Source: Eubacteriales bacterium mix99
GTDB lineage: Bacteria; Bacillota; Clostridia; Caldicoprobacterales; DTU083
Assembly: GCA_038396605.1 (NCBI GenBank)
Contig: CP121690.1
Location: forward strand, 776,500 to 840,499
Reading direction: 5' to 3'
Length of the DNA: 64,000 bases
This document shows positions 1 to 64,000 of the stretch, piece by piece; position 1 is the stretch's first letter, and each line of letters starts with the position of its first letter. Below the pieces are notes generated by a model. That model was not told where the DNA came from and made no database searches. It was given only the letters and a program-made list of their open reading frames with translations. The position numbers were made by a program, and so were the translations under genes.

Positions 1-465
1 ATTCGGGATAATCTGATGTGGGGCGACGAGGATGCAGATGAGGAAACCATTACCCACTTTGCAAAAAGTGCGCAGGCACATGATTTCATTACGCTATCCC
101 CCAATGGATACGATACCGAACTGGGTCAGGGAGGCGTCAACGTTTCCGGAGGGCAGAAACAGAGGCTGTGTATCGCCCGGACGTTATTGAAGCGGCCCAA
201 AATCCTCATCCTGGATGACAGCACCAGTGCAGTGGATACGGCAACCGAATCCAGGATTCAGGAAAATTTTAGCAAGGACCTGCTTCATACCACGAAGATC
301 ATCATTGCGCAGAGAATTTCCTCCGTGATGGACGCAGATAAAATTGTAGTGATGGACGAAGGAAAGATCACCGATATGGGGACCCATTCCGAGTTGCTGC
401 AAAGCTGCGAAACATACCGGGAAATCTACAGCTCGCAGATGGATAAGGCGGTGACCGCCTCATGA
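1..465 (+). CDS. ABC exporter half (degenerate-site subunit), 5' end outside window
   Basis: C-terminal part of an ABC exporter nucleotide-binding domain; the frame is open from base 1, so the membrane part and Walker A lie upstream of the window. Visible are the ABC signature VSGGQKQRLCIAR, Walker B ILILDDS and the D-loop. The usual catalytic Glu after Walker B is Asp, and the switch-loop His is Gln (IIIAQRISSV). These two changes are typical of the non-hydrolysing half of heterodimeric exporters such as TM287/288. Its stop overlaps the start of the next gene by ATGA (462-465), so the two halves are translationally coupled and should form one transporter. The substrate (drug, lipid or peptide) cannot be read from the sequence. 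Confidence 0.93.
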   Translation: MRDNLMWGDEDADEETITHFAKSAQAHDFITLSPNGYDTELGQGGVNVSGGQKQRLCIARTLLKRPKILILDDSTSAVDTATESRIQENFSKDLLHTTKIIIAQRISSVMDADKIVVMDEGKITDMGTHSELLQSCETYREIYSSQMDKAVTAS

Positions 466-2399
466 GTCCTATGACTGAGGAGAAAAAAGAGGCGCTGATT
501 AAAAGATACGGAAGTCAGTATACTACGACGGAACAGCCGGCGCCCAACGGCAAGGGATTCAAACGGGGAAAATCAAGGAAAAGAGGGCCGGGGGGCGGCG
601 GTATGACCGGGACCAAACCGAAAGACGCCAAACTGACCATCCGACGGCTGTTTTCTTATCTTGATCAGGACAAACTGAAAATGGTTCTTGTCTGTATCTG
701 TGTGCTGATCAGCTCCGTGACCGCACTGGCGGGCGGTTATATTCTGCGGCCCATCATCAATAATCTGGCAGACCCACAGCTCTCTGCAAAGGCAAAGGCA
801 TATGGGCTCCTGATGGGTGTGGCTGTCATGGCGGCGATTTATCTTATCGGTGTCCTGAGTTCCTATCTCCAGATGAGAACCATGATGAATGTTTCAGAGA
901 GTGCCTTGTACCATATCCGGGAGGACCTGTTCCATCAAATTCAGAGGCTGTCCCTGCGGTTTCATGACACCCATTCCCATGGCGAAATCATGAGCCGGTT
1001 CACCAACGATCTGGATGTAGTCAGCCAAATGTTGAGCAATACCCTGCCGCAAATCTTTTCCGGTGTTGTATCCATTATCGGCACCCTTATCCTGATGTTT
1101 TATACAAACTGGATCCTGGCGCTGCTGGTCATTTTGACCGTCCCGGGAATGGCTCTTGCAGGTGGTGCCATTGCCAGACGGAACCGGCAGTATTTCAGGC
1201 AGCAGCAGCAGTCCCTGGGTGCAGTAAACGGATATGTTGAAGAGACCATGACCGGTCAGAAGGTAGTAAAGGTGTTTTGCCATGAAGACACCGCCATAGA
1301 GGAATTTGATGCCATCAGCGATGACCTACATGACAAACAGGCCCGGGCACAGTTTTTCGGCGGCATTATGGGTCCGGTCATGGGCAGCCTGAGTCAGGTC
1401 AGCTATGCCCTGGCAGCCGTAGTAGGCGGCATTCTTTGCCTGACTGCCAACTTCGATATCGGCGGCCTGACCATTTTCACCAACTATGCGAGGCAGTTTT
1501 CCAGGCCAATCAATGAACTGTCCATGCAGGTGACGACGATCTTTTCTGCCCTGGCCGGAGCTGAGCGGGTCTTTGAAGTCATGGATGCAGACCCGGAAAC
1601 CCCGGATTCGGAGAATGCCATTGCAATCTGTTCCGAATCGGAAAGGGTGGAAGACGCTCAGCCCATAAAGGGCAGAGTGACCATGGAAAACGTCAGCTTC
1701 GGATATACTCCGGGCAAGACAATTTTAAAAAGCGTAAATGTCACGGCGGAACCGGGGCAGAAAGTGGCCTTTGTCGGCTCCACAGGCGCAGGCAAGACCA
1801 CCATTACCAATCTGATCAACCGGTTTTACGACATGGAAGAAGGAAAGATCACCATTGACGGCATGGACATCCGGAACATCCGGAAGGATTCCCTGCGAAG
1901 CAACATTGCCATGGTTCTGCAGGATACGCATCTGTTCTCCGGAACGGTCATGGAAAATATCCGGTACGGACGTCTGGATGCAACGGATGATGAAGTGATC
2001 AACGCCGCCAGGGTCGCCAATGCCCATTCCTTTATCGAAAGGCTGGAAAACGGATATCAAACCATGCTGAAAGGCGACGGGGCCAATCTGAGCCAGGGCC
2101 AGCGCCAGCTCCTGAACATTGCACGGGCCTCCGTATCCCGAGCTCCGATTTTAATACTGGATGAGGCCACCAGCTCGGTGGATACCCGGACAGAAAAGCA
2201 TATTGAGCAGGGCATGGATCACCTGATGGAAAACAGAACCACCTTTGTCATCGCCCACCGGCTGTCCACCGTACGAAATGCCGATAAAATCATCGTACTG
2301 GAGCACGGCGGGATCGTGGAGCAGGGTACCCATGAGGAACTGCTTGCCCGGAAAGGAAGATATTATCAGCTTTATACCGGAAAAATTAAGCTGGATTAA
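462..2399 (+). CDS. ABC exporter half (catalytic-site subunit), ATP-binding and permease
   Basis: A 645-residue full half-transporter. A basic N-terminus of about 60 residues (rich in G, K and R) is followed by a six-helix exporter membrane domain (about residues 65-345) and a nucleotide-binding domain (about 395-640). The domain has Walker A GSTGAGKTT, Q-loop VLQDTHLF, signature LSQGQRQLLNIAR, Walker B ILILDEATSS with the catalytic Glu, and the switch His in IAHRLSTV. The ATP-site residues are therefore intact here and degenerate in the upstream partner, as expected for a heterodimeric exporter. The start ATG overlaps the upstream stop; a second in-frame ATG at 471 is also possible. A strong hairpin follows at 2434. 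Confidence 0.95.
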   Translation: MSPMTEEKKEALIKRYGSQYTTTEQPAPNGKGFKRGKSRKRGPGGGGMTGTKPKDAKLTIRRLFSYLDQDKLKMVLVCICVLISSVTALAGGYILRPIINNLADPQLSAKAKAYGLLMGVAVMAAIYLIGVLSSYLQMRTMMNVSESALYHIREDLFHQIQRLSLRFHDTHSHGEIMSRFTNDLDVVSQMLSNTLPQIFSGVVSIIGTLILMFYTNWILALLVILTVPGMALAGGAIARRNRQYFRQQQQSLGAVNGYVEETMTGQKVVKVFCHEDTAIEEFDAISDDLHDKQARAQFFGGIMGPVMGSLSQVSYALAAVVGGILCLTANFDIGGLTIFTNYARQFSRPINELSMQVTTIFSALAGAERVFEVMDADPETPDSENAIAICSESERVEDAQPIKGRVTMENVSFGYTPGKTILKSVNVTAEPGQKVAFVGSTGAGKTTITNLINRFYDMEEGKITIDGMDIRNIRKDSLRSNIAMVLQDTHLFSGTVMENIRYGRLDATDDEVINAARVANAHSFIERLENGYQTMLKGDGANLSQGQRQLLNIARASVSRAPILILDEATSSVDTRTEKHIEQGMDHLMENRTTFVIAHRLSTVRNADKIIVLEHGGIVEQGTHEELLARKGRYYQLYTGKIKLD

Positions 2400-2433
2400 C
2401 TGGATTAAATTGAAACAGTTCGGATTGAAAAAA

Positions 2434-2479
2434 GCCCCCGGATCCCAATATTGGATTGCTGTCCGGAGGCTTCCTTTTT
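2434..2479. terminator. Bidirectional intrinsic terminator
   Basis: Inverted repeat GCCCCCGGAT (2434-2443) with GTCCGGAGGC (2461-2470), a G-T pair allowed, flanked by six A on the left (2428-2433) and a T-rich tract on the right (2471-2479). It lies between the convergent exporter operon and the sugar kinase and can end transcription from both sides. Confidence 0.8.
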
Positions 2480-2521
2480 ATCTCTGTACTCCTTTATCTC
2501 TGTACCCTTTTATCTCTGTAC
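2477..2521. repeat. Three direct copies of a 13-bp motif
   Basis: TTTATCTCTGTAC occurs at 2477-2489, 2493-2505 and 2509-2521, spaced 16 bp apart. The third copy covers the stop codon of the PfkB kinase on the minus strand; the other two lie just beyond it. It looks like local slippage duplication. No function is evident. Confidence 0.75.
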
Positions 2522-3535
2522 TCTGCCGGAAGCATCTCCGCTCATCAGTCTTTCCACGTCGGATCTCCCTACCCGGTTGAAATCCCCGGGAATGGAATGC
2601 TTCAGACAGCTGGCAGCCACGGCAAACTCCAGCGCTTTCTGTTTCCCGGCATAGGTATTGAGTCCGTAGATCAGCCCGCCGGCAAAGGAATCCCCGCCGC
2701 CTACACGGTCCACAATATCCCGGATCTCATACTTTCGGCTTACATAAAAGTTCTCCCGATCGTTGAGGCATGCAGACCAGCCGTTGACATCCGCGCTTCT
2801 GCTTTCCCGCAGGGTAATGGCAATCATTTTCATGTTCGGATATTGTTTCAAAACGGCATCGGAAAGAGCCTGATACCGGGACAGATCCAGCTTTCCGCTT
2901 TCGACATCCACATCCACCTGAATGCCCAGGGATTTCTGACAGTCTTCCTCATTGCCTACCGCCACATCCACATATCCGGCCAGCTCACACATAACCTCCG
3001 GTGCCTTCTTTCCGTATTTCCAAAGATTCTTCCGAAAATTCAGATCACAGGAGACGGTTATCTTCTTTTCCCTGGCAGCCTTTACCGCTTCCAGGGACAG
3101 TTCCATGGCATTCTCCGAGATCGCAGGAGTGATCCCCGTAATATGAAACCAGCCCACTCCCTCCAGTGCCTTGTCCCAATCGATGTCCCCCGGTTTGGCA
3201 AGAGCGATTGCCGAATTGGCCCGGTCGTATACGACTTTGCTGGGAAGCTGATTGGCACCGCCTTCCGCATAATAAATGCCCATGCGTCCGTCTCCACGCA
3301 AAACCTTACCTGTACCAACGCCAAATCTGTGAAGCTCCCCGATACAGGCATCAGCAATGGCATTGTCAGGCAGAACTGTGAGAAACTCCGTATCCATCCC
3401 GTAGTTGGCAAGGGACACTGCCACATTGGCTTCCCCGCCTCCGAAGGTGGCCTCCAGCATGGGACTCTGAAAGAAGCGCTCCTGCCCCGGCGCCTTCAGC
3501 CGAAGCATGATTTCACCGAATGTCAGGTATTTCAT
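2510..3535 (-). CDS. PfkB-family sugar kinase, 2-keto-3-deoxygluconate kinase-like
   Basis: 341-residue ribokinase/PfkB-fold kinase that transfers phosphate from ATP to a sugar or sugar acid. The N-terminal motif [12 protein letters not shown] and the C-terminal catalytic motif [12 protein letters not shown] (with the catalytic Asp) are present, and the order and spacing fit KdgK-type kinases. I chose the ATG at 3535 because AGGAG (3546-3550) sits 10 bases upstream; the GTG at 3544 would touch the ribosome binding site. It lies downstream of the rhamnosidase on the same strand. A KDG kinase role would fit pectin or rhamnogalacturonan breakdown, but the substrate is an inference and fructokinase-like activity is possible. 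Confidence 0.88.
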
Positions 3536-3726
3536 TTGAATCACTCTCCTGTGAATTGTATAATAGATGATATAGTCTTTGATCTTATGTTATCATATCA
3601 CAAAATGCATTAAAATGGTACAAATTCCCGCGTAACAATACGGATACAAGGCGCATCAATCCGAGGTATCCGCGGTTTCCTCTCCGCCAATGTTATAATA
3701 AAAAGTCCGCTTAAAACCCCGCTTCG

Positions 3727-6390
3727 TCATTCCTTCCCCGTTGCTTCCTTTTCCGCCCTGTAATCCACCGTTGGTACATAATGTATTTCATAATGTCCGG
3801 CGGTCAGGGTAAATATCACGCCGTCCAGCTCCTGCAGTGCATCTGTTTCCAGAGCCGACAGAGGCTTCCCGTTTATGGTAATCCCATCGATCACGGCATC
3901 GGGCAGCTTCACCTCTGCCACTGTATCAAAGGGAATGGTAAACGCATAATGCAGCCCATCCCCGTCCAGCATCCAGCTGCTTTCGTACCGGCCTGCCGCC
4001 GAGTTCAGGAACGCCTTCGACCACGTAAGCCTGCCGTTGGGCTGAGGTTCCAGCTTCGCCCTGCGGAAACCGGGGCAGTCCTCCACCGGCTGAATGCCGC
4101 ACATGTTCCGGTACATCCATTCCACAATGGATCCGTACGCATAATGGTTCAGGGAGTTCATACCCAGCTCGCCGAACTTCCCGTTGGGCAGCAGGGAATT
4201 CCATCTCTCCCAGATGGTCGTGGCTCCCATCTTCACTTCATACAGCCAGCTGGGGAAATCCTCTTTCAAAAGCAGGCGGTAAGCCGTGTCGTTGTATCCG
4301 TTTTCCGATAATACCCGGCATAGAAGCGGGGTTCCCACAAAACCGGTCTTCAGATGATAATCGTTTTCCTTTAATTTCCGCTCCAGAGTGGAAGCAGCCC
4401 GTTTGCGGAATTTGTCCGGAATCAGATTCATGTAAAGTGCCAGCACATAGGCGGTTTGCGTATCCACTGCCAGCCTGCCATTGGGAGTCAGGAATTCCTT
4501 TTGGAATCCTTCCTTCACTTCATCGGACAACGTCTGATATTCCCTGGCCATGTCCTTCTTCCCCAGTACACGGGCTGCTTTGGCAACCAACTCCGCAGAA
4601 TAGGCATAATAAGCTGTCGCAATGTAATCTTCCGCCGTTCCGCCTCTGGGGTTAAACCCGCCGGGTCCATCCAATGCCAGCCAGTCTCCGTAATGAAAGC
4701 CGGTATTCCACAAATGGCTGCCGTCATCCTGCCTGTGGATATAATCCACCCAGGACTTCATGCTCTCCAGCTGCTGTTCCAGTATGGCCTTGTCTCCATA
4801 ATGCAGATATACATTCCAGGGAATCACCGTGGCAGCATCCCCCCATACGGAAGATCCCGTACCGCCCACGCAGGTCTTCGGCACCACATGGGCCACTGCT
4901 CCATTGTCCGCTTTCTGCTCCAGAGCCAGATCATACAGATATTTGTGATAAAAGGCATCGGTATCCATATTGAAGCAGGCGGTACCGGAAAAGACATCCG
5001 CGTCCCCTGTCCATCCCATCCGCTCATCCCTCTGGGGGCAGTCCGTCGGGACATCCAGAAAGTTCCCCTTCTGTCCCCACAGGGCATTCAGAAACAGCCG
5101 GTTGACAAGGGGATCGGAGGTCTCAATTTCGCCGATGCGTTCCATATCGGAATGCAGGACACATCCGGTAAAATCCTCCGGATGAATCTCTCCCGGCCAG
5201 CCTTCCACTTTCACATAACGGAAGCCGTAAAAAGTAAAGTGGGGCCGGACCACTGCAGGACGTCCATCAGAAATATAGTGAAACTCTGCCTTTGCCGTAC
5301 GAAGATTTTCTCTGGAAAAGTTTCCATCCTGCAGCTCTTCCCCATGCATGAGAACAATCTCCGTATCCTTCGGGGCATTCACCTTCATCTGCATCCATCC
5401 CACCATGTTCTGCCCCATGTCCAGTACCGTCTCCCCTTTCGGTGTCCGGATCACCTGAACCGGCCGGAGCTCGTTCATGACATGTACCGGAAGGCTTCGC
5501 CGCGCTTCCAGCCGGTCTTTACCGATATTCAGGAAGCGGGTGCCGGACCAGCTGCCGTCATCCAATCCGGCTTCGGACCAACCGGCAATCTGCCTGTTGG
5601 AATCATAGACTTCCCCGTCATAGATGCTGCTTTCCTGCACCGGTCCGGGTGCGGCCTTCCAGCTTTCATCCGTTTCAATCGTCACGGACCTTCCATCCCT
5701 GTAGGACACGATCAGCTCACAGATCAGAGCCATGGTATCCCCATAAATATTGCCCTGGTTGTCCTGAAAGCCAAAACGCCCTTTATACCAGCCATTGCCC
5801 GGCATAGCGCCCATTGCGTTTTCACCGGGATGCAGCAAAGATGTTACATCATAGGTCTGATACTGCATCCATTTGTCATAGGCATTGCAGTCAGGCGTCA
5901 GATATTCCCTTCCCGCCTTCTGACCGTTCAGTTCGAGCTCATACAGACCCAGGCCGCATACATATGCCCGAGCAGAAGCCACTTCCCCATCCAGGGAAAA
6001 GGTCTTCCGCAGCAAGGGGTGAATGTTTTTCTCCTCCCAGTCCGGAGTAATCCAGTCTGCTGTCCAGGGTTCCTCCATTTTGGATGTTTCAAACCAAGCA
6101 GGCGGACTTTGTATTTCCTCCTGCTGATCCGTCCAAACGGTGACCCGCCAGTAATACCTTGTGCGGGGCTTCAGTTCCAGCGGGAGCCAGAATCCCAGGC
6201 TGTCAATATCATCCCGTTTTCCGCTGTCATACAATATCTGCCTGAAGTCTTCCTCCGCCGCCACCTGTACCCTTGCGGCCGTCTGAAACTTTGCACCCGG
6301 AGCCTCCGTGACCCAGCTCAGACGAGGCTGCCCCAGATGGAACCCCAGAGGATTGCTGATCCGGTTGCACTTCATTCGCGTAATGCCCAT
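3727..6390 (-). CDS. Alpha-L-rhamnosidase, GH78
   Basis: 887-residue glycoside hydrolase that releases terminal alpha-L-rhamnose. N-terminal beta-sandwich modules (about 1-330) include NPLGFHLGQPRLSW and a Bac_rhamnosid-type domain. The (alpha/alpha)6 catalytic domain follows with the family motif DCPQRDERMGWTGDA, which holds acidic catalytic residues, and with GATTIWERWNSLLPNG further on; a C-terminal beta-sandwich ends the protein. No signal peptide is visible, so it should be cytoplasmic and act on imported glycosides. The ATG at 6390 is preferred over the longer frame because AAAGGAG lies about 9 bases upstream. It is separated from the upstream gene by a terminator, so it probably has its own promoter. 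Confidence 0.95.
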   Translation of the reverse strand: MGITRMKCNRISNPLGFHLGQPRLSWVTEAPGAKFQTAARVQVAAEEDFRQILYDSGKRDDIDSLGFWLPLELKPRTRYYWRVTVWTDQQEEIQSPPAWFETSKMEEPWTADWITPDWEEKNIHPLLRKTFSLDGEVASARAYVCGLGLYELELNGQKAGREYLTPDCNAYDKWMQYQTYDVTSLLHPGENAMGAMPGNGWYKGRFGFQDNQGNIYGDTMALICELIVSYRDGRSVTIETDESWKAAPGPVQESSIYDGEVYDSNRQIAGWSEAGLDDGSWSGTRFLNIGKDRLEARRSLPVHVMNELRPVQVIRTPKGETVLDMGQNMVGWMQMKVNAPKDTEIVLMHGEELQDGNFSRENLRTAKAEFHYISDGRPAVVRPHFTFYGFRYVKVEGWPGEIHPEDFTGCVLHSDMERIGEIETSDPLVNRLFLNALWGQKGNFLDVPTDCPQRDERMGWTGDADVFSGTACFNMDTDAFYHKYLYDLALEQKADNGAVAHVVPKTCVGGTGSSVWGDAATVIPWNVYLHYGDKAILEQQLESMKSWVDYIHRQDDGSHLWNTGFHYGDWLALDGPGGFNPRGGTAEDYIATAYYAYSAELVAKAARVLGKKDMAREYQTLSDEVKEGFQKEFLTPNGRLAVDTQTAYVLALYMNLIPDKFRKRAASTLERKLKENDYHLKTGFVGTPLLCRVLSENGYNDTAYRLLLKEDFPSWLYEVKMGATTIWERWNSLLPNGKFGELGMNSLNHYAYGSIVEWMYRNMCGIQPVEDCPGFRRAKLEPQPNGRLTWSKAFLNSAAGRYESSWMLDGDGLHYAFTIPFDTVAEVKLPDAVIDGITINGKPLSALETDALQELDGVIFTLTAGHYEIHYVPTVDYRAEKEATGKE

Positions 6391-6550
6391 AATGCCATAC
6401 TCCTTTCGCCCTTCTGTCCTTTCCATATATCTGTTGCTTTTATAGTACAAGGTCCAATGTGATAATACCATATATTATCTATATTGGCACAACAAAATTC
6501 ATGAAATTCCATCAGGAAGGCTGAAAAGTTTGACAAACCCGGAATTCATC

Positions 6551-6597
6551 AAAAAAGCCGCCTGTATCCCGGCAATGAATTACCGGGAATCAGACGG
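6551..6597 (-). terminator. Intrinsic terminator of the 6610-7680 gene
   Basis: Nested inverted repeat CCGCCTG (6558-6564) with CAGACGG (6591-6597), plus TCCCGG with CCGGGA inside. On the minus strand the hairpin is followed by six T (6551-6556). It separates the kinase-fold gene from the rhamnosidase. Confidence 0.85.
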
Positions 6598-6609
6598 TTT
6601 GCGTTTCAA

Positions 6610-7680
6610 TTACCAAATATTACATACCGCCTGCGAACCGGAAGCCTGCCAATGGTCCGGATTGAAGTACGTATCGTAATCGTAGTACGCGCCAAAATAT
6701 GGAGACCACGTATCCTCCCGGCAGGAAGGCGGTTCAAACAGTTCCGGCTGGGCCAGCCATGTATCCGGATCAGCATGGGAAATGCACAGGGAGGAGCATT
6801 CCTTCTGCAGGCATCCGGATTGCGGTATGCCCAGCAAAAAGCAGAAATAACGATAAACTTTCCGGTAAGCGGACAGAGGCGGAACTTCCAGAATGGAACG
6901 GTATCCTTTCAGAAAGGGTATGACGGATTTTGAGTCGAGAAGATATTCCAGGCTGATGAAGTCCAGCACCCTCGGACCTGCCACATAAGCCCCGCTGCCT
7001 ATAAAGGCGGTAATTTTCCCTTGCCCGGACAGGAACAGGGAAGGACTCATCCCTGGAAGAATGGGACAAAACCATTCCGGGACCGGCAGGGAGCCAAGCT
7101 CCTCCAGGATTTCACCGGACATTTTCCGAACCGCACTATCCGCAGGATACGGCTCCGTCATTGTCCGGATGACTTCTGCCAGATTCTCATGAAACCGAGC
7201 TTTCGACTCTGTCTTCGTTTTCGCCAGGTTTCCGAAAAAATTGGTGCGGCTGCGATGCACCTTCGCCAGCCAGATACCAAACGAAACAAGAAGTTCCTCC
7301 GGCTGATCCGCAAAGGATTTCATTGCCTTTCCCCTCATTTTCTCCACAATCAGATATTCCTTGCCGCCCAACTCCCTTTTCGATTGAATTTTCGGCACAG
7401 GAATATCCGAAATCGTACTCAACAATTCCAGATTTTTTTCATAACACGACATACCTTCAGGGTCCCTGCCGAACAACTGCCTGCATCCCTTCCGGAATTC
7501 AGGCTCCGGCTCCTGCCCGAACCCGGGCGTGAGCACCACAGATTCTCCGGAGACCGTTTTCACAGTCCATGCCGGTCCGGCCAGTCCGTAAATGCCGGAA
7601 TCCTGCAGTTTTATCACTTCAATGATCTCTTCCTGAAACAAGCGTTGCAGCAGTCTGCACCGGGATGTATTTGTTGTCAC
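6610..7680 (-). CDS. APH/choline kinase-fold protein lacking catalytic residues (pseudokinase)
   Basis: 356-residue protein whose layout resembles the aminoglycoside phosphotransferase family: IPVPKI, then YLIVEKMRGKAM as the hinge region, then an ILPGMSPSLFLSGQGKITAFIG stretch (read in two parts) where active members carry HxD...N and an IID metal-binding Asp. Here the catalytic His and Asp are replaced by PGM and the second Asp is missing. So I call it a likely pseudokinase. The GTG at 7680 is the start because a strong GGGGAGGTGA lies 6-7 bases upstream; the frame is open further up without a better site. It sits between the GH2 operon and the rhamnosidase, with a terminator on each side. 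A regulatory role in glycan use is only a guess. Confidence 0.7.
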   Translation of the reverse strand: MTTNTSRCRLLQRLFQEEIIEVIKLQDSGIYGLAGPAWTVKTVSGESVVLTPGFGQEPEPEFRKGCRQLFGRDPEGMSCYEKNLELLSTISDIPVPKIQSKRELGGKEYLIVEKMRGKAMKSFADQPEELLVSFGIWLAKVHRSRTNFFGNLAKTKTESKARFHENLAEVIRTMTEPYPADSAVRKMSGEILEELGSLPVPEWFCPILPGMSPSLFLSGQGKITAFIGSGAYVAGPRVLDFISLEYLLDSKSVIPFLKGYRSILEVPPLSAYRKVYRYFCFLLGIPQSGCLQKECSSLCISHADPDTWLAQPELFEPPSCREDTWSPYFGAYYDYDTYFNPDHWQASGSQAVCNIW

Positions 7681-7986
7681 AAGCTCACCTCCCCTTATGA
7701 TTACCATCCATATATACCATCTACCTGAATTATTGGTATAATACATAGGGATTATACATCGCAGTCTGTAACATTGCAGAAAACACAGGGGATAGAAGAA
7801 ACAGCAGACATGCACTGAATGCAGAGCAAGATACAGCTGGATAAACAGCCGCATGAATGGTCGGATGAATTGGAAGGGAATCCTATAATTGTTCAAAGAA
7901 AGCGGCAATGTATCTCCATAAAGGCTGGAAGATACATTGCCATTTAATCACAAAAATTTGTTTCGCAGGAATTTAACCAAAAGAGC
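7681..7986. other. Intergenic region between GH2 and pseudokinase genes
   Basis: 306 bp without a gene. It holds the ribosome binding site of the pseudokinase gene (about 7686-7696), AT-rich sequence with TATAAT-like boxes on the minus strand near 7735-7755, and the terminator hairpin of the GH2 gene at 7904-7941. No clear -35 box was found. Confidence 0.6.
7904..7941 (-). terminator. Hairpin terminator of the GH2 operon
   Basis: Perfect 12-bp stem GGCAATGTATCT (7904-7915) with AGATACATTGCC (7930-7941) around a 14-base loop, followed on the minus strand by a T-rich stretch. It lies just after the stop of the GH2 gene. Confidence 0.75.
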
Positions 7987-10410
7987 CTAACAGGAATTCG
8001 CCCGGATGGATATCTGCGCAGCAGGAAGGGTATCGGATACCACTGCTATGTGAATATCGCCGGGAGTCCGGTCCGCACGGACTGCCAGCAAAGCCCTGCC
8101 GTCAAAAGTCCGGCGCCTGCCGGTGCCGTAATCCTCCGTTGTTTTTGGGTTGCCCGAGCCAAAGCCCGCCAGCCTGCCGGCACCGGATACGGATGCAGTA
8201 AGATCAAAAGGCCGGGAAACAGCCAATACCCCATTGTCATCCAGAAGTTCCGCTTTGATAAAACAGAGATCCATTCCATCTGCACGGAGAATTTCCCGGT
8301 CCGCTGTCAACCGGATTTCAGCAGCGGGACCCGCCGTTTCGATTTCATCCCCCGCGATTGCCCTGCCGTCCTTCCAGGCCACTGCTGCCAGTTTGCCCGG
8401 CGTATACGGCACTTCCATAAAAGCTTTGAGCTTTTCCACCTTTGTCCTTCCAAAGCTTTTTCCGTTTACCAGGAATTCCACCTCATCACAGTCGGCATAG
8501 GCCTCCGCCTTCACCGGCTTGCCGATATACTGCGCATCAAATGTCCAGTTCCTCTTCACGTCCGCCCATTGCCAGCCCATGCCGTAGCATGGCTTCCCTG
8601 TATGGGAAGGATGTGTCGTGAATAGATGGACGCCGTCATCAAGATGCCACATGATCTTACGAAAATAGGACTGGGGCCTACGATTGCCATCCAGATCAAA
8701 GTCCCCCTGATAGCAGCTGAGCCAGGGATACTGTCCCACCAGTCCTTCCAAAGGCTCATTGAGATCCCATATGACACGTCCCGCACCGGCTTCCCCCAAA
8801 TTGTCATATGCTGTCCAGATGAAGTCCCCGATCACATGGTCGTTTTCTTCCACGGCTTTCCAGAAGTCATAGGTATCAAACGCAGTGGTTTCCGTAGCCT
8901 GTATCACACGGCCGGGAAACTTCTTTCCATCGCTTTCATAACGGGGATAAAGATAATTGTAGCCTACTATATCCAGCGTATCGGCAGCTGCCTTCGTCTG
9001 ATCTCCCCACGGATCCTCTGCATTTGGATCAAAATCGGGCTTCCCATGCCCGGAAAGCCGTTTCAGAACTTCACGTCTGTCTATTTCAATGGGCGGTCTT
9101 TCTTCCAGGATATCCAGCGAGATATCCCAGGCACCATGAATGGCAGAAGTGACCGGGCGGGTTGGATCCAGGGAGCGGACCAGATCCGCCTGCCTTTTTG
9201 CCCAGAGGGCGCCGTTGCTTTTGCCCGTAATTTCCGGGATCTCATTGCCGATGGACCAGCAGTAAACCGACGGATGGTTCCGGTCCCGCTTTACCATGGA
9301 AGTGGTGTCGTATTTCCACCATTGCTCAAAGTAAAGATGATAATCCAGCGGATTCTTGCCCATGGTCCACATATCGAAGCTTTCATCCAGCACCAGCATG
9401 CCCAGGCGGTCGCAGGCGTCCAGCAGTGCTGTGGATGGTGGATTATGCGCCGTGCGGACTGCATTGTAGCCGGCATCCTTCAGAAGCTGAATCTTGCGCT
9501 CCTCCGCACGGGGATAAGCACGGGAACCAAGCAGGGTATTGTCATGATGAATGCACCCGCCCCGCAGCTTCATTTTCCGGCCATTTAACCGAAAACCGTC
9601 CTCTGCATCGATTTCGATCCTGCGGATCCCAAACCAGCCTTCAAAGGCATCGAGCTCTTCCCCGCCTGCTGAAATGCTGATCTTCATGATATACCGGTTC
9701 GGATGGCCCACATCCCACAGATTCGGGTTCGGAACAGTCAGATCCATATCCGCATGGGTGTCTGCCTTTTCCGCCAGTGAAACCACCTTTTCCCCTGCGG
9801 CAACCCCGGTCCCTTTTTCATCAAATATATGAACATGCAGTCCGGCATCCATGCTGCAGTCCGTATTGGTAACCGAAATGGAAGCATGGACCGTTGCCTC
9901 GTCCTGATGAACCTTTGGGGCCGTGATAAAAACCTCCCACGGATGAATAAAAGCCCTGCCGCCGAAATACAGGCTGACATCCCGGAACAATCCGCCGCCG
10001 CTGTACCAGCGGGTGCCCGGAAGCCGGCACTGGGTCCCGACTTTCAGATAGTTTTTCTTACCCGGCTCCCGCAGATTTTTTGTCAAATCCACAAAAAATG
10101 CAGTATACCCGTAAGGGTGATGAAACAACTTCTGACGGTTCAACGTCACTTCAGCATTCATATAGGCACCATCGAAGCCGATCAGCACAGTCCTGCCCCG
10201 GCTGTCCTCCGGCAGCACAAAGTCCTTTTTGTAAACAGCCTTTCCGCCCGGGAAAAAGCCCATGGATGCCCTGCCGGGGCTGTCCGGCGTGCGGTGCAGC
10301 GAAAGAATGAAATCATCCGGGAGGTCCACAGGCACGAAGTCATTCTGTGCCCAGCCTTCCTTTTCGGTAACAGCACGCTTCCAGTCAAAATTCAGGGGAA
10401 TTCGTTTCAT
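7987..10410 (-). CDS. Glycoside hydrolase family 2, beta-galactosidase-like
   Basis: 807-residue GH2 enzyme with the usual order: N-terminal jelly-roll sugar-binding domain (about 1-160, GTRWYSGGGLFRDVSL), immunoglobulin-like domain, then TIM barrel (about 275-560). The barrel carries RTAHNPPS, LVLDESFDMW and the acid/base Glu in WSIGNEIPE; the nucleophile Glu is likely in QATETTAFDTY. C-terminal immunoglobulin-like domains (HTGKPCYGMGWQWADVKRNW onwards) resemble the DUF4982 type. No signal peptide, so it acts in the cytoplasm on imported oligosaccharides. AAAGGAAGG precedes the ATG. It is the last gene of the operon that starts with the binding protein at 14206. Family certain; exact sugar not. 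Confidence 0.93.
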   Translation of the reverse strand: MKRIPLNFDWKRAVTEKEGWAQNDFVPVDLPDDFILSLHRTPDSPGRASMGFFPGGKAVYKKDFVLPEDSRGRTVLIGFDGAYMNAEVTLNRQKLFHHPYGYTAFFVDLTKNLREPGKKNYLKVGTQCRLPGTRWYSGGGLFRDVSLYFGGRAFIHPWEVFITAPKVHQDEATVHASISVTNTDCSMDAGLHVHIFDEKGTGVAAGEKVVSLAEKADTHADMDLTVPNPNLWDVGHPNRYIMKISISAGGEELDAFEGWFGIRRIEIDAEDGFRLNGRKMKLRGGCIHHDNTLLGSRAYPRAEERKIQLLKDAGYNAVRTAHNPPSTALLDACDRLGMLVLDESFDMWTMGKNPLDYHLYFEQWWKYDTTSMVKRDRNHPSVYCWSIGNEIPEITGKSNGALWAKRQADLVRSLDPTRPVTSAIHGAWDISLDILEERPPIEIDRREVLKRLSGHGKPDFDPNAEDPWGDQTKAAADTLDIVGYNYLYPRYESDGKKFPGRVIQATETTAFDTYDFWKAVEENDHVIGDFIWTAYDNLGEAGAGRVIWDLNEPLEGLVGQYPWLSCYQGDFDLDGNRRPQSYFRKIMWHLDDGVHLFTTHPSHTGKPCYGMGWQWADVKRNWTFDAQYIGKPVKAEAYADCDEVEFLVNGKSFGRTKVEKLKAFMEVPYTPGKLAAVAWKDGRAIAGDEIETAGPAAEIRLTADREILRADGMDLCFIKAELLDDNGVLAVSRPFDLTASVSGAGRLAGFGSGNPKTTEDYGTGRRRTFDGRALLAVRADRTPGDIHIAVVSDTLPAAQISIRANSC

Positions 10411-10489
10411 AATTCCAGTCCTTCCTTTCGTCTATTCGTTTTATAAAGTGCATCCATCCCATAAAAATTCCGTATCAAACGGATATTCC

Positions 10490-11377
10490 TCATCCTTTAA
10501 CGCTTCCGATCATGATTCCCTGAACGAAATAGCGCTGCAGGAATGGATATACCACCAGTATCGGGATGGTGGCGACCATGATGGTACAGTATTTCACCAG
10601 CAAACGGTAGCTTTCCTGCTGGGTCTGCCCCACGGTGCCGAGCTGCGTCATACTTTTGGTATCATTCTTGATCAGGATTTCGCGCAGCAGCAGCTGCAGG
10701 GGATATTTTGATTTGCTGGAAATAAAAAGGGATGGATTGAACCATTGATTCCACAGACCTACCGCATAAAACAGGGTGATGACAGCCACGGTTGCCTGTG
10801 CCATGGGCACCATAATGACCCAGCAGGTCCGCCAGTCACTGGCACCATCCAGTTTTGCAGACTCCACAATGCTCACCGGCACGGCAGCAAAGGCAGTACG
10901 CATGACAATCAGATTCCAGGTGTTGACTGCGATGGGCAGGATGATGGACATACGGGTATCCAGCATGTGAAGGTTCTTTACCAACAGATAAAAGGGAATC
11001 AGTCCTCCCTGAAAATACATGGTAACGATGATGAGCTTCATAATCAGTTTGTTCCAGTATGGACCTTTGCGGGATAAGGCATAGGCTCCCAGAATGGTCA
11101 GGAACATACTGAGAGCAGTACCCACTCCGACATAGAACAGGGTATTCAGAAATCCGGATGAAATATTGGGATTTTGCATCACCAGCTTATATCCCTGTAA
11201 ATTGAGCTTTCCCAGCGGCCAAAGATAAAATCCCCGATGGCTGTAAACCTGTACCGGATCGCTGACCGATGCCATTGCAACATGCCAGAGGGGATACAGA
11301 CAGATCACGCAGACGACGAACAGCAAAAGATAGTTGAAAACAGAGAAAATTTTTTCTCCGGCGGTTTGTTTGATCAC
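10490..11377 (-). CDS. Carbohydrate ABC transporter permease, YtcP/LplC type
   Basis: 295-residue inner-membrane permease with about six membrane helices. The EAA-type loop that contacts the ATPase is visible as ESAKLDGASDWRTCWVIMVP. The C-terminus YPFLQRYFVQGIMIGSVKG is the hallmark of the YtcP/LplC subgroup used with large lipoprotein binding proteins. The GTG at 11377 was chosen because AAAGGAGGGA lies upstream at a good distance and only 13 bases separate it from the previous gene. Partner permease at 11391-12350 and binding protein at 12464-14206; no ATPase gene is in the operon, so a shared MsmK-type ATPase elsewhere is expected. Confidence 0.94.
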   Translation of the reverse strand: MIKQTAGEKIFSVFNYLLLFVVCVICLYPLWHVAMASVSDPVQVYSHRGFYLWPLGKLNLQGYKLVMQNPNISSGFLNTLFYVGVGTALSMFLTILGAYALSRKGPYWNKLIMKLIIVTMYFQGGLIPFYLLVKNLHMLDTRMSIILPIAVNTWNLIVMRTAFAAVPVSIVESAKLDGASDWRTCWVIMVPMAQATVAVITLFYAVGLWNQWFNPSLFISSKSKYPLQLLLREILIKNDTKSMTQLGTVGQTQQESYRLLVKYCTIMVATIPILVVYPFLQRYFVQGIMIGSVKG

Positions 11378-11390
11378 AGATATCCCTCCT

Positions 11391-12350
11391 TTACCAGAGA
11401 CTGGTTTCCGTAAGTCTGGCACTGATACGGTTGGCGCCAATGACCAAAATACAATTGATGACAGAATTGAACAGCCCCACCGCAGTGGAAAAACTGAAGT
11501 TGTTTTCCTCAATCCCCTTACGATAAACATAACTTGAAATAACGTCCGCGGTTTCATATGTCAGGCCATTGTACAGCAAAATGATTTTTTCAAATCCCAG
11601 ACTCATCATGGATCCAACGCGGAGAATCAAAAGAATGGCCATAGTGGGCAAAATGCCGGGAATGCTCACATGAACTGCCCTTTTGAATGCTCCGCATCCA
11701 TCAATAGTTGCTGCTTCATACAGTTCTGGATTAATGGACGTTAAAGCAGATAAGAATATGATACTATCCCACCCCAGCTTCTGCCAAACATCTGAACCAA
11801 CATAAATGGGACGGAAGTATTCCGGCCTGGAAAGCAAATTCGTCGGATTTCCTCCCATCATTTTGGTTATCACACCAAAGATGCCGTCGGACGCGGTAAA
11901 ATCGATCAGCATCCCGCACAGGATCACCGTGGAAATAAAGTGAGGCATATAAGTGATGGTCTGCACGGTCCTTTTGTATCCGGTACTCCGCACCTCATTG
12001 AGCAGCAAGGCAAAAACAATGGGCAGCGGAAATCCGATCACCAGATTCCAGAAGTTGATCATAATTGTATTGCGGACCACCCGGAACGCATAAGGGCTTT
12101 TGAAAAACTCCACAAAATACCTGATACCGGCCCAGGAGCTGCCGATTATTCCCTTTCGGGGTGCATAGTCTTTAAAAGCCAGCAATATCCCATACATGGG
12201 TCCATAACACCATAGAATGTAAAAAGCCAATACCGGAAGGATCATCAGGTATACCGGCCAGAATCGGTGCCAGTCCCGGACCACCATGGCACGCCAGCTG
12301 TCATTTGATGAGGCAATTGCCCTTTCCGTTCCTGCGTTCGATGTTTTCAT
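11391..12350 (-). CDS. Carbohydrate ABC transporter permease, LplB type
   Basis: 319-residue membrane permease. The first helix (VYLMILPVLAFYILWCYGPMYG) is followed by the LplB-type AFKDYAPRKG segment, further helices and the EAA loop YEAATIDGCGAFKRAVHVSIPG. It would pair with the YtcP-type permease encoded 13 bases downstream to form the channel of a sugar importer. It is about 110 bp downstream of the binding-protein gene in the same operon. The neighbouring GH2, GH78 and KdgK-like genes suggest a plant-derived galactoside or rhamnoside as cargo, which is an inference. Confidence 0.94.
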   Translation of the reverse strand: MKTSNAGTERAIASSNDSWRAMVVRDWHRFWPVYLMILPVLAFYILWCYGPMYGILLAFKDYAPRKGIIGSSWAGIRYFVEFFKSPYAFRVVRNTIMINFWNLVIGFPLPIVFALLLNEVRSTGYKRTVQTITYMPHFISTVILCGMLIDFTASDGIFGVITKMMGGNPTNLLSRPEYFRPIYVGSDVWQKLGWDSIIFLSALTSINPELYEAATIDGCGAFKRAVHVSIPGILPTMAILLILRVGSMMSLGFEKIILLYNGLTYETADVISSYVYRKGIEENNFSFSTAVGLFNSVINCILVIGANRISARLTETSLW

Positions 12351-12463
12351 ATCCTGGTCCCCCTTTCAACGGGTATAAGGAGGGCACCATGCGGGAAAAC
12401 AATCCCGCATCATGCCCGTCCCTTCATTCACAGACATACTGCCAATCACAGGTGTACGGCTCC

Positions 12464-14206
12464 TCAACGTGCCAGATAGCGGTCCAGCGCATCCTGTTTC
12501 AGCCTAATGGCGCGGTCAATATCCATGCCTTTGACGGTCTCCACAAATCTGTCAAAATGATCCAGCGGTTCCTGTCCCGTAATGAACTTCAATGTCATTT
12601 CATCCCGAAACGTATTGATTTCCGTCATAATTCCGGCCAGTTCCTTTTCTTCCTCCGGCGTCTGGCTGATATTATCCGGAATCAGCCAGCTGGAATCCTG
12701 ACTGTCCCATACCTTGATACTTTCGAACACTTCCGGCTCAAATTCATAGGCAGCGGAATTCCGTAAATAACCCCAGTTATGCAGCTTAAACAAGGGATAC
12801 AATGTCCAGAAATCCAATCCTTCGTCGTTTTTAAGCCGGGGATAGATCCATTTTACTTCTCCATTGTCATCCCATTCATAGGAAACTCCCTCGGGTCCGT
12901 AGGAGCATAGATCCCCGCCATCCTGGCTGTACCAATAGTCCTGCCATTTGACAGCAACTTCATCCAGGCCGTCTTCCGCCAGCTGGGTGGTAAAGAAAGT
13001 ACGATCCCCACGAACCGTTGCATTGTCCTGATGCAGATGAATTTCCTGTCCATCATAGGAAGTGGGCATCGCCACCGGCGTCAGTTTATAGTTGGGATCC
13101 TGCTGCGTTCCACTCAGCTTGGCTTGCCCCATTTCCCCATAGTTCAGCCCGCAGGCGCCATACTGCCCGTTTGCCAGATTGGCATTGTAGGAATCCCCGT
13201 CGCGGGTGGTAAAATCGGGATCGAGCAGCCCGTCCTTGTACCATTTGTTCAGGAGCATCAGAAAGTCCTTATATCCCGGCTCCAGAGGCCCATAAGCGAC
13301 TTTACCATTCTTGTTGATGAAATCATATCCGGTATCATAGGAAGCTGCAAAGGCATAGTTATTGGATACCCCATAGGAATCATTGATCTTCAGTCCCAGG
13401 GGAGCAATTCCCTTTGCTTTCTTCATGGCCCGGAGCATGGCATCCCAGTCCTCAATGGTTTTTGGCAGTTCCAGACCCAGTTCCTTTATCCAGTCCTCGC
13501 GGACCCAAAGGCCGCTCCAGGGGTCCGTTGGAACGATATCGATCATAGGAAAGAAAAACATCTTGCCGTCATCATCCACAATGTCACGGTCAATGTCCTC
13601 ATTATTCTCCCGCAGCCATTTGATGTTCGGCATCAGCCCTTTGTCATAGTATTCGGTGAGCTCCAGGTAAATGCCGTCCTCCACGGCTTTATGGTACCCG
13701 CCGGTGTAGCCGGGAGGCGTTACAAAGACATCCGGCAGATCCAGGGAAGAAACCTTCAGATTATAATTATCGGTTTCCTGTCCCACTGGAGGATAAATCC
13801 ACTTGATTTTTACATTTGTACGCTTTTCCAGCTCCTTGAAAGCCTCGCATTCATCCCATCCCTGCATCACCGTGGAATTCAATCCTCTCCAGACCGTCAG
13901 GGTTACCGGCTCCTCGACGATGGGAAGACTGGTGGCATTGATGCCGTACAAATATTTATCCGCGCGTTTGTCATACTTAACAGGGCTCAGATTGTAAGGC
14001 CGGCCATTGTTGGTATCCGGACCTTCCTCCGGCATCTTCTCCCCATCGGAAGATTTGGAAGCCTTTGTCTCCTCTTTCGGTTTGCCGGAAGAGGATTTGC
14101 CGGACGCATCTTTTTCCCCGCCAGAGCTGCAGCCCATTGGCAGAATCAAGACAGAGATCAGCAAGAGAATTGTGGTGAGTAAAGTGACAAACTTTTTACC
14201 TTTCAT
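12464..14206 (-). CDS. Extracellular sugar-binding lipoprotein of ABC importer
   Basis: 580-residue family 1-like solute-binding protein. An N-terminal signal peptide with lipobox LPMGC marks lipid attachment at Cys26, followed by a Ser/Lys/Glu-rich linker to about residue 70. The large two-lobed binding domain has the YxLPDVFVTP-type segment (LDLPDVFVTPPGY) seen in LplA-like proteins. AAGGGGG precedes the ATG. It is first in the operon with both permeases and the GH2 enzyme, so it captures the oligosaccharide that the GH2 enzyme later splits. The divergent XRE regulator and palindrome at 14525-14566 lie upstream and may control it. Confidence 0.93.
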   Translation of the reverse strand: MKGKKFVTLLTTILLLISVLILPMGCSSGGEKDASGKSSSGKPKEETKASKSSDGEKMPEEGPDTNNGRPYNLSPVKYDKRADKYLYGINATSLPIVEEPVTLTVWRGLNSTVMQGWDECEAFKELEKRTNVKIKWIYPPVGQETDNYNLKVSSLDLPDVFVTPPGYTGGYHKAVEDGIYLELTEYYDKGLMPNIKWLRENNEDIDRDIVDDDGKMFFFPMIDIVPTDPWSGLWVREDWIKELGLELPKTIEDWDAMLRAMKKAKGIAPLGLKINDSYGVSNNYAFAASYDTGYDFINKNGKVAYGPLEPGYKDFLMLLNKWYKDGLLDPDFTTRDGDSYNANLANGQYGACGLNYGEMGQAKLSGTQQDPNYKLTPVAMPTSYDGQEIHLHQDNATVRGDRTFFTTQLAEDGLDEVAVKWQDYWYSQDGGDLCSYGPEGVSYEWDDNGEVKWIYPRLKNDEGLDFWTLYPLFKLHNWGYLRNSAAYEFEPEVFESIKVWDSQDSSWLIPDNISQTPEEEKELAGIMTEINTFRDEMTLKFITGQEPLDHFDRFVETVKGMDIDRAIRLKQDALDRYLAR

Positions 14207-14593
14207 TGAAATAATTCCCCCTTAAAATTAAGTTTTTGAGCAGTTTACCTATTTTCTATAATCTGAAAAATCTTTTGTTTTCCATTTTTATCACCTCGAT
14301 ATTGATCTGAATTTTGATAGATGGGCCCATGGATCATATTTTTGTTCCAATCCCAAATACCCTATTTCGTTGAACCGGTAATTGTTAGGCCTATACTGCG
14401 CCTATTTCCACGTCCTGCATCTTTCTCATTGAAAACATGTACTCAAGCATAAAAACAACAGTAACAGATACAGTAATTTATATGCGAACAAGCTTTGGTA
14501 CATGTTTTATGCCAATTTTCATTATATGCGAATATTGCATAAAAGTCAATATGCAGTATTCGCATATTATACAGTTTACATGAGGTGATGTTT
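14207..14593. other. Divergent regulatory region between binding-protein operon and XRE gene
   Basis: 387 bp without a gene between two divergent transcripts. AT-rich throughout. It holds the TATGCGAA-type operator cluster described separately (14480-14566) and the GAGGTG ribosome binding site of the XRE gene. The 14221-14480 part holds only AT-rich sequence; I could not define a promoter for the minus-strand operon with confidence. Confidence 0.6.
14480..14566. promoter_or_regulatory. Candidate operator: 17-bp inverted repeat plus extra half-site
   Basis: TATGCGAATATTGCATA (14525-14541) and TATGCAGTATTCGCATA (14550-14566) form an inverted repeat with 16 of 17 positions matching and an 8-bp centre. 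Each arm is itself close to a palindrome. A further half-site TATGCGAA occurs at 14480. The palindrome ends 28 bp before the start of a helix-turn-helix regulator, a typical place for autoregulation; the binding protein is inferred. Confidence 0.65.
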
Positions 14594-14821
14594 TTGTACT
14601 CCAGAATACGAAACTTAAGAGAAGACGAGGATATGAGTCAAACAGAGATCGCAAAACTTCTAAATGTAAGCCAGGCAACCTATTCCCGCTATGAAAGTGG
14701 TACCCTGGACATTCCAAGTCAAATCCTGATTAAGCTGGCAATATTCCATAATACGAGTATTGATTATCTTTTAGGCCTGACAGACGAAATCCGGCCTTAT
14801 AAAAGAAAAATACAGTTTTAA
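14594..14821 (+). CDS. Small XRE-family transcriptional regulator
   Basis: About 75-residue protein that is almost only a helix-turn-helix: YSRIRNLREDEDMSQTEIAKLL, then LNVSQATYSRYESGTLDIP as turn and recognition helix, then ILIKLAIFHNTSIDYLLGLTD. It binds DNA and has no sensor domain. GAGGTGA (14583-14589) lies too close to the GTG at 14585 and ATG at 14588; the TTG at 14594 has proper spacing and gives the usual MYSRIRxLRED beginning, so I use it. It is transcribed away from the sugar importer operon, with a strong palindrome between them. Such regulators often repress themselves and a neighbour. Confidence 0.85.
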   Translation: MYSRIRNLREDEDMSQTEIAKLLNVSQATYSRYESGTLDIPSQILIKLAIFHNTSIDYLLGLTDEIRPYKRKIQF

Positions 14822-14848
14822 ATGGAACATCAGCCATACTGCAGGGCA

Positions 14849-14887
14849 CGGGCCGGATCACATCCTCAAGGAATGCTATCCGGCCCG
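14849..14887. terminator. Hairpin between convergent XRE and GH2 genes
   Basis: Perfect 10-bp stem CGGGCCGGAT (14849-14858) with ATCCGGCCCG (14878-14887). It sits between two convergent genes and probably stops both, although the T tracts are weak. Confidence 0.65.
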
Positions 14888-14909
14888 GTCTGTCATTCAT
14901 CCCTGACAG

Positions 14910-17603
14910 TCAGGAAACCGCCGGGCTTATTTCGTTCAGGGTCTGACGGGAAATTTCCTGCAGCGGATGAAAATAATCCCCCGCCATGTAATTGACGATA
15001 CTTTGCATCAGCGCGCGTACCTCCGGATACCGGGCGGATTCCACAAGTCCCATGCTGCTCAGGATCAATTTCCCCTTTCCGACGCGGCACTCGATCAGCA
15101 TCCCCATCCTTCTCATGCGTGTACAGCAGTCCAATGCGGTAATCAGCGGATCTACGGACTTCGGAAGGAGCATGGCACGCCCCCTGCACATGGGCCACCA
15201 CTGCCAGTTGGAATGAAATTCGGTGGGGAACCCGTTGAAAACCGGATGCTGTGGATCCATAAAGCAGCCCATAAATCCCGACTGGGCTCCAAAAGTCTCT
15301 ACGGACCAGAAATCCGTCGTAAACTGCGCAGGGATCGAATGGGGAAAGTTATCCGGTGTAACGGGCGGATTCAAAAACACGCTCTTCCCTTCCTCCAGTG
15401 CTGCTGCCGCTTCCCCTGGGGATTGCGTCATAAAAACAGAATCCGGGCAGGAAAAGGGCTTATCCGGATAGATCCAAACCGGATAGCTGTTTGTATAACC
15501 CCCGACAGAAGCGGTAACCGTCAATTTCCCTGCATTCGGGATACATTCCGCCGGGAACGATATCGCCCCAACAACAGACAGGGATCCACACGGATAAACC
15601 TGTGAAGGCAAAACCTGCTCTTTTATGATCTTGTCGCCGTCCCTCCACCGGATCCGGCAGGTTCCGGATATCTCCCGCCTGCCATAGTTCGCTATCCGGA
15701 CTTCGGCAGTGATGGTCTCCGTATTGAGATAGGTATATCTGTCCAGCAGGATAAGCGGAAGCACATCCGCAAAAAACTTCCGAAATCGTTTTGGATCCGC
15801 AAAGGAAAACGGCTTGGGCTGCATATGGGAATTCAGCATCCCCACCAGAGCGGTGCCCTGTCCGGGAAAGTCCTGCAGGGAAAGAAGGGAAATACCCGAT
15901 AATTCCTCCGTCCGCATCGCTGCCTCCACTTCCTCCCGATAGGCAAGCAGGGACAATTCCCCGCTGGCTTCCACTCTTTTTCTCCAGTCCGGCAGCCAGC
16001 CCTGCCGTTCCGCCTTTTCCCTTACACTGAAATAATTGTCCGGCCGGGTCACTCCATGAAACAGCTGCAGTTCATCAAAATCAGGCAGCACCTCATACTG
16101 CCCGACTTCAAAGCTGAAAACAGGTCTGGAATATTCCTGGCGCAGCTGCTTCATCTCCCTGCCGTAGTTTGTTTTTGCATTGGGATATTGTTGATTGATG
16201 AACCCCCGCATGGGAGAGGAAGTGCCGCGGAGCAATTTCGCATAGAAACCGGACGATGTATAGAAATTGCTGTTCCGGTCCGGACCAATGCTGCCATAAT
16301 GACAGTTGGAGGCAATGGCATACAGCCGGGTGGGATCCATCCCTTCCGCCGTCTTTTGCAGCAAATCCATACGCTTATGTCCCAATGCGCCTGCACACAG
16401 CTCATTGCCGAATGTCAGCATCACAAAAGACGGATGGTTTGCGTAGGTAAACAAAATCTGCCGCAGTTCCAGCTGATAATAACCCCAGCTTTTTTCCGAC
16501 TCAAATGCCGTTTTCGGATCCCAGTGGGAGAGCTCCGGCTGCATCATCATACCAATCTCATCCGCAGCCGTAAAAGCCGCATCCGGCGGACAATGGGAAT
16601 GAAAACGGATACAGTTGACCCCATAGGACTGATAAGTGGTCAGAACGGTCTTCCACTCAGCAGATGTCATCGGCATATGGCCTGTCTCCGGAAACACACA
16701 GCAGTTGGCCTCCCCGCGAAGCAGAATGACGCGGCTGTTCAATGCCAGTCTTCCGTTTTGGTCGGCAAAGGTCCGGATGCCAAAATCAACGGCTTTCTCC
16801 TCCATACCGTCTGCGGAAACGGCAAGGGAATACAGGATACCATTGCCATCCTCCCAGACCGATACGGATTCAGAGAGAGGAATTCCCCCAATACGGATGC
16901 TGTTCCTGCCTGCCGGTACGGCAATCTTTCGGACCAACTCATGGGCAAACGCCTTGCTCCGCAGGGATAGCAAGCCGGTATAAGCATTGGTACAATCCAG
17001 TTCCACAATGACATCAGCAATTTTGCCGTCCGGATAGACCCGTATGGAGGAAATAAAATTGCTTTTTTCAAACCGCAGCCGCAGATAGCCAAGCAGTCCG
17101 TTCCAATTGGTCTGGGTTTCGTCCGTTGCGGCGGAAGAGTTTACGATGGCATCCCTGGGCCAGGAAGGATAGGAATTGTCACAGCAAAGAGTGCAGACAT
17201 TTTCCCCTTCCTTCACTTCACTGGTGACTTCAAACACATAAGGAGTGGAAACCGTCCCCTGCCGGCAGGGAATGATATCTTTTCCATTCAAGGCCAGCGT
17301 CAGTTCCCTGCTGCGTTCCACTTCAAGGAAAACCCTTTGACCTCCTGTCTCTTCCATGGAAATGGTTTTTGTAAACCAGGCAGGTCCTTCATAGGTATAT
17401 TTTCTGGTCAGCCTGGTAAGAATCCGGGCATCCCCCTCCGGCTCTGGATCCTTTCCCGAATCCGTATCAGAATTCCGCCATCTGCTGCCGCTGTCGCGGC
17501 CGCCGATCCTGTTTTCATCCAGGGTACCGGGCAAAACTGCTTCCCCGGCGTGCCCGTTTTGAAGGGACACGGACCAGGCACCGCTTAAATCCACATATTT
17601 CAT
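14910..17603 (-). CDS. Glycoside hydrolase family 2-like enzyme
   Basis: 897-residue protein with the GH2 plan: N-terminal sugar-binding jelly roll (about 1-190), immunoglobulin-like domain, TIM barrel (about 290-600), and C-terminal beta domains. The barrel shows ILLRGEANCCVFP, GVNCIRFHSHCPPDAA and MLTFGNELCAG, where the Glu is the likely acid/base; FSFEVGQYEVLPDFDE probably carries the nucleophile Glu. It differs clearly from the LacZ-like GH2 at 7987. No signal peptide. Its start overlaps the stop of the upstream DUF5107 gene (ATGA, 17600-17603), so the two proteins are made together. Substrate unknown. Confidence 0.85.
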   Translation of the reverse strand: MKYVDLSGAWSVSLQNGHAGEAVLPGTLDENRIGGRDSGSRWRNSDTDSGKDPEPEGDARILTRLTRKYTYEGPAWFTKTISMEETGGQRVFLEVERSRELTLALNGKDIIPCRQGTVSTPYVFEVTSEVKEGENVCTLCCDNSYPSWPRDAIVNSSAATDETQTNWNGLLGYLRLRFEKSNFISSIRVYPDGKIADVIVELDCTNAYTGLLSLRSKAFAHELVRKIAVPAGRNSIRIGGIPLSESVSVWEDGNGILYSLAVSADGMEEKAVDFGIRTFADQNGRLALNSRVILLRGEANCCVFPETGHMPMTSAEWKTVLTTYQSYGVNCIRFHSHCPPDAAFTAADEIGMMMQPELSHWDPKTAFESEKSWGYYQLELRQILFTYANHPSFVMLTFGNELCAGALGHKRMDLLQKTAEGMDPTRLYAIASNCHYGSIGPDRNSNFYTSSGFYAKLLRGTSSPMRGFINQQYPNAKTNYGREMKQLRQEYSRPVFSFEVGQYEVLPDFDELQLFHGVTRPDNYFSVREKAERQGWLPDWRKRVEASGELSLLAYREEVEAAMRTEELSGISLLSLQDFPGQGTALVGMLNSHMQPKPFSFADPKRFRKFFADVLPLILLDRYTYLNTETITAEVRIANYGRREISGTCRIRWRDGDKIIKEQVLPSQVYPCGSLSVVGAISFPAECIPNAGKLTVTASVGGYTNSYPVWIYPDKPFSCPDSVFMTQSPGEAAAALEEGKSVFLNPPVTPDNFPHSIPAQFTTDFWSVETFGAQSGFMGCFMDPQHPVFNGFPTEFHSNWQWWPMCRGRAMLLPKSVDPLITALDCCTRMRRMGMLIECRVGKGKLILSSMGLVESARYPEVRALMQSIVNYMAGDYFHPLQEISRQTLNEISPAVS

Positions 17604-20600
17604 ACTTTACCCTCTCCTCCTTCTTCGTCATCTTGCCTGTGTTCCAGAGCGCCCTGATGATCCGGCTGCTGTTTCAGGATGTCCGAAAAAATCCCGGCAG
17701 CTTCCTCCTTCTGCCCCAGGCCCAGCTTTCCCAAAGCCCGGAGATACTGGCAATACAGCACATTGTTCCGGGCGATGTCCTCCTGATATGCCTCAGCATC
17801 CGGAAGTGAAACCGCAAAGTAATCATACGACACCTTGTCAAAGAGATGCTCTTCCCCATAGGCGATCAGGCGATGAAAAGGCTTTCGGGCTTCTTCCGGA
17901 TTGCCCAGAGCTTCCCATGCCAGGCCCTGATAATAGATAAAATCGGAAGGCTGCTCGTTGTAATACAATGCCGGACCCGGCTCCTTTTCCCCCAAAGTGG
18001 CCAGCCGGAAAGATTCTTCTGCCTGCTTTTTCCTGTTCCCGCGCCGACAGGCAAACCCCATATAATAGTACGCCTGATTGTCCGGAACATTAGGCAGCTT
18101 TCCTTCGCCCAGGCTGGCTGGATAATGAAGGGTTCTCTTCAGCAGCCCGATTGCTTTCTCATACTCCTGCAATGCCATTGCCTGTTTTGCCAGATGAATC
18201 AGTGAAAACCGATACTGAGCGCTGACTCTACCTTCCCCGCCTTCCCAGGGATGAAACTTATGATGCAGCAGGCCGTCCAGCGCCTTTTCATATTCCCCGC
18301 AGCAGTTGAGGAGCATGATGTACCGCAGGTACAGATCATCCCGGCTCTGAACAAGATCCAGGCGTTGTCTCAGTACCGACAGACGGCTTTCCACGGAATC
18401 CCCACTTTTTGCCGCAAGCTGATCCCGTTCCAGCCAGAAGCGGGGATATTCCGGATCCAGAAGGCAGGCCTGCCCGATTGCCTTTTTGGCTTTTTTGCCG
18501 TTCTGTTCCTTGTTGTAATAAGCGATGGAAAGGTTCCGGAATCCCATGGCAAGGGAAGGCTTCCCTGCCACCGCCTTTTCCCAGTGAACGGTTGCTTTTG
18601 CGTATTGTTCTTTGTCATAGAGCAGATTGCCAAGATAATACTCCGCCATGGGAGCGTGGGGCAGTAATCCGATACAATCGTTCAGAATGAGGATTTCATC
18701 CAATTTGTTCGGAAAGCATCCATCTTCCGGCAGCTGCTCTGCCTTCCGGTAGCACTTCCCGGCTGAGAAATCGTCTCCATTTAAATGCGCCGCATATCCC
18801 ATATAATAGAAGACCATGGGATTGGGATCCGGACAGGACTTCAGAATGAAAAGTGCATCCTCATAAAAACCTGCCCGGAGATAGTCCAGGGACAGGACAA
18901 GGTAATTATGCGGGGGAGTCCTCATCATGCGCAGCCAGGAGGAAAAAGCCCCAGTGTCCTGTGAATCCCCGCCGTTCTGTGCGCATTCATACAAAGTACC
19001 CATATCCAGCGGATCAATGGAATGGCTCTCCTTCAGCAGACTGCGGCGGTCTGCACCGATCTTTCGCAGCAGAGCCGCTTTCAGTGTGCGGGCTTTCATG
19101 GAATGCCCGTTGTTCCTCAATGCTTTTTCCACAAACTTCAGCGCCTGATCATACTGCTTCTTACGGGCAGACAGAAAAGCAAGCCGGGTAAAGCCAGCGC
19201 TGCTGGTTTCACTGTTCCAGGTGGCCTTATAAAAGGCATCATACGCTCCTTTTTCATCACCGCTTTTCTCCAGTGCAAGACCAAGGTTAAAATAACACTC
19301 CCCATAATAGGGGTTGGGATTTTTCCAAGTCTGTTTCCGGATGGCAGCCTGGAAAAGCCTGATGCTCTCCCGGAAGTTGCCGCGCCGAAACTGAAACAGT
19401 CCGTACCCGTTGTTCAGCCGGATGTCGGTGGGATCCCGGCGCAGGCCTTCCAGATAATAATCTTCCGGCCGGTATGTCGCATGCCGGTACTGCTCCAGGT
19501 GTGTCGCAGCCAGATAAAGCTCTTCCGTGGATTTCAGATCCACCGGATCCTTCAGCGGTTCCGCCGGGTGAGGGACGGGCTCCGGTTTCCTTTGGGGAAC
19601 GCCGCACTCCGCCAGCAGTCTGCCACCACAGAAAACGGAAGCATGGCACTTTTCCGGCTGCTCGGGGGCGGGGAATTCCTCTGCCAGACACGTTTCCGGA
19701 GAAAGATCCGTGGTTTTTTCACCGATTACCCTGTTTCCCTCCGTAATGCGAATCTGTGCATCTTGATATTCTTCGGTCACATAAACCCTCACAACGACCT
19801 TACCGGGTTCGGATACATCAATGCCAAGAACTGCTTCCTTTGTTGCATTGCTGACATGCCCCACCCCTTTATAAGGAAGAAAGTACTGTTCAAATGTCTT
19901 TTCCTCATATGGTTTCAGCCAGCTGAAATCCGGCTGATTTTCGGTGAACACACCCGTCATCAGCTCGATATAGGGGCCGTCTGCATCCGTCAGATTGCGG
20001 TCCCAGGAGCAGCCAAAATCCCCGCTTCCCCAGGTCCACTGTTTCTTGCCGGGAGCAATGTGATGGTCCGCCACATGAAGCATTCCGGCATGAAGGCTTT
20101 CATCATAATTCCCGATAAAGTCAAAGTCCGAATGATCCGCCATGTAGGAGGTCGGAACCTTTATGTTTTTGTAGCGGGAGATATCAACCCCTGCAGAATA
20201 ATCGGCCTTGTAATACTCCCCGATTGCGATGGGAAAGGTGGAAACAGCCCTTCTGCCATGGTCCATCACTGCATGGACATCCGGCGGAAAAACCGAATAG
20301 GTATGATCATTGACCGGAACCGCAGGATTGGCCCACCAGAGAAACGTCTGGGGAACATCTGTGGGATTGTACAGCTGCCCCTTGATTTCAATATAGGCCT
20401 TTCCCGGATAAAGACTGATTTTTGCCATCCCTTTGGTACCGTACATCTTATCGGTTTCTCCGACAAAAACGGAGCAGGACCCATCGGGATTCCGGGTGTA
20501 ACAGGAATCCACGGGAGAAAAAGTAGTCGGGCGGTGATGCTGCGGCCAGTTCAGCTCAATCCCGCCGGAAATCCACGGACCGGTCAGACCGACCAGAGCA

Positions 20601-20911
20601 GGCTTGACGACGTGATTGTAATAAATAAAATCATAACCGTTGGTTTTGTCATATGCCCTCTGGATTCTGCCGCCAATTTCCGGCAGAATCATCACAAGCA
20701 GATACTCGTTTTCCAGAAAAATCGCCCGATAAACCACATCTTCCTTTTTATCCGATATTTTTTCCGTGACCGGCAGGGGATAAACCTTGCCGGTGCTTCC
20801 CTGATAAGCTCTTTTTTCGATAAATAATGGACTTTTTTCCGGAGGATATCCTTTATAAGCAGGTATTGTAACACTTTCCTCCCTTACGCTGACAATGTTC
20901 CCGTATGACAT
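17600..20911 (-). CDS. DUF5107 and tetratricopeptide repeat protein
   Basis: 1103-residue protein. The N-terminal part (about 1-400) matches the DUF5107 family, a galactose-mutarotase-like beta-sandwich fold: LPEIGGRIQRAYDKTNGYDF, then GPWISGGIELNWPQHHRP and FLWWANPAVPVNDHTYSVFP. The C-terminal part (about 480-1095) is a run of TPR helices (for example YGLFQFRRGNFRESIRLFQAA, YFNLGLALEKSGDEKGAYDA). DUF5107 proteins occur with glycosidases and are thought to bind or process carbohydrates; activity here is unproven. It is the first gene of an operon with the GH2 enzyme at 14910 and lies opposite an AraC regulator, which probably controls it. Confidence 0.85.
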   Translation of the reverse strand: MSYGNIVSVREESVTIPAYKGYPPEKSPLFIEKRAYQGSTGKVYPLPVTEKISDKKEDVVYRAIFLENEYLLVMILPEIGGRIQRAYDKTNGYDFIYYNHVVKPALVGLTGPWISGGIELNWPQHHRPTTFSPVDSCYTRNPDGSCSVFVGETDKMYGTKGMAKISLYPGKAYIEIKGQLYNPTDVPQTFLWWANPAVPVNDHTYSVFPPDVHAVMDHGRRAVSTFPIAIGEYYKADYSAGVDISRYKNIKVPTSYMADHSDFDFIGNYDESLHAGMLHVADHHIAPGKKQWTWGSGDFGCSWDRNLTDADGPYIELMTGVFTENQPDFSWLKPYEEKTFEQYFLPYKGVGHVSNATKEAVLGIDVSEPGKVVVRVYVTEEYQDAQIRITEGNRVIGEKTTDLSPETCLAEEFPAPEQPEKCHASVFCGGRLLAECGVPQRKPEPVPHPAEPLKDPVDLKSTEELYLAATHLEQYRHATYRPEDYYLEGLRRDPTDIRLNNGYGLFQFRRGNFRESIRLFQAAIRKQTWKNPNPYYGECYFNLGLALEKSGDEKGAYDAFYKATWNSETSSAGFTRLAFLSARKKQYDQALKFVEKALRNNGHSMKARTLKAALLRKIGADRRSLLKESHSIDPLDMGTLYECAQNGGDSQDTGAFSSWLRMMRTPPHNYLVLSLDYLRAGFYEDALFILKSCPDPNPMVFYYMGYAAHLNGDDFSAGKCYRKAEQLPEDGCFPNKLDEILILNDCIGLLPHAPMAEYYLGNLLYDKEQYAKATVHWEKAVAGKPSLAMGFRNLSIAYYNKEQNGKKAKKAIGQACLLDPEYPRFWLERDQLAAKSGDSVESRLSVLRQRLDLVQSRDDLYLRYIMLLNCCGEYEKALDGLLHHKFHPWEGGEGRVSAQYRFSLIHLAKQAMALQEYEKAIGLLKRTLHYPASLGEGKLPNVPDNQAYYYMGFACRRGNRKKQAEESFRLATLGEKEPGPALYYNEQPSDFIYYQGLAWEALGNPEEARKPFHRLIAYGEEHLFDKVSYDYFAVSLPDAEAYQEDIARNNVLYCQYLRALGKLGLGQKEEAAGIFSDILKQQPDHQGALEHRQDDEEGGEGKV

Positions 20912-21102
20912 GAAACGGCTCCTTTCCCCTGATTTTCTCTATCGGATGATCCGGATCCAATGGTCATTTTATCATAGTCAATGTAAAACAGAATACACGA
21001 TATTACCCGTTCATGGATTTTCTTTCACAATTATGCTAAACTGGCTTCATGGAAAACTTTGATTTGGAAACAGGGAAAAGAGATGGATTCAGGGGGGAAC
21101 GG

Positions 21103-21963
21103 ATGATTGTACTGCCCACCGGAACCTTTTCCGCCTATGCAGCACACCCCCTGGTCCGGCGCATGTATCTGACGGATGTCGGCTTTTTCCCCCAGGCAAA
21201 GCATCACTACAGGGAACGAAGGAAGGGAATTGAGGAATATATTTTCCTGTGCTGTACCGCCGGGGAGGGAACCGTTCAGATGAAAGGGAAAGAATTTGTC
21301 CTTCGGCAGAACGAAGCGATTTGCATCCCACATTTTACAGGGCACCGCTATTATGCCTCTGCGCAGAATCCATGGAGTATCCTGTGGGTTCACTTCAAGG
21401 GAGAGGATACTGCCCTTTTTCCCCTGGAAGACTGCCGGGTAATACATTTTGAGTCCCAATCTGCGGTAGAGCGTATTATGTATTTATTTGAACTTCTTTT
21501 TCATGTCCTGGATGGAAACTATACGGAAGGGAATTTCGTCTATATCTCTCAGGTGCTGATGCTGATTCTGTCGGAAACCTATTACCGGGAAAAACGAAAC
21601 GGCACGGAAAAACAGAACAAACAGGTCACGGAAGTGATTCGCTACCTGTCCAAAAATCTGGATACCAATCTCTCACTGGAAGATCTCACTACGGAATTCA
21701 ATCTATCCAAAACTTACCTGAACGGAATCTTTCAGAAATACACGCAGCACGCACCCATGGATTTTTATCTCCATCTGAAAATGAATCAGGCCTGCAAGCT
21801 GCTGCGCTTAACCGACCTGTATGTTTATGAGGTGGCACAGAAACTCGGCTATGAGGATCCGTACTATTTTTCCAGGATCTTTAAAAAAGTAATTGGTTGC
21901 TCTCCCCGGGACTATCGCCACAGGGACGGGTCCTCTCTTCCTTTTCCGTCACAACTTCTGTAA
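21103..21963 (+). CDS. AraC-family transcriptional regulator
   Basis: About 286 residues: an N-terminal cupin sugar-sensing domain (to about residue 140; GIEEYIFLCCTAGEG and HFTGHRYYASAQNPW) and a C-terminal double helix-turn-helix (about 195-275; LSLEDLTTEFNLSKTYLNGI and VYEVAQKLGYEDPYYFSRIF with FKKVIGCSPRDYR). The ATG at 21103 is chosen because AGGGGGGAA lies just upstream, while the ATG at 21049 has no ribosome binding site. It is divergent from the DUF5107-GH2 operon, the usual setting for an activator of sugar genes responding to the breakdown product. Confidence 0.92.
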   Translation: MIVLPTGTFSAYAAHPLVRRMYLTDVGFFPQAKHHYRERRKGIEEYIFLCCTAGEGTVQMKGKEFVLRQNEAICIPHFTGHRYYASAQNPWSILWVHFKGEDTALFPLEDCRVIHFESQSAVERIMYLFELLFHVLDGNYTEGNFVYISQVLMLILSETYYREKRNGTEKQNKQVTEVIRYLSKNLDTNLSLEDLTTEFNLSKTYLNGIFQKYTQHAPMDFYLHLKMNQACKLLRLTDLYVYEVAQKLGYEDPYYFSRIFKKVIGCSPRDYRHRDGSSLPFPSQLL

Positions 21964-22084
21964 TCCTGTCAGATAGTAAATATAAGTTAACAGATATATT
22001 TATTACCAAAGCTGTCCGTATCGCAGTTTGTTGGTTACCGAAAGAGGAAAAGTGCACTAATGTTATAGAAAATTTATTTTTAGA

Positions 22085-23047
22085 TTATGCAATCTTTATG
22101 CAGTCGATCATCGGCAGGAAGCTCTCCACCATTTCCTTTTCAATCCAGCCGGTCTTGAAAAACTGGGTGTTGGCCGTGCCGCAGGCCATGCCAAAGCGGA
22201 TGGCTTCCCGGAAGCGCGCTCCCCGGTTCAGTGCCACCGCACAGCCGGCGATAAACGAATCCCCGGATCCCACTGTGTTGACAATATCCACCGCCGGAGT
22301 GGTAAAATGATATACTCCATCTTCCAAAGCCGCAATACAGCCCTGTTTCCCAAGGGATACGACAGGCAACTCGATGCCCCGGGCCTGAAAAGCCTGAACG
22401 GCCTTTACAATATCCTTCCTGCCCATTTCCGCTTTCTCACCGGTGCGACGACTTCCCGGTTCTGCTAGTTGCAACGCGGTCAGCTCGTCCCTGTTGGGCT
22501 TGATGAGAAATGGCCTTGCCTTTATCCCTTCCTGAAAGAACGTCCCGCTGGTATCCAGCAGAAATCGCTTTCCCTTTTCCTTTGCAAGCCGAATCAGTGT
22601 GGAATAAAAATCCACCGGCAGGCCTTTTGGCAGACTGCCCGAAGCGGTCACCACGCTGCACTCTTCCAACAATTCCTGATAGCGGGATAAAAATACCCTG
22701 GCATCTCCCTCCGTTGCCATCGGTCCGGGCTCCAGCACCTCAGTGGAAGTGCCGTTCCTGTGATCCATGATATTGATGCAGATCCGGGATTCCCCCCGAA
22801 TGGGAACAAACCGGCTGTCCATTCCCCCGTTTCGCACTTCTTCCTCAATCTGCCTGCCGGTACTGCCGCCGATCAGTCCGGTGGCGATTACCTTTTCTCC
22901 CAGCAGATGAGCAACCCGTGCCACATTCAGTCCCTTTCCCCCTGCTGTTGCCGTCATATCCCGTGGACGAAAGACTTTTCCCGCCTGAAAATCGTCCACC
23001 GCATATACCTTATCCATGGCCGGATTCATGTTGACTGCCAGTATCAT
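22085..23047 (-). CDS. PfkB-family hexose-phosphate kinase (1-phosphofructokinase / tagatose-6-phosphate kinase)
   Basis: 320 residues of the FruK/LacC branch: start MILAVNMNPAMDKVY, sugar-binding TATAGGKGLNVARV, and the catalytic motif NTVGSGDSFIAGC with its Asp. It adds a second phosphate to fructose-1-phosphate or tagatose-6-phosphate, giving the bisphosphate split by a class II aldolase, and such an aldolase is encoded upstream in the same cassette (25816-26679). The ATG at 23047 is preferred because GTGAGGGG lies just before it. With the GatD-like dehydrogenase next door, tagatose-6-phosphate is the better guess for substrate. Confidence 0.9.
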   Translation of the reverse strand: MILAVNMNPAMDKVYAVDDFQAGKVFRPRDMTATAGGKGLNVARVAHLLGEKVIATGLIGGSTGRQIEEEVRNGGMDSRFVPIRGESRICINIMDHRNGTSTEVLEPGPMATEGDARVFLSRYQELLEECSVVTASGSLPKGLPVDFYSTLIRLAKEKGKRFLLDTSGTFFQEGIKARPFLIKPNRDELTALQLAEPGSRRTGEKAEMGRKDIVKAVQAFQARGIELPVVSLGKQGCIAALEDGVYHFTTPAVDIVNTVGSGDSFIAGCAVALNRGARFREAIRFGMACGTANTQFFKTGWIEKEMVESFLPMIDCIKIA

Positions 23048-23140
23048 AATACCCCTCACCCATTATTTTAATGAAATCCTTTTTGGTTCCGGACATTTGG
23101 ACATGATCGAATCTGTTTTCCTGCCGTAAGTTGTTTTATC

Positions 23141-24187
23141 CTATTCATTCACCAGCAGAATTTTCCCTTTTACCGTGCCGGGCACCTTATAATAATCAAA
23201 TGCCTTTTTAGCTTCCGACAAGGGCAGCTTCCGGAAAATCAGATCCTCGTCATATTTCAGTGCGCCGGTTGCCAGAAAATGGGCCGTCAGCTCCCATTCC
23301 TCCCCCGGAAACGGAGCACTGTAGGACATCCAGGAGCCTGTCAGACGAAATTCCTTGCGGTGGAGATTCTCCAGCAGCTGCGGCGGAAGAACCAGATCCC
23401 TGGAGGGTGTGCCGATAAAGCAGACATCCGAATGTTTGCCGGCCAGCTCAAATGCCAGCTTCATGGTGGCCGCCGCTCCTGCCGTCTCGAAGATAAACCC
23501 AAAGCCCTTGTTCCTGGTCCATTCCTTCACCTGTTCCCGGAAGCCGTCTTCCTGCGTGTTGACGACTCCATCCGCTCCCAGCTTTTTCGCCAGCTTCAGC
23601 CGGTCCGGATCAATATCAAATACAAACACCCGTCCCGCGCCAAATATCCTGGCCCATTGTGCGGCAAAGAGCCCGATGGTGCCGCCGCCCAGAATGGCAG
23701 TATCCTCTCCTCCGCGGAAACCGGCCCGCCGCAAACCGTGCAGGGCAATGGTGGAAGGCTCAAACAATGCGCCTTGTTCAAAGGAAATCTCCGGATCAAA
23801 CTTCACAGCATTCTGCTCAGGAAGTTTGACATACCGGGCAAAGCTCCCTTGGACCCGGGAGCCGATGAAGCTGTATGAATCACACAGGGAATAATTTCCC
23901 TTTTGACATTGGTCACATTTTAAACAGGGAAGAAGCGGCGCTCCGGCAACTTTATCCCCAACAGAGATTTGCCGGACATCCTTTCCGACTTCCACAACTT
24001 CGCCGGAAAATTCATGCCCCAATACAATGGGATAGAAATGCGCACCGTTATGAAGTACCCTGGGTACATCCGATCCGCAGATTCCGGTTGCTTTTACCTT
24101 TACCAATATCTCTCCGTCTTCGATTTGCGGCGTTGGATACTCCTCATATCGAAGATCATCGTTCGCATGCAGTACCGCAGCCTTCAT
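23141..24187 (-). CDS. Zinc-dependent alcohol dehydrogenase, galactitol-1-phosphate 5-dehydrogenase-like
   Basis: 348-residue medium-chain dehydrogenase. Catalytic zinc ligands are in GICGSD (Cys) and GHEFSG (His, Glu). The four-Cys structural zinc lobe is CLKCDQCQKGNYSLC, and the NAD-binding Rossmann fold has LGGGTIGLFAAQ. The start MKAAVLHANDDLRYEEYP and the overall pattern match GatD, which oxidises galactitol-1-phosphate to tagatose-6-phosphate; sorbitol or other polyol dehydrogenase activity is an alternative. Two ATGs (24199 and 24187) are possible. It lies between the FGGY kinase and the LacC-like kinase on the same strand. Confidence 0.88.
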   Translation of the reverse strand: MKAAVLHANDDLRYEEYPTPQIEDGEILVKVKATGICGSDVPRVLHNGAHFYPIVLGHEFSGEVVEVGKDVRQISVGDKVAGAPLLPCLKCDQCQKGNYSLCDSYSFIGSRVQGSFARYVKLPEQNAVKFDPEISFEQGALFEPSTIALHGLRRAGFRGGEDTAILGGGTIGLFAAQWARIFGAGRVFVFDIDPDRLKLAKKLGADGVVNTQEDGFREQVKEWTRNKGFGFIFETAGAAATMKLAFELAGKHSDVCFIGTPSRDLVLPPQLLENLHRKEFRLTGSWMSYSAPFPGEEWELTAHFLATGALKYDEDLIFRKLPLSEAKKAFDYYKVPGTVKGKILLVNE

Positions 24188-24280
24188 TGTCCTATCCATT
24201 CCCTTCTTTAAATATGAAACGCTTCCATAAACTCAGCAAAACCGTTCGGCTATCCGGATTCTTCCCGGATTTCTTTCAAG

Positions 24281-25810
24281 CTACCCTTTGCTTACCCTTT
24301 CCGCTTCCCGGAAAACGTCCTTCAATTGATCGTATAAGCTCCGGTAAATCCCATAATATCCACTATACTGCAAATAAAGATTCCGATCCGGCTCATGGAC
24401 CCTGGTGATCCTGCAGGTCCGCTTCACTGCCTCCTCAAAATCCCGGTACACACCCGTGCCGACTCCGGCCAGTATGGCAGCACCCAACGCGGTAGCCGTA
24501 TCAGAAGCCGAAACCCGGATGGTCTTTCCCGTCACATCACTTTTGATCTGCGTCCACAGGCTGCTGTTGGCCGCTCCTCCCATGGCCGTCAGCTCAAGGG
24601 CCTCCGCTCCCGCTTCCTCCGCTGTTTTTAAATTGTGCAGAAGAGCATAGGCACAACCTTCCATGGTCGCACGGATCATATGAGCCCGGGTCTTATGATA
24701 ATCCAACCCGAAATATACTCCTTTGGCATGCTTGTCCCAGACCGGAGACCGTTCCCCTGCCATATAAGGCAGAAACAATACGCCTTCGGACCCAGGGACA
24801 ATGCCGGAAGCCTCCTCATCCATAATCTGAAAAACGCCTTTGCCCGACTGCTTCGCCTGTGCTTCCTCAGATGCGCCGAATTCCTGCCGAAACCATTTCA
24901 GCGTCCCGCCGCCTCCCACCGTTCCGCCCTGAAGAAGCCACCGATCCGGAACAACGTGCCGGCCCAGGATCAGTCTGGGATGCGCTTTTGGCTGACTGAG
25001 ACAGATACTCATGCCGCCGGCCTGCCCTCCCTGCTCCTGTGTCTGACCGGGATAAATCACTCCTGCCCCAAGGGCTCCGCATGCCGCGTCCAGGCCCCCG
25101 GCAACAACAGGGATCCCAGAAGGCAAGCCCATGGCTTCCCCGGCTTCCCGGGTGACTTCTCCCACGACCTTATCACATGGAAACAGCTCCGGAAGCTTCT
25201 CCAGAGGGATCCCCAGCTCCCCGCTCAGCTTTTCATCCCATTGCCCGTTCTTCATATGAAACACGTGCAGGCCGTACCCCTGGGAAAGATCCTGTGTGAA
25301 GACTCCGGTAAGGCGATACACAATATAACTGTTGCTCTGCAGAAACTGAAAGGTATTCTGAAAGATCTCCGGCCTCTGTTCCCGGAACCATAAAATCTTC
25401 GGCGTGGTATAAGTGGGCTCGAACGGATTCCCACAGACCTGAAAAATCCGCTCGTATCCCAGCCTCTCCAGGACCTCCCGGCAAATCTCCCCGCTGCGGG
25501 TGTCCATCCAGATGGGAGTATTGCAGAGCACATGACCCTGCCGGTCCACGGGAATGGCTGACCAGCTCTGTCCTGCCACGCCTATGCCGGCAATCTGGCG
25601 GACATCAACCCGGGAAGCATCGATCATCCCCCGGACTGCCCGGCAGACCGCTTCCCACCATTCCAGCGGGTTCTGCTCCGCACAGCCCGGTGCAGGATAA
25701 CAGACCGGATATTCCTCTGTGGACTGGCACATCACATTTCCTTCCGGATCAAACAGGGCCGCCTTGCAGGCGGATGTGCCGATGTCCATTCCCATCAGCA
25801 GTTTTCCCAT
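24281..25810 (-). CDS. FGGY-family carbohydrate kinase, xylulokinase-like
   Basis: 509-residue two-domain FGGY kinase: N-terminal ATPase motif MGMDIGTSACKAALFD, substrate-side IAGIGVAGQSWSAIPVD, and C-terminal FLPYMAGERSPVWD with AMGGAANSSLWTQIKSDV. It resembles XylB but could act on another ketose or polyol. The start at 25810 leaves 5 bases after the stop of the aldolase gene, so it is tightly coupled to it. Having a FGGY kinase as well as a LacC-like kinase suggests that a free sugar or polyol enters unphosphorylated, is phosphorylated here, oxidised by the GatD-like enzyme and phosphorylated again; this order is inference. Confidence 0.9.
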   Translation of the reverse strand: MGKLLMGMDIGTSACKAALFDPEGNVMCQSTEEYPVCYPAPGCAEQNPLEWWEAVCRAVRGMIDASRVDVRQIAGIGVAGQSWSAIPVDRQGHVLCNTPIWMDTRSGEICREVLERLGYERIFQVCGNPFEPTYTTPKILWFREQRPEIFQNTFQFLQSNSYIVYRLTGVFTQDLSQGYGLHVFHMKNGQWDEKLSGELGIPLEKLPELFPCDKVVGEVTREAGEAMGLPSGIPVVAGGLDAACGALGAGVIYPGQTQEQGGQAGGMSICLSQPKAHPRLILGRHVVPDRWLLQGGTVGGGGTLKWFRQEFGASEEAQAKQSGKGVFQIMDEEASGIVPGSEGVLFLPYMAGERSPVWDKHAKGVYFGLDYHKTRAHMIRATMEGCAYALLHNLKTAEEAGAEALELTAMGGAANSSLWTQIKSDVTGKTIRVSASDTATALGAAILAGVGTGVYRDFEEAVKRTCRITRVHEPDRNLYLQYSGYYGIYRSLYDQLKDVFREAERVSKG

Positions 25811-25815
25811 CTTTC

Positions 25816-26679
25816 TCACCACCGGGAAGCAAATCCGCTGCTTCCGCATAGCCGGATTTTTTTGCGTACCACTTCTTGAACGGCTTCCTTTGCCGCGCCC
25901 ATATAATTCCTGGGATCATTTTCCTTCGGATTGTTCCGGAAGCACTCGCGGATCGCCTCCGCCATGGGAATCTTCAACTCGGTTGCAATGTTGATCTTGC
26001 AGATCCCCCGCCGAATCGCCTCCCGGACGCTGTCGTCCGGCACCCCGGAAGCACCGTGCAGCACCAGCGGCACATCGACTTCCTGCCGGATGGCGGTTAA
26101 CCGTTCAAAATCCAGCTTTGGCTCGCCGTGATACTCTCCGTGGGCAGTGCCGATGGCAACGGCAAGACTGTCAATCCCGGCAGCCTCCACAAATGCCTTC
26201 GCCTCTGAGGGAACGGTAAATGTCGCTTCCCTCTCGTCCACGGTCAGAACGTCCTCCGTGCCGCCGATGCGGCCCAGCTCCCCTTCCACTGCCACACCGG
26301 CACAGTGAGCCGTTTCCGCTGCCTTTTTCACCAGTTTCACATTTTCCTCATAAGGCAATTTGGACCCGTCGATCATAACAGAGGTATACCCGTGCTGAAT
26401 GCACTGTACAATGGTTCGGTATGACGGACAATGGTCGACATGAAGGGCAATGGGGATATCGTAAAGCTGTGCGGCTGTCTTTACGCATGCTGCAATATAG
26501 GGGATACCCGCATGCTGCAGAGTACCCGGTGTCGTCTGGATCATGACGGGTGCCCTCTCCTCCGCGGCGCCTTCCACAACAGCCTGTATGGTCTCCAGGT
26601 TGTGTACGTTGAAGGCCGCCACCGCAATTCCTTCCTCTGTGGCTTTCTGCAAAAGCTCCAGTGGATTCGTCAGAGACAT
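25816..26679 (-). CDS. Class II ketose-bisphosphate aldolase (GatY/KbaY/Fba type)
   Basis: 287-residue zinc aldolase that splits fructose- or tagatose-1,6-bisphosphate into dihydroxyacetone phosphate and glyceraldehyde-3-phosphate. Catalytic Asp82 and zinc ligand His83 are in ALHVDHC, further zinc ligands His180 (AIGTAHGEYHGEP) and His208 (VLHGASG), and the conserved EGELGRIGGTED loop is present. AAGGAGGAA precedes the ATG. Its neighbours (LacC-like kinase, GatD-like dehydrogenase) point to the tagatose route, but sequence alone does not separate the two sugar specificities. Confidence 0.93.
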   Translation of the reverse strand: MSLTNPLELLQKATEEGIAVAAFNVHNLETIQAVVEGAAEERAPVMIQTTPGTLQHAGIPYIAACVKTAAQLYDIPIALHVDHCPSYRTIVQCIQHGYTSVMIDGSKLPYEENVKLVKKAAETAHCAGVAVEGELGRIGGTEDVLTVDEREATFTVPSEAKAFVEAAGIDSLAVAIGTAHGEYHGEPKLDFERLTAIRQEVDVPLVLHGASGVPDDSVREAIRRGICKINIATELKIPMAEAIRECFRNNPKENDPRNYMGAAKEAVQEVVRKKIRLCGSSGFASRW

Positions 26680-26733
26680 AAGATTCCTCCTTCTGTATGT
26701 TCCATGACAATCTATGGGTTGGGTTTATACCAA

Positions 26734-27126
26734 TCAGAACTTAACTACTTCCGAAGGCTCGGTAAAGGAAGAAATCACCGCTGTGGCATCTTTCAGATAA
26801 AATACGGTGCAGTTCCCGTCTCCCGGAGCATACATCTCCTTCAGAGACGGATAGCTTTCCAGCATATGAACGTTCGGCTCCAGGCGGTTGTCCTCCACCG
26901 CAGTGCCGCTGATCCGGATCCATCTGCCGTCCAGCATGGCACAGACCTCAACCTCGGGGCATGCCTTCATCTGCCGATACACAGCCTTTTTCCTGCCGGT
27001 TTGAAAATACATTCTGCCCTCGAACAGATCCACGGCGCCGAAGGGACGGACTCTGGCGCTGTTCCCATCTATCGTGGCCAGATAAAAGGTTTCGGCTTTC
27101 TTCAGGAAATCATATACTTCCCTCAT
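26734..27126 (-). CDS. Pyridoxamine 5'-phosphate oxidase-fold flavoprotein
   Basis: 130-residue split-barrel protein of the PNPOx-like superfamily, which bind FMN or F420. It begins VYDFLKKAETFYLATIDGN, a common start in small clostridial members, and ends in SSFTEPSEVVKF. GAGGAG precedes the ATG. These small proteins are usually flavin reductases or of unknown role. It lies 54 bases before the aldolase gene on the same strand and may be the first gene of that cassette, but a link to sugar use is not evident. Confidence 0.85.
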   Translation of the reverse strand: MREVYDFLKKAETFYLATIDGNSARVRPFGAVDLFEGRMYFQTGRKKAVYRQMKACPEVEVCAMLDGRWIRISGTAVEDNRLEPNVHMLESYPSLKEMYAPGDGNCTVFYLKDATAVISSFTEPSEVVKF

Positions 27127-27193
27127 CGTTTTCTCCTCTTTTCTTTCCTTTATCTTTTGACGAATACAATAATTTTATTTTATCTATTCTCTG

Positions 27194-28084
27194 TCAGATG
27201 CCATTATCCTTGTTTTCTTTCTCCGGTTCCGTTGACTTATTATTGTTTTCCTTCCTGTCCCGTATAAAGGCAATCCAGTCATCATAAATGCCCCGAAGAT
27301 AAGGATCCAGGTAAGCAAGGGCTCTTTCCCGGATTTCATCCGGCACTCCATAAAAGGCTTCCGCCACGGAACCGGTAATTGCCGCCAAAGTATCGCTGTC
27401 TCCGCCCAAAGAAATGGCTATGCGGATCGCGTCTTCAAAAGAAGTGGATTCCAGAAATGCCTCAATCGACTGCGGTACCGTTCCCTGACACGTTTCATTG
27501 AACTCATATGCATCCCGGATCACATCGATCGTAAAGTCCAGAGGGTAATAGTCGTTGTTGATCCGTTTGCGGATCTCCATTTTTGATTTCCCGTGTCTTG
27601 CCATAAAAACGGCTACGGCTACGGCCTCTGCGCCTTTCATGCCTTCTTCATGGTTATGCGTAACCTGCGTAACAGCATCAGCCAGGGATATGGCTTCCCC
27701 CTCTGTCCCTGCTGCAAAACCCGCCGGGCTCACCCGCATGGCGGCCCCGTTTCCAAAGCTGTTATACGGTTTGGGGACCTCGCTGGCGATCCACTGGGCA
27801 AACATTCCTCCATAACCGCATTCCGGATACTTCCTGCCGATCTCCCGCAGGTATTTGTTTGCCATCCATTCCGCCATTACATAAAACTTTTCCCCGGTTT
27901 CCGGTTTGCCAATCAGCGGCCGGATTACTTTGCAGGTTTCCATAATCGCTTTGGCAACGGCCAGCGTCAGGATACTGTCATCCGTCACATGGCATTCCTC
28001 AGAAAAGAGTTCGAAGTCCTTCTTCCTATAATTGTTGAATTCAAACCGAGAGCCGGCAATATCGCCAACAATCGCACCGATCAT
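27194..28084 (-). CDS. ADP-ribosylglycohydrolase family protein
   Basis: 296-residue DraG/ARH-like enzyme that removes ADP-ribose from proteins or small molecules. Metal-binding acidic motifs are at both ends: MIGAIVGDIAGSRFEF and VTDDSILTLAVAKAI near the N-terminus, ISLGGDSDTLAAITGSVAEA near the C-terminus. The last 20 residues are charged and poorly conserved. The ATG at 28084 is preceded by GGGGAGGAA; the longer frame has no such site. It stands alone between the PNPOx gene and the tRNA. Confidence 0.92.
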   Translation of the reverse strand: MIGAIVGDIAGSRFEFNNYRKKDFELFSEECHVTDDSILTLAVAKAIMETCKVIRPLIGKPETGEKFYVMAEWMANKYLREIGRKYPECGYGGMFAQWIASEVPKPYNSFGNGAAMRVSPAGFAAGTEGEAISLADAVTQVTHNHEEGMKGAEAVAVAVFMARHGKSKMEIRKRINNDYYPLDFTIDVIRDAYEFNETCQGTVPQSIEAFLESTSFEDAIRIAISLGGDSDTLAAITGSVAEAFYGVPDEIRERALAYLDPYLRGIYDDWIAFIRDRKENNNKSTEPEKENKDNGI

Positions 28085-28659
28085 ATAAAGATTCCTCCCC
28101 TGGTTTCTGTCTCCTGAAACGGTTTTCTCCCCAATTCGGAAACTCCATGCAGAATGATCCCCCATACTGTCACCTTTTATATTATCCATTATATCACACG
28201 ATGTAAAGTACAGTGAAATAAATTGGCTTTGCTATAAAATATTATGGCAAAAAGGAACGAAATTCAGGGAATATTGACGAAAACATTTTTACATACTCAA
28301 CATCTTCACAAAAAAACATATGCCGGTAATCGCTGATAATTTTCTTACATAAATAAAGGCAGCCTGCTATTCTATCCCTGACAAGCTGCGATGCTGGTGG
28401 GCAATGGGGGACTCGAACCCTCGACTTCTACCATGTGACGGTAGCACTCTGCCAGCTGAGTTAATTGCCCACATCAAAGGCCATGTAAAATAAATTTTGC
28501 CTTCCTCATCATTATACCTCCTTCCGACCGATCTTTCAATAGCTTTTTCAAATTTTGCAAATTTCCTTCCATTTATTCGTGTCCCCGTGTTACAGGCCAT
28601 GTCGGGATGGTATAATATGTTCATCCTAAGTATTTCCGGAGAATCAAAAGGAGATGTCA
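28085..28659. other. Intergenic region holding the tRNA gene
   Basis: Between two divergent protein genes. Besides the tRNA (28395-28470) it has AT-rich sequence at 28190-28370, a weak GCAGC/GCTGC hairpin just downstream of the tRNA (about 28367-28390), and a TATAAT box at 28611-28616 with a poor -35 (TTACAG, 15-bp spacing) in front of the beta-lactamase-fold gene. Confidence 0.55.
28395..28470 (-). tRNA. tRNA-Val (anticodon CAC)
   Basis: 76 nt with encoded CCA. On the minus strand the acceptor arm is GGGCAAT paired with ATTGCCC, the D arm is ACTCAGCTGGCAGAGT, the anticodon stem is CTACC/GGTAG with loop GTCACAT, and the T arm is GAGGG TTCGAGT CCCCC. The anticodon CAC reads the GUG valine codon. 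Confidence 0.93.
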
Positions 28660-29751
28660 ATGAATATGAAAATGAGAGAAGAAAAAAAGGCGGTCATCCG
28701 GGATCTGATTCGGACGGCTGTGGCTGAAGATGCCTTTCCCTGTGCTTCCATCCTGGCAGGCACCCCGGATGAAGTTCTGTTGGAGTATACTGCAGGCAGC
28801 CGGTCCGTTTATCCGGAAAGGCTGCCTCTGAACCGGGACACCCTGTTTGATATGGCCTCTCTGACAAAGGTATTGGCCACAGCTCCCCTGGCCATGGCCT
28901 TTGTGGAACAGGGAAAAATCAGCCTGGCAGACAAAGTCGCCGATTACCTTCCCCCCTTCTCTGACGGCCCGGGAAAGGAGATTACGCTGGGACAGCTGCT
29001 GACCCATACAGCCGGGCTTGCCCCCGACCTTGCGCTGTATGATCTGTGCGACAAACCGGAAGATGACATCATGCAGATTGCAGAACATGGCATCCGCTTT
29101 CCCGCAGGAATACAGGTAACATACAGCGATCTGGGGTTCATTGTCATGGGACGTGTCCTGGAAGCCGTGGGCGAAGACACCCTGGATCACCTGTCCGCAA
29201 AATACCTTTACCAGCCCATGGGTATGCGGCATACCGGCTTTTGTCCGGCATCGGACAATGTTGCCGCAACGGAGGAAAATCACCACACCTGCAGGATCGT
29301 AAATGGACTTGTTCACGACGAAAATGCCCGGTTTCTGGGCGGAGTTGCCGGACACGCCGGACTGTTCTCCCATGCATCGGATATCAGCAAATACGCTGTC
29401 CTGCTGTTGAGCGGCGGCAAAATCGGGAACCGGCGGATACTGTCCAAAGCTTCCATTGCAGCCATGACCCGAAATTATACCTATGCATTGGGAGAGGACC
29501 GCGGCCTTGGCTGGTCGTTGAAAACGGACCGGGTCCCCGGAACGGATTCCTATGCCAACGCAGGAGGCGAGCTGGCTCTTCCGGGTTCTTACGGACACAC
29601 CGGCTTTACCGGCACCTCCATCTGGCTGGATAACTTCCTCGGAGTCTATCTCATCTGTCTGACCAACCGGGTTCATTACGGCAGGGAAAACCAGAAAATC
29701 ATCCGGTTCCGCAGGCTGCTGCACAATATGTTTTTTTCCTCCCTGGAGTAA
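28660..29751 (+). CDS. Serine hydrolase of the beta-lactamase / class C penicillin-binding fold
   Basis: 363 residues. The catalytic SxxK is Ser67-Leu-Thr-Lys70 (DMASLTKVL), the second motif is YSD (VTYSDLGFIVMG) and the third is HTGFTGTS in the KTG position. No signal peptide or membrane anchor, so it is cytoplasmic. Relatives act as esterases, D-amino-acid peptidases or peptidoglycan peptide hydrolases. The ATG at 28660 is best placed behind AAAGGAG (28647-28653); the ATG at 28654 touches that site. A related gene (ybbE) belongs to the muramic-acid cluster of Bacillus subtilis, and here a muramic-acid operon begins 3 kb downstream, so a role in cell-wall fragment use is plausible. Confidence 0.88.
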   Translation: MNMKMREEKKAVIRDLIRTAVAEDAFPCASILAGTPDEVLLEYTAGSRSVYPERLPLNRDTLFDMASLTKVLATAPLAMAFVEQGKISLADKVADYLPPFSDGPGKEITLGQLLTHTAGLAPDLALYDLCDKPEDDIMQIAEHGIRFPAGIQVTYSDLGFIVMGRVLEAVGEDTLDHLSAKYLYQPMGMRHTGFCPASDNVAATEENHHTCRIVNGLVHDENARFLGGVAGHAGLFSHASDISKYAVLLLSGGKIGNRRILSKASIAAMTRNYTYALGEDRGLGWSLKTDRVPGTDSYANAGGELALPGSYGHTGFTGTSIWLDNFLGVYLICLTNRVHYGRENQKIIRFRRLLHNMFFSSLE

Positions 29752-29812
29752 AGGAAAGGAATCGGTGAAAATAGATTGCAGGGAATGGACGCTGTCTGCA
29801 AATTGGCGCCGT

Positions 29813-29841
29813 TTGTTCTTTTCCCATGCTCATGGTATACT
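29813..29841 (+). promoter_or_regulatory. Sigma-A type promoter of the 29897 operon
   Basis: TTGTTC (29813-29818), a 17-bp spacer and TATACT (29836-29841), 55 bases before the ATG at 29897. The spacing is optimal and the boxes are close to consensus. Confidence 0.65.
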
Positions 29842-29896
29842 TTATATGTGAAATGGAACATGGAACTGAACGGAAGCAATGGACAAAGGAGTAATA

Positions 29897-31162
29897 ATGA
29901 ACAGTTATTTTAAGCAACAGAATCTGAAGATTTTGGAAGATTATTTTCGCAATGGATGTAAATTAAATTGTATTCAAAAACTTGGTATGGAGATTGAACA
30001 TATCATCGTGCACAAAGATACCAAGAAAGCGGTAACCTATTATGAGGATCATGGAATTGGCTGGCTGCTTGCACAGCTCAAATCATATTATCCCCATTTT
30101 ATCTATGAACAGGACAGCCTTTTGGGATTATCCAACGCCGACTATTCCATCAGTCTGGAGCCGGCAGCCCAGTTTGAGATCAGCATCACCCCGAGGGAAG
30201 ATATCCGGACCATCATGAGGATTTATCGCAGTTTCCTGAATATAATACAGCCGATTCTGGATCAGGAAGGGTATGAATTATGGAACATCGGATATCAGCC
30301 GGAAAGTCATGTGGATGACCTGCCCCTGATTCCCAAAAAGCGATATCGGTATATGGATCGGTACTTCAGGACTTCCGGCACCCGGGGAAGAAATATGATG
30401 AGGGGAACCGCAGCGACGCAGATATCCATCGATTACTGCAGTGAGGAGGACTTTGTCCGCAAATATCGCACGGCATATCTGATTATGCCGGCTATCAGGC
30501 TTTTGACGGACAACACGCCGATCTTCGAAGGGAAACCCTGGCCGGGCCATCTTGTCCGTACAAAAATCTGGGACAATGTGGACCCGAAACGGTGCGGCAG
30601 TCCGGACGGCCTTTTTGATGACAATTTTAGCTTCCATACCTATGCTGAATATCTGTGGAACATGCCGCCTGTTATGAAGCCGGAAGACGGGGATTTCGTC
30701 TTTTCAGGGGAGGATCGTGTCAGCGATATCTGGGGCGAAAAGCGGATGACTCCCGAAGATGTGGAGCATATTATCTCCATGACTTTTGTGGACGTTCGGC
30801 TGAAAAATTATGTGGAAATCCGCGGCGCAGACAGCATGCCCGCCGAATATATGAAGGCATATCTGGCCCTTGTCAAGGGTGTTTTCTTTCAATCGGAAGT
30901 TGCGAAGGACTTGCTCAGCCGATATCATGTAACGATTGAGGATATTCATAAAGCAAACCAGTCCCTTTCCAGGGATGGATATCAGGGGAAAATCTATGGA
31001 GTGCCGGCTGACCAGTTTACAGGAGAGCTGCTGGAGATGGCAAAAGATCATCTCACAAACGGAGAAGAGAAATTCCTGGATCCTTTTATCCTTCTGGTAA
31101 ATCAGAAAACAACTTTGGCTGCAGAATATCAAAAGAAAAACCTGCGGAGAATTTTAAAATAA
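29897..31162 (+). CDS. Glutamate-cysteine ligase-like (GCS2 family) enzyme
   Basis: 421-residue carboxylate-amine ligase. Family motifs: KLGMEIEHIIVHKDT (first metal and ATP residues), SISLEPAAQFEISITP (glutamate and metal site), TAATQISIDY and VEIRGADSMP. The family joins glutamate to the amine of cysteine or a related acceptor using ATP. AAAGGAG lies five bases before the chosen ATG. It is followed 29 bases later by an ATP-grasp ligase, so the pair probably makes a glutathione-like or other gamma-glutamyl product in two steps. The usual clostridial enzyme is a fused GshAB, so this split pair with a non-GshB second enzyme is notable. Confidence 0.85.
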   Translation: MNSYFKQQNLKILEDYFRNGCKLNCIQKLGMEIEHIIVHKDTKKAVTYYEDHGIGWLLAQLKSYYPHFIYEQDSLLGLSNADYSISLEPAAQFEISITPREDIRTIMRIYRSFLNIIQPILDQEGYELWNIGYQPESHVDDLPLIPKKRYRYMDRYFRTSGTRGRNMMRGTAATQISIDYCSEEDFVRKYRTAYLIMPAIRLLTDNTPIFEGKPWPGHLVRTKIWDNVDPKRCGSPDGLFDDNFSFHTYAEYLWNMPPVMKPEDGDFVFSGEDRVSDIWGEKRMTPEDVEHIISMTFVDVRLKNYVEIRGADSMPAEYMKAYLALVKGVFFQSEVAKDLLSRYHVTIEDIHKANQSLSRDGYQGKIYGVPADQFTGELLEMAKDHLTNGEEKFLDPFILLVNQKTTLAAEYQKKNLRRILK

Positions 31163-31191
31163 ATTTCCGCAAAAAGGAGTTCGGATTCATT

Positions 31192-32529
31192 TTGAAATCA
31201 ATATTGAGATCAATACAGGAAGAGTATAAATCCTATATCACAGAACATATGAGGGAAAATGCCGCATCCGCGCTATCCGTGGAAGACTTTCTTTCCCATT
31301 CCCCCGCTTACTACCATGGACGCGTTCATGTTCATCCGCTTCAGATCCCCAAGGTATTTTCACAGGATACGATCCGCACTTTTCAGAATATCGTTCAGAC
31401 AACCTACCGTATCTTCACCAAGGTGATCCGTGAGTATCTGGATCATCCGGAATACAGAAAGAACTTTCCATTTTCAAAGGAACTCGGGGAACTGATCCTG
31501 GTTCCGAATCTCTATGACAGTCTCCTTCCGATGGCAAGATTTGATATCTTTTTCAATGAAGAGGATCATACGTTCCAATTCTGTGAGATCAATACGGACG
31601 GAACCAGTGCGATGAACGAGGACAGGCTGCTGAATCAGGCCCTGAAATATAATCCCGCACATGCACATGTGAAAGAAGGCCATCAATTTCAGTCCTTTGA
31701 ACTCTTTGATACCTGGGTGGAAACCTGTTTATCTTTATATGACACTTATGAGAAGAAAGTTGAAGAACCTCATATCGCCATCGTGGATTTTCTCGAAAAT
31801 GGCGCTGTCACAGAGTTTGAAGAATTTAAAAAGCGTTTTCAGAATTACGGCTATTCCTGTGAAGTGTGCGAGATCACAAAAATGAAATATCGGAATCATG
31901 TATTGTATTCCCCATCCGGACAGTCGGTGGACCTCGTATACAGAAGGGCGGTCACCACGGATATCATGGCCCGGTATGATGAAGTACAGGATTTTATAGG
32001 TGCTGTCAAAAATCAGGATGTCTGCGTGATGGGATCATTCTGCACCCAGATCATTCACAATAAATGGCTTTTCAAGGCATTGCGCGAGCAGCCCACATTA
32101 AACCTTCTGACAAAAGAAGAGCAGCTGTTCGTAAAGGAACACATTCCCTTCACCAATCTGCTGGATGAGCATTTCTGTGATGTAAATCAGGTGACCGCGG
32201 ATAAGGACCGATGGATTATCAAGCCACTGGACTCCTATGCGTCAAAGGGCGTGTTTGCGGGCATGGATTACAGCAAGGAAGAATGGAATGCCATTGTAAT
32301 GAAAAATCTCAATAAAGGATATATTTATCAGGAATATTGTCCCCCGTACCGGACGGAGAATATCTGTTTTACGGATCAGGAAGCAAAATTTAAACCTTAC
32401 AGCAATATGTCCGGGCTTTTTGTATATAACGGAGCATTTCAGGGGATATATTCCAGACTGTCCGACGGAGGCATCATTTCATCCCAGTACAACGAAAAGG
32501 AAGTCGCCACATTGGTTCTGAAAAAATAA
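31192..32529 (+). CDS. Glutathionylspermidine synthase-like ATP-grasp ligase
   Basis: 445-residue protein with the ATP-grasp pattern of the glutathionylspermidine synthase C-terminal family: ARFDIFFNEEDHTFQFCEIN followed by TDGTSAMNEDRLL, nucleotide-binding WIIKPLDSYASKGVFAG, and the metal-binding end QEYCPPYRTENICF with YSRLSDGGIISSQY. It would couple a carboxylate to an amine with ATP. There is no ATG nearby; the TTG at 31192 follows AAAAAGGAG by about 12 bases. It is in one operon with the GCS2-like enzyme, and probably uses that enzyme's product. The acceptor (glycine, polyamine or amino acid) is unknown. Confidence 0.82.
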   Translation: MKSILRSIQEEYKSYITEHMRENAASALSVEDFLSHSPAYYHGRVHVHPLQIPKVFSQDTIRTFQNIVQTTYRIFTKVIREYLDHPEYRKNFPFSKELGELILVPNLYDSLLPMARFDIFFNEEDHTFQFCEINTDGTSAMNEDRLLNQALKYNPAHAHVKEGHQFQSFELFDTWVETCLSLYDTYEKKVEEPHIAIVDFLENGAVTEFEEFKKRFQNYGYSCEVCEITKMKYRNHVLYSPSGQSVDLVYRRAVTTDIMARYDEVQDFIGAVKNQDVCVMGSFCTQIIHNKWLFKALREQPTLNLLTKEEQLFVKEHIPFTNLLDEHFCDVNQVTADKDRWIIKPLDSYASKGVFAGMDYSKEEWNAIVMKNLNKGYIYQEYCPPYRTENICFTDQEAKFKPYSNMSGLFVYNGAFQGIYSRLSDGGIISSQYNEKEVATLVLKK

Positions 32530-32578
32530 CCGGGCAGCGTGAATTTTCAGAGGAATGGTTATGGCAACCTATCCATAT

Positions 32579-32663
32579 AAAAATATATTGTATTTCATAA
32601 ATATGAAAATATATTGCAGTTAATAAAATATATATTGAAAATTATCTACGGCTATGCTATAGT
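32579..32663 (+). promoter_or_regulatory. Promoter and candidate operators of the rpiR-murQ operon
   Basis: Promoter TTGAAA (32635-32640), 17-bp spacer, TATAGT (32658-32663). Upstream is a perfect palindrome TTTCATAAATATGAAA (32593-32608). The motif AAAATATATTG occurs at 32580-32590 and 32606-32616, and with two extra bases at 32625-32637, where it overlaps the -35 box. Such a cluster in front of an RpiR gene is a good candidate for its own binding site. Confidence 0.65.
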
Positions 32664-32741
32664 AAGAGAGCCGAAGGAATCCATGGAAGATTCCTTTCAG
32701 TTTTACAAAGATCAAAGAATAATGGATCAAAGGATAATGAT

Positions 32742-33593
32742 ATGAGAGATATCTTGTTCAATATCAAGGAATGGAAGGATTCGTTCAAGCCTTCCGAAAA
32801 GAAAATAGCGGAGTACGTTCTGAAGTATCCGGAGAAGGTCATCAATATGGCCATCACGGAGCTGGCGGATGCCTGTTCCACCAGTGAAGCAAGCATCGTC
32901 CGGTTTTCCAGGACCCTGAGCCTAAAGGGATTTCAGGAGTTAAAGATCAAGATCGCCGCATCCCTGACCCGGCAGAATCCTTCACAGAATGACAGCATTG
33001 GCGGCATTAACAGGAACGATTCCACGGCCACCATCATGAAAAAAATCGTGGAGTTCAACAGGCAGGCGATTGACCAGACAGCCTCCGTGCTGGACATCAG
33101 TGAGCTGGACAAGGCCATTGACATCTTATCCGGAGCCCAGCGGATTGATTTTACGGGGATGGGGGCATCCGGCATCGTGGCCTATGATGCCATGACAAAG
33201 TTTATCCGGATCAATACCTTATGCCATTACTATCCGGACAGCCACCTGCAGCTGACATCCGCAGCCAATCTGACAAAAAATGACGCTGCCGTGGGCATTT
33301 CCTATTCCGGAGCCACCAGGGAGGTCATCGACATTCTGAAGGTGGCAAAGGAAAGAGGCGCTTCCACGATCAGCATCACAAAGGTCGGGAACTCTCCCCT
33401 GACCGAATTTGCGGATGTTGCCCTTTTTGTATCGTCCCAGGAAGCCATTTTCCGGATGGGAGCCATGGCATCCCGTATCGCGCAGCTGAATCTGATCGAT
33501 ATCCTGTTTGTAAACGTGGCAATGAAAAAATACGATAAAAACATGGAGTCTCTGGAGAATACCAGCGGAGCCACTTCCATCCGGAAGGTCTGA
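32742..33593 (+). CDS. murR: RpiR/MurR-family transcriptional regulator
   Basis: 283 residues. The N-terminal helix-turn-helix (about 1-75: LADACSTSEASIVRFSRTLSLKGFQELK in two overlapping helices) is followed by a SIS sugar-phosphate-binding domain (about 125-255: FTGMGASGIVAYDAMTKF, VGISYSGATREVIDIL). It senses a sugar phosphate, here most likely MurNAc-6-phosphate, because murQ follows and the remaining operon fits muramic-acid use. AAAGGATAATGAT precedes the ATG. The symbol rests on context; the protein family itself is certain. Confidence 0.85.
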   Translation: MRDILFNIKEWKDSFKPSEKKIAEYVLKYPEKVINMAITELADACSTSEASIVRFSRTLSLKGFQELKIKIAASLTRQNPSQNDSIGGINRNDSTATIMKKIVEFNRQAIDQTASVLDISELDKAIDILSGAQRIDFTGMGASGIVAYDAMTKFIRINTLCHYYPDSHLQLTSAANLTKNDAAVGISYSGATREVIDILKVAKERGASTISITKVGNSPLTEFADVALFVSSQEAIFRMGAMASRIAQLNLIDILFVNVAMKKYDKNMESLENTSGATSIRKV

Positions 33594-33706
33594 GCAGTCT
33601 GTACCTGGGATGACAACACGCAAACGCCTCTGCAGCAGAATAAAAAACCGACAGGGATACATGAATCGCACTGCAGAACGAAATCATGAGGAGATGATGC
33701 GGACAC

Positions 33707-34723
33707 ATGGAAGATCAAAAGGGTTCCGGAATAGATTCGGATCAAGGCAACAAACCGGATCAAGGCAGTAAATCAAAAAGCAAATCAAAAGATGGAAAAA
33801 TGCAGAACACCGAGGATCTGCTGGGCTCCCTGACAACGGAACAGCAAAACAGCAGCAGCTGGAATATTGACCGGATCGATACTCTGGATATCCTGAAAGT
33901 GATGAATGCAGAAGATAAAAAGGTGGCCTATTCGGTGGAAGGAAGTCTGGAGGACGTTGCCCGGGCGGTGGACCGGATCGTCCCCCGGATGAAAAAAGGC
34001 GGCCGGCTTCTGTACTTCGGCGCGGGAACCAGCGGAAGGCTGGCAATCCTGGACGCTGCAGAATGTCCGCCTACCTTTGGAACGGATCCACAGTTGGTTC
34101 AGGGTTTTATGGCAGGAGGACAGGATGCCTTTCATGTCGCGCAGGAGGATATTGAGGACAGAAAGGAAGAAGGCGTCAGAGAGGTTCAAAGGCAGGCGAT
34201 CACCGGCCGGGACACCGTCGTCGGTCTGTCCGCCAGCGGCCAGGCAGCCTACATCATCGGAGTATTGAAAGAAGCCGGAAGGCGCGGAGCCCTTACCATC
34301 TCCATTACCTGCAATGAACATTCCGCCCTGGATCGGGCAGCGGATATCCCCATCAACACCGTGGTGGGTCCGGAGATATTGATGGGCTCCACCCGGCTCA
34401 AAGCCGGTACGGCACAGAAAATGATCCTGAACATGATCTCCACAGCCGTTATGGTCAGGCTCGGGAAAGTATACAGGAATCTGATGGTGGACCTGAATCC
34501 CAAAAACAAAAAGCTGATGGAACGGGCCAGGAGAATTATCATGCTGGCTACCGGCGTGTCCTACCGGAAAGCGGAGGATTACCTGAATCGGAGCCACCGG
34601 AGTCCAAAGACAGCCATCGTCATGATCGAAACAGGATCCGATTATGAAACCGCCTGCAAATGGCTGAAAGAAGAAGACGGATTCATCGTAAAGGCCGTGG
34701 AACACGGGCACAAAAACAACTGA
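33707..34723 (+). CDS. murQ: N-acetylmuramic acid 6-phosphate etherase
   Basis: 338-residue SIS-domain etherase that removes D-lactate from MurNAc-6-phosphate and gives GlcNAc-6-phosphate. Family motifs: LTTEQQNSSSWNIDRIDTLD, YFGAGTSGRLAILDAAECPP followed by TFG, VGLSASGQAAYIIGVLK, VVGPEILMGSTRLKAGTAQK and MVDLNPKNKKL. The protein begins with about 31 extra residues of low complexity (repeated Lys-Ser and Asp-Gln-Gly) before the usual MurQ start at MQNTEDL; Met32 at 33800 is an alternative start but has only a weak ribosome binding site. Second gene of the muramic-acid operon. Confidence 0.95.
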   Translation: MEDQKGSGIDSDQGNKPDQGSKSKSKSKDGKMQNTEDLLGSLTTEQQNSSSWNIDRIDTLDILKVMNAEDKKVAYSVEGSLEDVARAVDRIVPRMKKGGRLLYFGAGTSGRLAILDAAECPPTFGTDPQLVQGFMAGGQDAFHVAQEDIEDRKEEGVREVQRQAITGRDTVVGLSASGQAAYIIGVLKEAGRRGALTISITCNEHSALDRAADIPINTVVGPEILMGSTRLKAGTAQKMILNMISTAVMVRLGKVYRNLMVDLNPKNKKLMERARRIIMLATGVSYRKAEDYLNRSHRSPKTAIVMIETGSDYETACKWLKEEDGFIVKAVEHGHKNN

Positions 34724-34819
34724 ACAACAAAGGGAATCAACAAAGAGAATCAACAAAGAGAATGCTTCAACATGGCCGCACACCTGAATCCAGGTTCTAT
34801 AAAAGGAGGAAGAAACAGC

Positions 34820-35773
34820 ATGTCCAATGCATCCATGCAGTACCGAACCGCCGGGCCGAAAACGAGCCGGCAGAAAATCGGCAGGAAGATATGGGCCAAC
34901 CGATGGATTTATCTGATGATTCTTCCGGTTATGGTTTACTACATTTTGTTTCATTACTGGCCCATGCTTTGGCTGAGAATTGCCTTTTACGATTTCAGGA
35001 TCCTGAAGGGGTTCGAAGGAAGCAAATTCGTGGGATGGAAGCACTTTCAATCCTTTATGAGCAATCCGGATTTTCTGACCATTATGTGGAATACATTGTA
35101 TCTGAACATCCTGAGTTTGATCTTTTCCTTCCCCGCTCCAATCATCTTTGCAATCTTTCTGAACGAACTGGCAGGGGGAAAGTTCAAAAAGGGTGTGCAG
35201 ACCATCAGTTATCTGCCGCATTTCCTTTCCATCGTGGTCGTTGTGAGCATGATCCGGAATATCCTCTCCCCTTCCATGGGCATAGTCAACTCCATCCTGA
35301 AACAACTGGGAGGAAAGGAAATCTACTTCATTGGAGAGCCCGGATATTTTCGCCCCATTATGATTATTTCCGGGATATGGCAGGAAATGGGCTGGAGTTC
35401 CATTATCTTTCTGTCGGCTATTGCCGGCATCAATACGGAATTATATGAATCCGCTGTCATTGATGGCGCCAACAGATGGAAACAGGTCCTGCACATTACG
35501 CTCCCGGGCATTTCACAGACCATCATAGTCATGCTGATCCTGCGGATCGGATCCCTGTTGTCGGTAGGATTTGAAAAGGTATATCTGATGCAGAATCCCC
35601 ATAATCTCGGCGTATCCGAAGTGTTATCCACCTATGTCTATAAACGGGGTATGGTCAACAACAACTACAGTCTGGCAACCGCTGTCGGCCTGTTTAACGG
35701 AGCCATCAGCCTGGTTCTTGTGGCAGTGGCAAACAAATTGAGCAAAAAATATTCGGAAATCAGTTTAATATAG
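34820..35773 (+). CDS. ABC sugar importer permease, LplB type (muramic-acid operon)
   Basis: 317-residue membrane permease with six predicted helices (first: YLMILPVMVYYILFHYWPMLWL) and the EAA loop YESAVIDGANRWKQVLHITLPG. AAAGGAGG precedes the ATG at 34820 by 10 bases, which is better than the ATG at 34772. It pairs with the permease at 35798 and the binding lipoprotein at 36779. Because it lies between murQ and a NamZ-type muramidase, its cargo is probably a MurNAc-containing sugar. No ATPase gene is in the operon. Confidence 0.94.
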   Translation: MSNASMQYRTAGPKTSRQKIGRKIWANRWIYLMILPVMVYYILFHYWPMLWLRIAFYDFRILKGFEGSKFVGWKHFQSFMSNPDFLTIMWNTLYLNILSLIFSFPAPIIFAIFLNELAGGKFKKGVQTISYLPHFLSIVVVVSMIRNILSPSMGIVNSILKQLGGKEIYFIGEPGYFRPIMIISGIWQEMGWSSIIFLSAIAGINTELYESAVIDGANRWKQVLHITLPGISQTIIVMLILRIGSLLSVGFEKVYLMQNPHNLGVSEVLSTYVYKRGMVNNNYSLATAVGLFNGAISLVLVAVANKLSKKYSEISLI

Positions 35774-35797
35774 AGAGTGAAAAAGGGGGAAGTTCTC

Positions 35798-36691
35798 ATG
35801 TCGGCTTCAACCATGAAAACCAAAGGAGAAAAGGTATTTGACGTTTTCAATGTGATTCTCATGTGTCTCCTGATTATTTTGTTTCTCTACCCGGTATTGA
35901 ATGTACTGGCCATATCACTGAGCTCCAGTTCCCCGGTACAGCGGGGGGAGGTGACCTTTTACCCCATCGGCATAACCGGCAAGGCCTATCACAATATTTT
36001 CAACAATCAGCATATCTGGAGATCCTACGCCAATACCATCTACGTGGCAGCGGTCGGCTGTGTGTTGGGAATGATTTTCAGTACAGCCGCAGCATACCCG
36101 CTGGCATTCGGTAACTTTTACGGGAAAAAGCTCTATGCGTTCATGATCCTGTTTACCATGTGGTTTGGTGGCGGCATGATCCCGTCCTATCTGGTCATGC
36201 GGAATCTGAAACTTCTGGATACCCATTGGGCATTGATATTCAGCTCCCTGGCCCCGGCCTACTATATCATCATTCTGAGAAGCTTTTTTCAGAGCATTCC
36301 CATATCCCTGATTGAGTCGGCCAGGCTGGACGGGGCAAACGATGTGATCTGCATGATCCGGATTGTACTTCCGGTCTCCAGGCCGGTCCTTGCCACGGTG
36401 GCACTCTGGTTCATCGTCGGGCACTGGAACAGCTTTCTGCCGCCTCTCATGTATTTGAATGACACAGACAAATACACCCTGCAGGTGGTCCTGCATGATA
36501 TCGTTCTACAGGCCTCCGGAAAATTATATGAGGTGGAAGCTGCGGTGCATGCCGGGGAAGGCAGCATGGTGATCCCGCAGCAGGTGCAGAATGCGGTGAT
36601 TTTCGTATCCCTGATCCCCATGCTGATGATCTACCCGTTTCTTCAGCGTTATTTTGTAAAAGGCATCCTCATTGGATCCGTCAAGGCCTGA
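35798..36691 (+). CDS. ABC sugar importer permease, YtcP/LplC type (muramic-acid operon)
   Basis: 297-residue membrane permease with helices from VFDVFNVILMCLLIILFLYP onwards, EAA loop IESARLDGANDVICMIRIVLP, and the family C-terminus YPFLQRYFVKGILIGSVKA. AAGGGGGAAG precedes the ATG at 35798. It starts 24 bases after the LplB-type partner. It is clearly related to the permease at 10490-11377 but not a recent copy, so the window holds two separate importers of this type. Confidence 0.94.
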   Translation: MSASTMKTKGEKVFDVFNVILMCLLIILFLYPVLNVLAISLSSSSPVQRGEVTFYPIGITGKAYHNIFNNQHIWRSYANTIYVAAVGCVLGMIFSTAAAYPLAFGNFYGKKLYAFMILFTMWFGGGMIPSYLVMRNLKLLDTHWALIFSSLAPAYYIIILRSFFQSIPISLIESARLDGANDVICMIRIVLPVSRPVLATVALWFIVGHWNSFLPPLMYLNDTDKYTLQVVLHDIVLQASGKLYEVEAAVHAGEGSMVIPQQVQNAVIFVSLIPMLMIYPFLQRYFVKGILIGSVKA

Positions 36692-36778
36692 AACAAGTGC
36701 GCAGGGATTCCTCCTGCCTGGTTTACAGGGAATCCATAAAATAAAGAAACCCATTCATATGGAAAGGAGTCGAAAAAA

Positions 36779-38371
36779 ATGCAAAAAAAGGCCATAAGAC
36801 AAATTATCGGGCTGGTATTGTCACTGGTAATGCTCTCCGCGTTCATAGGCTGTTCGAAGAACAGTCCGGAAACAAGCAATCCAAAGCCGAAGGAATCCGC
36901 AAAAAAAGGCACGGACGCAAAGGACACCGAAAAAGGAAAAGAATCCCTGAAATTCAGCTACATGAGCAGCATCTGGGGTGTCCATCCGCAGGACGGGACT
37001 CCCATCTTTGATGAACTCATGAAACGGACCAATACCGAAATTGATTTTCGCTGGTATCCTACGGATCAGTACGAAGAAAAAGTAACCGTCACACTGGGCT
37101 CCGACGATATGCCGGATGTCCTTGCCGGAGGAGGCACTGCCAAACTGGTGGACGAAGGAGCGATCCTCCCGCTGGACGATCTGCTGGAAAGTCACGGAAA
37201 AAATATTCTTGCCCAGCTGACGGATGATGATTACCCGTATATGCGCTCTGCCATGGACGGACACATTTATACCGTACCATTTATCCTGGATTTCCCGCCT
37301 GCCTACGCCATGCAGATCCGGAAGGACTGGCTGGATAACGTGGGAATTGAAAAAGCACCTGAAACATGGGATGAATGGAAAACCGTATGGAAAGCCTTTA
37401 AGGATCAGGACGCCAACAAGGATGGAGACGCCACCAACGAAATTCCCTATGCAGGAGATGTGTATGGCCTGCTGCCGGCCTTTGGAATCAATGTTTCCAA
37501 CAAAATCGGCTTTACCGTGGACTCCGGCGGAAAATACACTTTAATGTACGGAATGCCGGAATTCCGAACATTCCTCAAAGAAATGCAGTCCATGTACAAG
37601 GAAGGCCTGCTGGATAAGGAATTTGCCACCCGGGGCACATATGTTGACAATCCCGAGCTGGAAAAGGTACTGTCCGCAAACCTGGTCGGTTCAACGATGA
37701 CATGGGCAGCCAATACCCGAACCTCCACGGAAGTCATGAGAGAAGTCGAGCCGAAAGCTGCAATGATCGGCGTACCGCCCATCAAGGGACCGGACGGAAA
37801 GCAGGGCATTCCCTCACGGGTGCGGGTCTCCCCCACAGCGTCCATCACGATTGCCGGCGAAGACAAGGCGGAACAGATTATCGACTTCTACAATTACGTA
37901 TTCAGCGAGGACGGCATCAAACTCATGTCCTACGGACTGGAAGGGACTCATCATGAGATCAGGGACTCCAGGCCCGTGCTGAAGGAACCCTACATCAACT
38001 CCTTTGACGATGCCCGGAAGGCCGGACTGAACTTTACCCCATTCCCGCATCTGTTTACGGAGGATGCCTATATGCAGATCACAACCGGCGGCAAGGCCTA
38101 TGAAGAACTGACGGAGCCAATGCAGTACTTCTATGATGCATTGTATGCCGGTCAGGATTTCTTCTTCACTCCGATTCCGACATTGACCACGGATGCCTAC
38201 TCGGAGAAACAGGCGGATATTATGCCGAAACTGGAGGCCATGGTGGCGCAGTGCGTTATCGGAGAACTTTCCGTGGACGACTTTTACAAGGAATATGATA
38301 AATTGAAACCCATCGGCCTGCAGGATATCCTGGACCAGGGTGAGGAAGCCTGGAAAAAGATCAGTAAATAA
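36779..38371 (+). CDS. Extracellular sugar-binding lipoprotein (muramic-acid operon)
   Basis: 530-residue solute-binding lipoprotein. Signal peptide with lipobox FIGC (Cys25), a Lys/Ser/Pro linker to about residue 55, then the two-lobe binding fold with GSDDMPDVLAGGGTA. AAAGGAG precedes the ATG. Its place after both permeases and before the NamZ-like gene suggests that it captures peptidoglycan-derived MurNAc sugars such as MurNAc-GlcNAc. Specificity is inferred from context only. Confidence 0.92.
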   Translation: MQKKAIRQIIGLVLSLVMLSAFIGCSKNSPETSNPKPKESAKKGTDAKDTEKGKESLKFSYMSSIWGVHPQDGTPIFDELMKRTNTEIDFRWYPTDQYEEKVTVTLGSDDMPDVLAGGGTAKLVDEGAILPLDDLLESHGKNILAQLTDDDYPYMRSAMDGHIYTVPFILDFPPAYAMQIRKDWLDNVGIEKAPETWDEWKTVWKAFKDQDANKDGDATNEIPYAGDVYGLLPAFGINVSNKIGFTVDSGGKYTLMYGMPEFRTFLKEMQSMYKEGLLDKEFATRGTYVDNPELEKVLSANLVGSTMTWAANTRTSTEVMREVEPKAAMIGVPPIKGPDGKQGIPSRVRVSPTASITIAGEDKAEQIIDFYNYVFSEDGIKLMSYGLEGTHHEIRDSRPVLKEPYINSFDDARKAGLNFTPFPHLFTEDAYMQITTGGKAYEELTEPMQYFYDALYAGQDFFFTPIPTLTTDAYSEKQADIMPKLEAMVAQCVIGELSVDDFYKEYDKLKPIGLQDILDQGEEAWKKISK

Positions 38372-38551
38372 TTGAAATAAAAACAATCCGCTGCGGTTTT
38401 TCCTGTGTTTTCCCTGCCGCATCCTGGCAAACCCATGCCTGCGATGCAAAAATGACAACCTGCCATTTTATGCGAAAATGCGCGAACCGCAGCTATTTTT
38501 TATAAAAAATATCCTGTTATGCAAAATTCAAATAAAAGCGAGGCGGATCAT

Positions 38552-39700
38552 ATGAAACCCATAATGTGTGGGATCGACCGGATCGAAACAGATCCCGAGA
38601 TCCTGAAAAACCAAAAAGCCGGTCTGATTACCAATCACACCGGTGTGAACCGGGAACTCGAAAGTACCATCGACATCCTGAAGGAATCGGAAAATCTGGT
38701 TTGTCTGTTTGCCCCGGAACATGGAGTCCGAGGGGAATTGCAGGCAGGCGCAACAGTGTCCGATTCCATTGATAAGAACAGCGGCGCAGGGGTATACAGC
38801 CTGTATGGAAAGAACCGAAAGCCCACGGAGGCCATGCTCCGGGACGTGGATGTGCTGGTTTACGATATCCAGGACGTGGGAGCGCGATATTATACCTATC
38901 TTTCCACCATGGCATGCGGCATGGAAGCGGCAAAAGACACCAAAAAGAAGTTTATGGTGCTGGATCGTCCCAATCCTCTGGGAGGGGTCAGGACGGAAGG
39001 GGACATACTGAATTCGAAATTTTCCTCCTTTATCGGCAGATATCCCATTCCTGCAAGATACGGCCTTACCGCAGGGGAACTGGCCGGACTGATCAACTGC
39101 GAATTTGGCATCGGCTGCGACCTCGAAGTCGTAAAAATGGACGGATGGAAACGGGACAGGTACTTTGAAGAAACCGGCCTGGATTTCCTGCCCCCCTCCC
39201 CCAACATTCCAACCCTGGATACCGCTCTCGCCTATATTGGAACCTGCCTGTTTGAAGGAACCAATGTATCGGAAGGCAGAGGAACCACCCAGCCGTTTTT
39301 GATAATCGGAGCGCCATGGATGGACGGATTCCAGACAGCACAGGAATTGAATCACCTGGACCTTCCCGGAGTGAAATTCTGCCCCTGCTATTTTACTCCC
39401 ACATTTTCAAAATACGAGGGAGAACACTGTGAAGGAATCCGGATCCAGATACGGGATAAATACCGCATACAGCCGTTCCGAATGGGAGTGGCTATCCTTT
39501 GCAGCCTGCATGAGAATTATGAAGAGTTCTCCTTTTTGCCGCCTTATAAGGCAGGAGGAACGGCCCCCTTTGACCTGCTGGCTGGAACAACAGAACTGAA
39601 AACAGCCATTCAGAGCGGAAATACCGATCCTTTCCTGAAGGATGCAGACTCCCGTCTTGCCGGCTTTGAAAAAACCCGGGAAAAATATTTTCTATACTGA
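38552..39700 (+). CDS. namZ: Exo-beta-N-acetylmuramidase NamZ-like (DUF1343, GH171)
   Basis: 382 residues of the former DUF1343 family, which includes Bacillus subtilis NamZ (YbbC) that frees MurNAc from the non-reducing end of MurNAc-GlcNAc. Hallmarks: GLITNHTGVNRE, VCLFAPEHGVRGE, YDIQDVGARYYTYLSTM, FMVLDRPNPLGG, and FEGTNVSEGRGTTQPF. The ATG at 38552 follows GAGGCGG and gives the usual start; the ATG at 38519 lacks a site. Unlike secreted B. subtilis NamZ, no signal peptide is visible, so the enzyme should work inside the cell on imported disaccharide. Neighbours murQ, importer and sugar kinase support the role. Confidence 0.88.
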   Translation: MKPIMCGIDRIETDPEILKNQKAGLITNHTGVNRELESTIDILKESENLVCLFAPEHGVRGELQAGATVSDSIDKNSGAGVYSLYGKNRKPTEAMLRDVDVLVYDIQDVGARYYTYLSTMACGMEAAKDTKKKFMVLDRPNPLGGVRTEGDILNSKFSSFIGRYPIPARYGLTAGELAGLINCEFGIGCDLEVVKMDGWKRDRYFEETGLDFLPPSPNIPTLDTALAYIGTCLFEGTNVSEGRGTTQPFLIIGAPWMDGFQTAQELNHLDLPGVKFCPCYFTPTFSKYEGEHCEGIRIQIRDKYRIQPFRMGVAILCSLHENYEEFSFLPPYKAGGTAPFDLLAGTTELKTAIQSGNTDPFLKDADSRLAGFEKTREKYFLY

Positions 39701-39799
39701 GGAAATGCCACTTAATATTGCGATGGGTCGGGTGGGAAGGTACCAGTAATGCAGCCGGAATCCAGGCAAGGATGAAAAGGACAGGAAAGGAACAAAACA

Positions 39800-40882
39800 A
39801 TGAATCCAAAGAATAGAACAGATATCACAAGTACAACGGATCCAACAAATACGACAAATTCAACAGATATGACAGATTCAACAGATATGACAGATTCAAC
39901 AGATACCGTAAAAAAGACAGAGCCGGGATATATCATGGGAATTGACGGCGGCGGAACCAAAACGCTTCTGAAAATAGCGGGGCCCGGCGGAAAGCTGCTG
40001 GCATCCTGTCAGGGAGGGCCAACCAACCTGTACAGCAGCAGCCGGGATACGGTCCGGGCAAACCTTGAGCAGGTCATTCAGGATGGTCTTGCGCAGGCAC
40101 AGATCCACATGAAAGATCTCGGCTGCATCAGCCTGGGAATGGCGGGAGCGGACCGGCCGCAGGATCATGTCATTCTGAAAGAACTTCTTGCGGGGATTGG
40201 AATGCGATGCCGTATCCTCATCACCAACGATGCAGTCACCGCCCTTTACGGTGCCCTAGGAAAGGGAGAAGGCATCATCCTTGTTTCCGGAACCGGCTCC
40301 ATCTGTTACGGCCAAAAGACGGACGGATCCTCCCACCGGGCAGGCGGATGGGGGCATATCATCGGGGATGAAGGCAGCGGATACGATATCGGACGCCAGA
40401 TCCTGATGGAAGTCATGAAAAGTTATGACGGACGCAGGGAACCAACCGTTCTGTCCTCCCTGCTGCAGGACGAACGGGATCTGACCTCCCCTGAAAGTCT
40501 TCTTCCTTTTGTATATCATTCCGAATCCGGCAAAAGCGATATTGCCGCACTGGGTGTTCTGCTGGACCCGGCCTGTGAAGCCGGGGACCCGGCTGCCCTG
40601 CGCATAGCGCGGAACGCTGCCCGGGAATTGTTCCTTTGTGTTGAATCCGTACTGAAAGCCCTGCGGTTTCCGGGAAATCGGACGGAACTTGCCATGCAGG
40701 GCGGTGTTCTGGTGAAAGGAAAACAGGTAAAAAAAGAACTGACCGACCTGCTGAACCGCGCCTGTCCCATGGTTTGCATCCGGAAATCCCTGGGGGATGC
40801 CGCATGGGGCGCCATACGGATGGCAGCGGAAAAGCAGTCCGGTTCAGCCGGTGCCAATCCGGGTACCGACACCGGATCATGA
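39800..40882 (+). CDS. BadF/BadG-type sugar kinase, probable MurNAc/GlcNAc kinase
   Basis: 360-residue ASKHA-fold kinase. The phosphate-binding motif MGIDGGGTKTLLKIAGP is at about residues 46-62, followed by LGMAGADRPQ, NDAVTALYGA, VSGTGSICYGQ and GDEGSGYDIGRQ. Clostridial MurK, which phosphorylates MurNAc and GlcNAc, belongs to this family. Here it would supply MurNAc-6-phosphate to MurQ, which is needed because an ABC importer, unlike a PTS, delivers free sugar. AAAGGA precedes the ATG. The first 45 residues are a Thr/Asp/Ser-rich tract coded by tandem DNA repeats, which is unusual for the family. Confidence 0.88.
   Translation: MNPKNRTDITSTTDPTNTTNSTDMTDSTDMTDSTDTVKKTEPGYIMGIDGGGTKTLLKIAGPGGKLLASCQGGPTNLYSSSRDTVRANLEQVIQDGLAQAQIHMKDLGCISLGMAGADRPQDHVILKELLAGIGMRCRILITNDAVTALYGALGKGEGIILVSGTGSICYGQKTDGSSHRAGGWGHIIGDEGSGYDIGRQILMEVMKSYDGRREPTVLSSLLQDERDLTSPESLLPFVYHSESGKSDIAALGVLLDPACEAGDPAALRIARNAARELFLCVESVLKALRFPGNRTELAMQGGVLVKGKQVKKELTDLLNRACPMVCIRKSLGDAAWGAIRMAAEKQSGSAGANPGTDTGS
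39863..39906 (+). repeat. 18-bp tandem repeat in the N-terminus of the kinase gene
   Basis: ACAGATATGACAGATTCA at 39863-39880 and again at 39881-39898, then a partial third copy. It codes for repeated Thr-Asp-Met-Thr-Asp-Ser. The unit is a multiple of three, so slippage would change length without breaking the frame. Confidence 0.85.
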
Positions 40883-40968
40883 GTTCAGGCTCTCCGTTCC
40901 GAATGCCCAATCGTTGGGTCACAGGCCGTACCCAGTTGGTATGGAATCGTTCATTCGTTCCCGTAGTT

Positions 40969-41619
40969 TCAGTCCGGATGATGAAACCGGGCAAGGAACT
41001 CCTTCACCTGATATTTTTCATCCATTTCCCGCACAAGCCTGCGGAGCTTTGCCCGGTTTGTAAATCTCAGCAGAATCAGATTGCACAGCCAGATCAGGAT
41101 CAGATAACCCGGATAATTCTGCGAAAAAAGATAAATGCCGACCAGAGCCAGACCGAAAACCACCATCAATCCATCCACTTCGGTTGGAAGAGGTGTCCCA
41201 TGGGAGACCTGTCGGCCGACAAGGAACAAAACTGCAAGGATAATGGCATAAACCAGGGATACCCGGAATTGTGTCAACGCGCTCCATACTCCGAAAGTCA
41301 CGGCGATGGCCTTCCCCCCCTGAAATCCCAGGAAGGGAGAAAAGATATGTCCCAGTATGGGTGCAAGGGCCACAGGAATCACTTCCATCCCCTGAATGGA
41401 GTCATTCTTCAGCAGAAATACAAGGGGAAAATAACCTTTCAGAAAATCCAGCACAACGCCGGTCAATCCCAGCTTATACCCCGCTGCATGCCATAAATTG
41501 AAGGCGCCCGGATTGCCGTCCCCCACCTTTGTCAAGTCCCTGTTCACCAGCCGCGCCAACCAATAGGAAAACATCAGGGAACCACAAAAATACTCCACAA
41601 TCACATACAGCACAATCAT
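40969..41619 (-). CDS. plsY: Glycerol-3-phosphate acyltransferase PlsY-like
   Basis: 216-residue membrane protein with about five helices. PlsY motifs are present: GDGNPGAFNLWHAAG (acyl-phosphate and glycerol-3-phosphate site) and GHIFSPFLGFQGGKAIAVTFG. PlsY moves an acyl group from acyl phosphate to glycerol-3-phosphate, the first step of phospholipid synthesis. The C-terminal 40 residues are a charged extension. Its start overlaps the stop of the glycosyltransferase gene by ATGA (41616-41619). Such PlsY paralogues next to glycosyltransferases occur in lipid-modification clusters, so it may be a second copy rather than the housekeeping one. Confidence 0.87.
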   Translation of the reverse strand: MIVLYVIVEYFCGSLMFSYWLARLVNRDLTKVGDGNPGAFNLWHAAGYKLGLTGVVLDFLKGYFPLVFLLKNDSIQGMEVIPVALAPILGHIFSPFLGFQGGKAIAVTFGVWSALTQFRVSLVYAIILAVLFLVGRQVSHGTPLPTEVDGLMVVFGLALVGIYLFSQNYPGYLILIWLCNLILLRFTNRAKLRRLVREMDEKYQVKEFLARFHHPD

Positions 41620-42746
41620 TGATTTTGTCCACCCCCTGCATGAACCTGACGTCCCTTCCAGGGAATGCTGCCGACAATCTTTAACCGATAATGGGAATAC
41701 AGCATGATATAGACCATAAATAAAGAAGATAAGCCATGAAAAACAGGTATAAATACTTTATAATTGCCGGTATACTTCACAAAATAAAAAATCTGTACGG
41801 TATAGATCAGGTAACTGATTAAAAACCAGCGTGCCAAAGAATGATTCAGGATCAGTACAAATGGGGTCAGAATTTCGATCGTGACAAAACCGACGACCCA
41901 CATCGCCACCAGACATATCGTGGAATGCCGCATGGCTTTCATGCCGGAAACAGCGCTTTTCCCAAATCCCTCTATTTCACTTCTCAGGCCTCCCGGATAC
42001 ATGCGATAGGAAACCTGATCCGTTCCAAGAAAATTGTTCACGGGAATCCCAGATTCCGAAAATCGTTTCCCCAGGCTCAAGTCATCCATGATCTCGGACC
42101 GGACACTGCTGTGCCCATTGATTTTCCTGTAATCCGATCTTACTGCCACAATGCAGGAGCCGTACAGCCCCTGGGTATTGCTTTTCCTCTCAAAAGGAGA
42201 AGTAAAAGACAATAATCCGAGGATGTTCAGAACCATGGAAAGCCGTTCATAGAATTTTTCCATTTGATGATATGGTATAACGGAAATCGCCCCGCCGCAT
42301 CGTTCCCTGGTGGCAACAAGAGAATGCAGGGCATTCGGAGCAAGCCGTATATCGGCATCCAGGAAAATCAGGATCTCTCCCGTTGAGTGCAGATACCCGT
42401 TCCAGACGGTCCAGTTCTTGCCGGTCCACCCCTCCGGAAGCGGAGGGGTGGAAACGATCCGGACAGGATATTCCTCTGCAATTTCCCTGGTCCGGTCGGA
42501 GGAAAAATCATCCACAACAATGATTTCATCGGGCTGTAATGTCTGCTCCTTCAGGGAACGAAGCAGATTGGGAAGGCTTTTTTCCTCATCTCTGGCTGGA
42601 ATAATGACAGAAATCCTGCGTTTTCCCTCTGGGGCTCCCCTGTGTCTCGCGTCCAGGGTCCTTCCTTCGGTATGGTCCAGTTGGAGATTGGCAAACAAAA
42701 CAAAGCCTGTCATACAAAGAAGAAAATAAATAAGGACAATGGTCAA
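41616..42746 (-). CDS. Membrane GT2-family glycosyltransferase
   Basis: About 376 residues: an N-terminal membrane helix (LTIVLIYFLLCMTGFVLFANL), a GT-A domain (about 45-250; SVIIPARDEEKSLPNLL, VVDDFSSDRT, FLDADIR as the metal-binding motif), and three or four C-terminal helices. It resembles the carotenoid or glycolipid glycosyltransferases. It transfers a sugar from a nucleotide donor to a lipid at the membrane. The start is uncertain: AGGAGG lies 12 bases before the TTG at 42746, 3 before a GTG, and the frame opens at an ATG at 42794. It overlaps plsY, so both probably act on a common lipid. Confidence 0.87.
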   Translation of the reverse strand: MTIVLIYFLLCMTGFVLFANLQLDHTEGRTLDARHRGAPEGKRRISVIIPARDEEKSLPNLLRSLKEQTLQPDEIIVVDDFSSDRTREIAEEYPVRIVSTPPLPEGWTGKNWTVWNGYLHSTGEILIFLDADIRLAPNALHSLVATRERCGGAISVIPYHQMEKFYERLSMVLNILGLLSFTSPFERKSNTQGLYGSCIVAVRSDYRKINGHSSVRSEIMDDLSLGKRFSESGIPVNNFLGTDQVSYRMYPGGLRSEIEGFGKSAVSGMKAMRHSTICLVAMWVVGFVTIEILTPFVLILNHSLARWFLISYLIYTVQIFYFVKYTGNYKVFIPVFHGLSSLFMVYIMLYSHYRLKIVGSIPWKGRQVHAGGGQNQ

Positions 42747-42945
42747 AGAAATCACACTCCTCCTTTTTATACATTTGATGCCGGATACGAACATTTCCCC
42801 TGTTTCATGCTGACCTTTCCGTATACTGGAATTCCTATAGAGCCCTCTGCCTATATATACCCCATCTCCTGCCTTTCTACTAATATTCTACTGTCAGATA
42901 TGGCGCAATAGACTTCCTTTATCCTGTTTCTTTTCATACCCCGTC

Positions 42946-43692
42946 TCATGCTCCGTCCCGTTCCCCATGACGGAGGGACCGGTCCGAAGCCGTCTTCGCT
43001 GCAGGGTGTGCGGCATCCGGGAGATCCGGTATCTGCCAGTCAATCGGCTCCTGTCCTGTGCCTGTCAGAAAGGCATTGGCCCGGGAGAAATGCCGGCACC
43101 CGAAGAATCCCCTGTTGGCAGAAAGCGGACTGGGATGCACCGAAGTCAGCACAAGATGCCTGGTGTTGGTAATATAGGCAGCCTTGCTCTTCGCATTGCT
43201 TCCCCACAAAAGAAATACAACCGGTGTGGATTTTTCATTCAGCAGGCGGATAATCCGATCCGTAAAGATCTCCCACCCCCTGTTATGATGGGAATTGGCC
43301 TGGCCCGCCACAACGGTCAGACTGGTATTCAGCAGCAGAACCCCCTGCTTTGCCCACGGAATCAGGCATCCGTTGTTTGGAATATAGCATCCGAGATCCG
43401 TTTCCAGTTCCTTGTAGATGTTTACAAGGGAAGGAGGAATCCGGACTTCCTTCTGCACGGAAAACGCCAGCCCATGAGCCTGTCCCGGCCCATGATAGGG
43501 ATCCTGCCCCAATATTACCACCCTGGTATCCTTATAGGAAGTTAACCGCAATGCTTCGAATATCTTGTACATATCCGGATAAATGGTCTTTGTCCCATAC
43601 TCCCGTTTCAGGAACTGTCTCAGCTTCAGATAGTAATTCTGTTTGAATTCATCCTTCAGCAGATCGTCCCAATCATTCCCCAATGGTATCAA
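42946..43692 (-). CDS. ung: Uracil-DNA glycosylase
   Basis: 248-residue family 1 uracil-DNA glycosylase, which removes uracil from DNA at the start of base excision repair. The water-activating loop GQDPYHGPGQAHGLAFSV contains catalytic Asp64, and the DNA-intercalation motif HPSPLSANRGFFGC holds catalytic His186. Length is a little above usual because of about 20 extra charged residues at the C-terminus. It stands alone. Confidence 0.97.
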   Translation of the reverse strand: MIPLGNDWDDLLKDEFKQNYYLKLRQFLKREYGTKTIYPDMYKIFEALRLTSYKDTRVVILGQDPYHGPGQAHGLAFSVQKEVRIPPSLVNIYKELETDLGCYIPNNGCLIPWAKQGVLLLNTSLTVVAGQANSHHNRGWEIFTDRIIRLLNEKSTPVVFLLWGSNAKSKAAYITNTRHLVLTSVHPSPLSANRGFFGCRHFSRANAFLTGTGQEPIDWQIPDLPDAAHPAAKTASDRSLRHGERDGA

Positions 43693-44016
43693 ACTATCAC
43701 CTTATCGTTTTTTTGATCTTTCATCTTTCCTGCTGATCTTTCGGATTCCCTGCAATTTCCAGGCACTTTAAATTCCCTGGGCTTTTGGATTCCCGGAAAC
43801 ACTGCAAAATCCTACGGAATCTCCTTATCATTGCAGCATTCCAACTCTGCCCTGCAGGGATAAGGTACACTATATACATAATATCACATGAAAACCTGAA
43901 AAACCAGATGGACTTTGCCGAAAAAGTGCTCTAAATCCCATAAAACATTATTTACAGAACCTTCACATTTCCTTAACAGAGTGATACTATAATAAAAATA
44001 GAGGGAGGTCTTTGGA
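43693..44016. other. Intergenic region upstream of the 44017 gene
   Basis: 324 bp between divergent genes. AT-rich; a TATAAT box at 43988-43993 and GGGAGGT before the ATG at 44017 are visible, but no good -35 box at the right distance. I see no RNA structure or small gene. Confidence 0.5.
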
Positions 44017-44361
44017 ATGGATCAAATTTACCCAACTTTATTGAAAATATTGACGATTGTATTATTGGTTCGGGTTGGCCTGTCCATCCTGACCGATATT
44101 ATAGTAACAAGGAAGATGAAGAAAGCAGAAAAGAATGCCATTCAACTGGATCCCAGGGATCTGGAGTTGCTGAAGCAAAAAATAGAGAAACAGGAGTCCA
44201 AACCGCAGCTTCATCCTGCAGAAGAAGATAATATGGTCCAGGATGACTGCTGCGGCAAGCTGATTGAAAAGAGCAAAGCTTATATCATATACAAAAATAA
44301 CCAATATCATCATTTCTGCAGTTGGGAGTGCCGGCAGAAATACCTTGAAAACATGGGCTGA
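44017..44361 (+). CDS. Small membrane-anchored protein with a Cys-rich TRASH-like end
   Basis: 114 residues, not a named family that I recognise. One N-terminal helix (LLKILTIVLLVRVGLSILTDIIV) is followed by a charged, probably coiled linker (about 35-70) and a C-terminal CCGKLIEKSKAY...HHFCSWECRQKY module. The CC and CxxxC cysteines resemble zinc- or metal-binding TRASH/YHS domains. The module would lie in the cytoplasm or outside depending on topology. GGGAGGT precedes the ATG and a terminator follows, so it is a single-gene unit. A metal-sensing or sequestration role is a guess. Confidence 0.8.
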   Translation: MDQIYPTLLKILTIVLLVRVGLSILTDIIVTRKMKKAEKNAIQLDPRDLELLKQKIEKQESKPQLHPAEEDNMVQDDCCGKLIEKSKAYIIYKNNQYHHFCSWECRQKYLENMG

Positions 44362-44391
44362 AAGCCGCTCCGGAGCCGAAAAAATAAAACA

Positions 44392-44453
44392 ACAGGCAGG
44401 AAACGAACAAGGCAGTTCTGGCAGGTTCTCTTTAATAACTTGCCTGTTTTTTT
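44392..44453 (+). terminator. Intrinsic terminator after the 44017 gene
   Basis: ACAGGCAG (44392-44399) pairs with CTTGCCTGT (44439-44447), followed by a run of seven T. The loop is long and may hold a second small hairpin. Confidence 0.65.
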
Positions 44454-44719
44454 GTCCAGAATCACATTTCTTCTACATTCTTCTGTCCAAAAATGCATTC
44501 TTTCAAACCTTAAATGCAGAAAACACTCAAATGCAGAAAGCCAATGCCTTTTTGTTTTATGCAATAGCTGTGCTATAATATTGACGCGTTTGGAAAACAA
44601 TATTTTATTGGAGAGGAATGCAGAAGAAAAGTATGGGAGCCATGAGGACGAAACGGACATGGCATGCAACGTAGAAAACAACTTAAGCGATGCAACGCAA
44701 GCCGGAAAGGACGTATTCC
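44454..44719. other. Leader region of the metallo-beta-lactamase-fold gene
   Basis: About 266 bp (with the preceding terminator, 358 bp) without a gene. A TATAAT box at 44573-44578 is a likely -10; the -35 region is T-rich and weak. The last 100 bases are purine-rich with no clear RNA structure. Confidence 0.45.
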
Positions 44720-45610
44720 ATGGCAAAACGAAAGAAAAACCGGATCACTTTTCCAAAGATTCTGATCATATTGCTGCTTCTGGCTGTTTACAGTCTGCTG
44801 AGCTATACCGGAGTATTGAACGGCAGCCGGACTGCCGGCCAGAATTCGACGGATACAATAGAAGTCCATTTTATCGATGTTGGGCAGGGGGATTCCATTT
44901 ATATCAAAATGCCTTCCCAGGATATCCTGATTGATGCCGGGGAACGGGGACGGGGAGATGCTGTTATCAACTACCTTAGAAATCAGAATGTCCAGGATCT
45001 GGAACTTGTCGTCGGGACCCATCCCCACTCTGATCATATCGGAGGATTGGTCAATGTCCTGAAGACTTTCCCCACAAAGGAAGTCGTCGATCCCGGAGTC
45101 GTACATACCAGTAAGACTTATGAAGAGTATCTGCAGCTGATCGACACGAAGAACATAACATTTACCGAAGGCCGTGCAGGCATGCGCCGCAACTACGATG
45201 ACAGCACCAGGCTGGAGATCCTCTCCCCAACCAATCCGGATGAAAAGAATCTGAATGAGGATTCTGTCGTAATCAAGCTGACTCACGGCAATGTTGCCTT
45301 TTTGTTTACCGGAGACGCGGGAAGCCGATCCGAAAAGGAAATGCTGAGAAATGGATATTCCCTGAAAAGCACAATCCTGAAAGTCGGGCATCATGGGAGC
45401 TACAGCAGCACAAGCAGGCGTTTTCTGAAAGCAGTCTCCCCGGAGGTGGCTATTATTTCATGCGGCACCGGAAATTCCTATGGGCATCCCCATAAAGTGA
45501 CACTGAGTAAATTGAAAGCGGCAAATGCCGACATTTATCGTACGGATCAAAATGGAAGCGTTGTTGTGAAAACCGATGGGAAAACTTATCAGGTAACCAC
45601 GGAACGATAA
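44720..45610 (+). CDS. ComEC/Rec2-like metallo-beta-lactamase-fold hydrolase, membrane-anchored
   Basis: 296 residues. An N-terminal basic stretch and one helix (ILIILLLLAVYSLLSYTGVL) anchor it, with the enzyme outside. The fold begins VHFIDVGQGDSIYIKMP; zinc ligands are in THPHSDHIGG, FLFTGDAG and VGHHGS. It is the family of the C-terminal domain of ComEC, which degrades one DNA strand during uptake, but as a stand-alone protein; it may be an extracellular nuclease or phosphodiesterase. AAAGGA lies about 9 bases before the ATG at 44720. It is coupled to a DUF3006 gene, a common pairing. Confidence 0.9.
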   Translation: MAKRKKNRITFPKILIILLLLAVYSLLSYTGVLNGSRTAGQNSTDTIEVHFIDVGQGDSIYIKMPSQDILIDAGERGRGDAVINYLRNQNVQDLELVVGTHPHSDHIGGLVNVLKTFPTKEVVDPGVVHTSKTYEEYLQLIDTKNITFTEGRAGMRRNYDDSTRLEILSPTNPDEKNLNEDSVVIKLTHGNVAFLFTGDAGSRSEKEMLRNGYSLKSTILKVGHHGSYSSTSRRFLKAVSPEVAIISCGTGNSYGHPHKVTLSKLKAANADIYRTDQNGSVVVKTDGKTYQVTTER

Positions 45611-45651
45611 GCAAAGAACAAAGTTCTTTAAAAGAAACAGGGTGAACAGCC

Positions 45652-45873
45652 ATGAAAGCAGTAGTAGATCGGATCGAAAATCAAACCGCAGTGCTTCTCT
45701 TCGAGGATGAGGGGATCAAGGTCGATATGCCATTGAAGCTTCTGCCTGCAGGAACCAGGGAAGGAAGCTTTCTGCAGGTTGATTTCACCCTGGATCGGGA
45801 AGGCGAAGCCGCACAAAGAGAAAAAATATCCAATCTGCTGGATAAACTGAAAAACAAGCAGGACAACAAATGA
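45652..45873 (+). CDS. DUF3006 family protein
   Basis: 73 residues, beginning MKAVVDRIENQTAVLLFEDE, a small beta-barrel-like protein of unknown function found next to stand-alone ComEC-like hydrolases in Firmicutes. It follows that gene here by 41 bases. The C-terminus is a charged helix. Confidence 0.85.
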   Translation: MKAVVDRIENQTAVLLFEDEGIKVDMPLKLLPAGTREGSFLQVDFTLDREGEAAQREKISNLLDKLKNKQDNK

Positions 45874-45890
45874 ATTGCCCTGCCTGCTTT
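45856..45890 (+). terminator. Weak hairpin at the end of the DUF3006 gene
   Basis: AAGCAGG (45856-45862) pairs with CCTGCTT (45883-45889); the stem overlaps the end of the gene and the T tract is short. Confidence 0.45.
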
Positions 45891-45943
45891 AATCCACGCA
45901 CCCTCAAAGGGTGTAATAAACCAAACTGCCGAAATAAACAGGA

Positions 45944-46852
45944 CTATTCCTCGATTCCAACCTGAAATTCATATGGCTTGAATTCCAGGGTATAATCATC
46001 TGACGAACCCTCAATGAGAAATTTCATATCCTGATCCGGATTTACTGCAGAAAAAGCCAGGATTCCTTCTGTTTCAACACCCGGCAATACCTCGTTTTGT
46101 AATTCAGGGTAATCCGCATCAAAGTTTGTTTCCTCTTCCAATTGCTTTGACCCCTGAATGAGCTTCGCACTATAGGTCAGAATATCCGCATTGTTTTGAC
46201 TGTCATTCTTCGCTTTGATATATAGCCTGGTTTCCTTTTCTGCAAGCTCCGCCTTTTCCAGGGTTATCTTCAATCCGTGCTGCTCTATTGTGTTGTTGAC
46301 CTCCACGGTCTTTTTCGCAGGGGATACGGCTGTGATATAATCCACAACCTCTGCTGTATCTGCTTTGATAACCGGCGCCGTAAGAACAGCCCCAAAAGCA
46401 TTGGTGCCTGTCATTTCGTCCAGAACGGTTCCCTTTACTTTTATATAGGAATCATTTTTCGCTTCCAGATCCGGATCTCCAACCTGAACCATCATGCTCT
46501 TTTCGCTGTTCTCAGGATCCGCGAATACCTGCAGATAAGTACTTTTCTCGTCCTTTTCCGGTTCAGTAAAAACTTTGCCGGTAAACTCCACACCTGAACC
46601 TTTGTACTTTTTCGGATCACTGATCAGAATATCCAGATTATCCTGCGTAAACTGCATTTTCGGATCTTTGGAACTGCCGGACTTAATGGACTTTTCCGCT
46701 GTATTGCCGGCTGAAGCGGCGGAACGATCCGGACTGTCTGTGTCTCCCCCGATCGCCACAAACAGAATCAACACAGTGAGCACAGTCAACAGCCAGAACC
46801 ACCATTTTTTATATAACGGTTTTTTACTTCTTCCCATTTCATTCTCTTCCAT
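45944..46852 (-). CDS. Membrane-anchored protein with OB-like and DUF4352-like domains
   Basis: 302 residues. One N-terminal helix (WWFWLLTVLTVLILFVAIGG) anchors it. A Ser/Lys linker leads to an OB-fold-like domain (about 75-165; ILISDPKKYKGSGVEFTGKV, YIKVKGTVLDEMTG), like the tRNA_anti-like domain found in lipoproteins, and then an immunoglobulin-like domain (about 185-300; GLKITLEKAELAEKETRLYI) resembling DUF4352. It should face the outside of the cell. GGGGGTAAAG precedes the ATG. Function unknown. Confidence 0.75.
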   Translation of the reverse strand: MEENEMGRSKKPLYKKWWFWLLTVLTVLILFVAIGGDTDSPDRSAASAGNTAEKSIKSGSSKDPKMQFTQDNLDILISDPKKYKGSGVEFTGKVFTEPEKDEKSTYLQVFADPENSEKSMMVQVGDPDLEAKNDSYIKVKGTVLDEMTGTNAFGAVLTAPVIKADTAEVVDYITAVSPAKKTVEVNNTIEQHGLKITLEKAELAEKETRLYIKAKNDSQNNADILTYSAKLIQGSKQLEEETNFDADYPELQNEVLPGVETEGILAFSAVNPDQDMKFLIEGSSDDYTLEFKPYEFQVGIEE

Positions 46853-47047
46853 AAAACTTTACCCCCATCCTAATAGTCGTCATTAATCATTTCAACATTT
46901 CATGAGACGTCTCCGGCCTCCATCTCCCCGGAGGCCACTATTAGTATATCATGGGTATCATACATTATATTGGTACCAAATACATGTTCTTATGATTTGA
47001 TTGGTCAGCAAAGCTATATATATTACACCGTTTGGAGAGATTTTGTC

Positions 47048-48805
47048 ATGTATCTAAAAACTGTAACAAACAAAAAAACTGGACGTACATACTTAAGCAT
47101 GGCGCAAAGCTATCGGAAAAAAGGAAAGAAATATCCAGGCAGTACTACTGTCGAGTCCTTCGGGTATCTGGATGATCTTCAAAAAGTTTACGATGATCCC
47201 ATTGCCCACTTTAAGGCCTATGTAGAGGAGAAGAACAAAGAAAAGGCTTTAAACGATGCGGAATATATCGTAAAAGAACGTAAGGACACTGTTCTCCCTG
47301 AAAATACAGCCGGCCGTAAAAATTTTGGATATATTGCCATTCTAAAGATCTACTATGAGCTGGGATTGGACCGGCTCCTTCTCAACAGGCAGAGAGGCAG
47401 GAATTTCGACTACAACACAAGCACCATATTGAAACTGCTTGTCATATCGCGGATTCTTGAACCTGCATCAAAGAAACGCACCTTTGAGCATCGGAGCACC
47501 TATTTTGATTTCGAGAAGAAAGATGATTTCTCCCTTATTGACATATACCGGTCACTGAGCTTTTATGCAGGGATCGATTCTGCCATACAGCTTCAAATCC
47601 ATAAGCGGATTACAGAGCAGTACAGCCGGGACACCAGCCTGGTATATTATGATGCGACGAATTACTGCTTTGAGATTGATATGGAAGACGAACTGAGGGC
47701 AAAAGGCCCTTCCAAGGAACACCGGCCCAATCCCATTGTACAGCTGGGCCTTGCCATGGATGCAGATGGCATTCCGATTTCTTACGAATTGTTCCCTGGT
47801 AACAATTCGGAAAAGCTGCACCTGAGGCCTATGATTGGAGAGCTTGTACGAGCCTATGAATCCGGCAGAGTTGTCGCAGTGGCTGATGCGGCCCAAAATA
47901 CCGGGAACAACATCTATTACCTGGAAAGCGGCAAATGCTCCTACGTATTCAGCCAGACGATCCGGGAGGGAAGCAAAGAATTCAAGGATTATGTTAATAA
48001 TCAATCCGGTTACAAGCAGTTCAGTGATCAGTACAAGCGCAAGTCCCGGGTAATCAGGCGGGAGATAGAAGTCGATATGTTAAAGGAAGGCGGAAGAACA
48101 TATAAAAAGAAGGTACTTATGGATCAGCGGCAAATCGTTTTCTATAACAAGAAGTATGCGGACCGCTCCAAAGCGAAACGGGAAGCTGTGCTCAAAAAGG
48201 CCCAGTGTATCGCCTCAACACCGTCTGCATACACAAGGGCCACGTCCTATGGGGCTCTCAGATATGTTAAGAATATCAAGGTGGATAAGAAAACAGGTGA
48301 AATCAAAAAAGCTCCCAAAGGCCGGCCATGTATCGACATGGAGAAATTCAGGGAAGATGAAAAGTATGACGGTTATTACTGCATCGTGACAAACCTGTTC
48401 GATGAAGATGGATCCGACACATTCTCTGATGACAGGATCATCGATATGTACCGCGGGCTCTGGCGAATTAAGGATAACTTCCGTGTTACAAAAAGTGATC
48501 TTGAAACGCGGCCTGTGTACGTTTCCCGTAAAGACAGGATTCATGCGCACTTCCTCATTTGTTATATATCGCTGGTAATCCTCAGACTGATCCAAAAACG
48601 TCTTGGTGGCGCGTACTCCCCCGAAGCTATCATCAATGCCCTGAAGAACATTACCTGCTCACCTGAATCCCAAAATATCTATCTTTTTGATTACAGGTCA
48701 GATGTAACGGATGCAATCGGTAAGGCAATGGGCTTCGATTTTACAAAGAAGAGACTTACCCGATCCGAAATTAAAAAAAGTTTAGGACAAGCAAAAAAAA
48801 GATAA
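47048..48805 (+). CDS. IS1634-like family transposase
   Basis: 585-residue DDE transposase of the IS4 superfamily. The acidic triad appears in VYYDATNYCFE, VVAVADAAQNTG and YRGLWRIKDNFRVTKSDLETRP, where the last holds the Glu within the YxxxW...K pattern. It begins MYLKTVTNKKTGRTYLSMAQ, the usual start of this group, behind GGAGAG. It is full length and without frameshifts, so it may be active. I could not find matching terminal inverted repeats, so the element ends are undefined. It lies next to the damaged trailer end of the CRISPR region and may have caused the rearrangement there. Confidence 0.93.
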   Translation: MYLKTVTNKKTGRTYLSMAQSYRKKGKKYPGSTTVESFGYLDDLQKVYDDPIAHFKAYVEEKNKEKALNDAEYIVKERKDTVLPENTAGRKNFGYIAILKIYYELGLDRLLLNRQRGRNFDYNTSTILKLLVISRILEPASKKRTFEHRSTYFDFEKKDDFSLIDIYRSLSFYAGIDSAIQLQIHKRITEQYSRDTSLVYYDATNYCFEIDMEDELRAKGPSKEHRPNPIVQLGLAMDADGIPISYELFPGNNSEKLHLRPMIGELVRAYESGRVVAVADAAQNTGNNIYYLESGKCSYVFSQTIREGSKEFKDYVNNQSGYKQFSDQYKRKSRVIRREIEVDMLKEGGRTYKKKVLMDQRQIVFYNKKYADRSKAKREAVLKKAQCIASTPSAYTRATSYGALRYVKNIKVDKKTGEIKKAPKGRPCIDMEKFREDEKYDGYYCIVTNLFDEDGSDTFSDDRIIDMYRGLWRIKDNFRVTKSDLETRPVYVSRKDRIHAHFLICYISLVILRLIQKRLGGAYSPEAIINALKNITCSPESQNIYLFDYRSDVTDAIGKAMGFDFTKKRLTRSEIKKSLGQAKKR

Positions 48806-48836
48806 TTTTCACTACAACTTCTTCTCATATGATAAA

Positions 48837-48882
48837 AGCCGCAACCTTGCTCATACCTAAGGCTTACGGCTCCTTTTTCTCT
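48837..48882 (+). terminator. Intrinsic terminator after the transposase gene
   Basis: AGCCG (48837-48841) pairs with CGGCT (48867-48871), with CCTT/AAGG also paired inside the loop, followed by CCTTTTTCTCTTTTTT. Confidence 0.7.
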
Positions 48883-49024
48883 TTTTTACTGTCAAACTTG
48901 AGATAAAAGGTTTTGGATTGTTCTGCAAGCTAAATTTAAAAATTTTATCTACTAAAGACCTTTGGACCGTCAGCTGATGAAACAGCGGAGTATATCTATT
49001 CCCGTATTTTGAAAAAAAGAGGGG

Positions 49025-49112
49025 CTGTTCCCCGCATGAGCGGGGGTGATCCTTAAAGCGTTTCACGATTTGATACAGATAAAACCTTTTTCCCCATGAG
49101 CGAATGTGATCC
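49025..49112 (+). CRISPR. Two-repeat CRISPR remnant, inverted relative to the main array
   Basis: 49025-49052 is the exact reverse complement of the 28-bp repeat of the main array (begins CTGTTCCCCGC, ends GGGTGATCC). After 32 bp (49053-49084) comes a second, decayed copy at 49085-49112 that matches it at 20 of 28 positions. In crRNA direction this reads perfect repeat, spacer, decayed repeat, the normal look of a trailer end. It points opposite to the main array, whose own trailer end is 0.6 kb to the right. Confidence 0.85.
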
Positions 49113-49314
49113 TACGGTTACGATGTTCTACAGCAAATTGTAATCCGGTCAAACAGAAGAATATCATCCGTTGAATTAGCAGCATAAAAGTGCCTTAAAT
49201 TCAGGACTGTATTTTAATTTCTGAAAAAAAGCAATTTACCGTCAGGAAAGAAGCGTAAAGAATAAGTCACAATGAGAAGAGCATTGTGGCCTGAATGAAA
49301 TCATAAGTAGTTGT

Positions 49315-49635
49315 TTACATACAAAGTTCGCAAGGTTCTGCGACTGTGGCAGCATCAACAGGGTTCAAAAATCTGGCCAGGTTTTCGTTGTTCCAAAAGT
49401 AGTTGCTGTAGCAGGAAAGATCATAACCGACTCCAAATGCAGGAATTCTGATAAAATTGTCGTTAACATAATTTCCGACTAGGAAGAAGAAGCCGCTGCG
49501 GCTTTCAATCTGTATCTCATAATGGCTGCCATAGTTGCGTATGCTTTTCATATAACCATCCCATTGTTCATACTTTCTGCCGATTTTTTTATGGCAATGA
49601 AAGGCCATGTGACAAGCCGACTGAACAGTATTCAT
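49315..49635 (-). CDS. Hypothetical protein of 106 residues
   Basis: Family not identified. It has an N-terminal Cys/His pair (SACHMAFHCHKKIG), a central WDGYMKSIRNYGSHYEIQIE segment and FIRIPAFGVGYDLS, and ends with Cys-x-x-Cys (CELCM). No membrane helix. AAGGGGG precedes the ATG by 8 bases, so it is probably expressed. It follows the gene fragment at 49648 by 12 bases, as if both came from one operon of a foreign element. Small proteins of this look occur on clostridial mobile elements, which is only an impression. Confidence 0.7.
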   Translation of the reverse strand: MNTVQSACHMAFHCHKKIGRKYEQWDGYMKSIRNYGSHYEIQIESRSGFFFLVGNYVNDNFIRIPAFGVGYDLSCYSNYFWNNENLARFLNPVDAATVAEPCELCM

Positions 49636-49647
49636 CCTAACGCCCCC

Positions 49648-49758
49648 TTAACCTAAATTCAGGCTGTTGCTGGCAGCCAGAATTGTGTCGAAGTCAATAG
49701 CTTGCCTTTTCAGCTGCACACCGAGCATGAGGGCATTGATCATGACAGCATTGATAAT
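49648..49758 (-). pseudogene. C-terminal fragment of a gene, fused to a truncated CRISPR repeat
   Basis: On the minus strand an open frame runs out of the CRISPR repeat into coding-looking sequence (INAVMINALMLGVQLKRQ, then AIDFDTILAASNSLNLG) and ends at TAA 49648-49650. The N-terminus is missing: at 49757 the sequence changes to the last 13 bases of the repeat. The 106-residue gene follows 12 bases later. It shows that the left end of the array was joined to, or cut by, a piece of another element. Protein family unknown. Confidence 0.6.
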
Positions 49759-50623
49759 GCGGGGAACAGCCCTTCCCTTTGTACTTCCACTTGTTGAGGA
49801 AGGGATCACCCCCGCTCATGCGGGGAACAGCGGTGAACTGTAAGGAACTGACGGCGGAACAGAGGATCACCCCCGCTCATGCGGGGAACAGTGCTCGGGC
49901 TACTATGGCTTCCGGACTATTCCAGGATCACCCCCGCTCATGCGGGGAACAGTTATCGTCAGAGGTGGAGGAGATTTTTCAGGTAGGATCACCCCCGCTC
50001 ATGCGGGGAACAGGTATTCCGTCATCTGTTGCAAAGCCGGTTCCCAGGATCATCCCCGCTCATGCGGGGAACAGTGGAATTTGACCTTACCAATGGGACC
50101 TTGCTGAGGATCACCCCCGCTCATGCGGGGAACAGCTTGTCATCGTGTCGGTACTCCGGCTTGGGATAGGATCATCCCCGCTCATGCGGGGAACAGTCTC
50201 GCATCTGTGATACCGATGGCCTGTAACAACGATCATCCCCGCTCATGCGGGGAACAGTCCCCGACGTTTTCCATGATGGAAAGAGTCTCGGGATCACCCC
50301 CGCTCATGCGGGGAACAGAAATCATCGGTGGATGCGTGAAAGTCCTTGTTAGGATCACCCACGCTCATGCGGGGAACAGGCAGTACAATAGGCTCTCAGA
50401 TACCGGTCATCAGGATCACCCCCGCTCATGCGGGGAACAGGTAGTGCCCTCCGGCCCGGTGATGGCCAGTACGGGATCACCCCCGCTCATGCGGGGAACA
50501 GAAGTCGCCATCAAGCTATGGGCCCGGAGCGATGGGATCACCCCCGCTCATGCGGGGAACAGCTGCCCGGAATGTGCTCGTCATACTCTAGATGGGGATC
50601 ACCCCCGCTCATGCGGGGAACAG
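49757..50623 (-). CRISPR. Type I-E-like CRISPR array, trailer-side block (14 full repeats)
   Basis: A truncated repeat (49757-49769) and 14 full 28-bp repeats from 49803 to 50623, every 61 bp, with 33-bp spacers (two are 34). On the plus strand the repeat begins GGATCACC and ends GCGGGGAACAG; its reverse complement, CTGTTCCCC onwards, matches the canonical I-E repeat direction, so crRNAs are made from the minus strand and this is the trailer end. Repeats at 50047, 50169 and 50230 have CATCCCC instead of CACCCCC (the last also starts CGATC), and 50352 has CACCCACG. The spacer at 50136-50168 recurs at 54712. Confidence 0.97.
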
Positions 50624-50775
50624 TTGGCATAAAAGCCGATGTATTCCTTCCCGCAGTTCGGGCAAAGGAAGAAGGTTCGCTCGATATCATTCCTGACTCT
50701 CTCGGTCTTGAAATCCTTCTGCTCCAGGTCGAACTCCTTCCCGCAGCCGCCGTCGCCGTCACATTTAACACGCAT
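50624..50775 (-). CDS. Zinc-ribbon phage protein, 3' end cut by the CRISPR repeat
   Basis: The first 50 residues of a small protein with two Cys pairs: MRVKCDGDGGCGKEFDLEQK, then TFFLCPNCGKEYIGFYA. C-x6-C and CPNC would hold one zinc ion, as in small phage regulators and rubredoxin-like ribbons. AGGAGGAG lies just before the ATG at 50775. At 50624 the frame runs into the repeat and stops in it a few codons later, so the original C-terminus is lost. It lies downstream of a terminator, hence as a separate unit in the source phage. Confidence 0.7.
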
Positions 50776-50800
50776 TTGGTCTCCTCCTCCTTATAGGCAT

Positions 50801-50832
50801 AAATAAAGCACTTACAATAACGGAGCAAGTGC
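50801..50832 (-). terminator. Intrinsic terminator within the phage-derived segment
   Basis: On the minus strand GCACTT (50827-50832) pairs with AAGTGC (50808-50813), followed by TTTATTT. It ends the 77-residue gene. Confidence 0.65.
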
Positions 50833-50836
50833 CTTA

Positions 50837-51070
50837 TTATACCCTTAATCTCTTTATTCTGCTTTCCGCCTCAGCTTCCGAAATTTCTTCGATCTTGAGT
50901 AAAGCATCTGTAGCGCCGATTGATTCACCATTATATCCCATCAATCTGTCCATGACAATATTGTCGGAATCCACCATCCAGCCCTTCCCTGTATCGTAAA
51001 GGTATGGGATGTAGTTTTCTATTTTCCCTATTCTGTTGAGATCGCTAATCAAATAAAATTCTGTTTCCAT
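50837..51070 (-). CDS. Small phage-like protein, 77 residues, complete
   Basis: An acidic, soluble protein: METEFYLISDLNRIGKIENY, then GKGWMVDSDNIVMDRLMGYN, and a helical C-terminus IEEISEAEAESRIKRLRV. No known domain. AAGGTGATC lies 5 bases before the ATG, and the stop of the upstream head-protein fragment is 4 bases before it, so both belonged to one phage operon. Function unknown; its position at the end of a head-gene module suggests a virion or maturation role. Confidence 0.7.
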   Translation of the reverse strand: METEFYLISDLNRIGKIENYIPYLYDTGKGWMVDSDNIVMDRLMGYNGESIGATDALLKIEEISEAEAESRIKRLRV

Positions 51071-51074
51071 ACGA

Positions 51075-51327
51075 TCACCTTATCTTGTCGATGTTTTTGG
51101 GTATTTTCAAACTTCCGGAAAGCTCCTTCATCATTTTAGACAGCCGGATTGCTTCACCAGATGATTTATCCTCAATAACCCTCCATTTTTCATACAGTTC
51201 GTGTAATTCTCCATCTTTCAGCTTAAAGCTTTCAGGAGTATGGAACTGCAATTCAAATTTCTGTTTATCCGGGGATTCAAGCACTACATTTATACCCTTA
51301 TAATCGCTTTGCTTAACTGTCCATGTG
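51075..51327 (-). pseudogene. C-terminal part of a phage minor head protein-like gene
   Basis: The last 83 residues or so of a longer protein; the frame enters from the CRISPR repeat at 51328, so there is no genuine start. The sequence TWTVKQSDYKGINVVLESPD, then FELQFHTPESFKLKDGELHE and SSGEAIRLSKMMKELSGSLK, is like the C-terminal domain (RelA/SpoT-like fold) of SPP1 gp7-type head morphogenesis proteins of Firmicutes phages. I make this match from memory of the family pattern; a search would settle it. Confidence 0.65.
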
Positions 51328-54300
51328 GGATCACCCCCGCTCATGCGGGGAACAGGATCCCTCGCGGACAAGCGTCTTTTCCGGCAAGGGATCACCCCCG
51401 CTCATGCGGGGAACAGTATACAGGATCTCACGATATCAGACTGATATAAGGATCACCCCCGCTCATGCGGGGAACAGGGCCTGAAATCCACCCAAAGTGA
51501 ATTATCACAGGGATCACCCCCGCTCATGCGGGGAACAGCTGTATGAGGTTGATGGGAACCAATACTATAAAGGATCACCCCCGCTCATGCGGGGAACAGC
51601 TCCGCCGTCGGCACGGCATTGGACACATAGTCGGGATCACCCCCGCTCATGCGGGGAACAGCTCTCCTCTTCTTCCTCCCGGCCCTTTTCGCTAGGATCA
51701 CCCCCGCTCATGCGGGGAACAGGATGTAAAGGCTATTACGACCAAATTACCACAAGGATCACCCCCGCTCATGCGGGGAACAGCAGAATTACAGCAGAAA
51801 TGTGGAAGGAAAGGTGGGATCACCCCCGCTCATGCGGGGAACAGTCCTGGTGAAAGTACAAGACCGGAATCCGGTGCGGATCACCCCCGCTCATGCGGGG
51901 AACAGATAAGGCGGTCTACGGAAGATGGCCTATCCGTAGGATCACCCCCGCTCATGCGGGGAACAGAGCAAGTAAAAGCGCTGGCCGAGGCAGAAGAAAG
52001 GATCACCCCCGCTCATGCGGGGAACAGCAGCTACTAGAGCGCTATAACAAGGCGCTTTTGGGATCACCCCCGCTCATGCGGGGAACAGTAGGCAGGCTGT
52101 TCTTCGCAGGCAATAACTTCAGGATCACCCCCGCTCATGCGGGGAACAGAGCAAGTAAAAGCGCTGGCCGAGGCAGAAGAAAGGATCACCCCCGCTCATG
52201 CGGGGAACAGCTAAAGTAGATTTGGATTGGTGGTCTATAACAGGGATCACCCCCGCTCATGCGGGGAACAGAGCAAGTAAAAGCGCTGGCCGAGGCAGAA
52301 GAAAGGATCACCCCCGCTCATGCGGGGAACAGTTATATTATTAAGAGATTGATTCAGCATATTTAGGATCACCCCCGCTCATGCGGGGAACAGTAAACTC
52401 CTATCGGGAATTGCTGGACGGCAGGAGGATCACCCCCGCTCATGCGGGGAACAGATATCCAGTCTCAGTTTCCGCTGCTGGATGCGAGGATCACCCCCGC
52501 TCATGCGGGGAACAGCCCAGTAAGGATAAGCATGGTGTCATACTTGCAGGATCACCCCCGCTCATGCGGGGAACAGGTACAAGGGCAAGTGGATCAAGAT
52601 CAAGGAGTAGGATCACCCCCGCTCATGCGGGGAACAGTTTGATGTAGACACTGAGCAGTACCCTGCAGGCGGATCACCCCCGCTCATGCGGGGAACAGCC
52701 CAGGCCCTCCTTGACCTCCCCACCGTAAGAGGGATCACCCCCGCTCATGCGGGGAACAGCCCACCGCCAGCTGCATTGCATCATATTTTTTGGGATCACC
52801 CCCGCTCATGCGGGGAACAGGTGCTGGAAAACGTGCGAGCTGCAAACACATGGGGATCACCCCCGCTCATGCGGGGAACAGTCAAGAGTGGTAATTTCCA
52901 GGGTATCCTCCCCGGGATCACCCCCGCTCATGCGGGGAACAGAGATAAGCCGAGCATCGTTGTTTTCGACGTACAGGATCACCCCCGCTCATGCGGGGAA
53001 CAGACTATTGCCTTAGCGCTAATGCCACTATCTCTTAAATCACCCCCGCTCATGCGGGGAACAGACGCTTGCAATGGAGGGGCTAGCATTAACTATGGGA
53101 TCACCCCCGCTCATGCGGGGAACAGCGAACCTGTCGTTTTGGCTGCTGGGATGTGTGGGGATCACCCCCGCTCATGCGGGGAACAGTTGTCCTCCTATTA
53201 TTTGTTAGGTTTGTAAATGGGATCACCCCCGCTCATGCGGGGAACAGCAAAGGCCCGCAGGTGCAGACCGTAGTTTTTGAGGATCACCCCCGCTCATGCG
53301 GGGAACAGTCGTTTGACCTTCCCCATATCGTCGGTAAAAGAGGATCACCCCCGCTCATGCGGGGAACAGGCAGCCGGCGATCAACATCTGAGATCAAGGA
53401 TAGGATCACCCCCGCTCATGCGGGGAACAGTGCTGCTATTATCCAAGGCCATTTTGGCGTATGGGATCACCCCCGCTCATGCGGGGAACAGAAACTGAGA
53501 GGGGAGCAAGCATGATCACTGCAAGGATCACCCCCGCTCATGCGGGGAACAGCTAAGTAGCGGCTCACAGGTGAGCGTATGAGAGGGATCACCCCCGCTC
53601 ATGCGGGGAACAGCGGCATTTTCAGGTACGGCGGCATTGGTAACCAGGATCACCCCCGCTCATGCGGGGAACAGCGCCCAGAAGATATAAAGAAAAATGC
53701 GGAGGAAGGATCACCCCCGCTCATGCGGGGAACAGCCAGCATCAGGCCCGGCGCTACTGCAATTTCTGGGATCACCCCCGCTCATGCGGGGAACAGTATG
53801 TCCTGAATGGATCTCCTATACCGGGGAAAGGATCACCCCCGCTCATGCGGGGAACAGATGAAATCTTCAATGGATGGAGCCATAAGCCGGGGATCACCCC
53901 CGCTCATGCGGGGAACAGATGAAATCTTCAATGGATGGAGCCATAAGCCGGGGATCACCCCCGCTCATGCGGGGAACAGGTCTGAACAGCGCGGTGAAAC
54001 CCGGAACAGCCGGGATCACCCCCGCTCATGCGGGGAACAGCAGTCTATGGTACTTTATGGCAGGAAGTATGGAGGATCACCCCCGCTCATGCGGGGAACA
54101 GCCGGAAAAATTTGGACACACCTTGTAAATGTGGGGATCACCCCCGCTCATGCGGGGAACAGTGTGGGGATGGAATGATAGAGAGATTGAAGTGAGGATC
54201 ACCCCCGCTCATGCGGGGAACAGGCAAGTTACATTTCGGCTTGTCTTCGGCGTAAAGGATCACCCCCGCTCATGCGGGGAACAGCCTCTACTGTAAATAT

Positions 54301-57300
54301 TGGCGCCTGCTCTGTGGGGATCACCCCCGCTCATGCGGGGAACAGTTGGTCTTGACCACACTGTCCACCGTGCCTACGGGATCACCCCCGCTCATGCGGG
54401 GAACAGACGTTTCCGGGCTTCCTTGATAGCGTTCATACGGGATCACCCCCGCTCATGCGGGGAACAGCCGCCTATGATCAAAGCGCGATCATCGAGACCA
54501 GGATCACCCCCGCTCATGCGGGGAACAGTTTAAGGCGCTATCTTGTGTTATATTTATTTTGGGATCACCCCCGCTCATGCGGGGAACAGTGGTGATAGTA
54601 TGGAGCCGAAATATCCGGATGGGGATCACCCCCGCTCATGCGGGGAACAGTCTGTTTCTTCGGTCTGTGTAGCCCGGTATACAGGATCACCCCCGCTCAT
54701 GCGGGGAACAGCTTGTCATCGTGTCGGTACTCCGGCTTGGGATAGGATCACCCCCGCTCATGCGGGGAACAGTATGTAAGATACCGCAAAAACGCCATCG
54801 GACAGGGATCACCCCCGCTCATGCGGGGAACAGTCGGACATGTTCTTGAAAAATCTTGTAACTGGGGGATCACCCCCGCTCATGCGGGGAACAGCATCTG
54901 CGTGTGGCCCTCCATACAGGGGAGTACAGGATCACCCCCGCTCATGCGGGGAACAGTGTCCTTTACAGGAGAATTCGGCATCCACCAGGGGATCACCCCC
55001 GCTCATGCGGGGAACAGCCATCTATAGTAAGTGGATCTGTCTATATGCAAGGATCACCCCCGCTCATGCGGGGAACAGCTGTTATCGTTGACCCGAGTGC
55101 AGCCTCTTTTAGGATCACCCCCGCTCATGCGGGGAACAGAAAGTGATAGACCTGATCGGAGCACAGGCAGAGGGATCACCCCCGCTCATGCGGGGAACAG
55201 CCGTATTCATCATACCATTCATCAAGCATTGAAGGATCACCCCCGCTCATGCGGGGAACAGTAGTTGAAAGGATTCTCACAAAAAGGGTAGCTAGGATCA
55301 CCCCCGCTCATGCGGGGAACAGCGGATCTTACTCCAGATAAAGTTATGGATCTAAGGATCACCCCCGCTCATGCGGGGAACAGTTCTGGCCACCCAGGTT
55401 CAGCTCAAATTTCTTGAGGATCACCCCCGCTCATGCGGGGAACAGTTGGTTCTCTGTCCGCAGTTTCTCCATTTCCCGGGATCACCCCCGCTCATGCGGG
55501 GAACAGTAGTTGAAAGGATTCTCACAAAAAGGGTAGCTAGGATCACCCCCGCTCATGCGGGGAACAGTTTGCAATCTTACACACTGTATGGGCGTGTTCA
55601 GGATCACCCCCGCTCATGCGGGGAACAGTGGAGGTTAAGTCCATACCCGGCGCAGGTCTTAGGATCACCCCCGCTCATGCGGGGAACAGTATGTAAGATA
55701 CCGCAAAAACGCCATCGGACAGGGATCACCCCCGCTCATGCGGGGAACAGCCGCCTCATCTACCATCACGTCGAGAGATACGGGGATCACCCCCGCTCAT
55801 GCGGGGAACAGTGGGATACGAGCACCTGGCACAGTCGACGGCGGGGATCACCCCCGCTCATGCGGGGAACAGCTTTTTTGAAGCTTCCTGAGTGCTTTTA
55901 TGAAGGGATCACCCCCGCTCATGCGGGGAACAGTATTGCACCATCATCTACGGTGGCGGCAAAGAAGGATCACCCCCGCTCATGCGGGGAACAGACTCTC
56001 TCTGCACCGAATTGGACTTCATCTTGGGGATCACCCCCGCTCATGCGGGGAACAGTTGACGTCAACCGATGTCGACCCATAGGTAATAGGATCACCCCCG
56101 CTCATGCGGGGAACAGTTGTTGGCCTGCTGGTACAGCTCCAGGCTCCAAGGATCACCCCCGCTCATGCGGGGAACAGATGTTGCTGTAATAATGGCTGTT
56201 ATAGCTGGCAGGATCACCCCCGCTCATGCGGGGAACAGCGGAACCGCAAAATGGAAAGCGGCCTTCGGGTAGGATCACCCCCGCTCATGCGGGGAACAGC
56301 TCTGCTTGGAGGGATCACTTTGCGATACGCTAGGATCACCCCCGCTCATGCGGGGAACAGGGATTTTGGGCACAGTTACCCCATCCGCAGCGGGGATCAC
56401 CCCCGCTCATGCGGGGAACAGCCTTGCCCGTGTAGCCATTGCGCAAGCGCAAGGGGATCACCCCCGCTCATGCGGGGAACAGTTTGGTATTTCGGTTTTG
56501 GCGGTGTTGATAAGAGGATCACCCCCGCTCATGCGGGGAACAGATGGCGGAGTGACGGGGGAGCAATCCCCCGGCAGGATCACCCCCGCTCATGCGGGGA
56601 ACAGGACATGGTACAAAAGTGATCAGCGTAAAAAAAAGGATCACCCCCGCTCATGCGGGGAACAGGCCGGTAACAATTAAGGATAAAACAAAAGATGGGG
56701 ATCACCCCCGCTCATGCGGGGAACAGTTGTGTTTGCTTACTATAAGCTACGCTGCGCAGGGATCACCCCCGCTCATGCGGGGAACAGGATGCCGTAAGCC
56801 CGGGAGACGTAAATAAAGTAGGATCACCCCCGCTCATGCGGGGAACAGGCTTCGCTCTCTGTCTCAAGGGCGGCCAGGATGGGATCACCCCCGCTCATGC
56901 GGGGAACAGACGCAGCCATGCTGGCGATCCAGGAGGGGCTAGGGATCACCCCCGCTCATGCGGGGAACAGGTGATGTGATGTTTGATAAAGACGGAAACT
57001 TAAGGATCACCCCCGCTCATGCGGGGAACAGATGTTATTGTATCTGTCGCTGACGCCCTCTACAGGATCACCCCCGCTCATGCGGGGAACAGTGGGCGAT
57101 GTGGTTCGTGCGGCAAAGAATTCAAGGATCACCCCCGCTCATGCGGGGAACAGGATTTGTGAGGACGGACTCACCGATGCCGGATAGGATCACCCCCGCT
57201 CATGCGGGGAACAGTTAAATTCCCAAGCATACCGTCCTGGTGTCCAAGGATCACCCCCGCTCATGCGGGGAACAGCCGAACTAAAGTTGCAGCTCAGAGC

Positions 57301-60300
57301 AGGTGTTAGGATCACCCCCGCTCATGCGGGGAACAGTCGTATCCGTGAGCGGAGGGAAGGACAGTACGGGGATCACCCCCGCTCATGCGGGGAACAGACA
57401 TTACTGCCCTTGAAGGCGATGCAGCATTGGGGATCACCCCCGCTCATGCGGGGAACAGGTTTGAATACACATTAAACAGGGGGAGGTACCGGGATCACCC
57501 CCGCTCATGCGGGGAACAGCCGACTTCTAAAGTTGAGTTCCGGCGCGAAGAAGGATCACCCCCGCTCATGCGGGGAACAGCCATAGCCGGCCCATGCGCC
57601 TTGCAAAGGCGCGGGATCACCCCCGCTCATGCGGGGAACAGTGGACGCTATCGCTGATGAATTGCATGACTGGAGGATCACCCCCGCTCATGCGGGGAAC
57701 AGGCTCAACTACCTTCAACCACCGCTCATACCCCGGGATCACCCCCGCTCATGCGGGGAACAGTCCGGATGAAGATTCATCAGGTAATCCACCTGCGGAT
57801 CACCCCCGCTCATGCGGGGAACAGCCAATGTAAAGGAGGGATAAAATGGCAGAACTAGGATCACCCCCGCTCATGCGGGGAACAGCCATGCGCTTGGATA
57901 TGTCATGGTCCAATACAAGGATCACCCCCGCTCATGCGGGGAACAGTCTATTGCCCAATCGAGCTCCTCCAATTCCTCCGGATCACCCCCGCTCATGCGG
58001 GGAACAGTTTGGAGCGGCGCCCCCGCGATTTCCCAGTGCAGGATCACCCCCGCTCATGCGGGGAACAGCGGTCCCATACACCCTGTTTCCTGCGGAAATT
58101 AGGATCACCCCCGCTCATGCGGGGAACAGAGACATAAAAACTCACACTTCCTTTTTAAATTAGGATCACCCCCGCTCATGCGGGGAACAGCCAATGATAA
58201 ACAAGAACATGTCCATGACACAAGGATCACCCCCGCTCATGCGGGGAACAGTCACAAGCTCATTGACAAGGGGTATCAGCTTAAGGATCACCCCCGCTCA
58301 TGCGGGGAACAGAATAGGCCAGGTAGTCATTATCGATCCCCATTAGGATCACCCCCGCTCATGCGGGGAACAGTCCTTTTCTTGGACATACTCGATCAGC
58401 TGCTGCGGATCACCCCCGCTCATGCGGGGAACAGGATGTGCTCGAAAAAGTCACTTTTGTCTATTTGGGATCACCCCCGCTCATGCGGGGAACAGTTCAT
58501 GGCGTCACCGGTGTCGGCTACCGCGGCAGGATCACCCCCGCTCATGCGGGGAACAGAGTCTTTAAAGCATTAGCCTCTGATGCAGACAAGGATCACCCCC
58601 GCTCATGCGGGGAACAGCAGATTTGACTCGCGAGCAGGCAGCAGAGATGCGGATCACCCCCGCTCATGCGGGGAACAGCCGGTCACACGACGGATTACTA
58701 CATCAACGATGGGATCACCCCCGCTCATGCGGGGAACAGCCAGCGCCTTCTGCTGTCCATGTTGCGACGGGCGGATCACCCCCGCTCATGCGGGGAACAG
58801 GGTATCGGTTGGGGTGTATATGCCGGGTAGATAGGATCACCCCCGCTCATGCGGGGAACAGTTTGACCGGATCGAAGAATTAACCGTTTTTGAAGGATCA
58901 CCCCCGCTCATGCGGGGAACAGGCCGGCAGCGGCAATCCGAGCGGACATGATGTAGGATCACCCCCGCTCATGCGGGGAACAGCTCGCATATAGCTTTCG
59001 TCATTTGCATTGCCGAGGATCACCCCCGCTCATGCGGGGAACAGGTGCGCCATCGGGGCCGTCCGCGAAGCAATCTAGGATCACCCCCGCTCATGCGGGG
59101 AACAGGAATATATTCCTTTTTTGGAACGAATATAAATAGGATCACCCCCGCTCATGCGGGGAACAGCGGCATTTTCAGGTACGGCGACATTGGTAACCAG
59201 GATCACCCCCGCTCATGCGGGGAACAGCGGTGTGCAAAGCCCTTGATGTCGTAATGCTGAGGATCACCCCCGCTCATGCGGGGAACAGTTTTGCAAATTC
59301 GTCCACCGAATAGTCCAGCGAGGATCACCCCCGCTCATGCGGGGAACAGTTCATGGCCTCTCCCATGTCCTCTACTTGGGCAGGATCACCCCCGCTCATG
59401 CGGGGAACAGGAACCGCCCTATCTTATCAGTGCGGTACCCTCGGGATCACCCCCGCTCATGCGGGGAACAGCCTGGATCCCGCAGAGCTCGCCTTTCGCC
59501 CCAGGGATCACCCCCGCTCATGCGGGGAACAGGGAGCGCTGAAGTCGTAATGTTCACTGAGGGTAGGATCACCCCCGCTCATGCGGGGAACAGAGGGTAT
59601 ATATTAAACACGCCTTAAAACGCAAAGGATCACCCCCGCTCATGCGGGGAACAGGCACCAAAAGTAGTATTTGCACAGTGTGCGTGGGGATCACCCCCGC
59701 TCATGCGGGGAACAGTCGTTACTGGTTATCTGGTTGGCTCCTACCTTGGGATCACCCCCGCTCATGCGGGGAACAGCAATTTACGCTCCGCATCCTGCTG
59801 CCCTTTACGGATCACCCCCGCTCATGCGGGGAACAGTCTCCGAGAGATACGAATATGTCCCTCTTGGAAGGATCACCCCCGCTCATGCGGGGAACAGATG
59901 TCCTCCGGCTTGATGTCGATGACCTCACTGGGATCACCCCCGCTCATGCGGGGAACAGTTGCTGGAATTGCCCGGTTCGCAAGTTCCGAAAGGATCACCC
60001 CCGCTCATGCGGGGAACAGTGTTGACGTCAGACAGCTGATTGAGCCACTCTGGGATCACCCCCGCTCATGCGGGGAACAGGCTGATTGAACCACTCTGTT
60101 ACCATTTGTACGGGGATCACCCCCGCTCATGCGGGGAACAGTTTGCAAGCTCGCCGGTTCCTGTGCCTAACTTGAGGATCACCCCCGCTCATGCGGGGAA
60201 CAGTTTTCCCATATGGCTTTCGCCTATTATAAAACAGGATCACCCCCGCTCATGCGGGGAACAGTGTCATCAGAAGGCTGATGGGTGGCAGACTGTAGGA

Positions 60301-63300
60301 TCACCCCCGCTCATGCGGGGAACAGCTACGCTTTATCACTTCCTCAGCATCCGACCGAGGATCACCCCCGCTCATGCGGGGAACAGTTATGGCAGCATTG
60401 AAAGCTGCATATGAAGCGGGGATCACCCCCGCTCATGCGGGGAACAGTGTGCTCGTCAGACAGCGTCTCGTACAGAACTGGGATCACCCCCGCTCATGCG
60501 GGGAACAGTAGATTCTGGAAGACTTGACGGGTCATTTATCAGGATCACCCCCGCTCATGCGGGGAACAGGACACCAAGAAAAGAACCAAAATTTATAAGG
60601 AGGGATCACCCCCGCTCATGCGGGGAACAGTCTTGCCACGATTTATTGATTCCTTGCGATAAGGGATCACCCCCGCTCATGCGGGGAACAGCTCCGTATA
60701 AGTTCCCAGCCCATCCTTTAGCCGGGATCACCCCCGCTCATGCGGGGAACAGATGCTTGAGCAAGTAAAATCGTTAAATAACATGGGATCACCCCCGCTC
60801 ATGCGGGGAACAGATATCTATGCGGAGGGCAGCATAGACAATAGGAGGATCACCCCCGCTCATGCGGGGAACAGCCCAGCTTCATTCACCTCCGTCATTA
60901 CCCATGAGGATCACCCCCGCTCATGCGGGGAACAGAAAGTATGGGAAATTTTCCTCGTCGATCATCTGGGATCACCCCCGCTCATGCGGGGAACAGTTTG
61001 CCGGCATCGGCTCCGGAAGCATCTGCACAGGATCACCCCCGCTCATGCGGGGAACAGTTACTCATATTTCCGAACGTAACGTCGACTACGGGATCACCCC
61101 CGCTCATGCGGGGAACAGACCCATGCCGACCCATCCCACCGATACATACGGGGATCACCCCCGCTCATGCGGGGAACAGCACCCGATACATCCGAGACGG
61201 GTAAACCCTTCAGGATCACCCCCGCTCATGCGGGGAACAGCGGCAGAAGGAGGAAATTATGAAAAAAATGCAAGGATCACCCCCGCTCATGCGGGGAACA
61301 GTCGACAACCGCGGGAAGCAATTAGTTGATATGAGGATCACCCCCGCTCATGCGGGGAACAGTAGATGTAGCCCGCAAATCTAGAGTTTGGGACGGGATC
61401 ACCCCCGCTCATGCGGGGAACAGTTCATCCACACTGTAAATGCTATCCGCGATCAAGGATCACCCCCGCTCATGCGGGGAACAGTACCTTGGTTATGATG
61501 TATATTTTGAATATTCAGGATCACCCCCGCTCATGCGGGGAACAGAGCCAAGTAGTGCGGAAGCTGCGCTCCAAAAAAGGATCACCCCCGCTCATGCGGG
61601 GAACAGGTGTGTTCGTGCATTGTTTTTATACGCAATTAGGGATCACCCCCGCTCATGCGGGGAACAGCTGATGAATCTTCATCCGGAAAATACCATCAAG
61701 GGATCACCCCCGCTCATGCGGGGAACAGCAGGAGGTGGTGAGCCAACCATTGAGCTTGATAGGATCACCCCCGCTCATGCGGGGAACAGTACAAGTCTAA
61801 ATATGCTCCACTAGGCGACGTAGGATCACCCCCGCTCATGCGGGGAACAGACTTTCCCGGACTTTTCTTCCAGCCCTAACCCAGGATCACCCCCGCTCAT
61901 GCGGGGAACAGTTTTGCTGCGTGGATAGCGATCGGGCCGCGGTAGGATCACCCCCGCTCATGCGGGGAACAGTTCCGAACGGGAACAAAAAAGTACCGCA
62001 TGGGAGGATCACCCCCGCTCATGCGGGGAACAGTTGTAAAGACGGTGTGGGCGAGCAAAGAACCTAGGATCACCCCCGCTCATGCGGGGAACAGGGTGAA
62101 ATTGATTCGGATTTTAATGACGGAGTAGGATCACCCCCGCTCATGCGGGGAACAGTGCTCCTCCATCCGCTCTAAAAATTGCACTTCAGGATCACCCCCG
62201 CTCATGCGGGGAACAGTTGTACAATTTTTGATGATAAAGTTTGTGCAAAGGATCACCCCCGCTCATGCGGGGAACAGTCCCCCGGTGCTACCCGAAAGAT
62301 CTCCTTTATAGGATCACCCCCGCTCATGCGGGGAACAGGTTTGAGAGATATCCTGAAATCTAGCGCCGAGGGGATCACCCCCGCTCATGCGGGGAACAGT
62401 AGCAGATTAAGTTTTGTCTGCATACTTGCATAGGGATCACCCCCGCTCATGCGGGGAACAGGTACAACGTCAGTTCAACGGATGTTGAACAGAAGGATCA
62501 CCCCCGCTCATGCGGGGAACAGGTCATCTGACTCTGCGTTTCTGGTCGTAGTAAAGGATCACCCCCGCTCATGCGGGGAACAGGTTGTTGTAGACGGATA
62601 CCACAGATATGTCCAGGGATCACCCCCGCTCATGCGGGGAACAGTAAAGTTGACGGTGTGAATGTAAGATTGACATAGGATCACCCCCGCTCATGCGGGG
62701 AACAGCTGCCGATAGTTCTTATTAGCCCTGACCCCCAAGGATCACCCCCGCTCATGCGGGGAACAGTTTATCGCCAAAGCAGCACAAGCGGCTTATCAAG
62801 GATCACCCCCGCTCATGCGGGGAACAGGGGGATAAGCCAATCAGAAGGCTTGATACAGCGGGATCACCCCCGCTCATGCGGGGAACAGTTGGGATTTTTG
62901 AAACTACGATTATTAACAACAGGATCACCCCCGCTCATGCGGGGAACAGTGAACAGAAGCGGTTGGAAGAAAAGACTGGATAGGATCACCCCCGCTCATG
63001 CGGGGAACAGTGGTACGACGGTGATTACGGTATAGGGGGTACGGGATCACCCCCGCTCATGCGGGGAACAGTACAAGTCTAAATATGCTCCACTAGGCGA
63101 CGTAGGATCACCCCCGCTCATGCGGGGAACAGGATGATTCCGAAAAGGACCTGCCGGGGTATTCAGGATCACCCCCGCTCATGCGGGGAACAGTTCTACT
63201 ACGCCACCCTTCTTTTTCCTGTACAGGGATCACCCCCGCTCATGCGGGGAACAGTTCTTCATGATGGCCGGCAATGGGTTAAAGATAGGATCACCCCCGC

Positions 63301-64000
63301 TCATGCGGGGAACAGCGATAACCCCGATCCCGCAAACTGCAGGTTTGGGGATCACCCCCGCTCATGCGGGGAACAGTGCTGCTCTGGTATGGTGCTGCTT
63401 TTAAGCTTAGGATCACCCCCGCTCATGCGGGGAACAGTTCGGCAGCTTCTTAAATGCCTTTTTCGCCTGAGGATCACCCCCGCTCATGCGGGGAACAGCA
63501 CTTCCAAGTATTCCAGAATTGCCAATACCTGGGATCACCCCCGCTCATGCGGGGAACAGGTACCAACAAACCTCTTGCCATTTTTATAGGCAGGATCACC
63601 CCCGCTCATGCGGGGAACAGGACTATCTGGTCAAAAAGATCGCCCCGTACACAGGATCACCCCCGCTCATGCGGGGAACAGGCGTGCCTATTCTGCATCC
63701 GATAATGTTCTTTAGGATCACCCCCGCTCATGCGGGGAACAGAACATGAGGACTCTTAGTAACATTGAAAAGAAGGGATCACCCCCGCTCATGCGGGGAA
63801 CAGCTAATAAAAAGCGCCATTCAAGGCGCTATCTTGGGATCACCCCCGCTCATGCGGGGAACAGCGAGCGGATCAGGTGGTATCCGAAATGCGAACAGGA
63901 TCACCCCCGCTCATGCGGGGAACAGCTAGGCACATTTTCATGTCCGATATACACTGTAGGATCACCCCCGCTCATGCGGGGAACAGTCCGCCTGGGACCG
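51328..64000 (-). CRISPR. Type I-E-like CRISPR array, main block (about 208 repeats, continues past window)
   Basis: Repeats start at 51328 and the last begins at 63959; 12,631 bp equals 207 intervals of 61 bp plus 4, so about 208 repeats with 33-bp spacers, a few of 32 (for example 59777-59808) or 34. Repeats are almost invariant; one at 53038 starts AAATC. On the crRNA strand each repeat forms a CCCCGC/GCGGGG hairpin. Duplicated spacers occur (see findings). Several spacers hold a ribosome binding site and start codon (57825, 61241), as expected from phage gene starts. Leader and cas genes should lie to the right of the window. All apparent proteins in this stretch are artefacts of the repeat. 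Confidence 0.98.

What the first reader, a model, noticed from the sequence alone, without database searches (positions are those of the whole stretch)
50624..51327. A 704-bp phage fragment in place of a spacer, bounded by perfect repeats
Between two intact repeats lies 704 bp in place of 33. It carries collinear phage-like genes on one strand (head-protein end, a complete 77-residue gene, a terminator, a zinc-ribbon gene start), the outer two cut exactly at the repeats. No insertion sequence or attachment site explains it. Either the adaptation machinery integrated a prespacer more than twenty times the normal length, or phage DNA entered by recombination. If real, the segment is a stored piece of phage that could express a protein or serve as recombination substrate, and would give a very long crRNA precursor.
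Basis: partly seen in the sequence, partly recalled or inferred. Interest (0 to 1): 0.9.

Follow-up and report, generated by a model that had tools for sequence, protein, structure and literature searches.

The report
Phage genes caught between CRISPR spacers
In a very long bacterial CRISPR immune array, one slot that should hold 33 letters of phage DNA holds 704, and its two ends look like two ordinary memories of the same phage, which suggests that recombination with the phage, not one giant capture, put the genes there.

Summary
At 50624-51327, between two perfect repeats of an intact type I-E array (397 repeats; the other 395 spacers are 32-34 bp), lie 704 bp of collinear phage DNA: head-protein C-terminus, a complete 77-aa gene, a hairpin and a zinc-ribbon gene start. 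It has no second copy in the one-contig genome. Three phage contigs keep the head/77-aa gene order.

A single giant prespacer is not the best fit. Spacers here begin with C/T in 377 of 395, as expected for an AAY PAM; homologous phage sites and published I-E PAMs support AA with some exceptions. Both end 33-mers carry this mark. At 51327 the lost upstream codon is Asn (AAY) in 38 of 44 aligned phage rows, and the retained base is C. At the other end, AAC sits exactly 33 nt inside the segment; AAY occurs at 4.6% of positions there.

So the block reads as two ordinary same-strand spacers of one phage plus the 638 bp between them, replacing the repeat. Best explanation: recombination or gap repair using both spacers as homology arms. 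Four 16S copies and six near-identical IS copies in one contig argue against an assembly chimera, but no reads could be checked. Long-prespacer integration remains possible.

The parts
49803..64000 (-). Part of the type I-E CRISPR array inside the window (it continues to 74664 in extended coordinates); read on the minus strand, trailer at 49803, leader/cas end beyond the window
50596..50623 (-). Perfect repeat bounding the block on the trailer side
51328..51355 (-). Perfect repeat bounding the block on the leader side; would supply the 5' handle of any crRNA from this slot
   Evidence: handle role from established type I-E biology
50624..51327 (-). 704-bp phage segment occupying one spacer slot
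51295..51327 (-). Inferred former spacer A (33 nt, first nt C); the lost preceding bases in the phage are AA of an Asn codon, giving AAC
50624..50656 (-). Inferred former spacer B (33 nt, first nt C)
50657..50658 (-). AA preceding inferred spacer B inside the segment (AAC, PAM-like)
51075..51326 (-). C-terminal 83 codons and stop of a phage head-morphogenesis protein (phrog_7625)
50837..51070 (-). Complete 77-aa phage ORF of unknown function; homologues next to the head gene in L009, L010, L011
50795..50845 (-). Terminator-like hairpin followed by U-rich sequence
50624..50775 (-). Start of a zinc-ribbon gene (phrog_1315-like), cut by the repeat; relatives in 4 phage loci are about 100 aa long

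Best explanation
The array once held two adjacent ordinary 33-nt spacers, A (51295-51327) and B (50624-50656), taken from the same strand of one phage about 0.7 kb apart, as primed type I-E adaptation commonly does. Later the phage's own DNA recombined with the array: the A-repeat-B stretch was replaced by A-phage-B, the two spacers serving as 33-bp homology arms, either by gap repair of a break in the array copied from phage DNA or by annealing of a linear phage fragment by a phage-type exonuclease/annealing-protein pair. Shown: the phage origin, the exact repeat boundaries, the PAM-like base at both ends, the internal AAC at 33 nt, the intact cas operon. Inferred: the former A-repeat-B state, the recombination step and the enzymes. 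Predicted outcome: spacer A still follows a repeat and could yield a guide with an abnormal 3' tail; spacer B has lost its handle, so although its protospacer now sits in the chromosome beside an AAC, no crRNA from this slot targets it, which makes the product viable.
For: Segment ends fall exactly at repeats. First spacer nt is C/T in 377 of 395, and in 36+2 of 38, 36 of 39 and 35 of 38 repeats of three arrays of the same repeat type from other genomes. The residue before the 51327 junction is Asn (AAY) in 38 of 44 aligned rows from 43 phage loci, many of them near-duplicates; the 6 other rows (L043, one of two L045 rows, L046, L047, L048, L051) are out of register at the weak end of the set, except L046 at 55% over a short piece. 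AAC lies exactly 33 nt inside the other end; AAY occupies 32 of 702 positions of the segment (4.6%) and 2.9% in the 43 viral loci; offsets of 31, 32, 34 and 35 nt do not give AAY. PAM: 17 of 382 distinct spacers have a homologous site with at most 8 mismatches in 186 loci (2 of 382 shuffled); the best site has A at -1 in 10 of 17 (p 0.004) and AA in 5 of 17 (p 0.008). Published: I-E PAMs AAC, AAT, AAN, AAG among others (PMC8482600, passages); St-Cascade AAN (PMC10281945, passages). Single 3.13-Mb contig with 4 full 16S genes and 6 near-identical IS copies. A gut phage carrying a 4-mismatch site for another spacer encodes an exonuclease and an ssDNA-annealing protein.
Against: The A-repeat-B ancestor was not found (genus: 1 other genome with the 704 bp; family: 12 others with part of the array; order: 29 others, candidates partly scored). 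The key discriminating fact, the internal AAC, has a chance probability of about 3-5%, or more if a 32- or 34-nt spacer is allowed. The true phage was not found, so both PAMs are inferred. The two closest homologous sites to any spacer (3 and 4 mismatches) have AG and AC, not AA, in front. 33 bp is short for RecA-type recombination (recalled), and no recombination enzyme of the donor phage is known. The 732-bp repeat-to-repeat distance is exactly 12 x 61, a coincidence that this model does not explain.
Confidence: 0.6

Rival explanations
1. One aberrantly long prespacer: Cas1 and Cas2-DnaQ integrated an untrimmed 704-bp phage fragment at the leader repeat in a single event, PAM end correctly placed.
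For: Exact repeat boundaries with perfect repeats on both sides; PAM-like C at the PAM-proximal end and Asn codon upstream in phages; intact cas1 and cas2-dnaQ genes.
Against: Does not predict AAC exactly 33 nt inside the other end (4.6% by chance). The other 395 spacers are all 32-34 bp, and 0 of about 110 spacers in three arrays of the same repeat type are long (one 9705-bp interval there separates two arrays and was not examined further). Cas2 carries a DnaQ-like exonuclease domain, thought to trim prespacers (recalled).
Confidence: 0.22
2. Assembly chimera: the assembler walked from spacer A into a co-sequenced phage and back through spacer B.
For: Predicts the same two-spacer signature; the phage is otherwise absent from the genome.
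Against: One contig of 3.13 Mb containing 4 full-length 16S genes and 6 IS copies about 99% identical over 1.84 kb implies long reads or finishing, which do not join on 33 bp. Repeated spacers are resolved (11 sequences in 2-4 copies).
Confidence: 0.13
3. Insertion by a mobile element or by illegitimate end joining at a break in the array.
For: Phage DNA, no clean duplicated spacer halves.
Against: No second copy in the genome, no inverted repeats of 12 nt or more, terminal 20 nt match in only 3 of 20 positions as inverted repeats, and both ends exactly at repeat boundaries.
Confidence: 0.03

Closest known systems
Type I-E CRISPR-Cas with Cas2-DnaQ fusion (Streptococcus thermophilus CRISPR4-like)
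   Same: Full operon cas3, cse1, cse2, cas7, cas5, cas6e, cas1, cas2-dnaQ; 28-bp repeats; spacers of 33 bp; spacer start compatible with an AAN/AAY PAM
   Different: One slot holds 704 bp of phage DNA instead of 33; array unusually long (397 repeats)
Phage-type recombineering (exonuclease plus annealing protein with short homology arms; PMC7516269, abstract and passages)
   Same: Would join a linear phage fragment to the chromosome by two short arms; review gives about 40-50 bases
   Different: Here the arms would be two natural 33-bp spacers and the donor the targeted phage; not demonstrated
Spacer loss or duplication by recombination between repeats (recalled)
   Same: Array changed by homologous exchange; repeated spacers are present here
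   Different: Exchange partner would be phage DNA through spacers, not repeat against repeat

Membership tests
Type I-E CRISPR-Cas | Signature Cse1, Cse2, Cas7e, Cas5e, Cas6e with Cas1, Cas2 | tested here: met
   Pfam hits above cut-off for all seven
Type I-E CRISPR-Cas | Cas3 helicase-nuclease | tested here: inconclusive
   A 935-aa ORF next to cse1 (L053 799-3606) looks like Cas3 by inspection; it was not run against a family library
Type I-E CRISPR-Cas | Regular 28/29-bp repeats with 32/33-bp spacers | tested here: met
   395 of 396 intervals are 32-34 bp; the exception is the finding
Aberrantly long spacer by Cas1-Cas2 | Both ends exactly at perfect repeats | tested here: met
Aberrantly long spacer by Cas1-Cas2 | PAM only at the PAM-proximal end, no spacer-length signature inside the other end | tested here: not met
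   AAC lies exactly 33 nt inside the distal end; chance about 3-5%
Spacer-by-phage recombination product | Both terminal 33-mers look like normal spacers with PAMs in the phage | tested here: met
   inferred from relatives because the phage itself was not found
Spacer-by-phage recombination product | Ancestor or sibling with spacer A - repeat - spacer B | tested here: inconclusive
   Not found in 1 genus, 12 family and 29 order genomes, none of which is the same species
Insertion sequence or mobile element | Terminal inverted repeats, other copies, transposase | tested here: not met
Assembly chimera | Reads fail to span the junctions | not testable with these tools
   No reads; indirect evidence

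The most novel reading that the evidence does not exclude
Pairs of CRISPR spacers taken from one phage act as natural homology arms, so that the very phage they target can be recombined into the array, turning immune memory into a route by which whole phage genes are captured in the host chromosome without self-targeting.
Probability: 0.5. Interest if true: 0.75.

Novelty: new variant of a known kind. Interest (0 to 1): 0.55.

Why it matters
If right, a CRISPR array is not only a record but also a recombination target: each cluster of same-phage spacers offers arms for the phage DNA. That would explain some rare 'long spacers', give a way in which adaptive immunity loses two spacers at once, and a way in which phage genes enter host chromosomes. 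It makes a testable prediction for every oversized spacer: a PAM exactly one spacer length inside the PAM-distal end.

Tried and rejected
Search for the donor phage: DNA of the block against 50,697 phage records gave only a 73-nt match at 75% in two records of one Mannheimia phage with E below 1e-3. The head piece finds phages at 60% identity or less there, 43 IMG/VR loci at up to 68% and 56 GTDB-genome loci at up to 53%; an exact scan of IMG/VR for the B 33-mer gave 0. The 77-aa protein found no IMG/VR relative by the search for related loci although three were present among loci already fetched.

Search for true protospacers: the window part of the array gave no near match in phages or plasmids; one 24-nt leader-end spacer pattern gave 0 in IMG/VR. 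Distant searches mostly returned matches to the CRISPR-like repeat in phage records, plus a few weak spacer homologues. I therefore could only infer the PAM from diverged homologues. No spacer of the array matches the interior of the block with fewer than 11 mismatches.

Self-prophage: the genome has a prophage with a portal gene; its fetched stretches contain one spacer homologue at 7 mismatches with CAC in front; it is not the donor.

Papers: seven searches for oversized spacers or spacer-protospacer recombination listed nothing that I recognised as this event from titles and abstracts; I read listings only, one search listed 20 of 37, and the library holds only openly licensed papers, so this is no proof of absence.

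The 12 x 61 = 732 coincidence was considered; I found no mechanism and treat it as chance (about 1 in 61).

Full report
What is there. The window ends inside a CRISPR array that starts at 49803. Extended with the adjoining chromosome it has 397 repeats up to 74664 (window coordinates) and 396 intervals: 33 bp x380, 34 bp x11, 32 bp x4 and a single one of 704 bp at 50624-51327. The repeats on both sides of the block are perfect. On the minus strand, which is the direction of the repeat-spacer units, the array ends 30 bp from a cas2-dnaQ fusion gene, followed by cas1, cas6e, cas5, cas7, cse2 and cse1 (Pfam; positions) and a 935-aa ORF that looks like cas3 (by inspection). The block is thus near the trailer, the oldest part (trailer-side repeat 14 of 397).

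The block is phage DNA. On the minus strand it holds the last 83 codons of a head-morphogenesis protein (phrog_7625, 3e-17), a complete 77-aa ORF, a strong hairpin (z -5.68) and the first 50 or so codons of a zinc-ribbon protein (phrog_1315, 1.4e-13). Three IMG/VR contigs, L009, L010 and L011, have homologues of the head piece (57-68%) and, directly after it, of the 77-aa protein (40-52%). Zinc-ribbon homologues were found in 4 other loci and are about 100 aa long, so this gene is cut by the repeat. The own genome has no second copy: 1 full match and 27 short pieces at E up to 10. GC is 42% for the block, 47% for the spacers and 50% and 47% for the two flanks.

Two spacers rather than one. The first nucleotide after the repeat is T in 248, C in 129, G in 12 and A in 6 of 395 spacers. 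Three arrays of the same repeat type in other genomes show the same rule: C/T in 38 of 38, 36 of 39 and 35 of 38. This is what a PAM ending in Y leaves behind if its last base is the first base of the 33-nt unit. For the two bases before it, I looked at diverged homologues of the spacers in 186 fetched loci (phage contigs, prophage regions, three stretches of the own prophage region): 17 of 382 distinct spacers have a site with 8 mismatches or fewer, against 2 of 382 shuffled spacers; in the best site of each, -1 is A in 10 of 17 (background 26%, p 0.004) and -2,-1 is AA in 5 of 17 (background 7.7%, p 0.008); over all 49 sites, many from related phages, AA occurs in 24. Against this, the two closest sites of all, at 3 and 4 mismatches, have AG and AC. 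Published type I-E PAMs include AAC, AAT and AAN (PMC8482600, passages), and St-Cascade uses AAN (PMC10281945, passages). I take AAY as the likely PAM.

Both ends of the block fit it. At 51327 the retained base is C, the third base of a codon whose other two bases were lost to the repeat; in the aligned phage proteins that residue is Asn, codon AAT or AAC, in 38 of 44 rows from 43 loci (many near-duplicates; the 6 exceptions are rows where the alignment start is out of register). At the other end, the last 33 nt (50656 down to 50624) begin with C and are preceded by AA. AAY holds 32 of 702 positions in the block (4.6%) and 2.9% of positions in the 43 viral loci, and the neighbouring offsets 31, 32, 34 and 35 do not fit. 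A single long prespacer explains the first end but not the second. Two ordinary spacers from the same strand of one phage, about 0.7 kb apart, explain both.

How it most likely arose. Same-strand clusters of spacers are typical of primed type I-E adaptation (recalled). Once A and B stood side by side, DNA of that phage shared 33 bp with each. Exchange or gap repair at both gives A-phage-B in place of A-repeat-B, with 638 bp of phage DNA in between and the bounding repeats untouched, which is what is seen. Phage recombination systems work with short arms, about 40-50 bases in a review of recombineering (PMC7516269, abstract and passages), and the abstract of a paper on Firmicutes annealing proteins says that they recombine short and rather divergent sequences (PMC8093625, listing only). 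Acutalibacter phage Fontainebleau, which carries a 4-mismatch site for another spacer of this array, encodes an exonuclease and an annealing protein; it is not the donor, and its head-protein C-terminus differs. The donor's own enzymes are unknown.

Consequence, inferred. The leader-side repeat still precedes A, so a guide with an abnormal 3' end is conceivable. B no longer follows a repeat, so no guide from this slot attacks the AAC-flanked copy of B now in the chromosome. No other spacer matches the block with fewer than 11 mismatches. The product is therefore tolerable, and has stayed while the other spacers towards the leader were added, or arose later.

Could it be an assembly error? The two-spacer signature is also what a short-read assembler would create if it crossed into a co-sequenced phage through the shared 33-mers. 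But the genome is one contig of 3,132,933 bp with 4 full-length 16S genes and 6 copies of a 1.84-kb insertion sequence at about 99% identity, which points to long reads or finishing. I could not see reads, so I keep 13% for this.

Odds. I give 0.60 to recombination through two spacers, 0.22 to one long prespacer, 0.13 to a chimera, 0.03 to other insertions. The weak points are the inferred PAM, the missing donor phage, the missing A-repeat-B ancestor and a discriminating fact whose chance probability is a few per cent. The distance of 732 bp between the repeat starts is exactly 12 units of 61, which no model here explains.

Novelty. The system is an ordinary type I-E system; the event in one slot is unusual. 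Seven paper searches (listings only) showed no description that I recognised as this event. I call it a new variant of a known kind.

Noticed in passing
window 49803-64000, continuing to 74664 in extended coordinates: A 397-repeat type I-E array, one of the larger ones (recalled comparison), in which 391 of 397 repeats are identical to the consensus.
   Followed up: partly
window 51967, 52150, 52272 and 71368 (extended coordinates), and ten other spacer sequences: Eleven spacer sequences occur 2-4 times (24 copies in all), some adjacent, some over 7 kb apart; re-acquisition or recombination within the array.
   Followed up: no
window 53614-53646 and 59167-59199: Two spacers that differ at one position, possibly taken from variants of one phage.
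   Followed up: no
window 49025-49052 and 49085-49112, strand -: An orphan perfect repeat in the opposite orientation, 32 bp from a degenerate copy, between an insertion sequence and the array.
   Followed up: no
window 49757-49769: Half a repeat followed by a 33-bp spacer-like stretch just before the first full repeat: decayed trailer end of the array.
   Followed up: no
window 46960-48860: Insertion sequence with a 611-aa transposase beside the array; 6 copies in the genome.
   Followed up: partly
window 50047-50379: Four of the six non-consensus repeats of the whole array lie just trailer-side of the phage block.
   Followed up: no
G000:C1 around 2785000-2825000 (L120, L121): Prophage-like region; the first 20 kb have 60% GC, above the rest examined, and a helicase site 7 mismatches from a spacer of the array.
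   Followed up: partly
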